Source: Bryum argenteum
Lineage: Eukaryota > Streptophyta > Bryopsida > Bryales > Bryaceae
Direction: 5' to 3'
Assembly: GCA_037043015.1 (NCBI GenBank)
Contig: CM073322.1
Span: 24,084,364-24,148,363 of the forward strand
DNA length: 64,000 nucleotides
How positions within the stretch are numbered: position 1 is the stretch's first letter; each line of letters opens with the position of its first letter. The position numbers were made by a program, and so were the translations under genes. This document shows positions 1 to 64,000 of the stretch, piece by piece. The notes under the pieces were generated by a model. The model was not told where the DNA came from and ran no database searches. It worked only from the letters and a program-made list of their open reading frames with translations.

Positions 1-234
1 TTGTCGGTCGCCATTGAGATTTCATTTTTGTTCCTTCTAGCTGTAAGTGATAAGCACAAAAATAGAATAAGTGTAGTATTTTAATGAGGTAATCAAAGGA
101 CTTTGTAGATTGTAGAGCTGTGATGAAAGAGCCTAAAATAAAGTTGTATTTGAACTTGTATTAAATTGATCAAGACATTTTGGGACGACATAAAGAGTGC
201 TTATCACAATAAAGTTATGTATTTTAAAGCTTAA

Positions 235-763
235 TCTCTAAAGGTCCGAGCGTTTTTTTATCTCCAAACTCACAAAGTGCGATTTTTGACCACCTTGTAG
301 AGATTTCACCATTTTGAAGGATTTCCAACTATAAGATCTCAAAGGAAACTACTAGTGGGCATGCTTTAGGAGAGATGGTCTTCATTGTGCATAGGGAGAC
401 TAGATGACCTTTTTCCATATAGATGAATAAGTTGAGAATGCATGCAAAAATTTAGAGACTCCATTTCGCTTTTTCGACCTTCGCTGAAGATTGTTTTTGT
501 ACTTCTTGGAGGCTAGTACCCTTGTAAAGCTTGTAAACTTTTTGACTTTGGTTACTTTGCAACTTGAGCATTGATTTGGTTATGAATTATCTTCTTTTAA
601 GTTTTAAAAAGGATATTTAGGCTCCTTTTAGACTTCAAACCTGAAATTTCTCGATGAAGGAGAACCCGGTAGAAATCTTAGGCAAAAATATTACTTTTAA
701 CTCCTTCATCTAGGCCACCCATAATCTCAAAAACCCATTTTAGGTTTTATAGAACTTTATGGG
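235..763 (+). mobile_element. TTAA-flanked non-autonomous element, family C (diverged copy)
   Basis: The block is bounded by TTAA at 231-234 and 764-767. Its interior (about 487-760) matches the better-preserved family C copy at 4693-5630: a stretch about a large difference in a wide column of similar words, then a right end close to GGGTTAA. The left terminus reads TCTCTAAAGG instead of CCCCTAAA, so the ends have decayed. No coding capacity is visible. DNA from 1-230 and 768-1332 holds nothing recognisable. Confidence 0.5.
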
Positions 764-1336
764 TTAAGGCCTCAAAACTAAATCCTCTCGTGGACTTTTG
801 TTTAAAAAACTACACATTTATCACTCAGTGTATTACCACAAGAAATTGTCAAAATTTGAGTTTCAAACATATCTTGCATATCAACACTTACCATTGCAAG
901 TTGACTCATTGAAAGCCAAAAAGTTTTATGTTTTTTGAAAGGGTGAAACTCTTGGGTGCTTCCCTATATGTTCTCACACATGAACGTGGCATTTGCTAAA
1001 CTTTTGTCAGTCAATGGTAATTTTGGTTGTTAACTATCCGCTAGGCATTGAAAATCTGAGAAACTTTTGGTTTACAAACCCATCATTGATTGATTAGTAA
1101 CATATAACAACTCAGAAATGAAACCAGACTTTACATTTATTTAACCTCTATCACTTATTAGTTAACCCATTTTTATTTTTTTTTAACAACCTTGAGGCAC
1201 TCATACTGGGCCTTAAAGCTTGATAATGCTCCTTGTTCATTGTGGTCAACATCCACATAGTAAACCTTGAACTTATCATGTTAAACTAGTAAGGTCCCCA
1301 TCGTCCCGATGGGCAGGTCTTTACATGGTACTTTAA

Positions 1337-2309
1337 CCCCTAAACGTCCCCAATGTCGTTTTTCTACATTTTGGATGGAGGGCAGAAACTTTGAATAGCC
1401 ATATCTTCTTCCTCCAAGGTCCGTTTTGGATGAAATCACTTGGGTTAGGTTCCAAATCAAGTCTAGTTTGTGTTGTAAAATTTGCAAGCCCATACAATAA
1501 ATTATGAATTATTGAAATGCACTTTAGTGAAGACAGCTCTTGTTTTTGGGTTTCCAAGCATGGGGCATGTATTACCATTGCAAGCCAATTATGTGAAACT
1601 AAAAATAGTTTTTAATGATTTTTTTTTTCATGGTCGTGATCTTAAGGTGATTCTTAACAAATTTGTAGTGAGAAGTTTTTTGATCCAAATGATTTTGCTA
1701 TTGGATTTGCAATGATGTTTTGTCAACAGAAAAAGTGAGAAAATGGATGATATTTGAGGAGCTATATCTCCTTCATCCACCGTTGGATTTCAAGTTAATT
1801 TTTTGGGATAGCCTCCAATTAGAGTCTGGCTTAAGTGGTAGAAACCTTAACAAGATCGGAGATGTTTTGAAGATAAGGCATGAAATTGAATGCAAAGGGT
1901 CCAATTTTGTACTATTTTTCCTTTGTGAAATTTTCGGCAGTTTTTACCATTGCATGGCTTTTATTTGAGCCAAGAATTTTTTTTGATAAATTTTTATTGG
2001 ATAAAGGACTCATTTAGATGAAGGTGAACATCTTTCTAGTTGGTGATTTTTTCATTGCAATAGGTAAATTGGTAGCATTTCCACCTCAAAGTGAAAATGA
2101 AGAAATTTTGCAGTTTGTTTTTAGTATTATTATGTTATGATCTCTCGATCTATAAGGCCTCATGACTCAAATTTTGGTCCACATGATCTTCGATAAGTCC
2201 ATTACAAGTTTGTACGGTTGAGATCTTAATAGCTTCTCTTCATTTTCATTTATGACGAATTCTATGGAAATGTGCTTTTTTGCTAAAAATAGGCTGGGAC
2301 GTTTAAGGG
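1337..2309 (+). mobile_element. TTAA-flanked MITE-like element, family B, full length
   Basis: This 973-bp element begins CCCCTAAACGTCC and ends GGGACGTTTAAGGG, an inverted repeat of about 13 bp, and has TTAA directly outside both ends (1333-1336 and 2310-2313). A second copy of almost the same length lies in reverse orientation at 24088-25061 and a third at about 48836-49800. It has no transposase; the short open frames inside are not conserved in phase. TTAA duplication with CCC/GGG ends is the signature of the piggyBac superfamily, so it is read as a non-autonomous piggyBac-like element. Confidence 0.75.
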
Positions 2310-2339
2310 TTAAAAAAAGTATCCAATGTCTACCATTTC

Positions 2340-2735
2340 CTTAAACTTCTTCTTTTTTTTCTTTTTTTTTCTTTTTTTTTTTAAAAAAATTTTTTTTGAG
2401 TACATAATCCAAAGAACATAAAAGAAGGTAGGTAGGAAAGTTTGTAGGTTGGTAGGTTTGTATGTTGGTAGGTCGGTACATTGGTGGGTAGGAGGGATCG
2501 CTGTACAATATTTTATTATAGAAGTAGAAGTAGATGAATTTGATTTTTGAAATTCAAGAGCTCAATTATATCAACAACTGAGAACTTTGTGCTACTAAGG
2601 TTGATAACTTTTTGAATTTATGGTAAAACATATATGAATGTATGCATGTATGTATGTATAGATGTATGTGTTTATGCATTATGTGAAGATGTATGTATGC
2701 ATGTATGTATGTATAGATGTATGTTTGTATGTACA
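2340..2735. repeat. Poly-T tract, GGTA-type minisatellite and GTAT microsatellite
   Basis: Three simple-sequence tracts follow one another: interrupted poly-T at 2340-2397, a GTTGGTAGGT-like minisatellite at about 2425-2492, and GTAT/ATGT repeats with GATGTATG interruptions at about 2630-2735. No gene is evident here. Confidence 0.8.
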
Positions 2736-2978
2736 ATACATTCATATCAAAACAGAAGCCCAAAAATTTATTTGGATATAAAATTTTCATTTTTTATACA
2801 TTGCTTATGAATTTATTGGTGCAATACATGTATAATTACAACATAACATACTAGAATATAAACATGAAACCTACTAGGCTTGGAAGTGTTGAAAGTGGCT
2901 TTATATTTCACACATTAAATTTCAAAATATGATATACACTCTTCATTTACGTCCTTTACACACAACCAAGTCGTTTAA

Positions 2979-3100
2979 CCCCTAAACGTGGCAAATGTTG
3001 AATTTAATCATTTTGGATGACAACTCAAAACTTTGAGGAGCCATTTCTTTTGGACGAAATTTGTTGAGTTGGATTCTATATGAAGTCTACTTTCTTGTGG
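2979..3100 (+). mobile_element. Left-end fragment of a TTAA family B element
   Basis: TTAA (2975-2978) is followed by CCCCTAAACGTGG and about 120 bp resembling the first 120 bp of the element at 1337-2309. No matching right terminus follows, so this is a truncated copy. Confidence 0.55.
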
Positions 3101-3314
3101 TGAAAACCTTATTCTAATTCAAGATGTCATAAATTTATGGCATTAAATTCTTACAACGTTTTCATGAGTTTCTACTTTTTTAAACATTTAACATGTTTTA
3201 CTATTTCATCCTTACAACTTACTACTTAAACTACACTAATGATAATGAGATAGACCAAATTATTGTTTTTGCACTGTATTTCTTAGTAAGTCACATAATG
3301 TTCACTTATCACAT

Positions 3315-4065
3315 GATTTGACGGCAAGGCTTGAAGTTGGCCGGCCAACAAAATTAGTTGGTCTTTTATTGCAATTATTAGAATATTTCTTCTTAAAATC
3401 CACATCGAATGATTTCACGGAAGGGCTTAAAGTTGGCAGGCTAACAAAATGAGTTGGTGTTTAAGTGCCATCACTCGGATATTCCTTAAATCCACATCGA
3501 ATGATTTGACTGTAGAGCTTAAAGTTGGTCAGCGACTAGAATGGGTTGGGTTGGGTTTTTGTGCAAACATTGAGATATTTTTTCTTGAAATCCCCATTAA
3601 ATTGTTATTCGGGAGGGCTTGAAGTTGGTCTGCCAACAGATTGATGGGTTTTTTCTGCAAACACTATGATGTTCTTCCTGGAAATCCCCAACAAATGATT
3701 TGACAAGAGGACTTGAAGTTTGTCCGCCAACAATATAGATTGGTAATTCTGTGCAAATAGCAGGATATTCCTCGTTACAATCCCCATTGAACAATTTGAC
3801 GAGAGGGCTTGAAGTTGGTCAGTCAACAAAATCAATTGGGATTTTTGTGTAGATACTGGGATATTCTTTTTTGAAATTCAGATCAAATTATTAACAAGAG
3901 GCCTTGAAGTTGATCAACCAACATAATGGTTTGGTTATTTTGTGCAGATACTAGGATATTCTTCCTTAAAATCCCCATCAAATGATTTGACGGGAGAACC
4001 TAAAGTTGGTGTGCCAACCGCGCGAATCAATTAGTTTATTTGTGCAAATACTACGACTATCCATT
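3315..4065. repeat. Satellite-like tandem array, about eight units of 93-100 bp
   Basis: Eight head-to-tail units begin near 3318, 3411, 3508, 3603, 3697, 3795, 3893 and 3987. Each carries in the same order a variant of ATTTGACGAGAGGGCTTGAA, GTTGGTCAGCCAACA, a GTGCAAATACTAGGATATTC motif and AAATCCCCATC. Units differ from each other at many positions, so the array is old. There are no unique spacers and no gene. Confidence 0.85.
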
Positions 4066-4144
4066 GAAACTTGCCTCCAGGGGCTTTAATTCATTAGAGG
4101 CCTAGGGTCCTGGGGGGCAAGTGGCCTGCACGGCTTGGGGTCCT

Positions 4145-4400
4145 GGGTCATGGTGATGGCATGGCATTGTGATGGTATGGCATGGTATTGGCATGGCATA
4201 GTGATGGTATGGCATGGTGATGATATGGCATAGTGATGGTATGGCATGGTGATAGTATGGCATTGGGGATTTATCCCATAACGTTTGCATCTCCTCACCT
4301 CCCCTAAAAATTACAAAAGGGGGGCGGGGGATGAGTAGGAAAAAAGAGTCTTCGAGGGATTTATCCCATACTGTTTGGAGCCGCTTCCTCCCCCTAAAAA
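4145..4400. repeat. ATGGCATGG minisatellite plus a short duplication
   Basis: From 4145 to 4265 variants of TGATGGTATGGCATGG repeat continuously. It is followed by two similar pieces, each with GGGATTTATCCCATA (near 4266 and 4358) and a CCTCCCCCTAAAAA-like stretch. The long minus-strand His/Pro-rich frames across it are low-complexity artefacts. Confidence 0.75.
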
Positions 4401-4692
4401 GTATAAGAGGCCTGAGGGCAGGGCCAAACGGAATGATAGTTTAATTTTAAATACACCCCAGGTCCATGTGGCACCCCTCCAAGGGGGTCCATGTGGCAAG
4501 ACATGCCCAACAAGCTTCATCTTGTTAACTAATTAATTCAAAATATAGCCAGTGACACTATACACCTTAAGGTGTATAATAACACTACAAACTCCTTCTA
4601 AAAATCCCCATGGAGTTTTTGGAGATTATAAAGTGAGGGATTGGTCTTTCAGCCCCATTCTACTTAAGGAAAATTTTCCTTATAAACTTTAA

Positions 4693-5630
4693 CCCCTAAA
4701 AATCCAGGGGTTTCCTCGACCTCCAGAACCAAAAACTGCCATTTTTCACCTTCGTTGGGAAATGGGGAAATGGAGAAACTTTTTTTTCTGGTTTTAGACT
4801 TTGAACCGTAAGATCTTGTACCTAACTTGTATACAAAGGACTGGTCAAAATTTCAACCGTTGGATGTTTGTCATTTGTGAGATCGTAACAATCAAAGTTT
4901 GACCAACACTTTTTTTTGCCGCTGCGTGAGAGGCATTGTCTAAATGGTGCCAAGGGCAACTTGATGATTGTTATTCCAAATATTTTTCCCTCATTCTTTT
5001 TTCATGTAGGTAATCAAGTTGGGTATGCTTATGCAAAATTTTAGAGACCAATTCCACTTTTTGACCTTAACGTCAAATATTTTATGAAAGAAGGTCTAAA
5101 AACAACCATATAGTAAAACAAGCACCACGTATGATATATTTAGTTTGAGAAAAATCTCGACGGTGAGAAGGTGCATTTATGATAATATGAATTTCGAAAA
5201 AAAAAATCTTGGAAAAAATCCAAAATCTCGAATTTTGGCAATTTTTGAAAGAAAAAATTGTAAAATTACTAGAAATTGTGAAGATTGTTTTTGAAAGTTT
5301 TGGAGGCTGCCCTTGTAAAATTGGTAAACTTTTTGACTTCAGATACTTTGGAATTTGAATAGTAATTTGGTAATGAACATATTTCTAAAAAAAAAAAAAT
5401 TAAAAAAATTAATTTTAAACTGCCCGTTTAGGACTTGAAACCTAAAATTTCTAGGTGAAGGTTATAAAATTAAAATTTGACTTTGAAAATTTTACCACAT
5501 ACACATTACTGTATGGGGAGCACCCAATAAAAATCTTAGGCAAAAATATCAATTTAAATGCTTAAAATGAGCTGCCCGAAATCTCAGAAAACCGAATCGG
5601 TTTTCCTGGATTTTTAGGGGTTAAAACCCA
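4693..5630 (+). mobile_element. TTAA-flanked MITE-like element, family C, full length
   Basis: This 938-bp element starts CCCCTAAAAATCCAGG and ends with its exact inverse CCTGGATTTTTAGGGG, giving a 16-bp perfect terminal inverted repeat. TTAA lies directly outside each end (4689-4692 and 5631-5634). It is AT-rich and has no coding capacity. Related copies or fragments lie at 235-763, 5880-6163, 18655-18985 and 23442-24030. It shares only the CCCCTAAA terminus and TTAA site preference with family B, so both may have used one transposase. Confidence 0.75.
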
Positions 5631-5879
5631 AACGAGCTACTCTTGTTTACTTAATTTGAACAATTCTTATTTGACTTGCAATTTATTATGGTTCTATTTA
5701 TTTCTCATTGTGGTGCAAATTAGTAGAGTTGTAGGGCTACAAGTGTTTTGATATGAATAATGGAAAGCACATCATTACCTTTGCAAAACTAGCATGTGCA
5801 AAAATTTAAGCTACTAATGACATTTCCTAAGAAAAAGTATAGGAAACACACAGTAAAAATATAGAAAAAATAACCAATA

Positions 5880-6163
5880 TTAATCTTAGGTACAAGATCT
5901 CATGGTTGGAGGTTTAGAAAAAAGAAAAAGATTTGGTTCACACCCTTAGAAGTGCATAGAGGTAGAAAATCACAGTTTTGTGGTTTGAAGCTCCCAAAAA
6001 CGCACCAAGGAGCTTTTAGGGTTCATTAGGCAATCTGCACATGCACTTTACAATATAAGAAACACACAGTTAAAATCTTAGTCAAAATTATTAATTTTAA
6101 CTCAATAACCTAAGATTTCTGAAATGGCAAAAAACCATATCAATCTGCAAGGATAGTTAGGGG
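5880..6163 (+). mobile_element. Right-end fragment of a TTAA family C element
   Basis: The block ends GTTAGGGG directly before TTAA (6164-6167). The preceding bases (AATCTTAG, a GCAC/AACACAC motif, then a CTCAATAACC stretch) follow the order of the right third of the element at 4693-5630. No left terminus is found. Confidence 0.5.
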
Positions 6164-6599
6164 TTAAGGCACTACGAACGAACTTAAATGGCTACAATAG
6201 CCAGAAATTAACATCATATTCACTCGTAATGAAGTACTAACATTTTGTTATGACCTCGGGACATAAACATCCAAGGAACACTCTATTCATACCAAACTCA
6301 AAATAAGCTTGAAATTTAAGCCATACATATTAGTAGTCCATTAGTGACTAAAACAGTACATGTATTTGCCTAAAAACACGAACTGACATGTTATCCACAC
6401 TAATTTGATCACCTGCATTAAATGCAACAAATCTGCAAACCGTGATTCCACGGTGATAGGTCCCCACGAGTACCGTAGTCTCCTTGCTGAGGCAGGCAGG
6501 GAGGGTGGTCACAGCCTCGGGCATTATTGCTGTGTCACTACGATCTCGATCGGTGGACACTAGCCGATCGATTTGGGATTTAGGGTTTTGTCTCTGTTC

Positions 6600-7897
6600 A
6601 AATCCAGAAAGGTCCCTTGCGCAAATCACATGAAATGAGCGTTGCCGCTTCTGTCGGTACATGAGATCACGGATTTCAGCAGGTACAGATTTTTTCCAAT
6701 TCGGATGATTGGAAATTATTTCGCTTCTTCACTTGTTGATGCTCCTTCTTGTGTAAGAAATTTAGTGTTTTACTCATTTGAAAATTCCAGGTGGTAGAAG
6801 CAATCTCTTGCACATGGTCGGAGAATCGAGGTGGCGAGCAGTTTGGAAGTGAGAGGAAGAGAGTTCGGCAGGTTTGTTCCCAATCCTTGTCATCAGAATT
6901 CTCAGGTGTTTTGGTTTTTTAGAATTCCACCAGATTCTAATTCGCGTGGATTTTTTTTGCGTGTACTATCGTCCTTTTACAAGTTTGGAGTCTAGGCAAG
7001 AAAGAGTAACCCTAACTAGTGCAAAAAGGCACGATTTGGCTTGCTTTGCGTGTTCCTTATTTTGTATAATTACTTGGCGAGTTTGAGATGTTCACGAGCT
7101 TCCACCTTTCGTCTTTAGATTTGGTGACCTAATTTACTTTAGCTGGCTATGGGCACTCTGTTTCGAGGTCCGCTGGTTTGCGTTGTGCCAGATCTGTTTT
7201 TGTTTGGATCGGTACGTTCGGAATTTGTGGCGGCTTAGAGGGAGGGAGGATTATTCAGTTGTCTTACTCAATTGGTGTGTGATCCTTGAATTTAGATTCA
7301 GACAATTGTTGTTTAGTTTGCGATTAAATTGTGTGCTGAGTCATGAAACTTACGTCGTTTTGCTTTTTAAGCTCACGGTTATCGATTAAGTTGGAAATAA
7401 GCGATCGGAGTGATCGACGCTTTGCTAGGGTTAGTTACTTTGACATTGTCATGTTCCTCTGGCCGACAGTGGATCGTCTTCTAATCGGCCTTTTTCCCCC
7501 ATTCTCCCCTTTTACTTTCTTTTTCCGAAAGATTGTCGTTCTGTAGTAGCAGCAGTAATTTCAGCGCATTTAGGGGCAAATTGTTATGGTATTAGAATCT
7601 GGCTGCGCCTTGTGCACCACTTTGAAATGTATCAAGCTTCTCTGTTGAATAAGCACGCGCCAGCTTAGTCTTGTTGTTTCCTGGCCCATGTTTGCAGGTG
7701 CCGTACATGTAAATTCTATTCTCTACCCTACCACTATCCTCGGATTGTAAGAGTTTCTCGAAGTATGTCCCACTCACTATAGATCTTTCGTAGCGACTAT
7801 AGGTTCGAAACTATCACTAATACCACAACCTGTTCTACGGGGCAGATACTCTTGCAAGCATTGTTCGTGAGTCTCGAAACGTGAAGCTACAAGAACG
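6600..7897 (+). other. Probable 5' leader with intron of the Herp-like gene
   Basis: This stretch precedes the start codon at 7898 and has no convincing coding frame. Its GC content is higher than the flanking repeat DNA. A plausible leader intron runs from a GGCAG|GTTTGT donor near 6870 to a TTTGCAG|GTGCC acceptor near 7698, leaving about 200 bases of leader before the ATG. The intron limits are inferred only. Minus-strand frames here show no family features. Confidence 0.35.
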
Positions 7898-10543
7898 ATG
7901 TATGCTGATGGCGAACCTTCTGGAAATCCTCAGGAACCAGGTATTCTACTTTTGCAATTTGTAAAAATGGTATTGTGATGTACTCAAGCGAGAACTGATT
8001 TTTTGAACCAGGAGGGGCAGAACAAGCATCCACATCAGGGTCTAGTGGTGAAGCCCTTTCTAAGCAAGCGCACGATAATCCAGCCTTCGTCGGAAATGCA
8101 GCAGCGAGTACCTCCCGAGGCGAACAGCAGCCACCTGATGTAAGGACTGGGGAACCAAGGACGAATCCAGCTCCTGAAGGTCCACCTATCATTCCCTTGC
8201 AGGTAATTTAGAAACCGCAAGCTTTTATCACAAGATTTGCATCGATCATACTTGTGATTTCAATTCTTCATATCCTGCGATTTTATTTACTGAGGGATGT
8301 AGCGCAGCACAATTGGTACCAAATTCTCTCCGTTGTTCATCTCAAGGACAAGTCAGACCGCAGTCTGCCAGAGAGGGCTTGCAATCGTTCTATTTTAGTC
8401 ATCTCTCAACTGTTTCTGATTGTTGGTCATTTCTGCGGTGTTGAGCTTATACTGTTTGGTAGTCTATGTTGTGCTGTCATCTCCTGTATCAGGAATCTAA
8501 TCCTAGTTATTTTACACTGTCTATGCACTCTGGAGTTTTGTCTATTAAGCATTCCAGTAATCGACTTGGAAAGTATACGTTTAGGTTGCTGGGTTGCTGC
8601 TTGACAGAATAGGAAACCTCAATAATCAGATGGTGCGCGGTTTGAATTGTGTGATGCAGAATGATGCCGGGTGGCTTCCAATGATGTTCAGCCCCATCAT
8701 GGTTCCAGGAAATCCTGAGGGATGGAACAGAATGGCTGGGATCACGTCAACTGGTACACCTCTAGGGGATTCTTTTCCACCTGGAACTGCTGAAGGCACA
8801 ATGGCTCCACAGTTTGTACCCGTGTTATTTCCGGTGCAAATGCCAATCTTTATGCCTCCATCAAATCAAGCGGGACAGAACGCTGGCTGTTACTCTCTCC
8901 CAATCTTCGGATTTCCCGGAATGGCTCCAGGTGCACCAGCTGGATTCAAGTTTCCTGGACCCATGTATGTCCTCAATCTTTAACGCTTTTACAATTCCTT
9001 GCGCATTATGTTTGATTCTATGCGCACTCGCTAAGTTTCGAGACCTCGCTGCTTACACTATTTTGGGATGACTTCAATCTAGGTATGTGCCCGTGCCCAT
9101 GGAAGGAATCCTGCCAGGTGCTACTGCTGGGCAGGAAATGGGTGACGCAGGAAGGGCACCACCGGTTGTTGTGAGGGGGGAAGTTCCTCTTGGGCGAGTT
9201 GGGCAACTGAATGAAGTGCCACCTATTGGCCAAGCAGAAGTACCTGATCAAAGGCGGGTTGTCCGCAGGTTTGCTCCTGGCCTCATGCAAGCTCTATCAA
9301 GGCTGTAGATTTATGGGAGATATCAATGTCTTGATACAGCACCATTTGCAGAAGTTCTGATCAACAATTGATTCGATTGGTTGCAACTCCGATTAATTTC
9401 TCCATGTGATTGTTTTGAGTTAATCTCGTACAACGGTGAATGTATTGTTAGAACTTGGCTAAGCGAATAATCTGGTGGAACTGGTGATAATTGTAGGTTT
9501 CAGGTTGGCATTCAGCTGGATCTGCTTCTTTTACTGAAGCTAGCAGTGATCGTTTTTGTATTCAACCAAGATGGATCTAAAGACCGATTGCTACTTCTTC
9601 TGGGACTGGCATGTGTTATATACTTGTAAGTATCAGTGTCACATTTTGTCTTTGAAATTGGTAGGGATGATTTAGAGGTGTATCTAGCAATTCTCTGCTC
9701 TGGCCATTGATAAATGCTTCGTATGAAATCGTAAGATGTCTCAACTTTCTGGTTTGATTATTTCTGTAACCGATCAGGTATCAAACCAGTACACTAGCTC
9801 CCCTTCTGCGATGGATTGCTGAAAGAGCACAACACTTCATGACTCCACCACACAATGTTGGCCAGGCTCCACCAAATGCGCAACGTGCACCAGGTAGAGT
9901 TTCCCACGTAATCGTTTTAGACGTTCACAGAAAGGTAGCTGTCATTATGGTAATCACAGGATAGTCTTGATGGGACAACTATCGAATTTTTCGTTGTGGA
10001 TCATAATGCAGTTTGTCCTATGCAGATGCACAAGCAAGGGAAGCTCCAGGTGCAGAGGTTGGTAATCCAGCAGCTGAGGAACCAGCAGGTATTTATTCTT
10101 TTATTCATTCATCCTTCTCCGAGAGGCTCTGAGAAGCAGCTTATCTTGAAAGCGGGGCTACTGTGTGCCGATTTGTACTTCTGTATGATTCCTGATGTAA
10201 TCTATATGTGCTTCTCATCGAAATTTTGAAGCAGTGACTGTTGATTACCTGGTGATATCCTCTTCTTAGCAATATCTAAAGATGAGTTCCAAACCAATAG
10301 TATAATATACGAGTAGCTGTAACATTCCTCAGGATAGCTGCTCTTGAGTCGATTGGTTGTCGGAGTTTTAACAAGTATCCCTTTTATGATAAAATCAAAG
10401 CAGGTGAAGCCGCTCCAGAACCCCCTGCTGAAGGTGCCAATGTTCAACAAGGTCCATTTCTGGCCTTCGTGAAGGAGGTACAAATGCTGGTGGTCGGGTT
10501 TGTCACATCCTTGCTTCCAGGTTTCCATCCCCACGCTGACTAG
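7898..10543 (+). CDS. Herp-like (HERPUD-type) two-pass membrane protein, eight exons
   Basis: Exons 7898-7940, 8012-8202, 8660-8964, 9083-9268, 9497-9625, 9778-9893, 10026-10088 and 10404-10543 join in phase through GT-AG introns to give 390 residues. The first 240 residues are Pro/Gly/Ala/Met-rich and look disordered. Then comes RRFQVGIQLDLLLLLKLAV with FNQDGSKDR, a second hydrophobic stretch LLLLLGLACVIYLYQTSTLA, an Ala/Pro/Glu-rich linker, and a conserved-looking tail VKEVQMLVVGFVTSLLPGF. This order (hydrophobic hairpin around FNQDGS, then VKEIQMIV...SLLPGF) is that of a plant membrane family often annotated as Herp-like. Animal Herp is an ER-associated degradation scaffold. No ubiquitin-like domain is visible, so a degradation role here is only inferred. 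The start at 7898 is the first ATG in a frame that splices cleanly. Confidence 0.75.
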
Positions 10544-11140
10544 ACGGCATCCTGATCTACATGCTTATCTGGTGAATCTTGGTGGAACTAACACGCAGGC
10601 AAAGGACGATGGTTAAGCGATCTTTACATTGTAGAGCCTAAACCAAGAGGGATAGTGCATGTTTTAGCACAGTGCCGGCAAGTTAGCAGGTTCCAAGTGG
10701 TGACATTTGAATCGCAAGGAGATATCCTGATGCACAGTGCTTGTAGTTAGTCAATGCTTTGCATTCATTCTCTCACGCAATTTGTTTCAACACTAAACTC
10801 AGAAGCTTGTGAGTGTGGATTGGCGATAGTAGCCTGTTGTAGATCCTTAGCGAGGCTAAAATTGTATATTTTTCTGCTTTCTGTTGTGGCCAGCAAACTT
10901 TAATGGAAGCATTTCCTTTTTCTGATGAGTAATAGTTCTTGCAGAAGGAAGATTGTGATTAGTGACTGTACCCAGATGACCGAATCATGAGTCTGTTGGT
11001 GTGGTCAGTATCTTAAAGAGCCCCTGACATTGTTGCGCAGACTGGTTACTTTACCTTCGAGCGAGTTCGGTTGTAATCAAAGTTTTGTAACAGAAATTGT
11101 CACTTAGCCTTGAATGACACTCTTGATGCTCCGTTTTGTC
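10544..11140 (+). other. Probable 3' UTR and downstream flank of the Herp-like gene
   Basis: About 600 bases after the stop codon contain no open frame with family features and have gene-like base composition. AT content rises from about 11340. No clear AATAAA signal was identified, so the transcript end is uncertain. Confidence 0.3.
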
Positions 11141-11340
11141 CGATATAACTTATGTGTCCCAGTCATATCCTTGCGTGCAATTTATTGCGATCATGCTGTT
11201 GTGCCAAAGGCAACCTTTACTTGCCATTAAACACGAGTACGGTACAAGGGAGGTCTCAAATTTCAGATTTCCCAATCTGGAGTGAAGGTAACATTCATAG
11301 CAATTTTCAAGCAATTTTCAATTTTCAAGAAAGTACATGA

Positions 11341-14300
11341 GAACGTTACAGTGCTGAGAATGGAGCTTTAGTTTTAGTAATCTTCACTCAAGGGTACTCA
11401 ATAGCATCTCCATATAAGAGTACCATGTATGCCCGCTGCAAATATTGCAAGGTGTCACTCTAAAGCACCTGTATTTCTAACTTCAAAAAACTCAGAACTC
11501 GCTCTAAAAAATTTCAAAAATGGTGATTGCACTTGCTCTAGCTTTGTTCTAAATTTTTTGATGCCCCAGTAGCTTTTCCATGCTAAAACTTGCACCAATG
11601 TTGGCCACCTTACTATAAGGTGAGAGGTGGTCAAAGTGAATTCATTATTTTTGAACTTTGCTATGAAATTTTGAAGGTGGAATTACATGTGTTCCTTAAA
11701 TGGTGCCCTAATTGGATGCCGTGTAATGTTTGGAATGACTACAAGGATCTGTTGAATTGTAAGACTATTATGTACCTCTGGGTGAAGAAGCCTAGCACTC
11801 CATTATTGGTACCGCTCTATTCTTGAGCACTCTTTCTTGGTGCAAAGCTAAAATGATGAACCACTAAAATTTCAAAATAGTCGAGAAAAATCTTGTAAAA
11901 AAATGTTTAATTTTAAAGAAATTTCATGAATCATATTAGTGTCAGTATTCACAGATGATTAGCTTGTTAGAACTCATATCAAGTTAGTAAATGATTATCA
12001 TAAGTAACTAGGTGATAATTCAAAGCTCTAATTGGTGATTTGATTCTTGTTAATAAATATTAGTTGCATCATCTATTTCTTTTTCTATATCTAGAACATT
12101 GTTATTTTCCACAAGCTTGTAGAAAGAGAAAACAAGACTGAAGAAAATAATATAAAGTGTAATGTAATAAAGTGTCCTTCCTTCTTGTTACTATGTTTCC
12201 CTATAACCTACCAAATTGGACGTACACTTGCACAATTCAGATCATGTTTGTTTACATATTTTTCAATAACCTTTGATCCATGAAGGGTCACATGAAAGGT
12301 TACTAAGTGTTGATAAGTTATATTTTATAACTATTACGAGGAAAAGTACTCAACCAAGAAATAAAAACCATATATGTCAAGGTCTTCTTTACATAACAAA
12401 GTCATGCTAATATGTGAATTTGATAAAATATGCAAATTGTAAATATGAATAGGTCTTAATGAGTGGATAATTTTTTTGTTCTTAATTTCAAAGCTATCAC
12501 AAGCCAAAAGATGGGGTGCATAGGTGGTATTCTCGGCTTTCCATTCATGATTATAGGATGCGTGATGTGGATATTTGGAGCAATAATCTTTGTATTGTTG
12601 TAAGAAAATTTCCATTATAATTGTAATTTACTGTACTTTCCAATTTGATTTTTTGAGTAATTTGATACAATCTTGTGAAGCACATAATTAGAATACTCTT
12701 AAAACATTTGGTGTCTAAACTCTATCAAGTGTAACGTAATTTGTTAAACAAAGTGCACAACATTGTAAATTATAGTAAATTAGAGTACAATGAATCTTAC
12801 TCACAAGCTCGATTGGTGTTAAAATAAATCAGCAAGCCTTTCGCTCTCATATTACCATGTGGAAGCTGCTGCGAGTGTGTCATCCAAGCGTCATTGTGGC
12901 TCATGGCACTTCCCATCAAGATCATGAGCTTTTTTATTGGTTGCATTCCTTGCTAAGAGCATCTTCATGAGCTCTGAATCGCTCGCTTCCAAAAGGATAT
13001 GGTTATTGTGATCCTTGTACAATTTTGGAGGGCTGTTCATGCCCCGCAATATGCATGTCGGTGTGAGAGAAAATAGAGATGACAATCCAACAACACAATA
13101 ACCAGATATAAAGAAGGTGAATCCAAGGCATGCAAAGATCCCGTGCCCTAGTGGCGGACTAGGAGGATGCATTCGCTTGTAAGGGTGACCAATGATCCTC
13201 CTACCGGAGCGTGGCTTTGCATGAACGATGTCATAAGGATTTCCTTTTCAATGGTGGAATGTCCTCTTCATTCCTCCAGCTAAACGTCATGTGCTGATTC
13301 CGTATTCTTATTGAAGTATTTTTGGTCCTTGAAGTAGGTTCGAGTTGAAAGCTACGAAGATTAAGGTGAACAATTATTACCACTTCAAAGCAAACATAAC
13401 TTAAATAAACCCTAATATCTATATAAAGAATGATCAAAATCCGCTAATTCTTTTCTAATTCAACATATCATATGTGCCGAAATATGATGGAGAATTGGAG
13501 ACTATTACCTCATAATAAATGTTTTAAGAGTTCCAACAATGAATTTGGTTGCTACTTTCTTTGTAGAGGAGCGTAGGCTCAATGTTTTCAATAAACTTCT
13601 TACGTTATGATTTCAATTTGAGGTTCTTATTTTTGAAAAAAATTGGTATTTTCAACATACTTTTATGATGTAAGTTAATGGCATAATGATGTTTATGAAT
13701 CATTTGTGCATGTAGGATGGTAGGAGGTGCGAAAGCCCGTGTGGTATGTGAATATTGAGGTTGATCATTGATATTTAAAAGCTACTTATGAACGAGAGCA
13801 AGTTGATACAAGAAATTAGGCCTTACTTTAGTATGCTAAAAGATTCGATTGTTTGAAATAGGTACGAGTAGATTTGAAAGAATATACAAGATTATGCTAT
13901 TGATGATCTTGTTTTCACAAGCAAGTCAAATTTCATCGTAAAAATTATTTCCAACTCTTCTCTTTATCCATTTATACTTAGATCAATATTTCAACCAACA
14001 TGTAACTTCTTAGTACTAGAGTTATATATATTTATATTTATATTTTCCTGTTATCCTTGTTTGCAATGCATCAACATTCTTTGACTAGGATACATAAATC
14101 CGTATCATCTATTTGAAATAAAATATTACTTCTAAAAGTCACTCATTACTTTTTCTTTCCAATTGAGCTTGTCTGACAATGATTCCATACTTTCTTGTTA
14201 TTTTCCTTATCGAATAGATATAGTCTACAGAGTATGTGAAGCTTTAGGTGATGACAATATTGAGTTGATTATTAATCACTCAAGAATTCATTTGAATTTT

Positions 14301-15830
14301 GGAAAATAAAACACATTATCTCATTTGATCTTCACCTATGGATCTTCTGACAATCATAAAGCCAAATATTTATTTGTAATCTCTTTAATAAATGAAGCGT
14401 AGTAAAAAACAACTTTGGCTTACTTTACTACAATACTTGACCAGGAATCCAAAATCATAATCTCATAAGAGAAAATTAAATCTAAAACAAAGGAAATATA
14501 ACAAACTTCTTTTTACTCATAACAACTGACACAAATACAGGCCACTGTTTGGCAAACAATGTTGATGCAATGCAAACAAGGCCTCAATCCGGTGATTGAT
14601 GCTTGTAGCCTCAAATGTGTTGGACGTGGGTTTACAACCTAGTATGGTCGAGACTTTGTAATATACATGAAAACCCTTCAGAGAATGAGATTTGCCTCAA
14701 CCACAATAAGAAAGTTGATGGGGACACACAAGTACTTTGTGATACATAAAAAATACTCATAAATTCTAGAAAAGGATATTTCCCTCAAGTGAAGGTAAAG
14801 GCAAAACTCCTATTGTGCTAACAGAGAAGGAGTTTTGCTTGCGTTTAGCAACACAATACAACAAGACTCCTTAGAGTGAGGCCAAACCTAACTCAATTTT
14901 AACCCAGAGCAAGCTAAAACTACCCCATGTCAACAATGTAGACCTACTCCCCCAAGGCTAGTTTTGGTAGTGTTGTCATACCTCCCTATGTTGAACTACG
15001 TTTTCAACTCAAAATGCAAGCTTTTCTATAATTAGTCAAACTCACTCCATTCTGCTCTTCTCAAAACACACAACCAATACTAATTTGACCTTCATACAAA
15101 GGGTTCGTCTCGACTTTAAGAAAGATCCTGAAAGTAAATAACTCAATTTTACTAGAATGGAAAAAATGTTTTCTTACTTACAAGATTTCAAAATCTGATA
15201 TACAAGTGTGCCTTTTATGAACTCCCTACAAAACTCATGGTATCATCACACAACAGAGAATCGATATCTACACTTCGAACTACAGATGTCTCGTGGCATC
15301 CAAGGTGGGTTCAAAATCTTAAAATTATACTGTAGAGCTCAAAACTCACTGTTGTTGCTCCAAACCTAAAGCATAAGCCAGTGATGCTGTATACTGAAAT
15401 GTACTGATTGTACACTCTCATGTATACACATAAAATTCTTCAATAAGTATTTCTCCCATTAGTGCTCACAAAAGCTCCTGAAAATACCTCGAAGAATGAA
15501 ACATTCCTGACCTTGTCTTACATTGGGACATGGAGCATCACGCAGACAGCAAATCACGAGTTCGAAACCGAAACCTACAACACTAGCTCAGTGCTCCATT
15601 CACTTACTTCCTAAACAGTTGTGATTGTGAGATGAAGGAGTCGCAACATTCACCAGGTTCGCCGACCTACAACTTGGAATGTACACAAAGTGATACTGCG
15701 CCCGTGTCTGCTTTCTAATCTAGCCTGTCACCTGGGAGTAGTGCACTACAATCTATACCTCTAATCCATACCAGCTGCCAAAAAATATCTCCGAAGAAAA
15801 CGCCAAGAATGCTCAAGTACCGATCTTTTA
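11341..15830. other. AT-rich region without a recognised gene
   Basis: Both strands were read. Open frames are short and lack family features. The longest (minus strand, 12891-13172) has hydrophobic and charged stretches but no recognised domain or neighbouring exon. No terminal repeats, TTAA elements, tRNA or rRNA were seen. The last 300 bases are probably the 3' flank of the ERF gene. Confidence 0.5.
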
Positions 15831-15923
15831 GTGATCAAACCTGGTCCCGAATGCCACCAATGCAATGAATGAGCACAAATGCTGCTGCTGCAGCTACAAG
15901 ACTCTGTACACAAATGCTACAGG

Positions 15924-16547
15924 TTAAGCGCTCCGAGTCTCGCCGCGAGTGTCGCGTCGCCGGGAGCCCGTCATCTCTCCGAAGTCGCGAGAAGCGGCAG
16001 CTCGGTCGGCAGCACGCTGAGCGAGCGCTTTCGTCCTGGAGCAGCGAGTCTTCTCGTCCAAGGTATCCCTGTTGGGCTCCAACACGCGCAGAAACTCGGG
16101 GGAGTCCGGAAAATTGAAACATTCCAGCCTCTGGTCGTCTTTCCACATGTAAACCCCGACGTCGAATGCTCTCGCGGCCTCCTCCGGCGTTCCAAAACTT
16201 CCTAGCCAGATCTTCTTCTTCTTCTGGTTGGTGTACAAGCCAACCGTGGGACGAATCTCCGACACCCACCGCTTGGTCTTTTCCAGCTGACGGACCCCTT
16301 TGAATCGCGGTTGCGGACGCGGCTTCTCAGGAATCTCTTCGAACATTATCAAGTTCACTTCCCCGGGTAACCCCACTGAAATCAGATTCTCGAAATGCTT
16401 GATCCGTAACGCATAGTACCCCTCCTTGAAATTCTTCCAGGCCCTCGGCGCACTCCACAGCTTCCATCCCTTCTTGCTCTTCTTCTTCGCCATCCCGGGG
16501 TCCTCCTGCTCCATCTTCGCCTCCAGCTCGCCGTTCGCATCATCCAT
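15924..16547 (-). CDS. Divergent AP2/ERF-domain transcription factor, single exon
   Basis: The 207-residue protein starts MDDANGELEAKMEQEDPG, followed by a Lys-rich patch (AKKKSKKGWKLW) that may be a nuclear signal. Residues about 80-145 form an AP2 domain: FKGVRQLEKTKRWVSEIRP, then IWLGSFGTPEEAARAFDVG and LECFNFPDSPEF. The family landmarks RW(V)xEIR, (V/I)WLG(T/S)F and EEAARAFD are all present. Unusual points are QLEKTK in place of the RxRPWG segment, an insertion VGLYTNQKKKK between the second and third strands, and YMWKDD where most members have an Ala/Arg-Gly stretch. It therefore sits outside the common DREB and ERF groups. An ATG 88 codons upstream in the same frame exists, but that extension is low-complexity. 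The tail (FGEMTGSRRRDTRGETRSA) is basic and unrecognised. Confidence 0.8.
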   Translation of the reverse strand: MDDANGELEAKMEQEDPGMAKKKSKKGWKLWSAPRAWKNFKEGYYALRIKHFENLISVGLPGEVNLIMFEEIPEKPRPQPRFKGVRQLEKTKRWVSEIRPTVGLYTNQKKKKIWLGSFGTPEEAARAFDVGVYMWKDDQRLECFNFPDSPEFLRVLEPNRDTLDEKTRCSRTKALAQRAADRAAASRDFGEMTGSRRRDTRGETRSA

Positions 16548-17900
16548 TGCACCCCACAAACTGAGAATAGCCGCTCCAAACCTAGCAGGACCAGGACCAG
16601 GACAGGACCCTGTCAATGTACAAGAGGATAAGGGTGCAAGTTGCAAAGCCCGCAGGTTAAGGTGGTCGAGGCTGTAGGTGGTTGAAGCTGCCCAGTAAGT
16701 GAAGAGTAGCCAGGGTGCTAGTGCTGGTGCAGTACAGATTGAGCGTGGCGGTGAGACTTGGAGGTGGAGGTGAGGAAAGGCTAAGGAGCTGGAGTTGGTA
16801 GAGAAGAGCACATTCCTTGTGCATCCTTTGGCTTGCTGTCCATGCCGATGCGAAAATAGCGGTAGCTTGACACGACTGCATAGAATAGTTTATGCGAGAC
16901 GGCAGCTGAAACGCTTTTGCATGTAGGGATATACATAGTAGGCAATTATGTGCAAGCTGGTAACTCTCTCGCCGGGCCAATTAATGAGAAAAATGGGAAG
17001 GCCTACGGATTGATCCAAAACTGTGCTATGTTAGAGTCCTCTTGCGTTTGCAGATTGCTGGGGAGGTTGGCTCCATGACTGTCCTCCGCCTGGTGAACAA
17101 TCTCCTTGCCAAGGATGTCCTCGTGTGTCAGTAAGTTATGTGCAAGGAATGCAGTGCAAGAGTCGACTTTCATATGTCGTGTGACTTGCATGATGTCAGT
17201 CGTGCCGACTTATTCACCAACATAGTAATAACGATCAGATGAGGATATTCCTGAACTTTCGAATCTGATTCCGGCACCCTATTCCAGTTACGGAAGAACC
17301 CATACCCGTGGGTACAGCAAACCCGAAGCACCAAGTTAGGCATGTTAATACGACTTTTTTTGGGTTCACGTCAACAGTAAGATCTCAATCTGGAACCCTA
17401 AATTCCTGAGCTTTTCCGTCATTTTATCCTCAGTGATCAATTTAAGTACAGACTTGGTCTCTTTACTGAAATAACGAATGAATATAAAAGAAGAAGAACA
17501 GTACTCCAACCTGTTGTATTACAAATTTCAGTGTTGCTAGGAAATCAATGAAAATTTAGCTAGAAGTTTGGGTGTTCTAATTTGAGATGCACCTATGAGT
17601 TTCCGTTTTCAAATTTGCACTTGTCGAAACAATCTAGTACTTGAGAAACACCCATCTTGAACTTCTCTAGTGAGCAACGTGCTGAAATGGTGGAAAAAGG
17701 TCATAATCAAAGCATCAAGATCATTGGTTAGGTAAAAATCAAATTCTTTTCGAAACTGGCATGTACTTTTTTGCATTGATGTAACATGTGTTTGCTGCAG
17801 TCATGTATCTGGTCAAAACATTGTCAATTTCCACAGAAGTCAGTCGTTGATGACAAAATTAGCAACTTTTCATGCACGTACTTTACAACTTCATAATTTT
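16548..17900. other. ERF gene upstream region; no further gene seen
   Basis: The first few hundred bases above 16547 are the 5' flank of the minus-strand ERF gene, with CT-rich and GA-rich tracts. The rest has short open frames only. A minus-strand frame at 17003-17191 contains CTAFLAHNLLTHEDIL, loosely like the end of some transposases, but nothing around it supports that. Confidence 0.4.
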
Positions 17901-17924
17901 CTGGACTGTAACTTCTAGATAGAT

Positions 17925-18180
17925 AGAAACTCCGGTCCCTTTCTAAGAGGCCGGCGTGAATGAAGTGTCCGTTCGTAATGCTAATATCCCGATGGCCACC
18001 GGACAAGGGGAAATTGGAACAATACTACTTCCCCTTCTCAAGGGTGGACACTATAACTACGCTAGTTTCTAGCCTAGTTACTAATGCCTTGAAGATACTT
18101 GACATAGTATCCCCCCAAAGGGCTGTAACTTCTATCATTCTGAACATGAACTATGCATTGGAGATAAGAGCCCAGTCGAG
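17925..18180 (+). repeat. Dispersed repeat, copy 1 (partner near 25215-25440)
   Basis: This segment and 25215-25440 share in order AGAGGCCGGC(G/T)TGAAT, TGTCCGTT/TGTTTGTT, GATGGCCACCGGAC/AATGGCCGGAC, a GGGTGGACACTAT/GGGTGAACACTAT motif, GCTAGTTTCTAGCCTAG and CCCAAAGGGCT. No frame is conserved between the copies. Each copy lies beside a TTAA element. The family is not recognised. Confidence 0.55.
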
Positions 18181-18289
18181 TTAGCCCAAGTGATATTGGC
18201 CGTCAATTTGGTAGGAAGCCTTTTTACAGTATATATGCTGAACCAGCACCTTGTTTTGTAAGTTTTGCATAAAAGTTTTTGTATGTTAA

Positions 18290-18596
18290 CCCCTAAATGA
18301 CTAAGCATTGTTTGGACTTCTAAACGGAAAACTATTTTTGATCTTGTAAAATGGGCTTGCAATGGTGAAACATGCCAAATGTTTGAAAACCCAAAAACAA
18401 AAGTTGCCTTCACTAAAATGTATGCCATTTAAATCAATTTAATTTATGAGTTTGAAATTTTTACCATACAAAGTAAACTCGATTTGTGACCCAACCTAAG
18501 TGATCTCGTCCGACATGGAGTACAAAGGAAGAAGTTATGGCCCTTCATCCAAAATGTCGTTTTTTGACACTAGAGATGTTTAGGGGTTAAAATAAA
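18290..18596 (-). mobile_element. Short TTAA-flanked MITE, internally deleted family B derivative
   Basis: The 307-bp element starts CCCCTAAATGACT and ends AGATGTTTAGGGG, with TTAA outside both ends (18286-18289 and 18597-18600). The last 130 bp match the left end of family B in reverse (AAAATGTCGTTTTTTGACAC). The middle two thirds of the 973-bp form are missing, as in typical deletion-derived MITEs. Confidence 0.75.
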
Positions 18597-18654
18597 ATTG
18601 AATGGTGACTATATGCCTTTATGAGTTTGAGAATATAATAACAAAATATTTTGG

Positions 18655-18985
18655 AAAGATTCTTGAAAATTGACAAAAAAATTGAAGGTTGTTTCTGTAT
18701 TTTGGAGGCTACCCTTGTAGGATTGGTAAAGTTTTTACTTGGTTCACTTTGGAACTCATTAGGTTATGAACAATTTTATACAAAAAAGAAACAAAAGAAG
18801 TACTAAACTGCTAGTTTTGGACTTGAAACCTAAAATTTCTAAAAATTTTACGAAATTGGAATTTAGCTTTACAAATTTTATCACATATTCTTTGCAGTGT
18901 ACGGAGCACTGAGCAAAAAACTTAGGCAAGGATATTACTCTTCATCCTTTCATATATTCTCCTCAAAATAGCAAGAATCCTTTTT
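18655..18985 (+). mobile_element. Fragment of TTAA family C element
   Basis: The order TTGGAGGCTACCCTTGTAG, GACTTGAAACCTAAAATTTC, GGAGCACTGAGCAAAAAACT and CTTAGGCAAGGATATTAC matches family C positions 5300-5560. Neither terminus is preserved. Confidence 0.5.
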
Positions 18986-19741
18986 GGCTGCATTATAGGA
19001 TTTATGGATCCTCCATTGGGCCCCTAAGTAAGAGTGTAGTTAATGGGAGTTCATGAAGGCCTTTTGTGTGTACTCAAGGTGGTCATAATTTCCTATCGGT
19101 CCATTGGCTCATTCTTTTTGAAACTCATTGGCTCTTGTTGTACATCCTAAACTCCATTGGCTCTCACCCTTGTGCTCCTCACAAGATTTTATTAAACCTT
19201 ATTAGTTGTTACTCGTATACTCCGTACAAGATGGAGACACCTTCATAAGTACCACATCAAACACCAACTCTACCCAAAGCAAGTGGAAAATAAAGCAGCC
19301 CATGACACCACTTGTTTTTTAGCCACATGGACGCCGAAGCCTAATCAAGATCCTTACTCATATCAACAAGCTAACTTCACTGCACTCATATTTTGTCGGC
19401 ACTCAGTCAACTTTGGTCAATCACTTTTCTCTATTCTAGTTATTTGTTTGCTCAAGGCTAGTCAATAAAACTCATCACTTGTCCATTCCGCAACCAAGAT
19501 GGATTCCATCTCACTTGAGATGGAATTGAGACTTTGCCATCTTACTGGGTTTGAGATTTCAAAGTGGACACGAAGAGGGTTGATGTCGTTGTAGTAGGGC
19601 AAACCGAATTGTTGACCCCGTATCAACCAAGTCTACTGAATTCGCATTGCTACACCTGTGAATGAAGAGTATGCTGCCCGAACTTCGATGAGTGCCATAA
19701 GAAGAATTTGGTATAGGGAAGAAATACAGAATGGTCAGCTT

Positions 19742-21474
19742 TTAACTATGGCTTCGAGGCTCAACAAGTTGGGGAGCCTGTCGACTATCAGCAGACGAAA
19801 AACTACCAACAACACTAGAATGAGGAATCGTGGCATCACCCTTGGACATGGCCATGACATTCTCACGAAGTATGTTGGGAGGAAGACGGCCCACAATGTT
19901 CCCTTCTTCATTCCCTTTCTTGTCCAGGAATGCGAAGTGCGGTATCCCCTCCACTCCAAACTCATCCAACTCTGGTTCCCATTTCGGGTTGTCCACATTC
20001 AGCATCACAAAGTTGATACGATCCCTGCATGCTTGCAAGCAATAATCGATCACGATACGATCCTTTCAATGCTTGGGGACAATCGTAAGCACACCTTGAA
20101 AACAATCAAAACAAGAGCCTGAGCATGAGTTGAGTGCTGAGTTTTAACTCAATCAGTAGTGCTAAGTATGCATGGATCGATAAAGGGCGATCGTCATACC
20201 TGTACTCTTCCTCCACTTTGTATACATCCTTCGCCATTTCTCGGCACACTTCACACCAATCCGCGTAAAACTCCACCACTGTTGGTCGCCCGTTGGCCAA
20301 CGCCTGCAAAACCATGGTTACAAACAGCAACTCATGTGATTTGTTGCCTTTCTAGACTAGATGCATATCTATGTCCAGTAAATAGAAGATAACGTTATCT
20401 ACTGACCCTCCATTTCGACAAGAGTCTACAACCTCCGTCCCTCCTACTTAAAGATTTCACACACATAAAGATAAATACTCTATCTTCTCACGCTCCTACA
20501 TAATGTGAAGTCAGGTCGGTTCCATTTAGGGTTTAGCTCTCAAGAATTACCTCCCTAATATTCACGTCCCCGGAGAGAAACTATCCACTGTAGTCCAACT
20601 CCCTCTACTACAATGGGGGATTTTGCAACGTTTTTTTCTCAAACATTGCTAGACTTAAGCAACGTTAACACAAAAGCATCGTTTGTAACGTTGCAAACTC
20701 TAGTAGTAGCCCTAGCAAAGCAGAAAGTCCACATTTGTGGTGTCCTATCAATTAACTTGATCAAAGTTCAAGAGCATCACATGTGCAGTGATTCAATCAA
20801 CATGGTGATGGAATGTGTCGAGCTGCATCAAGATGGCCGCAAATGAACCCTAAAGTCTCGGTGGAGAGACTGCTGGAATGAAGAGCAAGCTACGATTCAC
20901 ATTGAGAAGGCATGCCAATTTGAACGCGAAAACGAAGGCAATACCTCCTCGTAAGGAACAGCAAGAGCAGTGAGTTGGCCAAGCCCTGGTCTCGCACCAC
21001 CATCCAGTCTCCCCGAGGCAAACAGACCAACCGCAACGAGGACAGACCCTAACGCAATCACCCGATTGATTTGCTTCGTGGGTCCAATTTGTTGAAAATT
21101 AACTTCTGCAGACTTGGCTTCTTCTTTCACCGTCTCCGGGGCGACTTGCATCACTTGTTCAATTTCCTTCTGCCATGATACCACCACACATTGAAATCAT
21201 CAGCCCACTTACAGAGGCTTACATTGAAACTGCCCTGCTGATTAAGGAATGGCAGACCTACCTGATTGCAGCAGTCGGGACTAATCAATGGCTCTAGACT
21301 ATCTTGTTGCTCATCCTCTGCTTTCGACATACACCTCCATTGTTGTTGTTGTTGTTTCCTAAGTACTACCCTTGATGCTAATCTAGAATGTGCACGGACA
21401 CGGGGTCTCTGAAGAGGTAGAACTGTGGGCGTGCGTGCACAACATGATGTGGCCACTGCGGCCATGGCTGCCAC
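19742..21474 (-). CDS. HCF164: HCF164-type thylakoid thioredoxin-like protein, four exons
   Basis: Exons (minus strand) 21262-21474, 20945-21169, 20200-20303 and 19742-20024 join in phase to 274 residues. HCF164 is a thylakoid-anchored thioredoxin-like protein that takes reducing equivalents across the membrane (with CCDA) and is needed for cytochrome b6f assembly. Visible features: an Ala/Ser/Arg-rich N-terminus typical of a plastid transit peptide, one membrane segment ([20 protein letters not shown]) and the lumenal motif [20 protein letters not shown]. The active site is [18 protein letters not shown], a WCEVC centre. It is followed by [20 protein letters not shown], the cis-Pro motif [10 protein letters not shown] and [12 protein letters not shown]. 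Length and order match the seed-plant protein. Introns are GT-AG. No lesion is seen. The nearest genes are unrelated. Confidence 0.95.
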
Positions 21475-23437
21475 CCCTGTATCAAAACCACGAGGTCAAG
21501 TTGGATATGCAAATGACCATGCCCTGACGATTGCAATTGATGCCATGGTAGTGGCCGTAGTTTACCTGTTGAAGTGCAAGGCAGGAATGCGCATGTGGAA
21601 CTTGACTGAAAGCACACGCACTCGGAGAAATGCACCAAAGCAATTCAAACGCTTTCGCATATGCTCATGCTCGATGGGGCCATCACTACCTTCGGCACCG
21701 ACGTTGACATGGTTTTAATCTCCCTGTTCACGTAAAACTAATAAGAGCATCTTCAGAAACATCATACTTCTACTTTTCGGAAAGAAAACAATTGTTCTTG
21801 ATGATGTCGTATTTCTGTTTCACATTCGATGTCTCTTGAATCTGGCTATGAGCTAGCTACTGGTGTGATTTTCATATTCAGTTTTTGTAAACAGAGTACT
21901 TGAATAATTGATCATATTGATAACTTTTCCAGCATGGAAACTTCACTGTTTTCATGGTACCTTGACTTGATTAATAAGCACGATGAGACAGTACTACGAA
22001 TTTTTGCAATTGCTTCTCATTTGCGGTAAAATTAACTTTCCGTAAACAGCAGACCTCAAGCAGAAAGCATACTTATCGACTTAATTTCGACAACTTGATC
22101 CACATATGTTACAGTGACACGATTTCGTTATCCTGTGAATTGCGCAATGGAAAGAATGATCAAAACCCTAGAAATATCATACGGCCACAGAAGAGCAAAC
22201 CTCGAGGTACCCACAAAACTACAATCAAGCAAGGGCGAGCTCTTGTAACTACAATCGGAATGGAGCAAGGAAGAGCCATGGTACCTCATAAACCGAAATA
22301 GAAGGTGAGCATGGAAGAAGCGCCGGGCGATGGAGTGTTCGCAGCTTGAAAAGTGAGGGGGTGGCAATTGGTGTGGCCATGGATTGGCAACCAAAGCTTT
22401 CGTGTTATGCAATCAGAATGCACGCATTGGAGGAATGTCAGCCACTCACAACCATGAGGAAAGCCCACACACTTCGGTCACCAAGGGTACTACCACATGG
22501 ATTGTTTTAATGAACAATTGTTGTCATATTTCATAATCTTACATTTTTCGATCTAATGTATTTGAATTAAATAAACTTAAAAACTATAAAAGCATGAAAG
22601 TTCAAAGATAATTTTTTATAAAAAGAAGGAGAAGGAAAATAAAATAAAATAAGAACATTGGACCCTAGTGGGGTTGACGTGAAAAAATTGCCCATTCGAT
22701 CTACCCTTGATGATATGCCCACACGAAATAACAACAATGATGTAAGACTACTAACTCCTTACGGTGGAAACTATACGGAGAAGGAAAAACAATTAGTGGT
22801 AGCTCATAGTTATGCAAATGCAATTATATTTCAATGTATCTGAATTTAGTCTTTTGTGTCATATACAAAGAAGGATTGTTACAATGGCTACTACATTGTG
22901 TATGTTCATTATTTTGTATTTATATTTATTTTATCGATTGGTGTAATTAGTCAATAGGTCACTTTGTAGGTGACACCTAGTTGTCAATTTTTATTTGTAT
23001 GAAATTTGAGAACTCAAGAACTGACTTTGTTTGTATGTTTGTCACCCATTTTCAACTTGGTATTTATAAAATCTAGAAGGGTTGTTAAGATCATAATTAG
23101 AATATTTCCAAAAAATACAACCTTATTATTGAAAATTTCGTAAGTCATGAAGTTAAATAGAGATAGTAGTTATAACTAGTTCCTTTTAGTTCATATTTTA
23201 TCAAAGTGAAAGACAAGTTAAGGGTCTCTCTAAGCGACCAATTATTTCAAACTTGATGACATCAATACATGGTTTTCTAATTTTTCAATAAATTACTGGG
23301 TTTTAGTACATCTCCGTCCATTACAAGCTTCACAATTGCATCTATAATCCTTAGATTATTCTATTATGAAAAGGGGGATAATAAGTATCTATGTTGTGAA
23401 GTTTATTTTCAAAAGTGAATATGATTTCAACTTTGCA
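21475..23437. other. HCF164 upstream region and AT-rich spacer; no gene seen
   Basis: Bases above 21474 are the 5' flank of HCF164. From 22500 the DNA becomes AT-rich. Open frames at 22128-22412 and 22658-22843 have no recognised motifs and no splice partners. Confidence 0.4.
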
Positions 23438-23441
23438 TTAA

Positions 23442-24030
23442 CCCCAAAAGGTCTGTAAAACCCAAAATGGGTTTTTTGCAATTTCGGGCAACCTCTATGA
23501 AGGGGTCAAAAGTGATATTTTTGCCTAAGCTTTTTACGGGGTCTTCCTTATCCTGCAAAGTGTATGTGTAAATTGTGCAAAGCTAAATTCCACTTCTAAA
23601 ACCTTCATCCAGAAATTTGAGGTTTTGAGTCCAAAAAGGCTAGCTTAAATCTGGTCTATTATTATAATATATAAAAAATTATATATATGTATACTATTTT
23701 TTGAAATATATCCATAACCAAATCGCTACTCAAGTTATAAAGTGATCCAAGTCAAAAAAATTACCAAATTTACTTGGGCAACCTCCAAAAATTACAAAAC
23801 CAATCTTTGAAGGTTTTGGTAATTCATGAATGATTTCTTTTCAAAATTTTCCAAAACTCAAGATTTGGAGAACTTTTGATAAAACTCTCGCTTTAAATAT
23901 TACCGACTCACAGTTCACTTTTTTTCCCAAATAAGATACAATAAACGTGATGCATGCTTTTCTAAATTGTTGTTTTTATACCTTATTATAGAAGTTAGTA
24001 TTTGTCTTGTGAGAAGGCGATTTGATCATG
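23442..24030 (-). mobile_element. TTAA family C element, right part, reverse orientation
   Basis: TTAA (23438-23441) is followed by CCCCAAAAGGTCTGTAAAAC and then, in reverse order, the family C landmarks: ATTTCGGGCA, TATTTTTGCCTAAG, a GTGTATGTG motif and ATTTGAGG. Similarity continues to about 24000. The far terminus is missing; another TTAA element starts at 24088. Confidence 0.6.
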
Positions 24031-24087
24031 TTAAAGAGGGAAACTAGGGTCAAAGGCAAATTCTATGCCAAGTTTATGAAGTTTTAA

Positions 24088-25061
24088 CCCCTATACGTCC
24101 TTGGAGTATTTTTAGCCAAAAACTCATTTTCAAAAAAAGTGATATAGATGGAAATAAAGATAAGCTATTCAGATCTCAACCGTACAAACTTGTACTAGAC
24201 TTGTAGTAGATCATGTGGACCAAAAGTTGACTCATGGGACCTCATAGATTGCGAGATCATAACATATTAGTGCACAAAACAGGCTACAAAATACCATCAT
24301 TTCCACTTAGAAGTAAAAATACTACCAACATGAAATTTGCAATCAAAAAATCAGCAACTAGAAAGTTGTTCATCTTCATCTCAAAGACACTCTTGTACCA
24401 AAAAAGTTCATAAAAAAAAAAAAAACCTTGGCTCAAATAGTAGCCTTGTAGTTGTGAAAACTGCAAAAAATTTTACGAAGGAAAAATAGTCCAAAACTAG
24501 ACCCCTTGCACTCAAATCCATGCCTTTTCTTCAATATATCCTTGATTGGGTCAAGGTTTCTATCACAAAAAATAGACTATAATTGGAATCCATCCCAAAA
24601 AATAAAGTCAAAATCTAACGGTGGATGAAGAAGATCTAGCTCTTCAAAAATCATCCATTTTTGACTTTTTTCATCGTAGAAACATCATTGCAAAGCCAAT
24701 ACCAAAGTTATCTAGATCAAAAAACTACCAACTACAAAGTTGTTGGGATGCATCTAAATATCAAACCTATGAAAAAAAATTCATAAAAAACTATTTTAGA
24801 TTTCACATAATTGGCTTGCAATGATAAAACATGCCAAATGTTTGAAAACCCAAAAACAAAAGCTGCCTTCACTAAATCCATGCCATTTATTCATACTTTA
24901 TTTTATGAGTCTGCAATTTTTACCACATAAACTAGAATTGATTTGTGACCTAACCCAAGTGCTTTTGTCAAAAACGGAGTTTGGATGAAGAAGTTATGGC
25001 TCTTCAAAGTTTCCGCTCTTCATCCAAAATGTCGTTTTTCGACACTAGGGACGTTTAGGGG
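24088..25061 (-). mobile_element. TTAA-flanked MITE-like element, family B, full length, reverse
   Basis: The 974-bp element starts CCCCTATACGTCC and ends GGGACGTTTAGGGG, with TTAA at 24084-24087 and 25062-25065. It is the reverse-orientation counterpart of 1337-2309; for example ATCTCAACCGTACAAACTTG at about 24174 is the inverse of the sequence near 2200. Length agreement (973 versus 974 bp) suggests this is the family's original size. No transposase is encoded. Confidence 0.75.
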
Positions 25062-25214
25062 TTAAGGCTTAGAATCCATTAATAAAAGCTTCCCACATTG
25101 AAGGTTACCAACGGCAAAGCAACACCCATTTGTGCTAGTTCCACTTGAAGTCGAGGATGTGATCAAACATCTCATGCCACATGCTAGGAGCTTATTTCCA
25201 AGCACTCATTTCGT

Positions 25215-25440
25215 GAGAATTAGAAGAAGAGAAACTCTAATCTATTTAGAGGCCGGCTTGAATAGAGTGTTTGTTTGACCTATCCTTGAATGTAACTATG
25301 CCCAGAGGTCATAGCACCAATGGCCGGACTACTTATCACTCTCGGGGTGAACACTATGCTAGTTCCTACCTAGCCACTAGTGCCTTAAAGGTGTCCCCAT
25401 GGAATCTCCCAAAGGGCTTTGAGGTACTAGACAACGATGT
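25215..25440 (+). repeat. Dispersed repeat, copy 2 (partner at 17925-18180)
   Basis: See the motif order given for the copy at 17925-18180. An open frame crosses this copy (25271-25570) but is interrupted in the other copy, so it is not supported as coding. Confidence 0.5.
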
Positions 25441-25649
25441 CCAAGAATCCCCACCCCTAGTTGGGTGGACTTTGGTGGTGACACAAACAACCATAGCATA
25501 CAAAATTGCTTGTGAACATAATCCGAATTATTTGAGATCTCTAGGATGCAACGATATGTTCCTCCTTTAGAAATCTGGGGAAAACTTGGTGCCTTGAATG
25601 CTACGAATGGTGTCTGCCGGCTAGAACATCTTTACCCTAAAAGTGAATG

Positions 25650-26395
25650 ATAGGATGATTTCTAAAAAGCTAAATTTCCTTCATAAAATGTTAGATTTTA
25701 ACTTAATTTTTTGGGATAGATTCCATTTAGAAATAGTAGTAGAATTCTTTATCTCATCAAAGTTGTTTTCTAGATAAGGTGTGGATGTGAGTGCAAAGGC
25801 TCTACTTCTAGACTACTTTCCATTTATACCACATTTAACTAAATTCGGACTCATTCACGAATTATGGATTGGAGCAAATTTTGGAAATTACAATTTTGTG
25901 GAATGATCGTTACACCTTTTCAAAATTTACAATGGGGGATGTGAGTATCTTAATATTCTCCAAAGATTCCCCAATTTACATTTTTGTGTTCACACTATAT
26001 CTTACTCACATGAGTATGGGGGATCCCCAATTGCCTTACTTCTGGACTGCTTCCAGTCCAGAAGTAATTAAATGTGTCATATATGTAGATGTTTTGGTTG
26101 TTTCACCATTGCAAGGCTATTTTTTCAGCCAAGATAAATTTTTGATGATATTTTTGGTAGAGGGGTGATATTGAGATGGAGGCGAACAACTTCTAGTTGT
26201 TTATTAATTTTTACTTCTAGTAGTATTTTCACTTCAAAGTGAAAATGCTGAAATTTTGTGGCTTGTTTCGCATTTTGAGACGTTATAATCTTGCAATCTA
26301 TGAGGCATCGTGAGTTTGTGACCCAAAATTTGGTCCACAGTCCACACTACCTAGATAAAGTTTATTACAAATATGTACGGTTGAGATCAGTGTCC
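25650..26395 (+). mobile_element. Diverged family B copy with an internal insertion
   Basis: The right part (26215-26395) follows family B: TTCACTTCAAAGTGAAAATG, CAATCTATGAGGC, AAATTTGGTCCACA and TGTACGGTTGAGATC. The left part (25690-25830) matches the region around 1795-1900. About 300 bp near 25850-26150 are absent from other copies. Neither TTAA terminus is preserved. Confidence 0.5.
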
Positions 26396-26399
26396 GGGA

Positions 26400-28020
26400 A
26401 GACCCTAAGGCTAATACAAATGCAATCTATGAAAATTGTGAAGTAGCCTACAAAATTTTGAAAGTGTGGGACGTAAAACCTAAGGAAATTTAGAAGCATT
26501 AGATTTTAGCCTCTCCAATAAAAAAAATGTAGGATTTTTTGCCTATAGATATTACAAAAGAGAGGATTTTAGCCAATCATAATTTTCCAATGTAGGAAAT
26601 CAACTTGTCCAAATATGGATCCCCAGACTCATACTCGGGGCTATTGGGTGTGCCACGAACATCAATATCAATGAAACCCTAGTAACTAGAAACGCTAACA
26701 ACCTGCCCCTGGTAACTTGCAGCAGCGTTGCCCTTACCCTCAAATCCTCCACTGTGGTGGTGAGGCCTCCGACTGGTCGCCGCGCGCCACTTGCGAGCAC
26801 CTTGCGCGAAGACTCATAGCCCAGTGCCCAGCCTGCACTGTGGGCTGGAGAGTGGAGAGTTGTTTGGAGTGTGAGTAACCCCAGCCCACACACTATCCCT
26901 GTAATCCAATCAAGAGGGTTGAGGTCTCCTAAAATTTAAGACACCATATCTCTAAGTTATTTGATGCCTTCATTCACATTTTTGCGTGCTCATTAACCAA
27001 TGAAAGAGTGCCACGCGGCAAAGACTTTATTGGTAGAAAATAACATCTATTATAACCGGCTTGTGAGCATATGTGATTGGTTAGTAGCCTTTTCCTTTGC
27101 CCTGTCTCCCGGCTTGGGATCGGGTTGTGATAGCCGACCAGCTCCTGCAAGCTTTTCATGCATCCGAGCGGCTTAGCCTGAAGTACAAGGTTGGGCATGC
27201 TCTCATGGCACCTGTAGAGTCCTTTACATATTGTTTACAAATTCTATGCCTACAGTCCTTGAGCTTCATGTCTTACAAGAGTGGAAAATGGTCTAGAACT
27301 CCCAGATAAGAGCACCTCTAGCAAAGAAATTTGGTCAACAGAATCCTAAGTTTGTCTTATGTGTGGAAATGATAAAAAATTTCATGGAGGCTTGGAGCAT
27401 TCATTATGGTGATAAAAATATCACCACCATTCACCAAATGGCCAAAAAATGTTGCTTTGAAAAGTGGCCACCACACCCTATTAATATTTTTGGGTGCTGG
27501 CACACACAACCAAGTATGTTTGGTGTCCACAATGCCACATTGACCAATTAATGCTCTAATATGTCTTAGACATGTGGAATCTTGAAAAGGGGGCTTATGA
27601 ATGATGAGGAGCATACCCATGCATACACTATTGTATAAATGGCAGTGGCATACAAAGTAGGGATTGTCCTTGAGTCATTACGAGCAATGTGATGTAGGAG
27701 TTGATTTGGGAGTCCTACTTGTGTGGAGAGGTGATTTGATCAAATATTATCTTTAAGTGAGAGTTGCTTCTCTGAGTTGACTCCAAGCTTGTTCATCTTT
27801 CATGTGAAAGTTCAAGTCTTGTGATCTGTGTGCTCATAAGAAAGCAGAATTTGTTGTTTATTGAAAGTGAGTCTTCCTACTTATTTCTTTGTATGGCAAC
27901 TGATATGTGATATGTTAGCATTTGAGTGTGTATTAGGCAAGTGTTTATGAGAACGTTTGCACTGTATGACACTAGTTGCAATACCGTTTGCATATCTCAA
28001 TTAATGAAATGTTTTTCTTT
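26400..28020. other. Spacer before the Tc1-like element; no gene seen
   Basis: Short open frames on both strands (for example 26600-26893 and 27357-27620) lack family features. The DNA just before 28029 may be the 5' part of the first Tc1-like element, but no matching terminal repeat was found. Confidence 0.4.
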
Positions 28021-28028
28021 TGAACTAG

Positions 28029-29071
28029 TTGTTTGAGCACAGTTTACATCAAAGTTCGATACGGAAGTGGACACTTACAAATGAGGAGCAATCACTCATT
28101 ATTGGAATGCGCCGAGGTGGGATGAGGCCATCTGATATTGCGGAGAAATTGAGCATGCCTCACTCCATAATTTCAACGGTTATCATTAAATGGAAGATAT
28201 TTGGTTGCATGACAACTTAAAGTGGGGGACACAGATCGCGCAAATTGTCTCATCGCGCGCTACGCATCTTAACTCAAGACATCTATCAATATCTACGCCA
28301 ACGTCTTGTTATTCTTGCCGCAAAATATCAGGTGCATCACAATACCATGCAAAAATATATACGTAATCTAGGCTTTGGAAATCGCATAGCTTCAATAAAG
28401 CCATATCTCAATGTAGTGCATAAAGCAACTAGGTTAGTATTTGATTGCAAGTATAAGCATTGGACAATAGAAGATTGGTACAAGGTCATTTGGACACATG
28501 AATCGTCATTTGAACTTCAAAAGAATTCTCGACAGATTCAAATATGGCGAAAACCTCATAAAAAGTATTTGGCAGAATGTTTAGCGCCTACCTTCAAATA
28601 TGGAAGAACATTTGTGATGGTTTGGGGTGCGTTTACTGGTTTTGACAAATCTCCATTAGTTATTATGCCTCAAGGAAACAGAAGTGCTGCACATTTTGTA
28701 AAAAATGTGTATGAAAGTACTTTGAGCGGGTTTTATTTCATGCGCGATAATCCTCATGAGCTCACACTCATGGAAGATGGAGCTCCTATTCATCAAAGTA
28801 AGTTGCAAGAGGATTGGAGGCTAGCTCATGGCATGAAGAAGTTGGATTGGCCTCCGTACTCACCTGATCTAAATCCCATTGAAACATGTGGAAGATATTT
28901 AAAGATCGGCTTTGTTACCACACCATGCCAAAAAGTAAGCAAGAATTGATAGAATGCGTTCAACAATTATGGAATGAGATTCCCTTGGAGCAGTTGCAAC
29001 GCCTTATCTCAACCATGCCCAATCAAATTAGAGCAGTGATTTCAGCTAGAGGTGGAAGTACTAGGTGGTAG
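28029..29071 (+). pseudogene. Tc1-like (DD34E) transposase, decayed
   Basis: Tc1-like transposases cut and paste DNA at TA sites. The N-terminal part (WTLTNEEQSLIIGMRRGG to ISTVIIKWK) is a helix-turn-helix, followed by SGGHRSRKL and a second DNA-binding region. The catalytic region has VIWTHESSFEL (first Asp of the usual TDES is His), LMEDGAPIHQS (second Asp) and YSPDLNPIE (Glu), with exactly 34 residues between Asp and Glu. WPPYSPDLNPIE is the Tc1 hallmark. One in-frame stop lies at 28218-28220. A one-base frame change near 28885 moves the C-terminus (SKQELIECVQQLWNEIPLEQ) to another frame. With the Asp-to-His change, the copy is inactive. Terminal inverted repeats were not found. Confidence 0.85.
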
Positions 29072-29575
29072 ATAGTGTGTAAGGAAATACAAATGCTTAT
29101 TTATTTTTGACCTTTATATGTATATATTTTCTGTGATATTAAAGTACACTTCTCTAGCATTCCAACGCTCTTTGAAATTCCGAAATCCATCAATTTTTGA
29201 GCAAGTTCTCGAATTTCAAAGTTTTACAGTTTTTCTACTGTACTTCACTGCGGCTGGATTTGTAAGCAATATGTAGGGGACTGCACAGTACATTCCCTTC
29301 ACTCCCTCAGCAACCCGTCCACGCATTGACCAATTCTGCAATCACCTCCGGAATAATGACCTTACATTCTCATCACAGAAAAAGTAACCCTACGCCTTGC
29401 AGAGTACAGTATCGGTGGATTGATAGAATTTGAGAAAATGACTTTTAACGCTCATCAATTTTTACTTGTACCTAGATTACAGTGTATATTTAAACCTCAA
29501 CATGAATTCATTTTTGTCTTATCACACAAAATTCTTATTTATTTGTCGAACACAATTTAGCGTAGCTGAGATGTA

Positions 29576-31605
29576 CAGTACCCTCCAACAAGTGTTGCAA
29601 CACACTCTGTTTTTTCACTTAAAACATATCCCATGGCATGTTTTAGAATGGTGGTGTTGGCATGATAATCATCACATCTCCATGAGATTTTTTGCATCAT
29701 GGAAGGTGTTCCAGTTACCTTCATACACCAAGCATTTTCTAAATATAAAGAGGCATTCATTGCCATGTGTCTACCAAAATTGCCATCATGCTTAAAAATC
29801 TTGGAAAAGGGTACCCTTCTTAATGTGATCACTTCTTCTCTGGGATATCAGATTTTGAGTATGTTTGAGTTTGGGAGGGTCCAGAGATACACATACTTGT
29901 TTGTAAGTCATCTTGATGGTACACATTTCTTAGAAAAGTTGTGTGCAACAAGTCCTGTTTGTCAAACATATCGTTTTTGTGTTGTTGTTAGGACCTTTTT
30001 TATCAAACTTTTTGTGGATGTAAGTGTTGTTTGAGGATTGTGCACCATGACAAGGAGTTATGTATCAAATGATATACGACACATGATAGTTGGTATGCGA
30101 GAAGTCGGCATGTCGGTGAGTGAAATTGGAAACATTGTAGGAAGGCCAAAATCGACTATTTCAAGGATTCTCAAGCGATTTAGAATTAGTGGCTCAGATT
30201 GTGCCAACAAGTAGATCCGGTAGGCCGAAAAACATGAGTGATCGAGATAGGAGAAGGCTCCATAGAGATCTTAGTAGTAATCGTCGTGCTCCTCTTGCGT
30301 AATGTGCAAAGAAATGTGACATCTTCCGTGGGCATGTCAACTTTACGTAAAGAGCTTCATGAGCTTGGTATTAACAGATTGCATTGCGGTGAAGAAACCA
30401 TTCTTGAGTGACATACACAAGGCAAAGAGGTTGGCTTTTGCAAAGGGGCACTTGCATTGGACGATTGACGATTGGAGTAATGTGATTTGGACCGATGAGT
30501 CATCCTTTGAAGTTGGAAACCATCACGCCAAATTCGGTAATCCGGCGAAAGCATATGAACGCTACAACTACAATTGCTTAGCACCTACATTCAAATCCGG
30601 AAGGACTTCAATTATGGTATGGGGTGCTATCACCAAAGCTCTTCTAAGTCTTATTTGGTGTTAATTCCTCCTAATAGACGACCGCTAAAGACTTTGTAGA
30701 GATAGTATCTCAAGGAGCATTAGAGCATTATTATTGGCACCATGACCACTATGAGCACCTCATTTTAATGGAGGATGGTGCTCCGAAGACATGGTAGTAA
30801 TATACAAAAAGATTGGAGACAAAGAACTTGGATTGAAAAAGCTTGAATGGCCACCAAATTCTCCCGACCTTAATCCTATAGAGAATGTCCGGAAGCAAGT
30901 TAAAGATCAAGTGCAACAGAGAAATAGACCACGAAACAAAGACGAAATGTGGACATCACTCAATCGGCTTGGGAGGATATACCTCAAGAAAGCATCAAGA
31001 AGTTGATTTCAACAATGCCAACCCGGATGAAAGTCGTAATAGCGACTCAAGGTGGTAGCACTCGATGGTAGTAGGTGTTCCATTTCTTCGTAGAATATTT
31101 GTTAGTGAGTAAGACATATTGTAGACTTCATATCATATTAGGCTTCTATACTACTATAGCTTTGTAATGATACCTTATTTGACTTTATTTGATCAAATTT
31201 TGATTTAATATATGAGTTTGATTTCCTTAGCCTAGAATATGAATGAATGGAAACTATGAAAATACTTTAGAGCCACATAGAGGAGAATTTTACCTACATA
31301 GTATGCATCTTTGTAATACCAAGAATGTGAACAATGATATATCCTATAGATTGGTGCAATCAAATTTTAAAAAATCATCATATATATTTCTCAGTTAATT
31401 TTTTTTGAAATTAAGTGAAAAAGATAAAATAATTCATCAAAAATAGAGATTTTGTTTTTTAACATTGACATTTTATGAACACGTGAAGGGTCCATAACAC
31501 AAAAGATCTAATAGGATAAATTTGATAAAATCCTCCCATTTTGAAAATGAATTAGAGAATTTCAAGAGTTCACAAAATGGTTGCAAGACTTGTTGGAGGG
31601 TACTG
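29576..31605 (+). mobile_element. Tc1-like transposon with both terminal inverted repeats
   Basis: The left end begins CAGTACCCTCCAACAAGT (29576) and the right end (to 31605) is its inverse. The match runs about 26 bp with one mismatch. TA lies directly outside each end (29574-29575 and 31606-31607), the expected Tc1/mariner target duplication, and CAGT is a common Tc1 terminus. The 2030-bp body carries the decayed transposase at 30046-31075. The first 450 bp are non-coding, making it longer than most Tc1 elements. Confidence 0.88.
30046..31075 (+). pseudogene. Tc1-like (DD34E) transposase inside the TIR-bounded element
   Basis: The frame starts MTRSYVSNDIRHMIVGMREV with EIGNIVGRPKSTISRILKRF, a helix-turn-helix. 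The catalytic part has VIWTDESSFEV with the first Asp intact, APTFKSGRTSIMVWGAITK, a LILMEDGAP-like segment near 30760-30785, and WPPNSPDLNPIENV. It is interrupted by several stops and frame changes, for example stops near 30212 and 30661 and a frame change near 30785. It is related to, but clearly diverged from, the copy at 28029-29071 (APTFKYGRTFVMVWGAFTG there). Confidence 0.82.
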
Positions 31606-32044
31606 TACATCGGGTGAGCTTAAAGCAGCCCAACGAGCTTGTCTCGGAGCCCCTCGACCCTACCTACCCGCCCGATCCCCTACTATGAGCAATTCACCCG
31701 GTCGGTGGAAAGCCCTAGAAGTTGGCCGGTTGAGAGTGTGAACCCTAACCTCCAAGCAATGGACTCCTACTAGAATACGCTAATGATCATGCATACAATG
31801 AATATTCAATCTCATACAATCATAAGAAAACTCAAAACATGCAATCAAAATCACAACTACGGAGAAAGGAAGAATACAACCGGTGTCCAACCGGCGGCTG
31901 GACCCTTGGCCATCAAAATGGCCGTCAGTCCTTCGTCCTTGCTCCTCTTGGAGCAAGCTAGGACTTCCTAGAAAGATAACTTAATGAAGCACTTGATTCC
32001 AAAAGCTCGTCTCGTGGTTCTGTCTAGATCTCGAGTTATGCCGC

Positions 32045-32420
32045 TCCAAAGTTGAGCCTTTCAACTACCGCCATAGCCAACACACCTCCACAAAAGCGAC
32101 CGCCACTCCTCCGTCCGTGATCCGCTGAAGATGAGCCTAGGCTTCTTAGAAAGCCAGCCCAACGACGCTTCTTCTCTACGAAAGATCTTGTCTAGACGCT
32201 TCTCCAAACGTTCGCAATCCCCTTCCAAAGTTAACAGCCTCCAACTGCCGCCACTGTCAACACCTCTCCACAAAAGCGACCGCCACTCCTCCGTCCTTGA
32301 TCCGCTGAAGGTGAGCCTAGGCTTCTTAGAAAGCCAGCTCAACGACGCTTCTTCTCCACCAAAGATCATGTCCAGACTCCTCTCCAAGCGCTCGCAATCT
32401 CCCTCCAAAGTCAGCAGCTT
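32045..32420. repeat. Two tandem copies of an approximately 180-bp unit
   Basis: CCACAAAAGCGACCGCCACT recurs at 32089 and 32269. The 180 bp after each are similar throughout (GCCTAGGCTTCTTAGAAAGC, then CAACGACGCTTCTTCTC). A Ser/Arg-rich frame runs through both, but the repeat length being a multiple of three explains that. The flanks (31610-32040 and 32430-33520) hold CA/CT-rich and GA-rich tracts and no recognised gene. A 22-bp near-palindrome of GTGAGCCAT/ATGGCTCAC lies at about 33003-33024. Confidence 0.65.
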
Positions 32421-33529
32421 TCAACCTTGGTGAAGACATCCTCACTCTTCCTTTCTTCTTCAACCTACACAACTTTTCTTCACCACACACCTTCCCACAC
32501 ACTAATAGACATCACCCTTGGTCTATACCTACTCTCCTATCAATCACAAACCCCAAGTCTTTCAACCACACACACACTACACACACACTACACACAAGAG
32601 GGAGAGAGAGAGAGGAAAAGCATCAAACCCTAGCCACAAGGAGAGAGACAAGTAAAAAGAAATGAGAAAGAAAGAAAAGATAAAGGGGAGGGGAAGCATG
32701 AGGGAGAAATCCTACTCCCTCACCTTCCTTCTTACCTTTCTACTTTCTAAATTGTCTATCTACCTCTAACTCTAATACTACCTCACATAAAATATTCTTC
32801 AATTCTAACAATTTAGTTATCCTTCCTAACATACAATCATGTAATTGTCACTAAATTGCCATACTCAATGCTTTTCATAATCATTCTAATAACTTTCGAG
32901 CCTATTTCTATAAATTCCAATTTAATGCATTTAGTCTATAGGAACCACACAAACTACTATAATCAAATGTATTTTGTATCTAGATATTCAATAACTAATA
33001 CGTGAGCCATTTGGATGGCTCACATCTACCCAGCCAAAAAATCTACTTTTTTGTTTTTACCTGCGTTTTGGGATGCCCTATTATGTTTCTCAGAAATTTT
33101 TGAGTCCAGAAATGAGGTCTACAACCCCGTTATATTGTCGTGTGCGCGTCATGGAGCTACGGGTGACATCAGCCATTAAAAATTAGGGGGCAAATATACC
33201 CCAATTTTTATTTGCTGGGCAGGGATTATTTGCCCCACGAAAGACTCCGTGACCAGCTCGCTGGCCTCCTTTAAGCAGATCTGATGTACTCTACATTTAA
33301 GACGTCTTCAACGTATCAAATATACATCTCATTCTGTGAAGTATTTGTCTTAGTCAGTCCTGCGTTGAGTCTTGCCCTGGCCGGCTTCCGGCTCGGGGCC
33401 ATCATGTTCCCTTTTTTTCCTCAGCAATTGGAATTTTTTCAGTTTGTTTCAAAAATAAATAAATAAAATATACATCTCATCATCTGCATAAATTATTAAG
33501 GCCATTGCATAAATTACTATACTTTTTAA

Positions 33530-33890
33530 CCCTTAAACGTCAGGCTATACGAATTTGGGCAGCCCAGTATTGGATCACAGCATCTTTTGAACTCGGGCAT
33601 CATGAATAGTGCACTTTTTGAACTTGGGCATCATGAATGATTCAATCAATGATGAGCTTGCAACCTCCTACAAGTATTGTACAACCCCAACCTACCTACC
33701 ACAATCCTTTCAAAGCACAAAATCACTCATACAAATTGTGATTTGAATTGTGAAATTTCACTTTTTGAATGCATCAGAAGAAGGTGACCAGTTTGACATC
33801 AAAATATAAGTGAAAAGTTGAGCACATTGAGAGCTACAGAGAAGATTCTGTTGGAAAAGGACCCCTCGGGTCACCTTGGACGTTTAAGGG
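33530..33890 (+). mobile_element. TTAA-flanked MITE, family A, copy 1 (361 bp)
   Basis: The element begins CCCTTAAACGTC and ends GACGTTTAAGGG, with TTAA at 33526-33529 and 33891-33894. A second copy of identical length (361 bp) and near-identical sequence lies at 41692-42052, and a third in reverse at 48230-48589. No coding sequence is present. The high similarity implies recent activity of a transposase supplied from elsewhere. Confidence 0.88.
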
Positions 33891-33894
33891 TTAA

Positions 33895-34250
33895 TGGATG
33901 GTGGCACAAACTTCATCATCAGATAGGAATATACTGAAAATCTTTTCTCGATATCCCAGGAGGCTAATTCTGAATTTGTGACCTGCCACTTGGCCGCAAA
34001 GCGCCAGCGCCAGGCGCCAGCACAATTGCATGTGCCCGGGTTACTAATCCCACTAGGCCTCTGCTATAAGCTTTCAACCGCTTCTTCATTATGTTGATTC
34101 TGTGCTAATCACGCCGGTCCTAAAAAAGGATTGGAGTTTTTATCTATCTTGATTCGATGTATTCATCCTATTTGTATGCCTCGTTTCTGTTTTTAGAGGA
34201 ACATGCTGCTGCTCGTTCGATCACTTCGATGTCAGGAAATCATGTGTGAC
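33895..34250 (+). repeat. Duplicated host segment, copy of 42110-42730
   Basis: The order ATCTTTTCTCGATATCCCA, GCATGTGCCCGGGTTACTA, CTGCTATAAGCTTTCAACC, CTTCTTCATTATGTTGATT, GCCTCGTTTCTGTTTTTAG and TTCGATCACTTCGATG is shared with 42170-42720. This copy lacks the short MITE at 42201-42369 but is interrupted at 34251 by the large foldback element. It therefore serves as an empty or filled reference for several insertions. Confidence 0.8.
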
Positions 34251-34424
34251 GCCGCTCACTAAATCCAATCCATGTTCCAAATGTCAGGCCCTGTTTTAGT
34301 ACTCTTTCCGCGAACCGCGAAATGAAAAGAAAGACAATTTTGCCCCGATCGCTGCGTCTTTCCCTTCCCGCACGCGTCTTTTCCTTTCCGATACACTTCA
34401 GCGCGTCTATCGTCCAATAACAGT

Positions 34425-34605
34425 ATCGGTAACCGATACCTCAAACCCCTCGGTAACCGATACCTCAAACCTCTTCGTAACCGATACCTCAAACCTTTCT
34501 GTAACCGATACCTCAAACCTTTCTGTAACCGATACTTCAAACCTTTTCGATACCTCAAACCTCTTCGTAACCGATACCTCAAACCTCACGATACCTAGAA
34601 CCTCT
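34425..34605 (+). repeat. Subterminal ~24-bp tandem repeats, left arm
   Basis: About seven variants of GTAACCGATACCTCAAACCT follow one another, with a final truncated unit. The right arm has the inverted counterpart at 37085-37260, where several units read TCGATTCTGA instead of TCGGTTACGA. Arrays have therefore diverged more than the coding part of the arms. Subterminal repeats often act as transposase binding regions; that role is inferred. Confidence 0.8.
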
Positions 34606-34643
34606 CGTGCACACCGTATTGGCGGGAAACAAAGCGATATTTC

Positions 34644-35192
34644 AGGGAGGGCTAGAGTGCGGCCAATGCTTCGTTGTTAAGTGCACCGACGCCGCCACCT
34701 GCAACCCCTAATCCTCTTCTATTGTCATCACAGATCCGTTTCCTTGCGGAGTGTACTATAGCAAGTCCAATCCCGCCTTCGTGTCATCGCGCTGCTAGAT
34801 AAGGACGGCACGGCGAGCTGCAGAATGTGGGCGAGAACGACATCATGTACAAGCGCCTGTCGTGCAAGTATGGTAACCACAACATGGCGTTTCAAGTGGA
34901 TGCGGGGTCGACGCCGTTTTGGTTGTCTTTCATGGTGACCTACGTGGAAGAACCTCGTGACATCGAGAGTGTCGAGATCAAGCACAACGGCAAGGAGTTT
35001 TTGGAGCTCGCTAAGCACAACTTGGGGGCCAACTCGTTGCTGATCAACATGTCGGCGCAGACATTCAAGGGTCCTTCTTCTATCAAGGTCACAACCAAGC
35101 TAAACAAACACTCCGTTGTGGCAGAGGACGCGATCCTTGAGGGATTTGAGCCCAGCAAGGTATACGAGAGCAAGGTGCACTTCAAGAACTAG
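34644..35192 (+). pseudogene. Expansin-like gene fragment, left arm
   Basis: Expansins loosen plant cell walls. An acceptor-like TTTCAG is followed by GGLECGQCFVVKCTDAATCN, the Cys-rich start of the double-psi barrel, ending in an in-frame stop; VITDPFPCGVYYSKSNPAFV follows near 34723. The intact frame 34827-35192 (121 codons) is the C-terminal CBM63 domain: YKRLSCKYGNHNMAFQVDAG, FWLSFMVTYVEEPRDIESVE, then LGANSLLINMSAQTFKGPSS and KVYESKVHFKN. The signal peptide, N-terminal exon(s) and part of the barrel are missing, so it is not a working expansin. It most resembles the expansin-like groups, not classic alpha-expansins. It lies within the terminal inverted repeat. Confidence 0.8.
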
Positions 35193-35849
35193 CGTGCAAT
35201 CTTCACAAAGTACACTGCAACTTGTGGTCTCGATAATGAAAGATTTTAAAGTGCGAGCTTTTGAGAGAGAGAGTATTATCGTCTAGAGTTTGTCCGATAG
35301 CATGGGGTCTTGGACAGAGATTTTCTCATAGAGAGTACTGTCGTAAGTGTCGTCTAGAGGTTGCGCGATAGCATGGGGTCTCGGACAGGTGAATTTATTC
35401 AGCTTCACCCTAGATTACCCACGGAAGCATTACAATGTACAATTGGTTACCTTTAAAGAATGTTCACATGCACAAAGAATGTACTTTGAAATTTTGAGCT
35501 TCTTGTGAAGTCTGAAGTTGTTATGGATCTGCCGGAGGAAATTTCAGTAAAGCATAGGACTCGACTATTTGGATTTTCTATCAGTATAGTAGAGTGCTTG
35601 ATAGTGCAGCTAAAAGATGTTTTGTGGCATTCTTTTTCACGCCAACCACTTGGTATTTTATGTTGTAATAATGGATACATGCAACGCTTTGAGCCTCTTG
35701 GGGCTGCTTTTTTCAATAACTTGCTTATCAATATTGAGAATGTATCCAAAAACTTTACTACACACACAGTTCTTCATACACAATGTGTCACTTGGCAGCA
35801 ACGTGTTTTATTTAACAGTGTTTGAAAGATGATGAGGTCACACTCATCA

Positions 35850-36095
35850 AACAACAACCGAGGTCATTATCGTCAACCACTTATCGAGGTGGTTATCGTC
35901 AACCACTTACCGAGGTGGTTATCGTCAATCACTTACCGAGGTCGTTATCGTCAACCACTTACCGAGGTCGTTATCGTCAATCACTTACCGAGGTCGTTAT
36001 CGTCAACCACCTACCGAGGTCGTTATCGTCAACCACCTATCGAGGTCGTTATCGTCAACCACCTATCGAGGTCGTTATCGTCAACCACCTACTAC
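35850..36095 (+). repeat. 26-bp tandem array in the loop of the foldback element
   Basis: About nine units of the type ACCGAGGTCGTTATCGTCAA plus CCACTT follow without spacers. A 26-bp period shifts frame with every unit, so the repetitive frames across it (YRGRYRQPLTEVVIVNHL) are not genuine genes. Confidence 0.88.
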
Positions 36096-36484
36096 ATGAC
36101 ACTAAATGATATGTCTTTGTTTGTCCAATAATCAATTATCAACTGAATTTCATGTCCATCGTTCTTGAATAAGTCATACTCGTAGATATGGTAAGAAAAG
36201 ACACAAAATGTGTATTAAAGGGCAAATCAAATTGGACAATTGCACAATCCGAGCACTGAGGCCATCAATCTTACAAAGCTAAACCTGTTTACTAGTAAGT
36301 GGTACTCTACACATTCTAAAAGCTTCAAGCTACTTAAATTTACAATTCATAGAAAAGCTCTATCCGAGACCCCATGCTATTGGGCAAACTCTAGATGATA
36401 ATACTCTCTCTCTCAAAAGCTCGCACTTTAAAATCTTTCATTATCGAGACCACAAGTTGCAGTGTACTTTGTGAAGATTGCACG

Positions 36485-37036
36485 CTAGTTCTTGAAGTGC
36501 ACCTTGCTCTCGTATACCTTGCTGGGCTCAAATCCCTCAAGGATCGCGTCCTCTGCCACAACGGAGTGTTTGTTTAGCTTGGTTGTGACCTTGATAGAAG
36601 AAGGACCCTTGAATGTCTGCGCCGACATGTTGATCAGCAACGAGTTGGCCCCCAAGTTGTGCTTAGCGAGCTCCAAAAACTCCTTGCCGTTGTGCTTGAT
36701 CTCGACACTCTCGATGTCACGAGGTTCTTCCACGTAGGTCACCATGAAAGACAACCAAAACGGCGTCGACCCCGCATCCACTTGAAACGCCATGTTGTGG
36801 TTACCATACTTGCACGACAGGCGCTTGTACATGATGTCGTTCTCGCCCACATTCTGCAGCTCGCCGTCGTCCTCTTCTATCTATCTAGCGGTAGCGATGA
36901 CACGAAGGCGGGATTGGACTTGCTATAGTACACTCCGCAAGGAAACGGATCTGTGATGACAATAGAAGAGGATTAGGGGTTGCAGGTGGCGGCGTCGGTG
37001 CACTTAACAACGAAGCATTGGCCGCACTCTAGCCCT
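36485..37036 (-). pseudogene. Expansin-like gene fragment, right arm
   Basis: This is the inverted counterpart of 34644-35192. The C-terminal domain frame 36485-36850 translates identically over all 121 residues to the left arm. The region before it differs by small insertions around 36865-36895, and the same stop follows DAATCNP. Both copies therefore share the first defect, which must predate the arm duplication, while identity of the last 366 bases implies a recent event or gene conversion. Confidence 0.8.
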
Positions 37037-37084
37037 CCCTGAAATATCGCTTTGTTTCCCGCCAATACGGTGTGCACGAGAGGT

Positions 37085-37260
37085 TCTAGGTATCGTGAGG
37101 TTTGAGGTATCGGTTACGAAGAGGTTTGAGGTATCGAAAAGGTTTGAAGTATCGATTCTGAAAAGGTTTGAGGTATCGATTCTGAAAAGGTTTGAGGTAT
37201 CGATTCTGAAGAGGTTTGAGGTATCGATTCTGAGGGTTTGAGGTATCGGTTACCGATACT
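37085..37260 (-). repeat. Subterminal ~24-bp tandem repeats, right arm
   Basis: Variants of AGGTTTGAGGTATCG repeat about seven times. See the left-arm array at 34425-34605. Unit composition differs between arms. Confidence 0.78.
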
Positions 37261-37506
37261 GTTATTGGACGATAGACGCGCTGAAGTGTATCGGAAAGGA
37301 AAAGACGCGTGCGGGAAGGGAAAGACGCAGCGATCGGGGCAAAATTGTCTTTCTTTTCATTTCGCGGTTCGCGGAAAGAGTACTAAAACAGGGCCTGACA
37401 TTTGGAACATGGATTGGATTTAGTGAGCGGCATGTGTGACCAATGAGCACTGATATTCTGCTCAGTGACGTTGCGGATTAAAATTGCTCGATTTAGGGTC
37501 CCTTTA

Positions 37507-37954
37507 GAGCATGCCCAATCGAAACGGTAACGGCTCCCTGTAACGGCAACTCACGGGCCCGGCAGTCTCGGCAAGCTCTAACGCGCACTGCGTGGCTCCC
37601 TCCAATCTCCCGTGTCTCTCTATAGCTCTCCCGGTCTCGGCAATTTTTTCCTCTTTGCCGTGAGAGCTTGCTCCTCCCTGTAGCGGCAGTCAATGCCACG
37701 ATGGCAACATTTCATTCGGGAAGAGCTAGGAAGGGCAAGAACTTCAGCGCGGAGGAGGAGCGAGGACTGTGTAGCATTTTTGTGCTCGACGTGGCTGCCC
37801 ACAAAGCCCTGGAAGAGGATCGCGTGGAACGTTTGACGGGCGTGGGTTGGATCAGGAGCCCGTCAATTTCGAAATGCACCGCATTTTCCGTCATCAGGAG
37901 TCCCGTTACAACACGTTTGGAGGGCGCTTTACAGGGAGTTGATTGGGCATGCTC
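37507..37954 (+). mobile_element. Tourist-like (PIF/Harbinger) MITE with a Myb/SANT remnant
   Basis: The element starts GAGCATGCCCAATC and ends with its exact inverse GATTGGGCATGCTC. TTA lies outside both ends (37504-37506 and 37955-37957), the 3-bp duplication of PIF/Harbinger. At about 37701-37830 the frame MATFHSGRARKGKNFSAEEE with RGLCSIFVLDVA resembles the start of the Myb/SANT-like accessory protein of Harbinger elements (basic patch, then KNFxxEEE). The rest of that protein and the transposase are missing. GC content is above the flanks. Confidence 0.82.
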
Positions 37955-38026
37955 TTACATAGTGGACCATGTAAATTGACCACGACCCTCTAAAATCTGT
38001 AATTGGAGAGTAAAGTCATCTTGGTC

Positions 38027-38242
38027 GGGTAAGCGTTCGTAGCAGCTACCAAGGAGGATGGGGGAGGGGTAAAGGAGCCCCCTAGTTTTTAATGTATTGG
38101 GTCAAATTGACAAAGAGTGTTCCCTCAGAGTAAATAGGGGCCACAAACCCCATTTCTGAATTCAAAGTCATCAAAAATGGTCTTCGGGAGGTTCCCACAG
38201 ATTCTAGGGTGCCTCTATGGTAGCTACCACAAACCATTGCCC
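38027..38242 (+). mobile_element. Short MITE with ~30-bp imperfect TIRs, copy 1
   Basis: The left end GGGTAAGCGTTCGTAGCAGC and the inverse of the right end (GGGCAATGGTTTGTGGTAGC) form imperfect inverted repeats of about 30 bp. The flanks ATCTTGGTC (38018-38026) and CTCTTGGTC (38243-38251) match at 8 of 9 bases. Copy 2 lies inverted at 42201-42369. An 8-9 bp duplication fits a Mutator-like or hAT-like origin; the terminal bases favour Mutator. Confidence 0.72.
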
Positions 38243-38399
38243 CTCTTGGTCCCACTTGGCTTTACACTACCCTGAAAAAAGGAGAATGACCACTAACTTT
38301 GAGGTTTCCAAAAAGTACTAAAATCAGCCAAATGGATAATGTGCCATGGTTCAACGGATTTTCCTTTGAGTCGAGGCAAAATGCTCGACTCAACGGAAA

Positions 38400-39780
38400 T
38401 AAAGGGAGCCGTTAGTATGAGAATGAGCCATTCGCCGATTTATTTTATTTTATTTTATTTTTTGAATTTTTTGAAATTTTTTTCTCTGATATTTTTGACG
38501 TTAATATAGACCGTTGGGATAGAATTTTTTTTGACTTAGCTTTTTAAGAGAGTTGGATTGTAAAGAAAGGAATAAAGAGAAATTTTCCTCCTATCTTCTC
38601 TCTCTCTCCTTATAGTTTTTTTGTGTATGCATTGTTTTTTGCTGGTTTTTGCCTTTCTTTTTTTTTTTTTTTTTTTTTTCAGTTTCTACATCAAGGAGAG
38701 GTATGGTACAAATGAAGAAATTAGGAATTTTGTAGAACAAAATTGGTCCCAAAAGTCAGAGGGGGATGAAAATTTCAATGCCTCTAAACCATGTGCATGC
38801 TGAAATCCCTTCATTACAATTTCAGCATGCTCCAAATCTGTTTTTTTTTTTTTCATTCTAGTAAATCACTCTCTCTCTCTCCTCACCTTTCTAGTAAAAG
38901 AGAGTTAAAGGAGATTGGAACCCAAATCCCTTACAGTCAATTTTTAAGAGGAAAGGAGATTTTGGAGGTGAAGCAACAAGAGAGAAGGACATCCAAATGT
39001 GCCTCCAAGAGGAGAGGAAGTCCACCAAAAGCAAAATCTCTCACCAAGAACCAGCATTATAGATGTTGAAGATATGGATGATAAGGAAGATATGAAACAA
39101 AGTGGAGGGATTTCAAAGTACTGACCTTGATTACTTTGAGGGAAGAGATGGATGAGGATTTTGCAAAGGAATGAAATAAACAAGGTATGCAAAATTTTTA
39201 AAATTGTTTTTCAAAAGCATTGTAGGTTTTTGCAACATGAATTGAGCATATGAGGCGGATGAGGTTGGATGTGGGTGGAGGAGGATGGATGAGGGCGGAT
39301 GTGGGCCGTATGATGAGGCCGTAGAAGGCTCCTCCCCCCAAAACACAAGCGGTCCCTACCGCGGAGGCTTTGGATTTTGTGGGCCCCACTACCTTATGCG
39401 CGAGGAGGTTTGATCTTTCATGGGTGAATCACAAAGCCTTCCCACCTACTACACACCAATCTCCACCCAACTTTTCTTATGTTCAAACATCTTCAAAACA
39501 ATTTTTGTACTGAAGCTATGGAAAGGAACCATCTTTCGTAGAATCAGAAGTAGAATCTGAAAACATTAGAGACGATTGGCTTTGGAGTTTAGACTTTAGA
39601 GTGCAATAGACTCGTGTCCAGAATTTCATGTATACTAGTAGCTTCTCGAAGTAGATCTTCCGCCTTTTCATTTTCCTTCACTAAAAATGATTCAACTTTC
39701 CCATGAAATATATCATTGTTGTGCGCTGTTTTTTCTTTATTTCATATTCTACCTTTCACCTCTTCTATTCATGCTCTCTT
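38400..39780. other. AT-rich spacer with poly-T tracts; no gene seen
   Basis: Poly-T/TTTTA tracts lie near 38440-38475, 38660-38690 and 38840. A GA-rich segment lies around 38880-39010. The DNA may be non-coding flank of the Harbinger transposase copy that follows. No host gene is recognisable. Confidence 0.4.
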
Positions 39781-39799
39781 GTCACGTAGTTCTTGTCCT

Positions 39800-40720
39800 T
39801 CCTTCAAAGCGTTATTATCAGTTCATTTCTGTAATCCGCTTCAAAAATCCAGTCTTCATTAAAACCGTCCTTCATTGTAATGCACAAATTGTGCAAAACA
39901 ATACATGTTGCGACAAGATCTGACATACTCTTGAAAGGAACATCACACCTCTTCAAGATTATCCTTCACCTCCCCTTAAGAATTCCGAAAGCTCTCTCCA
40001 CACACACCCGTGTAGACGATTGGATAAAATTCCAATTAAATTGAGTTTGGAATAATTTTGTTTTTCCTCCTTTGAATGGACAATACATCTATGGTCTAAC
40101 CGGATATGCTGCAACACCTATTACTTTGTAGGGATGTAATTTGCTCTTTGTACACGCTCGTCCAACTTTGTAATTTGAAAAACAACTTGATCATATAAAC
40201 AATCGGCCCACCCAAATTCGTAATTCCAGAATTTGCAATTCACATCAAGAATTCCTTGAAAAATTGCTGAATGGAACAATTTTCTACAATAGTAATACTC
40301 TCTTCCAAGTACGGGGGCTAAAACGGCAATGCGTAATCCATCAATTGCACCTACTACATATGGAATTTCGTGGAGGGCTTCAAATTCCTTTGCTAAAATC
40401 CTAAACTAGGATTAACTAGGAATTTGAACTTATTTTTTTTGGAAATGTTACCTAACGGCCTTGCAAAATTCCCTAACAATTACAGAAATCGTAGATTCAA
40501 CAACTCCATAAACATCACCAATAAGGAATTGATCATTCCCGGTTCCTAACCTAGATAAAGAGATTGCAATTCTTATTTCTGCATAAATTGCATTTCTCAT
40601 AGGCGTATCTTGCTTGTGCAAAAATAGCCCTAATTTCTCACCAAAAAATCTCAAAGTAGCAAACTTAACTCGTGTTCTTTGCTTGAATTGCCCCTCGGTA
40701 TATGATCGCACCAAAAAACG
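39800..40720 (-). pseudogene. PIF/Harbinger transposase, decayed
   Basis: Reading from 40714 down, FFGEKLGLFLHKQDTPMRNA and AISLSRLGTGNDQFLIGDVY with VESTISVIVREFCKAVR match the helix-turn-helix region of HARBI1-type transposases. A GT-AG intron of about 72 bp (40379-40450) then joins in phase to PYVVGAIDGLRIAVLAP (first Asp), REYYYCRKLFHSAIFQGILD, FGWADCLYDQVVF (second Asp) and, in another frame, RVCVERAFGILKGR (Glu) with MSDLVATCIVLHNLC. All three catalytic residues are visible, but stops and at least one frame change lie between the second Asp and Glu. The 5' part above 40720 is uncertain. Terminal repeats were not found. Confidence 0.82.
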
Positions 40721-40939
40721 GTCCGTGAATCCACCTTGTCTTCAAATACTCCACGAACTTCGTGTCGCTCTCTCCATGCTCTCCAAAAACATGCTGAAAA
40801 TTGCCACCTTCTCCCACTCTCCATGCAAAATAAGGCCTGCATGTTTACAATGTGCAAGATAAGCATGTACAAGCACATGTACAAGCCCAACATCAAAACT
40901 AGGTCCCTCCTCCTCTCCTTCATCGTAACCCAAATTTCT

Positions 40940-41135
40940 GAAATTTTGAGAAGAAGAGAAGAGATGAAGAGAAGACGAAGAAAGAGGAAGAAGAGAAGAA
41001 GAAGAGAGGACGGAGAGAGGAAGAAGAGAAGAAGAAGAGAAGAAGAAAGAGGAAGAAGAGAGGAAGAAGAGAAGAAGAAGAGAGGAAGAAGAGAGGAAGA
41101 AGAGAAGAACAAGTTAGAGAGGAAGAAGAGAGGAG
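40940..41135 (+). repeat. GAAGAG/GAGGAA purine microsatellite
   Basis: Almost 200 bases of AGAGGAAGA/GAAGAAGAG repeats. The long Arg/Glu/Lys-rich (plus) and Ser/Leu/Phe-rich (minus) frames here are products of the repeat, not genes. Confidence 0.9.
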
Positions 41136-41284
41136 TCGAAAAGAGATGTGATGGAAGAAAGACAAGGTGGAAGGGAGAAATGATAGAAGGTAAATGGGCT
41201 GGTAAATGAAAGATAATCCTCTGAATTTGCCCTTTTTTTGTTTCGTACTAAAAAAATCAGCCCAAAGTTGGGCCGGTTCAAATC

Positions 41285-41425
41285 CACTTTACACTACAAT
41301 AATGACCAAGCCACTCAAAATTCCATTTTTGATTTATGATGGTCACAGCTCTTGACCAAGAGCCATGACCATGAAAATGATTTAAATTTTCTTGGTCATG
41401 ACTCTTGGTCCACAATGTAAAGGGA
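41285..41425. mobile_element. Possible short TIR element (CTTTACA ends)
   Basis: The left end CTTTACACTACAATAATGAC and the inverse of the right end CTTTACATTGTGGACC share the first seven bases and later GACCAAG words. A related CTTTACACTACCCTG occurs near 38262, so these may be outer ends of Harbinger-type DNA. Target duplications are not clear. Confidence 0.3.
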
Positions 41426-41691
41426 CCCTTTAAACACTAGGTAACTGGTCCCATCGTCGTACCATTGAAGATATCAGACAAGGGCCGACGACGCTCAGTT
41501 TCTGGACTCAATTTTCCATCGCACCTAAAACGACAACCGTCTTCCTTTCAAGCGTCGTTTGGAAGACTTGTGAGTTACCGGTGATATGCATTGCAGGACT
41601 GATGAGACCATGCACTGGAACTCGGAGCCAGAATGTGCAGCACTTCCGGTGCTTGGGTGATAAACGACCCTTCTGTGTTGCAGATTGTTAA

Positions 41692-42052
41692 CCCTTAAAC
41701 GTCTAGCTATACGGATTTGGGCAGCCCAGTATTGGATCACAACATCTTTTGGACTTGGGCATCATGAATAGTGCACTTTTTGAACTTGGGCATCATGGAT
41801 GATCCAATCAATGATGAGCTTGCAACCTCCTACAAGTATTGTACAACCCCAACCTACCTACCACAATCCTTTCAAAGCACAAAATCACTCATACAAATTG
41901 TGATTTGAATTGTGGAATTTCACTTTTTGAATGCATCAGAAGAAGGTGACCAGTTTGACATCAAAATATAAGTGAAAAGTTGAGCACATTGAGAGCTACA
42001 GAGAAGATTCTGTTGGAAAAGGACCCCTCGGGTTACCTTAGACGTTTAAGGG
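41692..42052 (+). mobile_element. TTAA-flanked MITE, family A, copy 2 (361 bp)
   Basis: The ends are CCCTTAAACGTC and GACGTTTAAGGG, with TTAA at 41688-41691 and 42053-42056. It has the same length as copy 1. The flanks read CAGATTG before and AGAAACAGATTC after; the duplicated host DNA at 42963-42985 reads CAGATTGGTAAAGAAACAG without the element, showing the empty site with one four-base target (GTAA, one substitution from TTAA). Confidence 0.9.
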
Positions 42053-42200
42053 TTAAAGAAACAGATTCAGTTCTATATTGCACTAGTGACAATTTTGTCT
42101 CGTAAGGCAACACTGCATAAATTACGGTAACTTCTACAGGACCGTGGCTTAACTTCGTCATCGGACAGGAACGTACTGTAAATCTTTTCTCGATATCCCA

Positions 42201-42369
42201 TGGCAATGGTTCGTGGCAGCTACCAAGGAGGCACCCTAGAATCCGTGGGGACCTCCCAAGGCCGTTTCTGATAATTTTGAATTCAAATTTGAGGTCTGCG
42301 ACCCCAAGTTACCCTTCGAAGCCTACTTATTGGCATTTAATGTCTAGTAGCTGCTACGAACGCTTACCC
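42201..42369 (-). mobile_element. Short MITE with ~30-bp imperfect TIRs, copy 2
   Basis: This is the inverted relative of 38027-38242 (TGGCAATGGTTCGTGGCAGC to GTTCGTAGCAGCTAC inverse). The flanks are GATATCCCA (42192-42200) and GATATCTCA (42370-42378). In the duplicate at 33950-33958 a single GATATCCCA is followed directly by GGAGGCT, matching GCAGGCT after the element, so the insertion and its 9-base duplication are directly readable. Confidence 0.8.
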
Positions 42370-42739
42370 GATATCTCAGCAGGCTGTTGCCGCCCTGCCA
42401 CTTGGCAGCAGATCGCAAGCGACAGGCGCATGTGCCCGGGTTACTAGTCCCACGAGGCTTCTGCTATAAGCTTTCAACCACTTCTTCATTATGTTGATTG
42501 TATGTATTCATCCTGTTTGCATGCCTCGTTTCTGTTTTTAGAGGAACATGCTGCGGATCCAATGATCCTCGGATCCTTTTTTTCATTTTGAGTTGACGAA
42601 TTTCAGAACAGTTGTCCAGGACGCGCGTCAACCGTGAAACGGTTGGGAGCGTGTTTAACAATAATTACTTATCTTAACACCAGGAGGCTGCTGGTTCGAT
42701 CACTTCGATGGGAGGAAATCATGAGTGATCAATCATGTC

Positions 42740-43000
42740 ATGTCATTGAAGGATGTCAGACAAGGGCCAACGATGCTCAGTTTCTGAACTCAAATTTCCA
42801 TCGCACCCAAAACGACAACCGTCTTTCTTTCAAGCGTCGTTTGGAAGACTTGTGAGTTACCGGTGCTATGCATTGCAGGACAGATGAGACCTTGCACTGG
42901 AACTCGGAGCCAGAAATGTGCAGCACTTCCGGTGCTTGGGTGATAACGACCCTTCTATATTGCAGATTGGTAAAGAAACAGATTCAACTCTGTAACAATC
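42740..43000 (+). repeat. Duplicated host segment, MITE-free copy
   Basis: See 41440-42730. This copy has no family A element and runs into the 3' flank of the SET gene. The empty site is GTAA at 42970-42973. Confidence 0.82.
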
Positions 43001-43087
43001 AGTCTGGTCGTCATGAGGAGTACTGTACAGTTACAGCTATTCGGAACTTACTCCCTTCTTTGTTTCCAGAAAGAATAAACAAAAAAA

Positions 43088-44618
43088 TTACACGAAGATT
43101 CCGACTCCTGACCCAGCCCTCTGCAGCTGCGCACCTAAAGGATGGATTGCAGTGTCCGACTCCCAGGCCTCCATCTGTCTAAGAATGTGTGGAGCCATGG
43201 ATGGAGACATTCGAGTCTTCTGCGCTGGAGTGAGATATTTGGCACCGCCAACTGTGCCCACGCAGTCGCGTCCACTACCGCACTGGCACTCGAAGGGACA
43301 AGACATTTCCCATTCGGTTTCGAGGTAGTTCCAAGTCACTTCTTCCCCCTTTACGATCGGCTTAATGGCAACGAAGACGGGAAACACTTCTTCCGGGTAT
43401 GCCTCGGCAAGCGCTTTGAGGGAAGTGAACTCGGAAGCGTGTGCAGACGGGCCAGGGAACTTAAGAACCGTATTTGGCGAGCATGAATGGTTGATGAGGA
43501 CGAGACAAGTCGAATTTCGCACATGCACATTCTCGCCGATGGCGTAGGTGTATCGAGTGCACTTGGACTCGATGACCCCGTCGAACATACCAATAACTTT
43601 GCCGACTGGGATATCTCGGGCCGCCACAGTGAAACGGAACTCGGGAGAACGTTCGAAAATCTCAAGATCTGCAGTCGAGCAAGACGTATTGATTTGTCAA
43701 GAACAGTAACTAAGATTCGACTGGTAAAGCGACACCACGAACAGAATATGCACAATCTGCTCACGAATAACAAAACAAGCAACCGTGATTGAGAGACAGA
43801 TCGAGAGAAGCGGCAGTACCGTCGAACCCCTTGGCGAAGTTGGAAATCTCGTCCCCCGACAGAAATTGGGCTACATTAAGCTCTGCATTCAAGCAATACA
43901 ACAGCAGATGAGAAGCATATATACATGTCGGTGCTTGGAGTACTAACTCAAAAGGGAGGTACGATGGAAAGTTGTTTTCGATCACAGGCGAGTAGAGAGA
44001 CCTTGAAACATGCACATTGTCCCGTCTCCGCATCAATCATCAAATTTAATCTGAAACATAGTTAAACTGAAAAAATACCAAAAAATACACACACGAGCTT
44101 ACAAACGCTACTCACAATAGTTTACCATCCTTGAATTCATCTCGTTAGATTGTATATTGCCTAATGTCAAGTTATCAATCTCAACTTTCTACACAGTAGG
44201 ATCTAGAGTTTCATCGCGTTGTTAAAATCAAATTTTACTTTCCAAAAGTTATTGCACCTTCAGAATATCAATAATTCATGCCAAGCGTCTCTTTTCTTAT
44301 GATTTTGCATTTTCTTCATCGTTACTTTTCATTCACAAGCTACATTACTCTAGGAAGCTCACTAACTCTAATCTTGTTTAGATAAATCATCTCTAGAGCT
44401 GCAGCAACAGACATCTAATTAGCGACAAATCATCATCCAATACCAATGCCAACACACGAAATGATTATTTCTCAAAACAGTAGAACAAGCAGAACAAACA
44501 AAGAAAATACTAGAGCTGCAGAAAATATCGATATCAATTGATCGAAACGGGCATTCGGTGTGTTACCATTTTGGTCTCCTTGGAACTCAGCCAACAGATC
44601 AGCCCCCAAAGTGCCCAT
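43088..44618 (-). CDS. Small SET-domain protein (putative protein-lysine methyltransferase), three exons
   Basis: Exons (minus) 44567-44618, 43820-43882 and 43088-43668 total 696 bases in phase, giving 231 residues. N-terminus: MGTLGADLLAEFQGDQN, then ELNVAQFLSGDEISNFAKGF. The SET core starts FTVAARDIPVGKVIGMFDG (the usual xxARDIPxGxxI), then LVLINHSCSPNTVL with the NHSC motif that binds S-adenosylmethionine, GEEVTWNYLETEW (usual GEExTxxY), and post-SET-like cysteines CPFECQCGSGRDCVG. Between NHSCSPNT and GEE lies SLKALAEAYPEEVFPVFVAI. It is much shorter than most plant SET proteins and carries no PHD, AWS or SRA domain. The substrate is not predictable; histone or non-histone proteins are possible. 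An additional internal exon cannot be excluded, but the three-exon model keeps frame. Confidence 0.75.
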
Positions 44619-44750
44619 TCTGGAGTACTAGCAAATGCTTCAAGCCTGTTAAAAGGAAGCCCTGGATGGGGCTAAGCAGGCTGAACTCGGCAATATATGC
44701 CGTATACAGGAAGGAGGTGAAGTGATGACTTATGGTCGAATGGCCTCCTC

Positions 44751-44756
44751 TTTATA
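44751..44756 (-). promoter_or_regulatory. TATA box of the SET gene
   Basis: On the minus strand GGTATAAAGAGG lies about 135 bases upstream of the ATG at 44618, a plausible distance for a leader of about 100 bases. The assignment is by position only. Confidence 0.5.
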
Positions 44757-44759
44757 CCG

Positions 44760-46259
44760 AGCGCTTCATTGATTCATCCCATGCTGTGACTCTCGTGCCA
44801 TGCTAAACATGTGGGATACTCTTACTTTAGAAAATCCGAGCTGATTGCGCAGTCTCAAACAAAACCGAAAAGTTCTCATGATTGTTGCACTGTACACGTT
44901 GCATTGTTGCAGTGAACGAAGTGCATACCGTGACATGTTTTGCTATTTTGCCAGCATAATCTGCCGGGTAATTGTTTGAATTTGTTTTTTTCGATAGTCA
45001 AGTCTGCAGGCCTCAAGAAATTTAGTATAAAAGCTCTTCAGCGACCTCCAAGACGGCCAGATCTGAATTCTGTGAACAAGAACATTCTGATATTGATTTT
45101 AGGAAATCCAATTGTAGGATCTGGTTTATGACTGTCTAATTAGTCTACTCATCATTTTTTTTTTCAAATTTCACCCTACGGATTTTACTATACATTCAGT
45201 CAGCATTTCAATTCTTGTATAAACAACATATCTTTTTAAAGCAGATCGACAGGGTTCACGCTCCTTTCTCTATAAGGGTTAACCGGGACTACGGTTGGTT
45301 GGGTAACTACGCCATTCTTGTGGGGAAGCCTTTGTCTGGAGGAGGGGTCTCCCATTTCACTTGCGGACGTCGCTCACCTAGCACTTTGTCTCGTTAAGCC
45401 ATGATCCAAAACATAAGTAAGCGGAGTCTAACGGGTTGCTTAATAATCAATGAATAACAGCCTATAGATGAACGTAGTGATATTGCCTAATAATCAATTT
45501 CGGTTTGGTTTGGAAGTTGAGACTTTCCGGGATATCCCAGGCTTGCTATTGCCCACACAGATACAAAAAGTTAAGTTGAATGAACAGGCTATTCACCGCA
45601 ACTGGCTCAAAAAGAGGTCGGAGTTTCTGTTCATCTTCTACAGTAGCTCCGATGTTACTTTGAGATTTTTCTTGGATATGCTTCTCCACATGTATATCAG
45701 CTTCTTCTGCTTTCACTACTGCAAAACCCGTCTTTAACACTGGGTAAAACACGGTTTCAACAATGTTTGAACCATTTTAATGCTACATTAATTGAACTCC
45801 CACCCAAACAGAAAGGGGTGGTTTAAAAGTGGAGACGATGTGAACAGACCTCTCTATGTGTTTGAATCCATCTATACCGGGTGAAGATTTTAAATTTTTT
45901 CAATACTATGTACATTTTATTCAACCTATCTATACTAGGCAAAGATTTTAGATTTTTCAGTATTTTATATTTTCATGAAAGCTCTTTGTGTAATCCTTCA
46001 TAATTTCACTTGTGGGAATATTCCAAGAACCAAAACCTCCTCAATGTAATACTTGTGCCAAAGGTCTACAACAGAATTTACCAAAGAGAACAAACACTAT
46101 GAAACACAGAATAATGCTTCATCGAGGTTGAAACACTTGTAAGTGTTTCAACCAAGTGTTACTTTCGACATGAGTTTTGCACTACAGTAGTGAATTTGGC
46201 TCTAGTCTTTGAGAGCTGTGTGATGATTACTCATTTACAATATCTCAGGGGGATTCTGT
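44760..46259. other. SET gene upstream region and spacer; no gene seen
   Basis: Short open frames only. A higher-GC segment at 45245-45410 (TTGTGGGGAAGCCTTTGTCT and neighbours) stands out, but its frame RVHAPFSIRVNRDYGWLGNY is not recognised. CATCTATACCGGG/CCTATCTATACTAGG near 45870 and 45925 is a short local duplication. Confidence 0.4.
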
Positions 46260-46336
46260 TTGCCGCGAGTCGTCTCTGAGAACTTGCAATGATATTGAGC
46301 CTGGAGAATATTCTCCGACACATCCGAATAGTCATC
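46260..46336 (+). repeat. Direct repeat left of the ycf2-containing block
   Basis: About 77 bp (GCGAGTCG, GCAATGATATTGAGCCTGG, TTCTCCGACA, TCCGAATAGTCATC) recur in the same orientation at 47966-48044 with about 88% identity by eye. The two copies bracket a 1.63-kb block. Confidence 0.8.
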
Positions 46337-46489
46337 AATGGATTCTAACGGGGATCAGATTCATGGCCCTCGCACATGGCGAGTTTTCTCTCAGCCTGGG
46401 CCTGGGCCTCGCCTCCTAAATTTGGGAGGGGCCCTGGCGTGCCTTGCGGCAGCTGCTGCGGCAGGGGCCGGCAGCTCGCTGCAGGGCAG

Positions 46490-46720
46490 CCCCCCCCGCC
46501 CTCAGCCCAGCCCCCCCCCACATATTTACTCCAGCCCCCCCCATGATTTATCCCCCCCCATGATTACCCCCCCCCCCATGATTTATCCCCCCCATGATTT
46601 ATCCCCCTCATGATTACCCCCCCCACCTTTCTTTTGCTCCCCCTCCCTACCCTTTTGATTATCCCAGCCCTCTATCCTCCCAGGCCCCCGTATCCCACCC
46701 CCCCTTTCTTTACCTCTATT
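46490..46720 (+). repeat. C-rich low-complexity tract
   Basis: Runs of seven to nine C residues alternate with CATGATTTAT or CATGATTA. The minus strand therefore has many G-runs that could form G-quadruplexes. A Pro-rich frame (46338-46613) is a product of the tract. Confidence 0.85.
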
Positions 46721-46999
46721 TAATTTAGGTGCTATTTGGATTTATTTATTTATTTTTTATTTTTATAAAAGTCCCCTTAACCCCAACCCCTAGTTTGAGT
46801 GATCTTTATATTTTCTTTTACTAGGTATTTCATGTCATATAAAAATTTATGGTGAAAATCTTAGGACCACGAGGGTGAGGGAATTATTTTCCCCGAATTA
46901 CTTAAGATTAATTAGATTCAAGAAAGTAAGGGTGTATGCAAATGGATTAGAAATTAACATGGTGGAGGTGGTTTCAAGGTTTACAGCAGCCAATTAGAA

Positions 47000-47530
47000 C
47001 CCTATAAGTTTTTTGGAAGCATAAAAAAAATTATTGAAAGATCGGAGCTGTTTTTCAAGTCAAAACTTAGTTATAGATGAAGAAATGCTAAGAAGATTAT
47101 ATGTTACTCATGGAGCAAGAAGAGAACAAGAAAAATCTAGTTGAAGTCAAAAAATTAAACAATTTTTTCTTCATCGAGGGTATGGTCGAGATTCCATAAA
47201 TGATTTTTCCATAAATTGGTGGAATCAATTACCTTCTATTGAAAAAAATAGTTTTGAAAATTTTAAGCATATTGAAAAAATTGGTGTTCAATTAAAACGC
47301 CTACAAGTATTTACTCATGTATATTTATATCAGAGTTGGGTAATTGAAAACCCACTAGAAAATATAACTCGTTTTGAATTATTAAATAATCAACAAAGAT
47401 AGTTAAAAGTTGATAATTTATCATTTAACGATTCTTTTATTTATTCTACTGTTTTAGAAATTTATTAATACTTTTTTTTTAAAAAATTCATCAAACTTTA
47501 TTGAATGAAATGACAAAAATATTACTTTAG
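47000..47530 (+). pseudogene. ycf2: Nuclear copy of plastid ycf2 (3' part)
   Basis: From 47040 the frame reads DRSCFSSQNLVIDEEMLRRL, YVTHGARREQEKSS, SINWWNQLP, FKHIEKIGVQLKRLQVFTHV, YLYQSWVIENPLENITRFEL and NDSFIYSTVLEIY, then in a shifted frame LLNEMTKILL. This order is the C-terminal region of Ycf2, the large plastid FtsH-like membrane protein. In-frame stops lie at 47142 (TGA), 47400 (TAG) and 47466 (TAA), each where Arg (CGA) or Gln (CAG/CAA) would stand, so all are C-to-T type. A T-run near 47475 shifts frame. Surrounding DNA is not plastid-like in structure, so this is plastid DNA transferred to the nucleus. The upstream limit is uncertain and may reach 46860. Confidence 0.85.
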
Positions 47531-47965
47531 AGTGGTTCAAGTCACTGGAACTTTGAATAGTAGTGAAAATTTAGATAAGAAGAGAGAAAAAATACTTCTT
47601 ATAAATATTGGAATAGCTAATAAATATCTAATAGAAATGATGGAATCATAAGAAAAATCGGTAGGTAAGGGGATGGGGAAAATACAAAGGGATGGGGACA
47701 ATAATGAAGAAAAGAAGAGAGAAGAGGTGGGGTCAAAGGGGTGAGGGTAAGTGTAGTTAAGGGGTAGTTAAGGGTACTTTTGGCTTTTGTGGTTTTGGGC
47801 AGGTTGGTGGAGAGTCGGGCAGGAGCCGCTTGACTTGGCTGAGGGGTGGGCTGAGCTGGTAGCTCGTTTCGCCGTCAGCCTCGGAGAGGGCTCACGGCAG
47901 GCTGAGGGTGGCTGAAGAGCCCTGTTTCAGCCCTCCCTCAGCCCCATATGCGCGGGCTATCAATG

Positions 47966-48044
47966 TTCGCTGCGAGTCGCCTCTGCAAAGCTGCAATGAT
48001 ATTGAGCCTGGCGAATCATTCTCCGACATATCCGAATAGTCATC
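47966..48044 (+). repeat. Direct repeat right of the ycf2-containing block
   Basis: Partner of 46260-46336. Outside the repeats the sequences differ (ATGGATTC versus GTGGATGAA after TCATC). Confidence 0.8.
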
Positions 48045-48229
48045 GTGGATGAATTTGCTACATTGTCACAAAACTTCTGTAGGACAACGAGCGAGGACGA
48101 ACTGAAGGAAGCTTGAGGTGCATGCAAAACATGCCTTCGGGTGAGTCTTGCGGTAAGGAAGTTCCAGACTTCAATGCATTCCGAAACGCCCCAGGCTTTA
48201 TCGATCACAGAAATGTATGGCATCTTTAA

Positions 48230-48589
48230 CCCTTAAACGCCCAAGCAAGCCCCAGGGGCTTGATTCCAACAGAATCTTCACTGTAGCTCTCACTGTACTC
48301 ATCTTTTCACTTATATTTTGATGTCAAACTGGTCACCTTCTTGTGATGCATTCAAAAAGTGAAATTTTACAATTCAAATCAAAATTTGTATGAGTGATTT
48401 TGTGCTTTGAAAGGATTGTGGTAGGTAGGTTGGGGTTGAACAATACTTGTAGGAGGTTGCAAGCTCATCATTGATTGGATCGTTCATGATGCCCAAGTTC
48501 AAAAAGTGCACTATTCATTATGCCCAAGTCCAAAAGATGCTGTGATCCAATTTTGGGCTGCCCGTTTCAGACCCCATGGGCGTTTAAGA
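48230..48589 (-). mobile_element. TTAA-flanked MITE, family A, copy 3 (reverse)
   Basis: TTAA (48226-48229) is followed by CCCTTAAACGCCC; the other end reads GGGCGTTTAAGA before TTAA (48590-48593), so one terminal base is lost and one changed. The interior is the inverse of copies at 33530 and 41692 (for example CATCATTGATTGGATC near 48467). It is the most diverged of the three. Confidence 0.82.
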
Positions 48590-48835
48590 TTAAAACTGGT
48601 GGAGCAGCTTGGATGATACGTGGAGATATATGTCTTGATATGCTGATGCTTCGATGATACGTGGGGATGTATATGTAGATATGCTTCTGCATGCCAGATC
48701 GGTGTTGAGGATTGTCAGGACTTCACTTTCTCTAGAAAGCAGTTATCAGTTTCCCATCGATTTGTACGAAGCTGCCAAAAATGTTGTGATCATATTATTC
48801 TTGTGTCTAAGAGCGTAGACAAAAGCCACTTCTTT

Positions 48836-49800
48836 CAACGTTGAAAAACGACATTTTGGATGTACATCAGAAACTTTGAAGAGCCATATCTTCTTCATCC
48901 GAGGTCCATTTTGGATGAAATCACTTGAATTAGGTTCCAAATCAAGTCTAGATTGTGTTGTAAAATTTTCAAGCCCATAAAATAAAGTATGAATTAATGG
49001 AATGCACTTTAGTGAAGACAACTCTTGTTTTTGGGTTTCCAAGCACGGGGCATGTATTACCATTGCAAGCCAATTATGTGAAATTAAAAATAGTTTTTCA
49101 TGATATTTTTTTTCATGGTCATGATCTTAAGGTGATTCTTAACAACTTTGTAGTGAGAAGTTTTTTTGATCCTATTGTAATGATTTTGCTATTGGATTTG
49201 CAATGATGTTTTGTCAACAAAAAAAGTGAGAAAATGGATGGTATTTGAGGAGCTATATCTCCCTCATCCACCGTTGGATTTCAACTTAATTTTTTGGGAT
49301 GGCCTCCAATTAGAGTCTAGTCTAAGTAGTAGAAACCTTAACAAGATCGAAGATGTTTTGAAGATAAGGCATGAAATTGAATGCAAAGGGTCTACTTTTG
49401 GACTATCTTTCCTTTGAAAAATGTTCCGTAGTTTTTACCATTGCATGGCTTTTATTTGAGCCAAGAAATTTTTTTGATGAATTTTTGTTGGGTAAAGGAC
49501 TTATTAAGATGAAGGTGAACATCTTTCTAGTTGGTGATTTTTTCATTGCAATAGGTATATTGGTAGCATTTCCACCTCAAAGTGAAAATGATGAAATTTT
49601 GCAGTTTGTTTTTTATATTTATATGTTATGATCTCCCGATCTATAAGGCCTCGAGACTCAAATTTTGGACCACATGATCTTGGATAAGTCTATTACAAGT
49701 TTGTACGGTTGAGATCTTAATAGCTTCTCTTGATTTTCATCTATGACGATTTCTATGGAAATGTGCTTTTCTGCTAAAAATAGGCTCGGGCGTTTAGGGG
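48836..49800 (+). mobile_element. TTAA family B element, left terminus lost
   Basis: From AACGACATTTTGGATG the sequence follows the element at 1337-2309 closely to the right end GGGCGTTTAGGGG, which is followed by TTAA (49801-49804). The expected CCCCTAAACG left end is not present before 48836. Confidence 0.75.
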
Positions 49801-50564
49801 TTAAAGATTAAAATCTTGTATTCTTTCATTTACTGGACTCTGCGCATGGGTGTGAATCACTTGAATGAAATCACTTCATATTCATAGGGGCCAAGGCGCC
49901 AAGCCATTGATGAGGCAAATTCATGACAAAATTTTCTCATGTGATTGACATGTTACTTGAAATTGGCTCAAGGGGCTTTACATGGGAAGAGTTGGCACCA
50001 ATTTTATGAAATCATATTATAATGGGTGTGGGACAAGTTAGGATATGGCTCTTGCTCCAACAGTTGGGAGCTACAAGAATTGACTTCACGCCAATTTGAG
50101 GCATTAAGAGGGTTCCTTGATTTCATTAACAATTGTTATCTCACTAAAGTATATTACTTTATAACTATATTACTGTGAACAAATCAAATACATGAAATGT
50201 AGGTAATAATACAAATTGGCCTTATGACTTAGTTACTATGACTTTGTTACTATGAGTAATTTTCAGATTAGAATTTCATTGGAGTTAGTAAGTCCCTGAT
50301 TACTTCGTTGATTGATTCAGAAAGGATCATTTGAAGATAATTTTAGCAATTTTCTCATGTGAGGGTCGCTTTGGTGAATGGGTCGGCTCACATACCAGCA
50401 GGCCAGCAGTCTCGCACTGGAGCGGGTCAGTAAGAGCCTTCCCGACTCATGATCATCGCTCTTCTCATATGCGACTCTTCGAGCACTAGAAGCCCAATTT
50501 TCTCATACAAATAGGCCTTCATTTTTCCATTCGAGGGTATCATTCTATCCCAGCTTTTGCCAAG

Positions 50565-51240
50565 ATGGCTGGAGGTCAAGCGGAGATGGCTGGAGGTCAA
50601 GCGGAGATGACTGCTGCGGAGAGGCAAAACAGAGAAATCCAGAGGACAATTCAGCGATTCAACGATGCACCCAACATCAAGTACTTCATCAAGAAGATGA
50701 CCAGAATGATGGTCGCATGCACGGGCAACTTCGATTACAGGCTTGTAAGTACCCGCCTCATCATGTTCATTCCTTTTTCTTGTGTGTGTGCTCGACTCAT
50801 TTTTCATTCCTTTTCCTTGGATGTGTGCTCGACACATTTTTCATGAACGTGATTGCACCCGCTTCATCATGAACATTCCTTTTGTGTGTGCTGGAAACAT
50901 TTTTCATGAACATTATTTCAAAACCGATCGAATGTCCATCTTACTTTAATTTCTTTTGTAACGGTCGATTCTCGGAGAGTGTCAGGAGTTTCCTGGTGAA
51001 TTTGTCCGGAGCCATAGTGCATTGAGAGACGACAAGGTAGCAATCTTTCAAAGGTACCATAACCGACAATGGAACATCAATCTGACGAAGACGGACACAA
51101 ATCGTGTGTATGCTTATGGGGCGGGAGGGTGGAAGACCTTTGTAGATGATAACCGCGTGAAAGAAGGAGATGTCCTCTTCTTTCGCGTGACTGGATATTG
51201 GACCTTCCGTGTGAGTAGAGTTAAGAAGCCCCGGGAGTAA
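50565..51240 (+). CDS. B3 DNA-binding domain protein, two exons
   Basis: Exons 50565-50744 and 50986-51240 join in phase (CTT|GTAAGT ... GTCAG|GAG) to 144 residues. The start MAGGQAEMAGGQAEM contains a short internal repeat. The B3 fold spans the junction: YFIKKMTRMMVACTGNFDYR, LEFPGEFVRSH, DDKVAIFQRYHNRQWNINL, NRVYAYGAGGWKTFVDDN, RVKEGDVLFFRVTGYWTFRV. The pattern (FxKxM, LxxPxEF, WxV/I, GWxxFxxDNxxxxGD, FxV) is typical of REM-type B3 proteins, which bind DNA in the nucleus. It is a single-domain protein with almost nothing outside B3. A broken paralogue lies 3.3 kb downstream. Confidence 0.85.
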
Positions 51241-51417
51241 CATATGCATATGTTGTAAATTGTTTCATGTGTCATGATAATCTCTTGTGCTATCACGAGC
51301 TTTTGTAGAGGTGATTCAAGACTTTCGATCCATCCTCAATTCATCCTCATTGCGTACTTCATTTGGAAATTAATTGCGAGGTGAAATGTTGGGATGTTCG
51401 AATTTACTTGTATCGTT

Positions 51418-52115
51418 GGTACATCTCATTTGATTGTCATATATATACAATAAGGGTGAAAGCATGCTAGGGTGTTGGTACATCTCATTTGATTGTCATA
51501 TATATACAACAAGGGTGAAAGCATGCTAGGGTGTCTCACTTCCGGACAACACATAATACCCAAAAAGTGGTGAAGTCAATTAAGTCTAAGGAAGCAAATT
51601 TCAAGGGTACTACTGAGAAGCTGGTAATCCCTCGTCACCACTAGTCACTTATGTCTCGCATCTCTGTAAAGCGCGCCACTTTCCCCTCACTTTGTTTTGA
51701 AATTTGTTTGTACACGGCGTGAGAGTTTGAGTTCGCATTGAGCTCGCATTGGGTTTTGTTCGTGTTTGAGAGTAGTTCTACCATTCGTCATAGTGGATGC
51801 ATTAGCACAAGGTTGTAGTGAGAAATCGGTCCATGAAATTGAGTTGAGCACTGTAGTCTTTGCAGTCTTTTGAGTCTTTTGAATGTGTTGCTGGGTTTTG
51901 TGAGGTTGTGAGGTCGCATTGGTTGGTGTAAGCGGTGGTGAGGTTGTGAGGTTGCATTGGACGCATTGTTTGCTCGCAGGTCGCATTGGACGCATTCTTT
52001 GTTGGATGCATTCTTTGTTGGACGCATTGGATGCATTGGACGCATTGTTAGTTGGGTTCAGTGAGGTTAGTTAGGTTCAGTGAGGTTGTGAGGAGGTTGT
52101 GAGGTCGGTGTGGCG
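51418..52115 (+). repeat. 58-bp direct duplication and GCATTGGACGCATTG minisatellite
   Basis: GGTACATCTCATTTGATTGT and the following 35 bases to GCTAGGGTGT occur twice (about 51418-51475 and 51476-51532). From 51890 to 52110 words such as GAGGTTGTGAGG and TTGGACGCATT recur irregularly. No coding frame is supported. Confidence 0.75.
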
Positions 52116-52149
52116 TGCTAGTATTTAGTAATTAAAATTGAGACTTGTT

Positions 52150-53255
52150 TCTTTGGTATTACAAAACGAAACCAATTCAAAAAGTCAAAGAAATTTGTCA
52201 AATGTTAAATAAGTTCTACAAACTCATCAATATTGTTTCTCTAGTATTCCAATTCAAAAAGTCAAAGGACTTTACCAAATGTTAAATAAGGTCCAAGAAC
52301 TCATTAATATTTCTATGCAACGACCATTCCCAATACCATGAGTAAAACAATGTGACCATTCCCAATACCATGAGTAAAACAATGTTACCAAACGATATCT
52401 TGACCCAATACCATGAGTAAAACAATGTTACCAAACGATCTCTCGACGAACAAAACGAAAAAAACGAAACAAATCAACCAATCGGAGAACAAAACGAAAG
52501 TACGGAATTGAGATAAGAACATTATTTTTCATAATCTTGAACAAAACGAAATTTCATAATCTTGAACAAAACGAAACACCGTACTTGAGATAAGAACATT
52601 ATTTTTCATAATCTTGATTACAAGTACCGCACATAAAAACATGTAAAACCTTCATTCAAACTTTTATAAACAATCTCATCTACTCATCATATACCTTTCA
52701 TTTTCACATGCATTTATGTTGCGTACATAAACTATAATGTAATGAATGTACTCAGCCACTTGTACCACAGCCAACTACCCCAAATGATGGTCAGTCCAAT
52801 CGAATAATTGAGCTTCACTAACCAGGAAGCCGCAAGCTTACTAATGAAGCACCACTATTAAAAAAACCAGCAACGGAAGGCCACCGCATGGTTCGGCACC
52901 GAAGCTCACACCAAGCCTAACGGCTCATATAGTCAAGGCTCTGTGAGTTTGTATAAGGCGAGCGAGCATGTAGGAAACGAATACCGACTGAACGCGCATT
53001 CCTCCTTCTCGGCGCAGCTCCATGGATCCGCAGACATCGGTTACACAGTAGGATTTGCTATCACACAGTGCACCCAGAAGCTTATTCGTACGGAGGAAAT
53101 GTGTTTTGGAGCTCGCTTCGTTCGCGGATTCTCTTAGTGGAAATGGCGAGCTCATAAGCTTCTTAGTGTTCTGTGAGTAGAGCTCCTTTGAGTCTTTCGT
53201 CTCTTCTCTTCTTTTCTGTTTTGTGTCTGAAATGACAAGGTGTTTGTTGCAGTAG
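52150..53255 (+). repeat. Duplicate of the SOG1-like upstream region, copy 1
   Basis: About 1.1 kb matches 59860-60745, the DNA just upstream of the NAC gene, about 7.5 kb away. The segment 52925-53155 translates identically to its counterpart in two frames on opposite strands, so it is almost or fully identical there. The outer parts show substitutions and indels, and this copy has extra short tandem repeats at 52300-52440 (ACCATGAGTAAAACAATGTT). No gene follows it directly. Confidence 0.82.
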
Positions 53256-53905
53256 GAAGACTGTTTTTACACAAAGATTTTTACATTTACTCCAACATTT
53301 TTTTTTGAAAGTGATTTTTTCAATCTTGTTGCCACCTCTAACACTGTCTACTAAGTGTTAGAACAGGAATTCGGCTGTTTGCACATATGCTTGATCTCAC
53401 TACATGCAAACAAAGGCCATGGCCTCGGCCTTTTTGTCTACACCCTTCTTCAAGGGTCCCTCCGTCGTAAATTTTTGTGTGATAGTGCGCAAATTGATAT
53501 TCTTATGAAAAATCTAAAAACTTTTCACTGACATATTCTGTATTCTGAGGAAAACTTGAAGGTTGTTACCCCTTCCACCTTTATAGAAAGTCTCCTCAAA
53601 TTGAAGTTCGAGAAAAGTATGCACACCGATTACAGACAAGGTCATCCGGATATAGTTTTGGTATTTTACTTTAGTAAAGGCCGATCTGGTTAATGGGTGC
53701 ACAGACAGACAAGCAACTCGTAGTCTTTTAGCAGTTGACATTCGAGCGGTGACCATTGTCTGCGAGCCTTACCCGACTATAAAATGATGATACCTCTTCT
53801 TCACATGCAAATTTTGAAACTTACAGAAGAAGAGCAGATTTCTCATGCATATACACCTCTTTTTTCTCCATTCCAAGTTTTCTTTCTGTCCCCGCTTCGA
53901 CCAAG

Positions 53906-54462
53906 ATGGTTGGAGGTCAAGCGGAGATGACTCTGAGGAAATGCAAGCTGCTGTTCAGAGAGAAATCGAGATGACGAACAACTCAACGGTACACCCTACC
54001 TCAAGTACCTCATGAAGAAGATGATGAGATTGTCGATCACATGCACGGGCAACTTCGATTACAGGCTTGTAAGTACCCGCTTCATCATGTTCATCACTTT
54101 TATGTGTGCTCGAAACAATTTGCTCGAAACAATCTGTATGAACCTGATTTCAGAAATGATCGAACTTCTATTTATTATAACGGTTGAATCGAAACGTGAG
54201 GGGAGTTTCCTGCAGAATTTGTCCGGCATCACAGTGCATGGAAAATGAGGTAGCAATCTTTTGAAGGTCTGGAAACCGACAATTGAATCAGTTTGACGAG
54301 GACAAAGGGGCCAGGCGGGAGGACCCGTGTGTACGCGTATAGGGAGGGAGGGTTGAAGACCTCTGTAGATGCCAACTACGTGAAAGAAGGAGATGTCGTG
54401 TTCTTTTGTCTGAGTGGATTGTCGAACTTCCGTGTGAGCATAGTAATTATCCCCGGGAGTAA
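53906..54462 (+). pseudogene. B3-domain gene paralogue, broken
   Basis: It follows the gene at 50565-51240: ATGGTTGGAGGTCAAGCGGA, then ACATGCACGGGCAACTTCGA, donor CTT|GTAAGTACC at the same place, a shorter intron, acceptor TGCAG|AATTTGTCCGG and the end CCCCGGGAGTAA. Frame is lost in exon 1 (deletion within the repeated GGTCAAGCGGAGATG region) and again around GTGCATGGAAAATGAGG in exon 2. The segment GYWTFRV has become GLSNFRV. Both are tandem products of one duplication, with this copy decaying. Confidence 0.8.
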
Positions 54463-54689
54463 CATAAGCACATGGGGAGTTCTTGCATGTGTGCTAGTAT
54501 CTAGTGTTATCAAGAGTTAGAGATTTTATAGAGAGATCCAGGACTTTTGATCCACCTTCATTGCATACTCCACTCGGAAATAAAGTGTCAGTCACATGAA
54601 TTGTTGGGCTTTTCGAGTTCATTTGTAATGCTGGTACATCTGATTCGATTGTGAAATACATACAGGAGCTTGGAGTCACGTTTCGTCCA

Positions 54690-55160
54690 ATTATGGAGGC
54701 TCTAGCAGATTCCTATTCCTTACTCTCTTCGGCGCTCACTTCAGGAACGACGCCCGGTTGCCCGCATTCTAAGGGCGGGACAGTAGCGCGCCTCCCTTGC
54801 CCGTCCCTTGACCTGTCTGCTCTTGAACGGAGGCTCGGAACGGAGGCTCTGGCGGATAGCTCTTTGGTACAGCCCTGATTCGTACGTGCTTCTCGATCAC
54901 GGGTTCTTTCCTGCTCCCCTGGCTTGCCACGCCCGCTCTCCTGTTCGTCGCTCCGGTATTCAAACTAGCGCCTTTCCCCGCTTCCCGCATATACCTTGCT
55001 CCTGATGGGGCGCAGCTTCCTTCCTCTTTCCCGCTAAGTCTACTCTCCTTGGAACTCGCTGACTCTCTCCTGCCTCAGGCTCGATTGTTACACTGTCTTC
55101 AACCGTCTTAAATTGTATCTTCTCAGCTCCTGGCGGCGGCTCCGAATGTAGGAGCTTCAC
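54690..55160. other. GC-rich island of unknown origin
   Basis: Composition changes sharply to C/G-rich (GGCTCGGAACGGAGGCTCTG and similar). A short direct repeat GGAGGCTC(G/T)GG lies near 54830 and 54842. The longest frames (54651-54878, 54769-54990) have no recognised motif. The texture resembles plant mitochondrial DNA, but no mitochondrial gene is visible. Confidence 0.4.
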
Positions 55161-58100
55161 AATGACTGAAGATTTCTCACTTCAATCCATTACTTTGCAT
55201 ACATCAATGAACCCCAAATACTTAATCTTGAACTCGGTCGGAAGGAGAGTCTGAACACGCATGAGCACTTGGTGTGCAGTGAAGTTGCACAGCAAGTATG
55301 GGACTTGAGAGATTATGTCAGTTCATCAGCACAGGGGTAGGTTAGGGTGGACATTTTCAATTTCTGCCAAAAGCTAGCAAATGCGATGATGCATGCAAAT
55401 CTGCTTCCTTCACGTTGACACAAATTGTACAACACATCGTCTTGTGTACATTCTAGAGAATGATAAATAGTCGTGAATCTAAATCGAACTCCTCAAAGAA
55501 GGAGCTCACTGGAGAACAAGATACAATTTGTGCCGATCAAATAGGACACAACAATTATCTCATTTCCGTAGGTAGCTCGATAATATCTCGAGAGGAAGAT
55601 GAAGGAGATGGAAATGGACGAGGAAGAGTTCTATAGAAGAAGTCCGTCTCTTTGAGGAACAAAGTTAACAAAATAGGTTTATTTCAGGGACCATTCTGTG
55701 GACATGTGAAGCACTTGATATCTCATGGGCAACTTATACATTATGTCCGCCGAAGAGGTAAACGAGATTTTCATGTATTTGTCAAAAGACTTGCATTTCT
55801 TACATGAGATATACATCTATATTGAATGAACATGTAGTCAAATCATCCGTTGAATACAAAACCATGCATGGAAGAGTGCCAGAATATGTGATGAGCCTCA
55901 ACACTAACGAATGATCTTGAACCCAGAACCCAAAAAACAAGCACATGTTGTACTCATATTCATATAAAGCATGAAATTGTGTGCATTGATAAAAATTCAT
56001 GCGATACAGCTATTTGTCACGGTTAAGAGTGATGAATCACAAACCACTCACCCACACACCACTTTATCGTTGCGGCCAAGTGTTTGTGTTCATCTCCTAT
56101 TTCTCTCGCTTTTTCTCTCGTAGTGTTTGTGTTCAATAATGTAGCACTTGTGTATTTGAACTACTTCTCCCATCCACTCATCCACTTATAGCACAAGCAC
56201 CAATTTCTCTTTGGAAGTTTCTCAAGGTACATGTAGTTGACAAATTATTGGAATTTGCTTGGAGTGAGTGGAGGTGTTTTGCAGTAGCCATATTCGAGTA
56301 GCGTGATGTTTCTTCATGACTGTGCATGGGGTTGCTTTAGAAAGCTTAGGAAGGATCTGCTCATCTTAGAAAGTTCTGATGTGACATTATTTCAGTTTTC
56401 TAATTGTGGGGACTTGTAGCCTTCTCTGGTCCTCCCTGCTACAACTTAGCATCTGGAGAATATGTTTTTTCAAAAAGTGTCAATATTTCCTCTCATAGTA
56501 TCTCTAACGGACGAGCACTAGGGCGAGGAGTTGTGAAATTAAACCCCCTTTCTTGAGTCCACACCCTTTCTCAATGGTTCACCCTGCCATGTGCCCAACT
56601 CCACCGCACCATGAAAAGTCCCCCAACACCATTCACTATGGCAAGAAAGAATCACTTTTTATCAAAAGTCTACTTTTATGAAGAAAAGTAAAAACCTTCT
56701 TAACAACAAATGACCTACTCAACCTGTTGGTTTAACACCTTATTTGACAAAAATTCTAAAGATCACAAGGTTGTTCTATGGGATGTAATTAGGTGAACAT
56801 GGCTTGAAGGACACTGACAACCATACTAGAGCTTAAGGGCTGGCAGCTCAAATTCGAGAACTTAGGAGAGGTGGGCATGTCTTTTTGACCAATACTATGC
56901 CTTTTGAACGGCTTCAATGCCTCGACAGACGAGGTAACCTTTCTACTACCACTACTACTATTTGAGGGCATTTGCAAAGTACTCTTCTCAAACGTTGCTT
57001 AACAACATTTAACAACATTTTTGAACTTGCTTGAGCAACGTTTTCAAGAAAATAAGCAACATTTTCAATTATTAGATTATAGATATTTTATATTATTGTT
57101 AAAATCATAGAAACGTGTCACTTGATAAATTTATAAACCTCATCGAAAGTTTCTTTAAGTTTGAATAGAAAAAATAGATTGATTTGAGTGGGTGGGCCCG
57201 ATTTAAGGGGTCTCTCTTACAGTTGCTACCTTTGGCAAGTTAGGGGTTGTTTTTGGCACTAGATTTTAAGTTAATCAAACGTCCGGAGGGTATAATAGAT
57301 GTGAGCCATAGGAACTACGACCAGAGAGCTCACAGAAAACGGACGAGTAGGGTGGGAGCTTCAATCGACGGCCAATCCCGTTTCTCTATGGGCCAACCCG
57401 TTCAACCCCACCTTGCCTTCTTGGTCGAGCAGCGCGGCCCTTTCACGAAAGTGGGTGAAAATTAGGGATCAGACAAGGATGAGCAAGTATTGTCAGTCGT
57501 AAGAAAAGCATGTGATTGATCCGGAGAAACTAGGGGTTTTTCTCTTGTAATGTTGTTAGTTAAAGTTGTCTTATGATTTTGGGAAAATTTAAGGGAGGTT
57601 GTACACACAGTCAAAAGACCAAGTCTAAAAGTCCAATCCATGAGTAAAACATATCAACCTATAATAGCCCAAGAGACCAGGTTTAGGTCTTTACATCAAA
57701 CTTCATTAAACAAATGTTTAGTGAGATAGTTTTGAATGCAAATTTTAACATATCTTCATTTTGGTGTGTAGTAACTTGTATTTCAAATTACTACAAAATT
57801 GTAATGTTCCATCAAACTAAGTCCTCACCACAAAACATTTGAAAATGCCCCACTTTGATAAACCTATTGGATCTCTCAATGTAAACGGTCACAATATGTG
57901 AAAAAACTTGTGGAGCTTATTTAACTAGTACTCTACAAGATCTCACAATTACAATTTTGAATTCATTAACTCATTCATTTTGGGTAAAAAGTGAAGGTCG
58001 TTTCCTCTCATTGGGCCTATAGGAGTTAGAAATTTAGACATATACACTTTTCAACACCTGCGTTGTTAAAAGTGCACGTGGCATTTGAAAAGAACACATG

Positions 58101-59855
58101 TCATTATTTTTGCAATTTAACAAAATTTTGAGCTATTCTTGGGCCAAATTCACAAGATCCTGTAGTTTCAATTTCTTTTAAGTGTGAAAAGTCTATAATA
58201 ATTGTTTCTAAGTTTGATCACTTGAAGGGAAACTTGCAAATATTCTAAACCCTTAGGCTTTTAGGAATAAAAATATGGAATTTTAAATTTTGGCCCCCTT
58301 TTAAGTTTTGGATCATCCTATTCAACCATTTGTTTGTAGAAGCTACCAACAAGGACAAAAGCCTTGATTTGTAGACTAAGGATGATTAAGTATGAATGTT
58401 CATCTATAAACCATTTGCAATGATAAACTGTGAAGCTTACTCTACGAGCCACTTCTTTTAGTAGTGTTCAAATTATTGCTAGCCATTTAGAGGTATAATA
58501 GGAATGAGAACATCATTTCCTTTGCCTTTTCGGTCTTTGTAATTTTTAAAGAATTTCAAGAACCATATTCCAATTGAGAAGTTAAAGAGTTTGAGAACAC
58601 CTATCCATACTCCAGTTCTTTGAAAACTTGCAAGAACTCTTTTCTGTCATTAAAAAAGCGGTTATAAGGGTTCGATAGTACCTTTTCTTTTGCATTTTCT
58701 CTCTTTGTGGCCTTTGGAAAATCTCAAGAACTTTTTGGCCATTAAGAGGTTAAAAGAGTTCAACAATGTCTTTTTCTTTGTCTTTCTTTCTTTGTGGTCT
58801 TTAAAAATTTTGAGATCCATTTCCTACCATGTTTTAAGGAAGTGTAGTCGACGGAAACAAGCGTATCTTCTCAAAGCGTGCGTACGCAAGAGTCTATTTC
58901 CAAACCACTAAACAATGGCAAAGGTCTTAGAAACAAATCAACCATTGTGTTAGAATAGAGGTTACAATATATGTAAAGAAGCATCCAGTGAAGGTAGTGT
59001 AGCCTCAAATAAGAGTATGGAAGACGTTCCAAGGATACTCTATGGAAGAGGTTTGAAGGGTGCTCGATGTAAGTAAGCTCCCTAACTATTTTCTTTTCAT
59101 ATTGTTCAATGTCATTTCATGTTCCTTGATGAACAAAAAGTGATAGAATGTAGTTTCTATCATCAAGTACAATTAATACATTTCACGGCTCTTTTAAAAT
59201 AATTCTTAAACAATGGCTTTTCAAATCTAAAACATTGTTATGCTTATTCCATACTTATAAAGTTATAGCATGTTCTTGCATGACAATTCAACTTTTTACA
59301 AAAACTATAAAGGTAAAAAATAGAAGATAATAATATGATTGTAAATATGTTGGTACATCTCCATTTGATGGTCTATCAATTACCAACAAGTTTTAACCAC
59401 TAAATGTTATGTTATGATTCTAATTTCATCTCCTATAATTTATAATAATCTATATGAAAGTAACAAAGCTTAACGTTTTGTAGAATAGGTCGTTTCAAAC
59501 AAGGCTCTTCAAATCTCAAATCCTCCTTGTTTTTCCTAATTTTTCAATTGTTCATAACTTTGCCTCACGAGTAAGAATGGAACCTAGCGTCTTGCTGATG
59601 CCCAAAACCTCTTCCTTCACTATGTTTCTATTATCCCTAAGTTATTGCTATTATCGTCATAGCTAAGTTGAGAAAAATGTTACTCTATTCTTAAGTTAGC
59701 ACGAACATACTTTGTTCCAATGTCCAATGTTGCTTTAATAATATTATCCAATCTACCTTCTCCTCAAGATGTATCGTACTGTCAATGGTGCAAGTAGTAG
59801 AAATCGAATCCTTTTATTTCTTTTGAAAAATATTTTATCAATATTGAGAACCGTT
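55161..59855. other. AT-rich spacer; no gene recognised
   Basis: Both strands read. The frames are short and without family features. No TTAA element, TIR element or RNA gene was recognised. The nearest features are the GC-rich island to the left and the duplicated SOG1 upstream region to the right. Confidence 0.45.
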
Positions 59856-59859
59856 TCTT

Positions 59860-60745
59860 CGATATTTGAGAACAAAACCAATTCAAATAGTCAAAGAACT
59901 ACGTCAAATGTTAAATAAGGTCAACGAACTCACTAATATTTCTATGCAACGACCATTCCTGATACCATGAGTAAAACGATGTTACCAAACGATCTCTCGC
60001 GAAGCAAAATACCAAAAATAACCGTATTTGGAGTGCAAAACGATATATTTGGAGACCAAGAATAAACCAATTTTACTTGAAATAAGAACATTATTTTTAT
60101 TCAAACCTTGGGGAAAGAAAAACATGTAAAACCTTCATTCAAACTTTTATAAACAATCTCAAAGAGCATCTACTCATCATATACTTTCATTTTCACATGC
60201 ATTTATACTGCGTACATAAACTATAATGTAATGAATGTACTAAGCCACTTGTACCACAGCCAACCACCCCAAATGATGGTCAGTCCAATCGAATAATTAA
60301 GCTTCACTAATCAGGAAGCCGCAAGCTTACTAATGAAGCACCCCTATTAAAAAATCCAGCAACGGAAGGCCACCGCATGGTTCGGCACCGAAGCTCACAC
60401 CAAGCCTAACGGCTCATATAGTCAAGGCTCTGTGAGTTTGTATAAGGCGAGCGAGCATGTAGGAAACGAATACCGACTGAACGCGCATTCCTCCTTCTCG
60501 GCGCAGCTCCATGGATCCGCAGACATCGGTTACACAGTAGGATTTGCTATCACACAGTGCACCCAGAAGCTTATTCGTACGGAGGAAATGTGTTTTGGAG
60601 CTCGCTTCGTTCGCGGATTCTCTTAGTGGAAATGGCGAGCTCATAAGCTTCTTAGTGTTCTGTGAGTAGAGCTCCTTCGAGTCTTTCGTCTTTTCTCTTC
60701 TCTTCAGTCTTGTGTCTGAAATGACTAGGTGTTCGTAGCAGTAGC
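59860..60745 (+). repeat. SOG1-like upstream region, copy 2 of the duplication
   Basis: Partner of 52150-53255. It ends about 460 bases before the ATG of the NAC gene, so it probably contains the promoter and leader start. A TTTGTATAAGGCG motif at about 60438 is a TATA-like candidate. A frame of about 90 codons ending at 60626 (KATAWFGTEAHTKPNGSYSQ onward to VRGFS) is open in both copies but lacks an ATG. Confidence 0.75.
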
Positions 60746-61202
60746 AAGCCTGTGGCTTTTTGTGTGTGGGTTAGGTTTTGGGTTTGGGTTTTAGTTTTTT
60801 CCTTGAGCGAGGACGCCATCACTTTGTACATATCCAGTAACGATTAGGGTTTGTTTTGAGAGTGCGGAAAGAGCATCAGTAGTGCGGAGAAGCTTTCCTT
60901 TTCGTGAGCCTTTTTGGGTAGTGAATATTCGTTGATTGCTTGTTTTGGAAGCAAAGTGTTTCGTGTGTCTGGAGCCTCGATCGTTCGAAATAGAAGGGAT
61001 TAGAACGGTATAGTTTTGCCCAGAACCCTAGAATGTGATAGTATTCTGCCATTTCGTCCAAGATTCTTCTGTTCTTCCCAGCTGTGCTCCCTTCTCCTCC
61101 CACCTTTCTCCCTCTTCAAGTAAATATAGAAAAGCAGAAAAAACAGTGTCAGCGTTACAGCTTGGACAGCAGCGATTTCGAGGTGGTGAGCTTCAGGTGA
61201 CG

Positions 61203-63970
61203 ATGGACAGGTATGATTTTCAGTACCCTGGATTTCAGTTCGAGCTTTTTTTCAGAAATTGGATATGGCATTGCATTGGTCTTAAGCACTATCCTTTAAG
61301 CGATTAATTTGCTTCACCTTGAAGCTGTTTGTTGAACAGGGCGACTGGCAAGAGGACTCTGATTCAGTCGAAGGCGTGTTGCGATCACAATGCGGCTGCT
61401 GCTCCTGCTCATGTATGCGCCTTTCCGAACTCTTGCAGTATGCATTTTCTGAAAACCCTAGATTTGTGAGGGTATCTGAGCAGAGGTTTATTCTTTGTTG
61501 CCAAGCAATTCATTCCTAGGGTTTTTTAGGAAGAATCTCGACATGCAGAAAGAGTTTTGGAACAATTTTTCAGTTCATTCTTGCCGCCATGGCTAGGTCC
61601 GTTAGTTTTGGGCCATGACGAGGTTTAACAGTTTGCGCCATTACGACGTAGGATAGTTTGCTCCATTACGAGGTACGATAGATTGCGTAGTTTGCGCCAT
61701 TACGAGGTACGGTAGTTTGCGCCATGACGAGGTACGATAGTTTGTGCCTCTGGCGAAGTATAATAGTTACTGCCATGGCCAGGAATACTAGTTTGTGCCA
61801 TGGCTAGGTTTAATAGTTTGTGCTTGTGTGTTGATCATTTGTAGCAGGGGCAACTGGACATTTTTCCAGCAGGTGTCCGCTTCGATCCCAGCGATGAAGA
61901 GTTGCTGGAACATCTAGCGGAGCAAATCGGTCGTGGCTCGAAACCACCTCACCCTCTGCTTCATCAGTTTATTCGGACCTTGGAGGAGGAGGACGGCATT
62001 TGTCGCACTCATCCCGAGAACTTGCCAGGTACAAACTTTTCTTTATTTCCATAGTTAAGCATACGGAGTAGTTGCCATATCAATATTCAACGTTAAGAAA
62101 GGGAAGTATTGGACGCCAAAATTTCCATCGTGGCATCTTAATGGTACTGAAATATGGAATCTTTCTAGAATTTCAGGTCAAGTATTAGCTTTTTGTTGTG
62201 CCAGAATTGTTTCGGTACATGCTGAAACAAATGTTGTATGAGGCAGGGGTGAGGAAGGATGGATCCAGTTGTCACTATTTTCATAAACCTTCCATGGCCT
62301 ACACCACCGGAACACGCAAGAGGCGAAAGATCCAAACTGACGACGTTCCAGATGGAGGTCCTGATGTCCGCTGGCACAAAACTGGAAAAACTCGGCCTGT
62401 CACTCAGGTTCGTGCCCTTTGCATTCTCCCATCCTTTTGAGATACAAAGAGTAAACAAAACATTCAAATCACAAAATATATCACCTTATTCATCATAATA
62501 AGTCACTTGCACTTCGAGATGTCACAATGAAACTTTCACTTCTTGAAAATGTCACTGGAAGGAATGGTTTATTTTTAAGAACACTGAATATCTAATTAGT
62601 GTGTAAGCTAATGCTGAATACACTAACATCAACGCTTTGTAACATTATGGCTTGCCATCTGTGTGGCTTTTTCAGAACGGGAAGGTCTTGGGGCATAAGA
62701 AGATCATGGTTCTGTACAGAGCCACGGGGAAGAAGTCGAAGAATCTTAAAACGAACTGGGTGATGCATCAGTATCACTTGGGTGGCAATGAGGAGGAAAC
62801 AGACGGAGAGCTCGTCGTGTGCAAGGTCTTCTTTCAGAAGGCGCCTCGCAGCTGCCCAAGCCGCAAACCAGGAGCTGCAGCAGCGGATGAGGAGGAATGT
62901 GAGCCATCCGAAAGTGACATTGGTTTCCAGGAGCCAACAGCCGGGCTGAGCGGTGATTCGCCTTCCGCGTCCGTGGTGACCCGAGGGTTACCTCCTCCAC
63001 CTACTCCCAAAGCTTATACTGGCTCCCGCACTGCCAAGCAACTCTACGCCGAGCCAACCGAATCCATTTCGGAGATTTTCGACCCTTCTGCTCTTGCCAC
63101 ACAGTCCAAGCAGAAACAGAAGGCAGCCTTCGTAAGTACTACATCTCTTTTCTTAAGAATGATGACAATGGCTTGTTCCAATTCCACTCATTTGTGACCT
63201 TTCACAGGTACAGGAGCGAGTTGGTGTCGATATGAATCAGGTACCGGCTGGTTACGAAACTCATGCACTTGGAGCAGGGCTGGGAACTCCTCTCTACGGA
63301 GAGAAGCAAGTTGCACACACGAACGGAGTATTGGGAGGTCATATATCATGTGAGGGAGAAGCCGAGTCTTACCACACCGAGTCTTACCACACTGTGAATC
63401 TTAATGACGAGCATCAGTCGTGGCAAGACGATCCCTACGCTATGCTAGATGACCCTGCTCTTACAGAGCTTCTGTGTGATGAGCATCTCAACGGTGATCC
63501 ATTAGTGGAGGTTTGTCCCGATCCTCTATGCTGATGCCATCTTCATGCTTTCCTTCAGTTGGGAGGATTTTTTTCTCATGGAACCATTGATTGCAAGTGC
63601 AGGATGAAGAGTACCAGGATGTAAACTTCCGGAACCTTTCCTACGACGTGGGGTGCAGCATGGATGGCGAGCCCTTAGGAGGTGACGCAAATGCCGAAGG
63701 CAACCCGATATCAACCCTCGATGGCATTGAACTGGACACTCCTCCCGAGATGATGAGCACTCCTCCTTTGTTGGATACTCCTCTGGAGGTTCGTGCCGAT
63801 CACTTGAGGGGGAGTTTGTATGCCCTAAGTAAGAATGTGAATATAGTCTTGATGGTTTTTTGGGGTGGTTGATGCAGTACCCTGTTGTGACCTCCCAGGA
63901 AGTGAGGGATTGGTGCGACAAGCACCGTGTTGTGGATCTTGACAATACCGATAGCCAGTCGACCACTTGA
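61203..63970 (+). CDS. SOG1: SOG1-like NAC transcription factor, eight exons, complete
   Basis: Exons 61203-61210, 61340-61412, 61848-62028, 62247-62407, 62676-63131, 63208-63510, 63603-63788 and 63878-63970 total 1461 bases in phase, giving 486 residues. SOG1 is the plant master regulator of the DNA-damage response, activated by ATM/ATR phosphorylation of C-terminal Ser-Gln sites. SOG1-specific NAC features are [92 protein letters not shown] and [20 protein letters not shown]. The N-terminus [20 protein letters not shown] has a Cys/His cluster. Near the C-terminus [10 protein letters not shown] matches the conserved IELDTPPEF block, and the tail carries two Ser-Gln sites (TSQE and DSQS). The start is fixed by an eight-base first exon, ATGGACAG|GTATG. 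Confidence 0.9.
61590..61835 (+). repeat. ~26-bp minisatellite in intron 2 of the SOG1-like gene
   Basis: About nine variants of TAGTTTGCGCCATTACGAGG followed by TACGA follow one another inside the 435-bp intron. Units drift towards GCCATGGC variants at the 3' side. The splice sites are outside the array. Confidence 0.8.
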
Positions 63971-64000
63971 ACTGGTAACTCCCTCTTTTGTGACCGCACC

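Follow-up and report, generated by a model that had tools for sequence, protein, structure and literature searches.

What is the inverted structure near the middle of the window, the 64,000-nucleotide stretch of the Bryum argenteum genome analysed here (C2:24084364-24148363), how did the same gene sequence come to lie in both of its arms, and what could RNA made from it do? A preliminary description of the locus had proposed a Mutator-like foldback element that carries an expansin-like gene in each arm and whose read-through RNA could silence expansin genes. These proposals were followed up by searching the genome (258.8 Mb in 25 contigs) for relatives of the element, for the source of the gene fragment and for a transposase, and by comparing the arms of the relatives with each other.

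Structure of the element

The element is 3,181 bp long (window positions 34251-37431), has the terminal sequences GCCGCTCACTAAATCC and is flanked on both sides by a perfect 9-bp ATGTGTGAC. The random odds of a perfect 9-bp duplication are 4^-9 (~4e-6), and for kilobase arms at 98% identity chance is no explanation. The element and its flanking duplications are made up of the following parts.

34242..34250, no strand: left target site duplication, 9 bp, ATGTGTGAC (flank reading)
34251..35326, + strand: left arm, 1,076 bp (gapped arm alignment)
34251..34448, + strand: left outer terminal repeat, found in longer elements too at 85-91% over ~190 bp (genome search)
34429..34587, + strand: 24-bp tandem repeat zone of the left arm (repeat search and arm alignment)
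35327..36350, no strand: spacer between the arms, with both arm/spacer junctions recognisable in eight elements (element comparison)
35350..35388, + strand: additional partial copy of the inner end of the arm, 39 bp, the first copy being at 35279-35317 (self-comparison)
35857..36092, + strand: spacer tandem repeat, 26 bp, ~9 copies (repeat search)
36351..37431, - strand: right arm, 1,081 bp (gapped arm alignment)
37097..37253, - strand: 24-bp tandem repeat zone of the right arm (repeat search)
37234..37431, - strand: right outer terminal repeat (arm comparison and genome search)
37432..37440, no strand: right target site duplication, 9 bp, ATGTGTGAC (flank reading)

In a gapped alignment of 1,072 columns the two arms differ by 23 mismatches and 5 gaps, which corresponds to 97.9% identity. 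No difference was found in the outermost 195-198 bp, perfect runs of 195, 261 and 471 bp are interleaved with mismatch-rich stretches, and 15 of the 23 mismatches are confined to 34452-34529, in the 24-bp repeats. Owing to the 471-bp run (34810-35280), the C-terminal expansin domain is translated identically in both arms, as had been reported, with no differences between left and right frames over the 111 codons compared. Alignment and flanks likewise agree with the exact inverted termini, the perfect 9-bp flanking repeat and the arms of about 1 kb given in the preliminary description. The foldback architecture was also upheld: long inverted arms containing short tandem repeats account for 2,157 of the 3,181 bp.

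The transposase scan of the element was restricted to ORFs of at least 120 aa, and none of the four such ORFs carries a transposase domain, as is the case for Pack-MULEs. A host gene fragment lies inside the terminal repeats if the terminal repeat is taken to be the outer ~190 bp; by strict geometry, it belongs to the inverted arms themselves. Rfam gave no match at gathering scores, and a protein collection search gave one match among four candidates.

No complete empty site turned up in a search with the joined flanks. A diverged paralogue of part of the left flank lies at 42394-42728; one target-like 9-mer is present in it and the element is absent, and its homology on the right side amounts to just 4 bp.

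Related elements in the genome

The outer 198 bp of the arm has at least 40 matches in the genome (40 of 72 candidates were scored), many of them as inverted pairs, and at least nine two-arm relatives of the window element are located on several chromosomes. All eight two-arm elements that are delimited by matching ends (window, C4b, C8, C4a, C7, C6, C9 and C3a) have a target duplication, which is a perfect 9 bp in seven and 10 bp in one, the 10-bp duplications being taken from reading the flanks. In C1, the ninth two-arm element, the duplication is imperfect (8/10), as it is in C5 (8/9), a tenth pair with arms 61.7 kb apart. Five further copies (C3b, C4c, C9s, C11s and C8s) have one arm in the stretch examined, and no second end was found within those stretches. 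L056 (C2:16060800-16064300) has no arm or spacer match longer than 40 bp.

Longer elements share the same ends (85-91% identity over ~190 bp). Five were sampled, and all four in which both ends were examined are flanked by duplications, two of 9 bp and two of 10 bp; the remaining long-element stretches are, in long blocks, 85-98% identical to L039. A target site duplication of ~9-11 bp is a hallmark of the MULE superfamily, and the perfect 9 bp of the window element falls within this range.

Single ORFs of the long elements gave no Pfam transposase above cut-off. PF21056 (E 0.017) and DUF5575_C (E 0.0003-0.003) stayed below their cut-offs in these scans, and two further matches were weak and at chance level. 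When three pieces of L041 were joined over presumed introns, PF10551 (MULE) was obtained at E 5.2e-8 (score 33.7 bits, cut-off 27.6) and PF21056, also above cut-off, at E 8.7e-8. The MULE domain was obtained as well from a joined set in which one piece was taken from L039. Because the pieces fail singly and the long elements are absent among the 52 matches listed in the genome search for PF10551, the transposase assignment rests on the presumed splice, which is plausible yet unproven, L041 being the one same-ended element in which it was examined. ORFs of L039 and L041 have motifs that we take, by eye, to be DDE-like and SWIM-like. A second ORF set of the long elements may be ULP-like, judging from motifs, a reading that Pfam did not confirm. 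The transposase of the long elements would move the window element in trans.

The preliminary description had called for other copies with the same termini and for a Mutator-type transposase. The former exist as the outer-repeat matches and the two-arm relatives with their 9-10 bp duplications, and the latter is represented by PF10551 on the joined L041 pieces. The proposed Mutator-like identity is supported by these duplications, the common ends and the transposase domain in a longer relative.

The captured beta-expansin fragment and its donor

The gene-derived parts of the element are listed below.

34616..35192, + strand: beta-expansin fragment comprising a domain 1 portion interrupted by an in-frame stop, a complete Expansin_C and the stop codon (Pfam, PDB match and relative alignment)
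35193..35326, + strand: post-stop region, resembling the 3' part of a relic from the expansin cluster on C11 (sequence comparison)
36240..36350, - strand: sequence flanking the presumed donor gene downstream, on the right-arm side only, collinear with the relic at C11:3651928-3652202 (sequence comparison)
36485..37068, - strand: beta-expansin fragment, inverted copy (Pfam and relative alignment)

Capture of an expansin-like gene, with inverted copies in both arms, is corroborated by Pfam Expansin_C at E 7e-10 in each arm, and the nearest solved proteins in PDB are Phl p 1 and beta-expansin 1a. A 294-codon stop-to-stop frame in L048 (C11) served as the reference for the extent of the fragment. 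The left arm corresponds to residues 99-152 and 167-294 of this frame and the second block of the right arm to residues 164-294, at 69-73% identity, with an in-frame stop and a lost piece of domain 1. The start and signal peptide are missing from the arm fragments, which do not amount to a complete coding region with signal peptide and domains 1 and 2. The gene named in the preliminary description is thus of beta-expansin type and retains a complete Expansin_C, but only as a damaged 3' fragment with an in-frame stop.

The search for a parental-type gene led to C11, where three sampled genes have 76-77% DNA identity to the arm where BLAST aligns; this match stops within ~10 bp of the stop codon. 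The relic at C11:3651928-3652202, which sits within the same expansin gene cluster, matches in 220 of 279 columns and is collinear from where the coding region ends (36515) via the inner end of the arm to spacer position 36240. The donor may have been a now-lost paralogue. As the presumed donor's downstream flank is kept on the right side alone, the right arm would be nearer to the original capture and the left arm would be its inverted copy.

Evolution of the arms

Phylogeny was inferred with IQ-TREE from 28 rows (25 arms and three C11 genes), and two short pieces, C8s_R0 and geneC11a_R0, were left out of the trees. All 25 arms form one clade against the three C11 genes with support of 100/100; as read from this tree, one captured expansin fragment is ancestral to all 25 sampled arms. 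Among the 10 arm pairs, six are sisters with starred support (window and C4a, each 100/96; C8 and C1, each 100/100; C5, 100/98; C4b, 95/87), three are sisters with weaker support (C7, C6 and C3a) and C9 is unresolved. The nearest relative of each arm is its own partner in 7 of the 10 pairs, and in C4b, C9 and C3a at least one arm is closer to another element.

Within elements, differences in the expansin part of the tree alignment are 0-2% in seven elements (over 145 sites only in C7), 4.0% in C5, 6.3% in C4b and 8.7% in C3a. Between elements, 290 arm comparisons gave differences of 0.3% to 26%, the lowest value belonging to C6 versus C9, a recent copy. The gapped alignment gives 0.2-4.5% arm-to-arm substitutions across the ten two-arm elements; for C3a and C4b, the two elements with the highest values in the tree alignment, its mismatch values, alongside many gaps, are 2.5% and 2.9%.

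A tree in which eight left arms and eight right arms form separate lineages was rejected by the AU test (p 5.5e-10), and tests on three two-element sets gave p values of 4.0e-9, 5.2e-5 and 9.1e-6; these tests did not include the C7 arms, and arm orientation was set by the spacer. Of nine elements aligned, eight (window, C4b, C8, C4a, C1, C6, C9 and C3a) show both arm/spacer junctions in recognisable form and have parts of the spacer in common as well, C7 being without the left junction. The inverted layout therefore predates the split of those eight elements. Given the pairing of partner arms, the AU rejection and the ancestral layout, homogenisation within elements is the best reading, and in most elements the two arms undergo concerted evolution.

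The lengths of the mismatch-free runs were compared with 5,000 random placements. The observed run was reached in 0 placements for the window element, 3 for C1, 3 for C6, 42 for C8 and 74 for C3a; the test was not significant for C4b (940), C4a (3,597), C7 (2,213) and C9 (3,959). Mismatch clustering thus supports putative conversion tracts in the first five elements and not in the last four. Stops common to both arms were found in C8 and in C1. Gene conversion, or repair templated by fold-back in the course of transposition, would homogenise the arms, and either fits. A wider scheme, which we consider doubtful, is that fold-back pairing during transposition or repair re-copies arm onto arm in each cycle. 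The captured fragment would thereby be retained as a lasting component of the terminal repeat, and the hairpin RNA would silence the family as a whole while sparing the diverged host genes.

It is unlikely that the similarity of arms within elements is an artefact of assembling or polishing inverted repeats. Arms of 1 kb do give short reads no unique placement, but differences between arms remain (23 mismatches in the window element and 30 in C4b) and are patchy in five elements. Moreover, the C5 arms pair at 100/98 despite lying 61.7 kb apart and being 4.0-4.5% different, and the left arms of the window element and C4b, which are 3% apart, remain distinct. Separate formation of the inverted arms in each element, with arm similarity due to recent independent duplications, is quite unlikely; the same tree would be expected, but both junctions and parts of the spacer are alike in the eight elements that share the ancestral layout.

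Similarity of terminal repeats is commonly taken as a sign of element youth. Since the arms here appear to be homogenised within elements of a family with ancestral junctions, arm identity need not date insertion.

Hairpin RNA and silencing

Folding of the predicted element transcript pairs 1,061 of the 1,076 left-arm bases into the right arm. The hairpin of about 1 kb that had been proposed for read-through RNA was therefore reproduced by prediction, but its match to expansin genes was not. This match was assessed with words from the arms against five C11 sequences (three genes, one fragment and one relic), more distant expansin loci being left out. No perfect 21-base word was found in these five sequences from the left arm (0/726) or the right arm (0/731), nor was any perfect 24-base word from the left arm (0/723). 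With up to one mismatch, 20-23 of the left-arm 21-base words occur in each of the three genes and at most 23 in any one target, and with up to three mismatches 167-188 of 726 occur in each of the three genes. The arms differ from the sampled C11 genes by ~20%. In the sister element L031, 521 of the 726 left-arm 21-base words are perfect.

These counts do not support the earlier suggestion that arm RNA could silence expansin genes. Small RNAs from the element would match the expansin genes poorly; mismatched small RNAs could still silence. If the element were transcribed through, the hairpin RNA of ~1 kb would give rise to small RNAs directed chiefly at the element's own family, and self-silencing of the family appears likelier than silencing of expansins, if there is any RNA effect.

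We consider it very unlikely that the element is a host-gene silencer whose read-through RNA yields small RNAs against beta-expansin genes. The predicted pairing of the arms and the words with up to three mismatches would be in keeping with such a role, and captured fragments can, according to a review, be siRNA reservoirs against donor genes (PMC13317346). It is opposed by the lack of a perfect 21-base word from either arm in the five C11 sequences and by the few words with up to one mismatch per target, set against the many perfect ones in L031. Furthermore, the silencing transcripts of Mu killer in maize were not read-through ones, as stated in the part of that source available (PMC3440606). 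The ten two-arm elements form a natural set for testing arm identity against small-RNA production.

Selection on the captured frame

Constraint on the protein was first suggested by pairwise dN/dS values below 1, but neutral simulation of 11 pairs, with 200 runs under each of three CpG settings, did not bear this out. Simulated dN/dS was similar, with no rejection in 11 pairs under three settings (lowest P 0.065), and since neutral ratios are similar we see no clear sign of protein selection on the arms, although weak selection may have acted. Maintenance of the captured Expansin_C frame as a protein is highly improbable. Both window arms keep the frame open, older pairs have a pairwise dN/dS of 0.40-0.52, and there is a mild excess at codon position 3 (126, 115 and 150 differences at positions 1, 2 and 3, summed over 11 overlapping arm pairs), but neutral simulations give similar ratios in all 33 settings, stops occur in C8, C1 and C9s, the position counts imply a stop in both C5 arms, and the fragment is without a start or signal peptide.

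Classification and comparison with known systems

The window element is very probably a non-autonomous Mutator-like element of the Pack-MULE type with foldback arms. A simple local inverted duplication that is not a transposon, for which the inverted shape itself and nothing else speaks, has virtually no chance of being correct and is refuted by dispersed relatives on several chromosomes with the same ends and target duplications, along with the transposase domain in a longer relative.

A Pack-MULE bearing foldback arms is a new form of an element type that is already known. As far as the available texts go, Pack-MULEs of plants are likewise non-autonomous MULEs with 9-10 bp duplications and a host gene fragment that is amplified along with them (PMC3310237, PMC6431247, PMC13317346, PMC6446971). 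Their fragments are described, in the accessible part of one source, as enclosed by the terminal repeats (PMC6431247), whereas here the fragment occurs twice in inverted orientation, joined to the terminal repeat to form arms of ~1.08 kb. In a MULE survey, in the portion available, the terminal repeats of the set span 14-500 bp, and long ones are tied to small RNAs (PMC6446971).

In titles and the starts of abstracts among the papers listed, an expansin fragment in MULE arms was not reported, in a literature search in which expansin was seldom queried and the subscription literature was thinly covered; this absence of earlier reports is weak evidence for the novelty of expansin-bearing MULE arms.

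The Tm1 Mutator/Foldback elements of root-knot nematodes, in the available text, resemble the window element in their 9-bp duplications, in composite foldback-like repeats with short tandem repeats and in having a related element with a MULE-type transposase (PMC3169594). They differ in their nematode host and in terminal repeats that are mainly 13-15-bp tandem repeats; the gene Cg-1 lies inside the element, and a host fragment doubled in the arms is not described in that part of the source (PMC3169594). Mu killer of maize, according to the text available, is also an inverted MULE; its two ends bear one and the same terminal repeat, and it contains a large inverted segment of a gene that could form a hairpin, but this segment is the transposase gene at a single locus, and it silences MuDR (PMC3440606). 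In the window element the segment is a host-gene fragment, and the family is dispersed.

In MULEs with multiple tandem long terminal repeats, an unusual repeat architecture is likewise amplified with a captured gene fragment, as far as the available text of that report describes (PMC3310237). Their repeats are tandem duplicates (PMC3310237), whereas here the gene has been drawn into inverted arms, and the family described here shows a route by which a captured gene can enter the end of a transposon.

Relatives of the element and a candidate donor locus

In the same genome (G000), two expansin-type arms on contig C5 (20026004-20087754; stretches L052 and L051) lie 61.7 kb apart, aligning at 95.5% identity across 1,062 columns, and the target duplication matches at 8/9 positions. 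The C5 pair is a family member, either very large or filled by nested insertions. Within the expansin cluster on C11, a relic that keeps the 3' end of an expansin gene but lacks its body (C11:3651928-3652202; L047) is a candidate donor locus for the captured expansin fragment.

Three longer MULE relatives of the element carry a second ORF set:

L039 5035-9999, minus strand
L041 4913-9999, minus strand
L045 2721-7450, plus strand

Judged by its motifs, this set presumably resembles ULP/C48 protease genes known from other MULEs; Pfam gave no confirmation of this resemblance.

Flanks and other features of the window

A stretch at 42394-42728, 8 kb from the element's left flank (33982-34250), is a diverged paralogue of pieces of that flank; it holds one target-like 9-mer and lacks the element. 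The right flank (37504-37740) belongs to a dispersed repeat family found at 13 other places (92-97%).

Further ORFs were annotated by domain match:

15924-16889, AP2
28221-28949, DDE_3 (plus Tc3-type HTH below cut-off)
43088-43696, SET
62643-63197, NAM, below cut-off

A repeat of ~340-370 bp has three copies within the window (93-97%):

33523-33894
41685-42056
48226-48563
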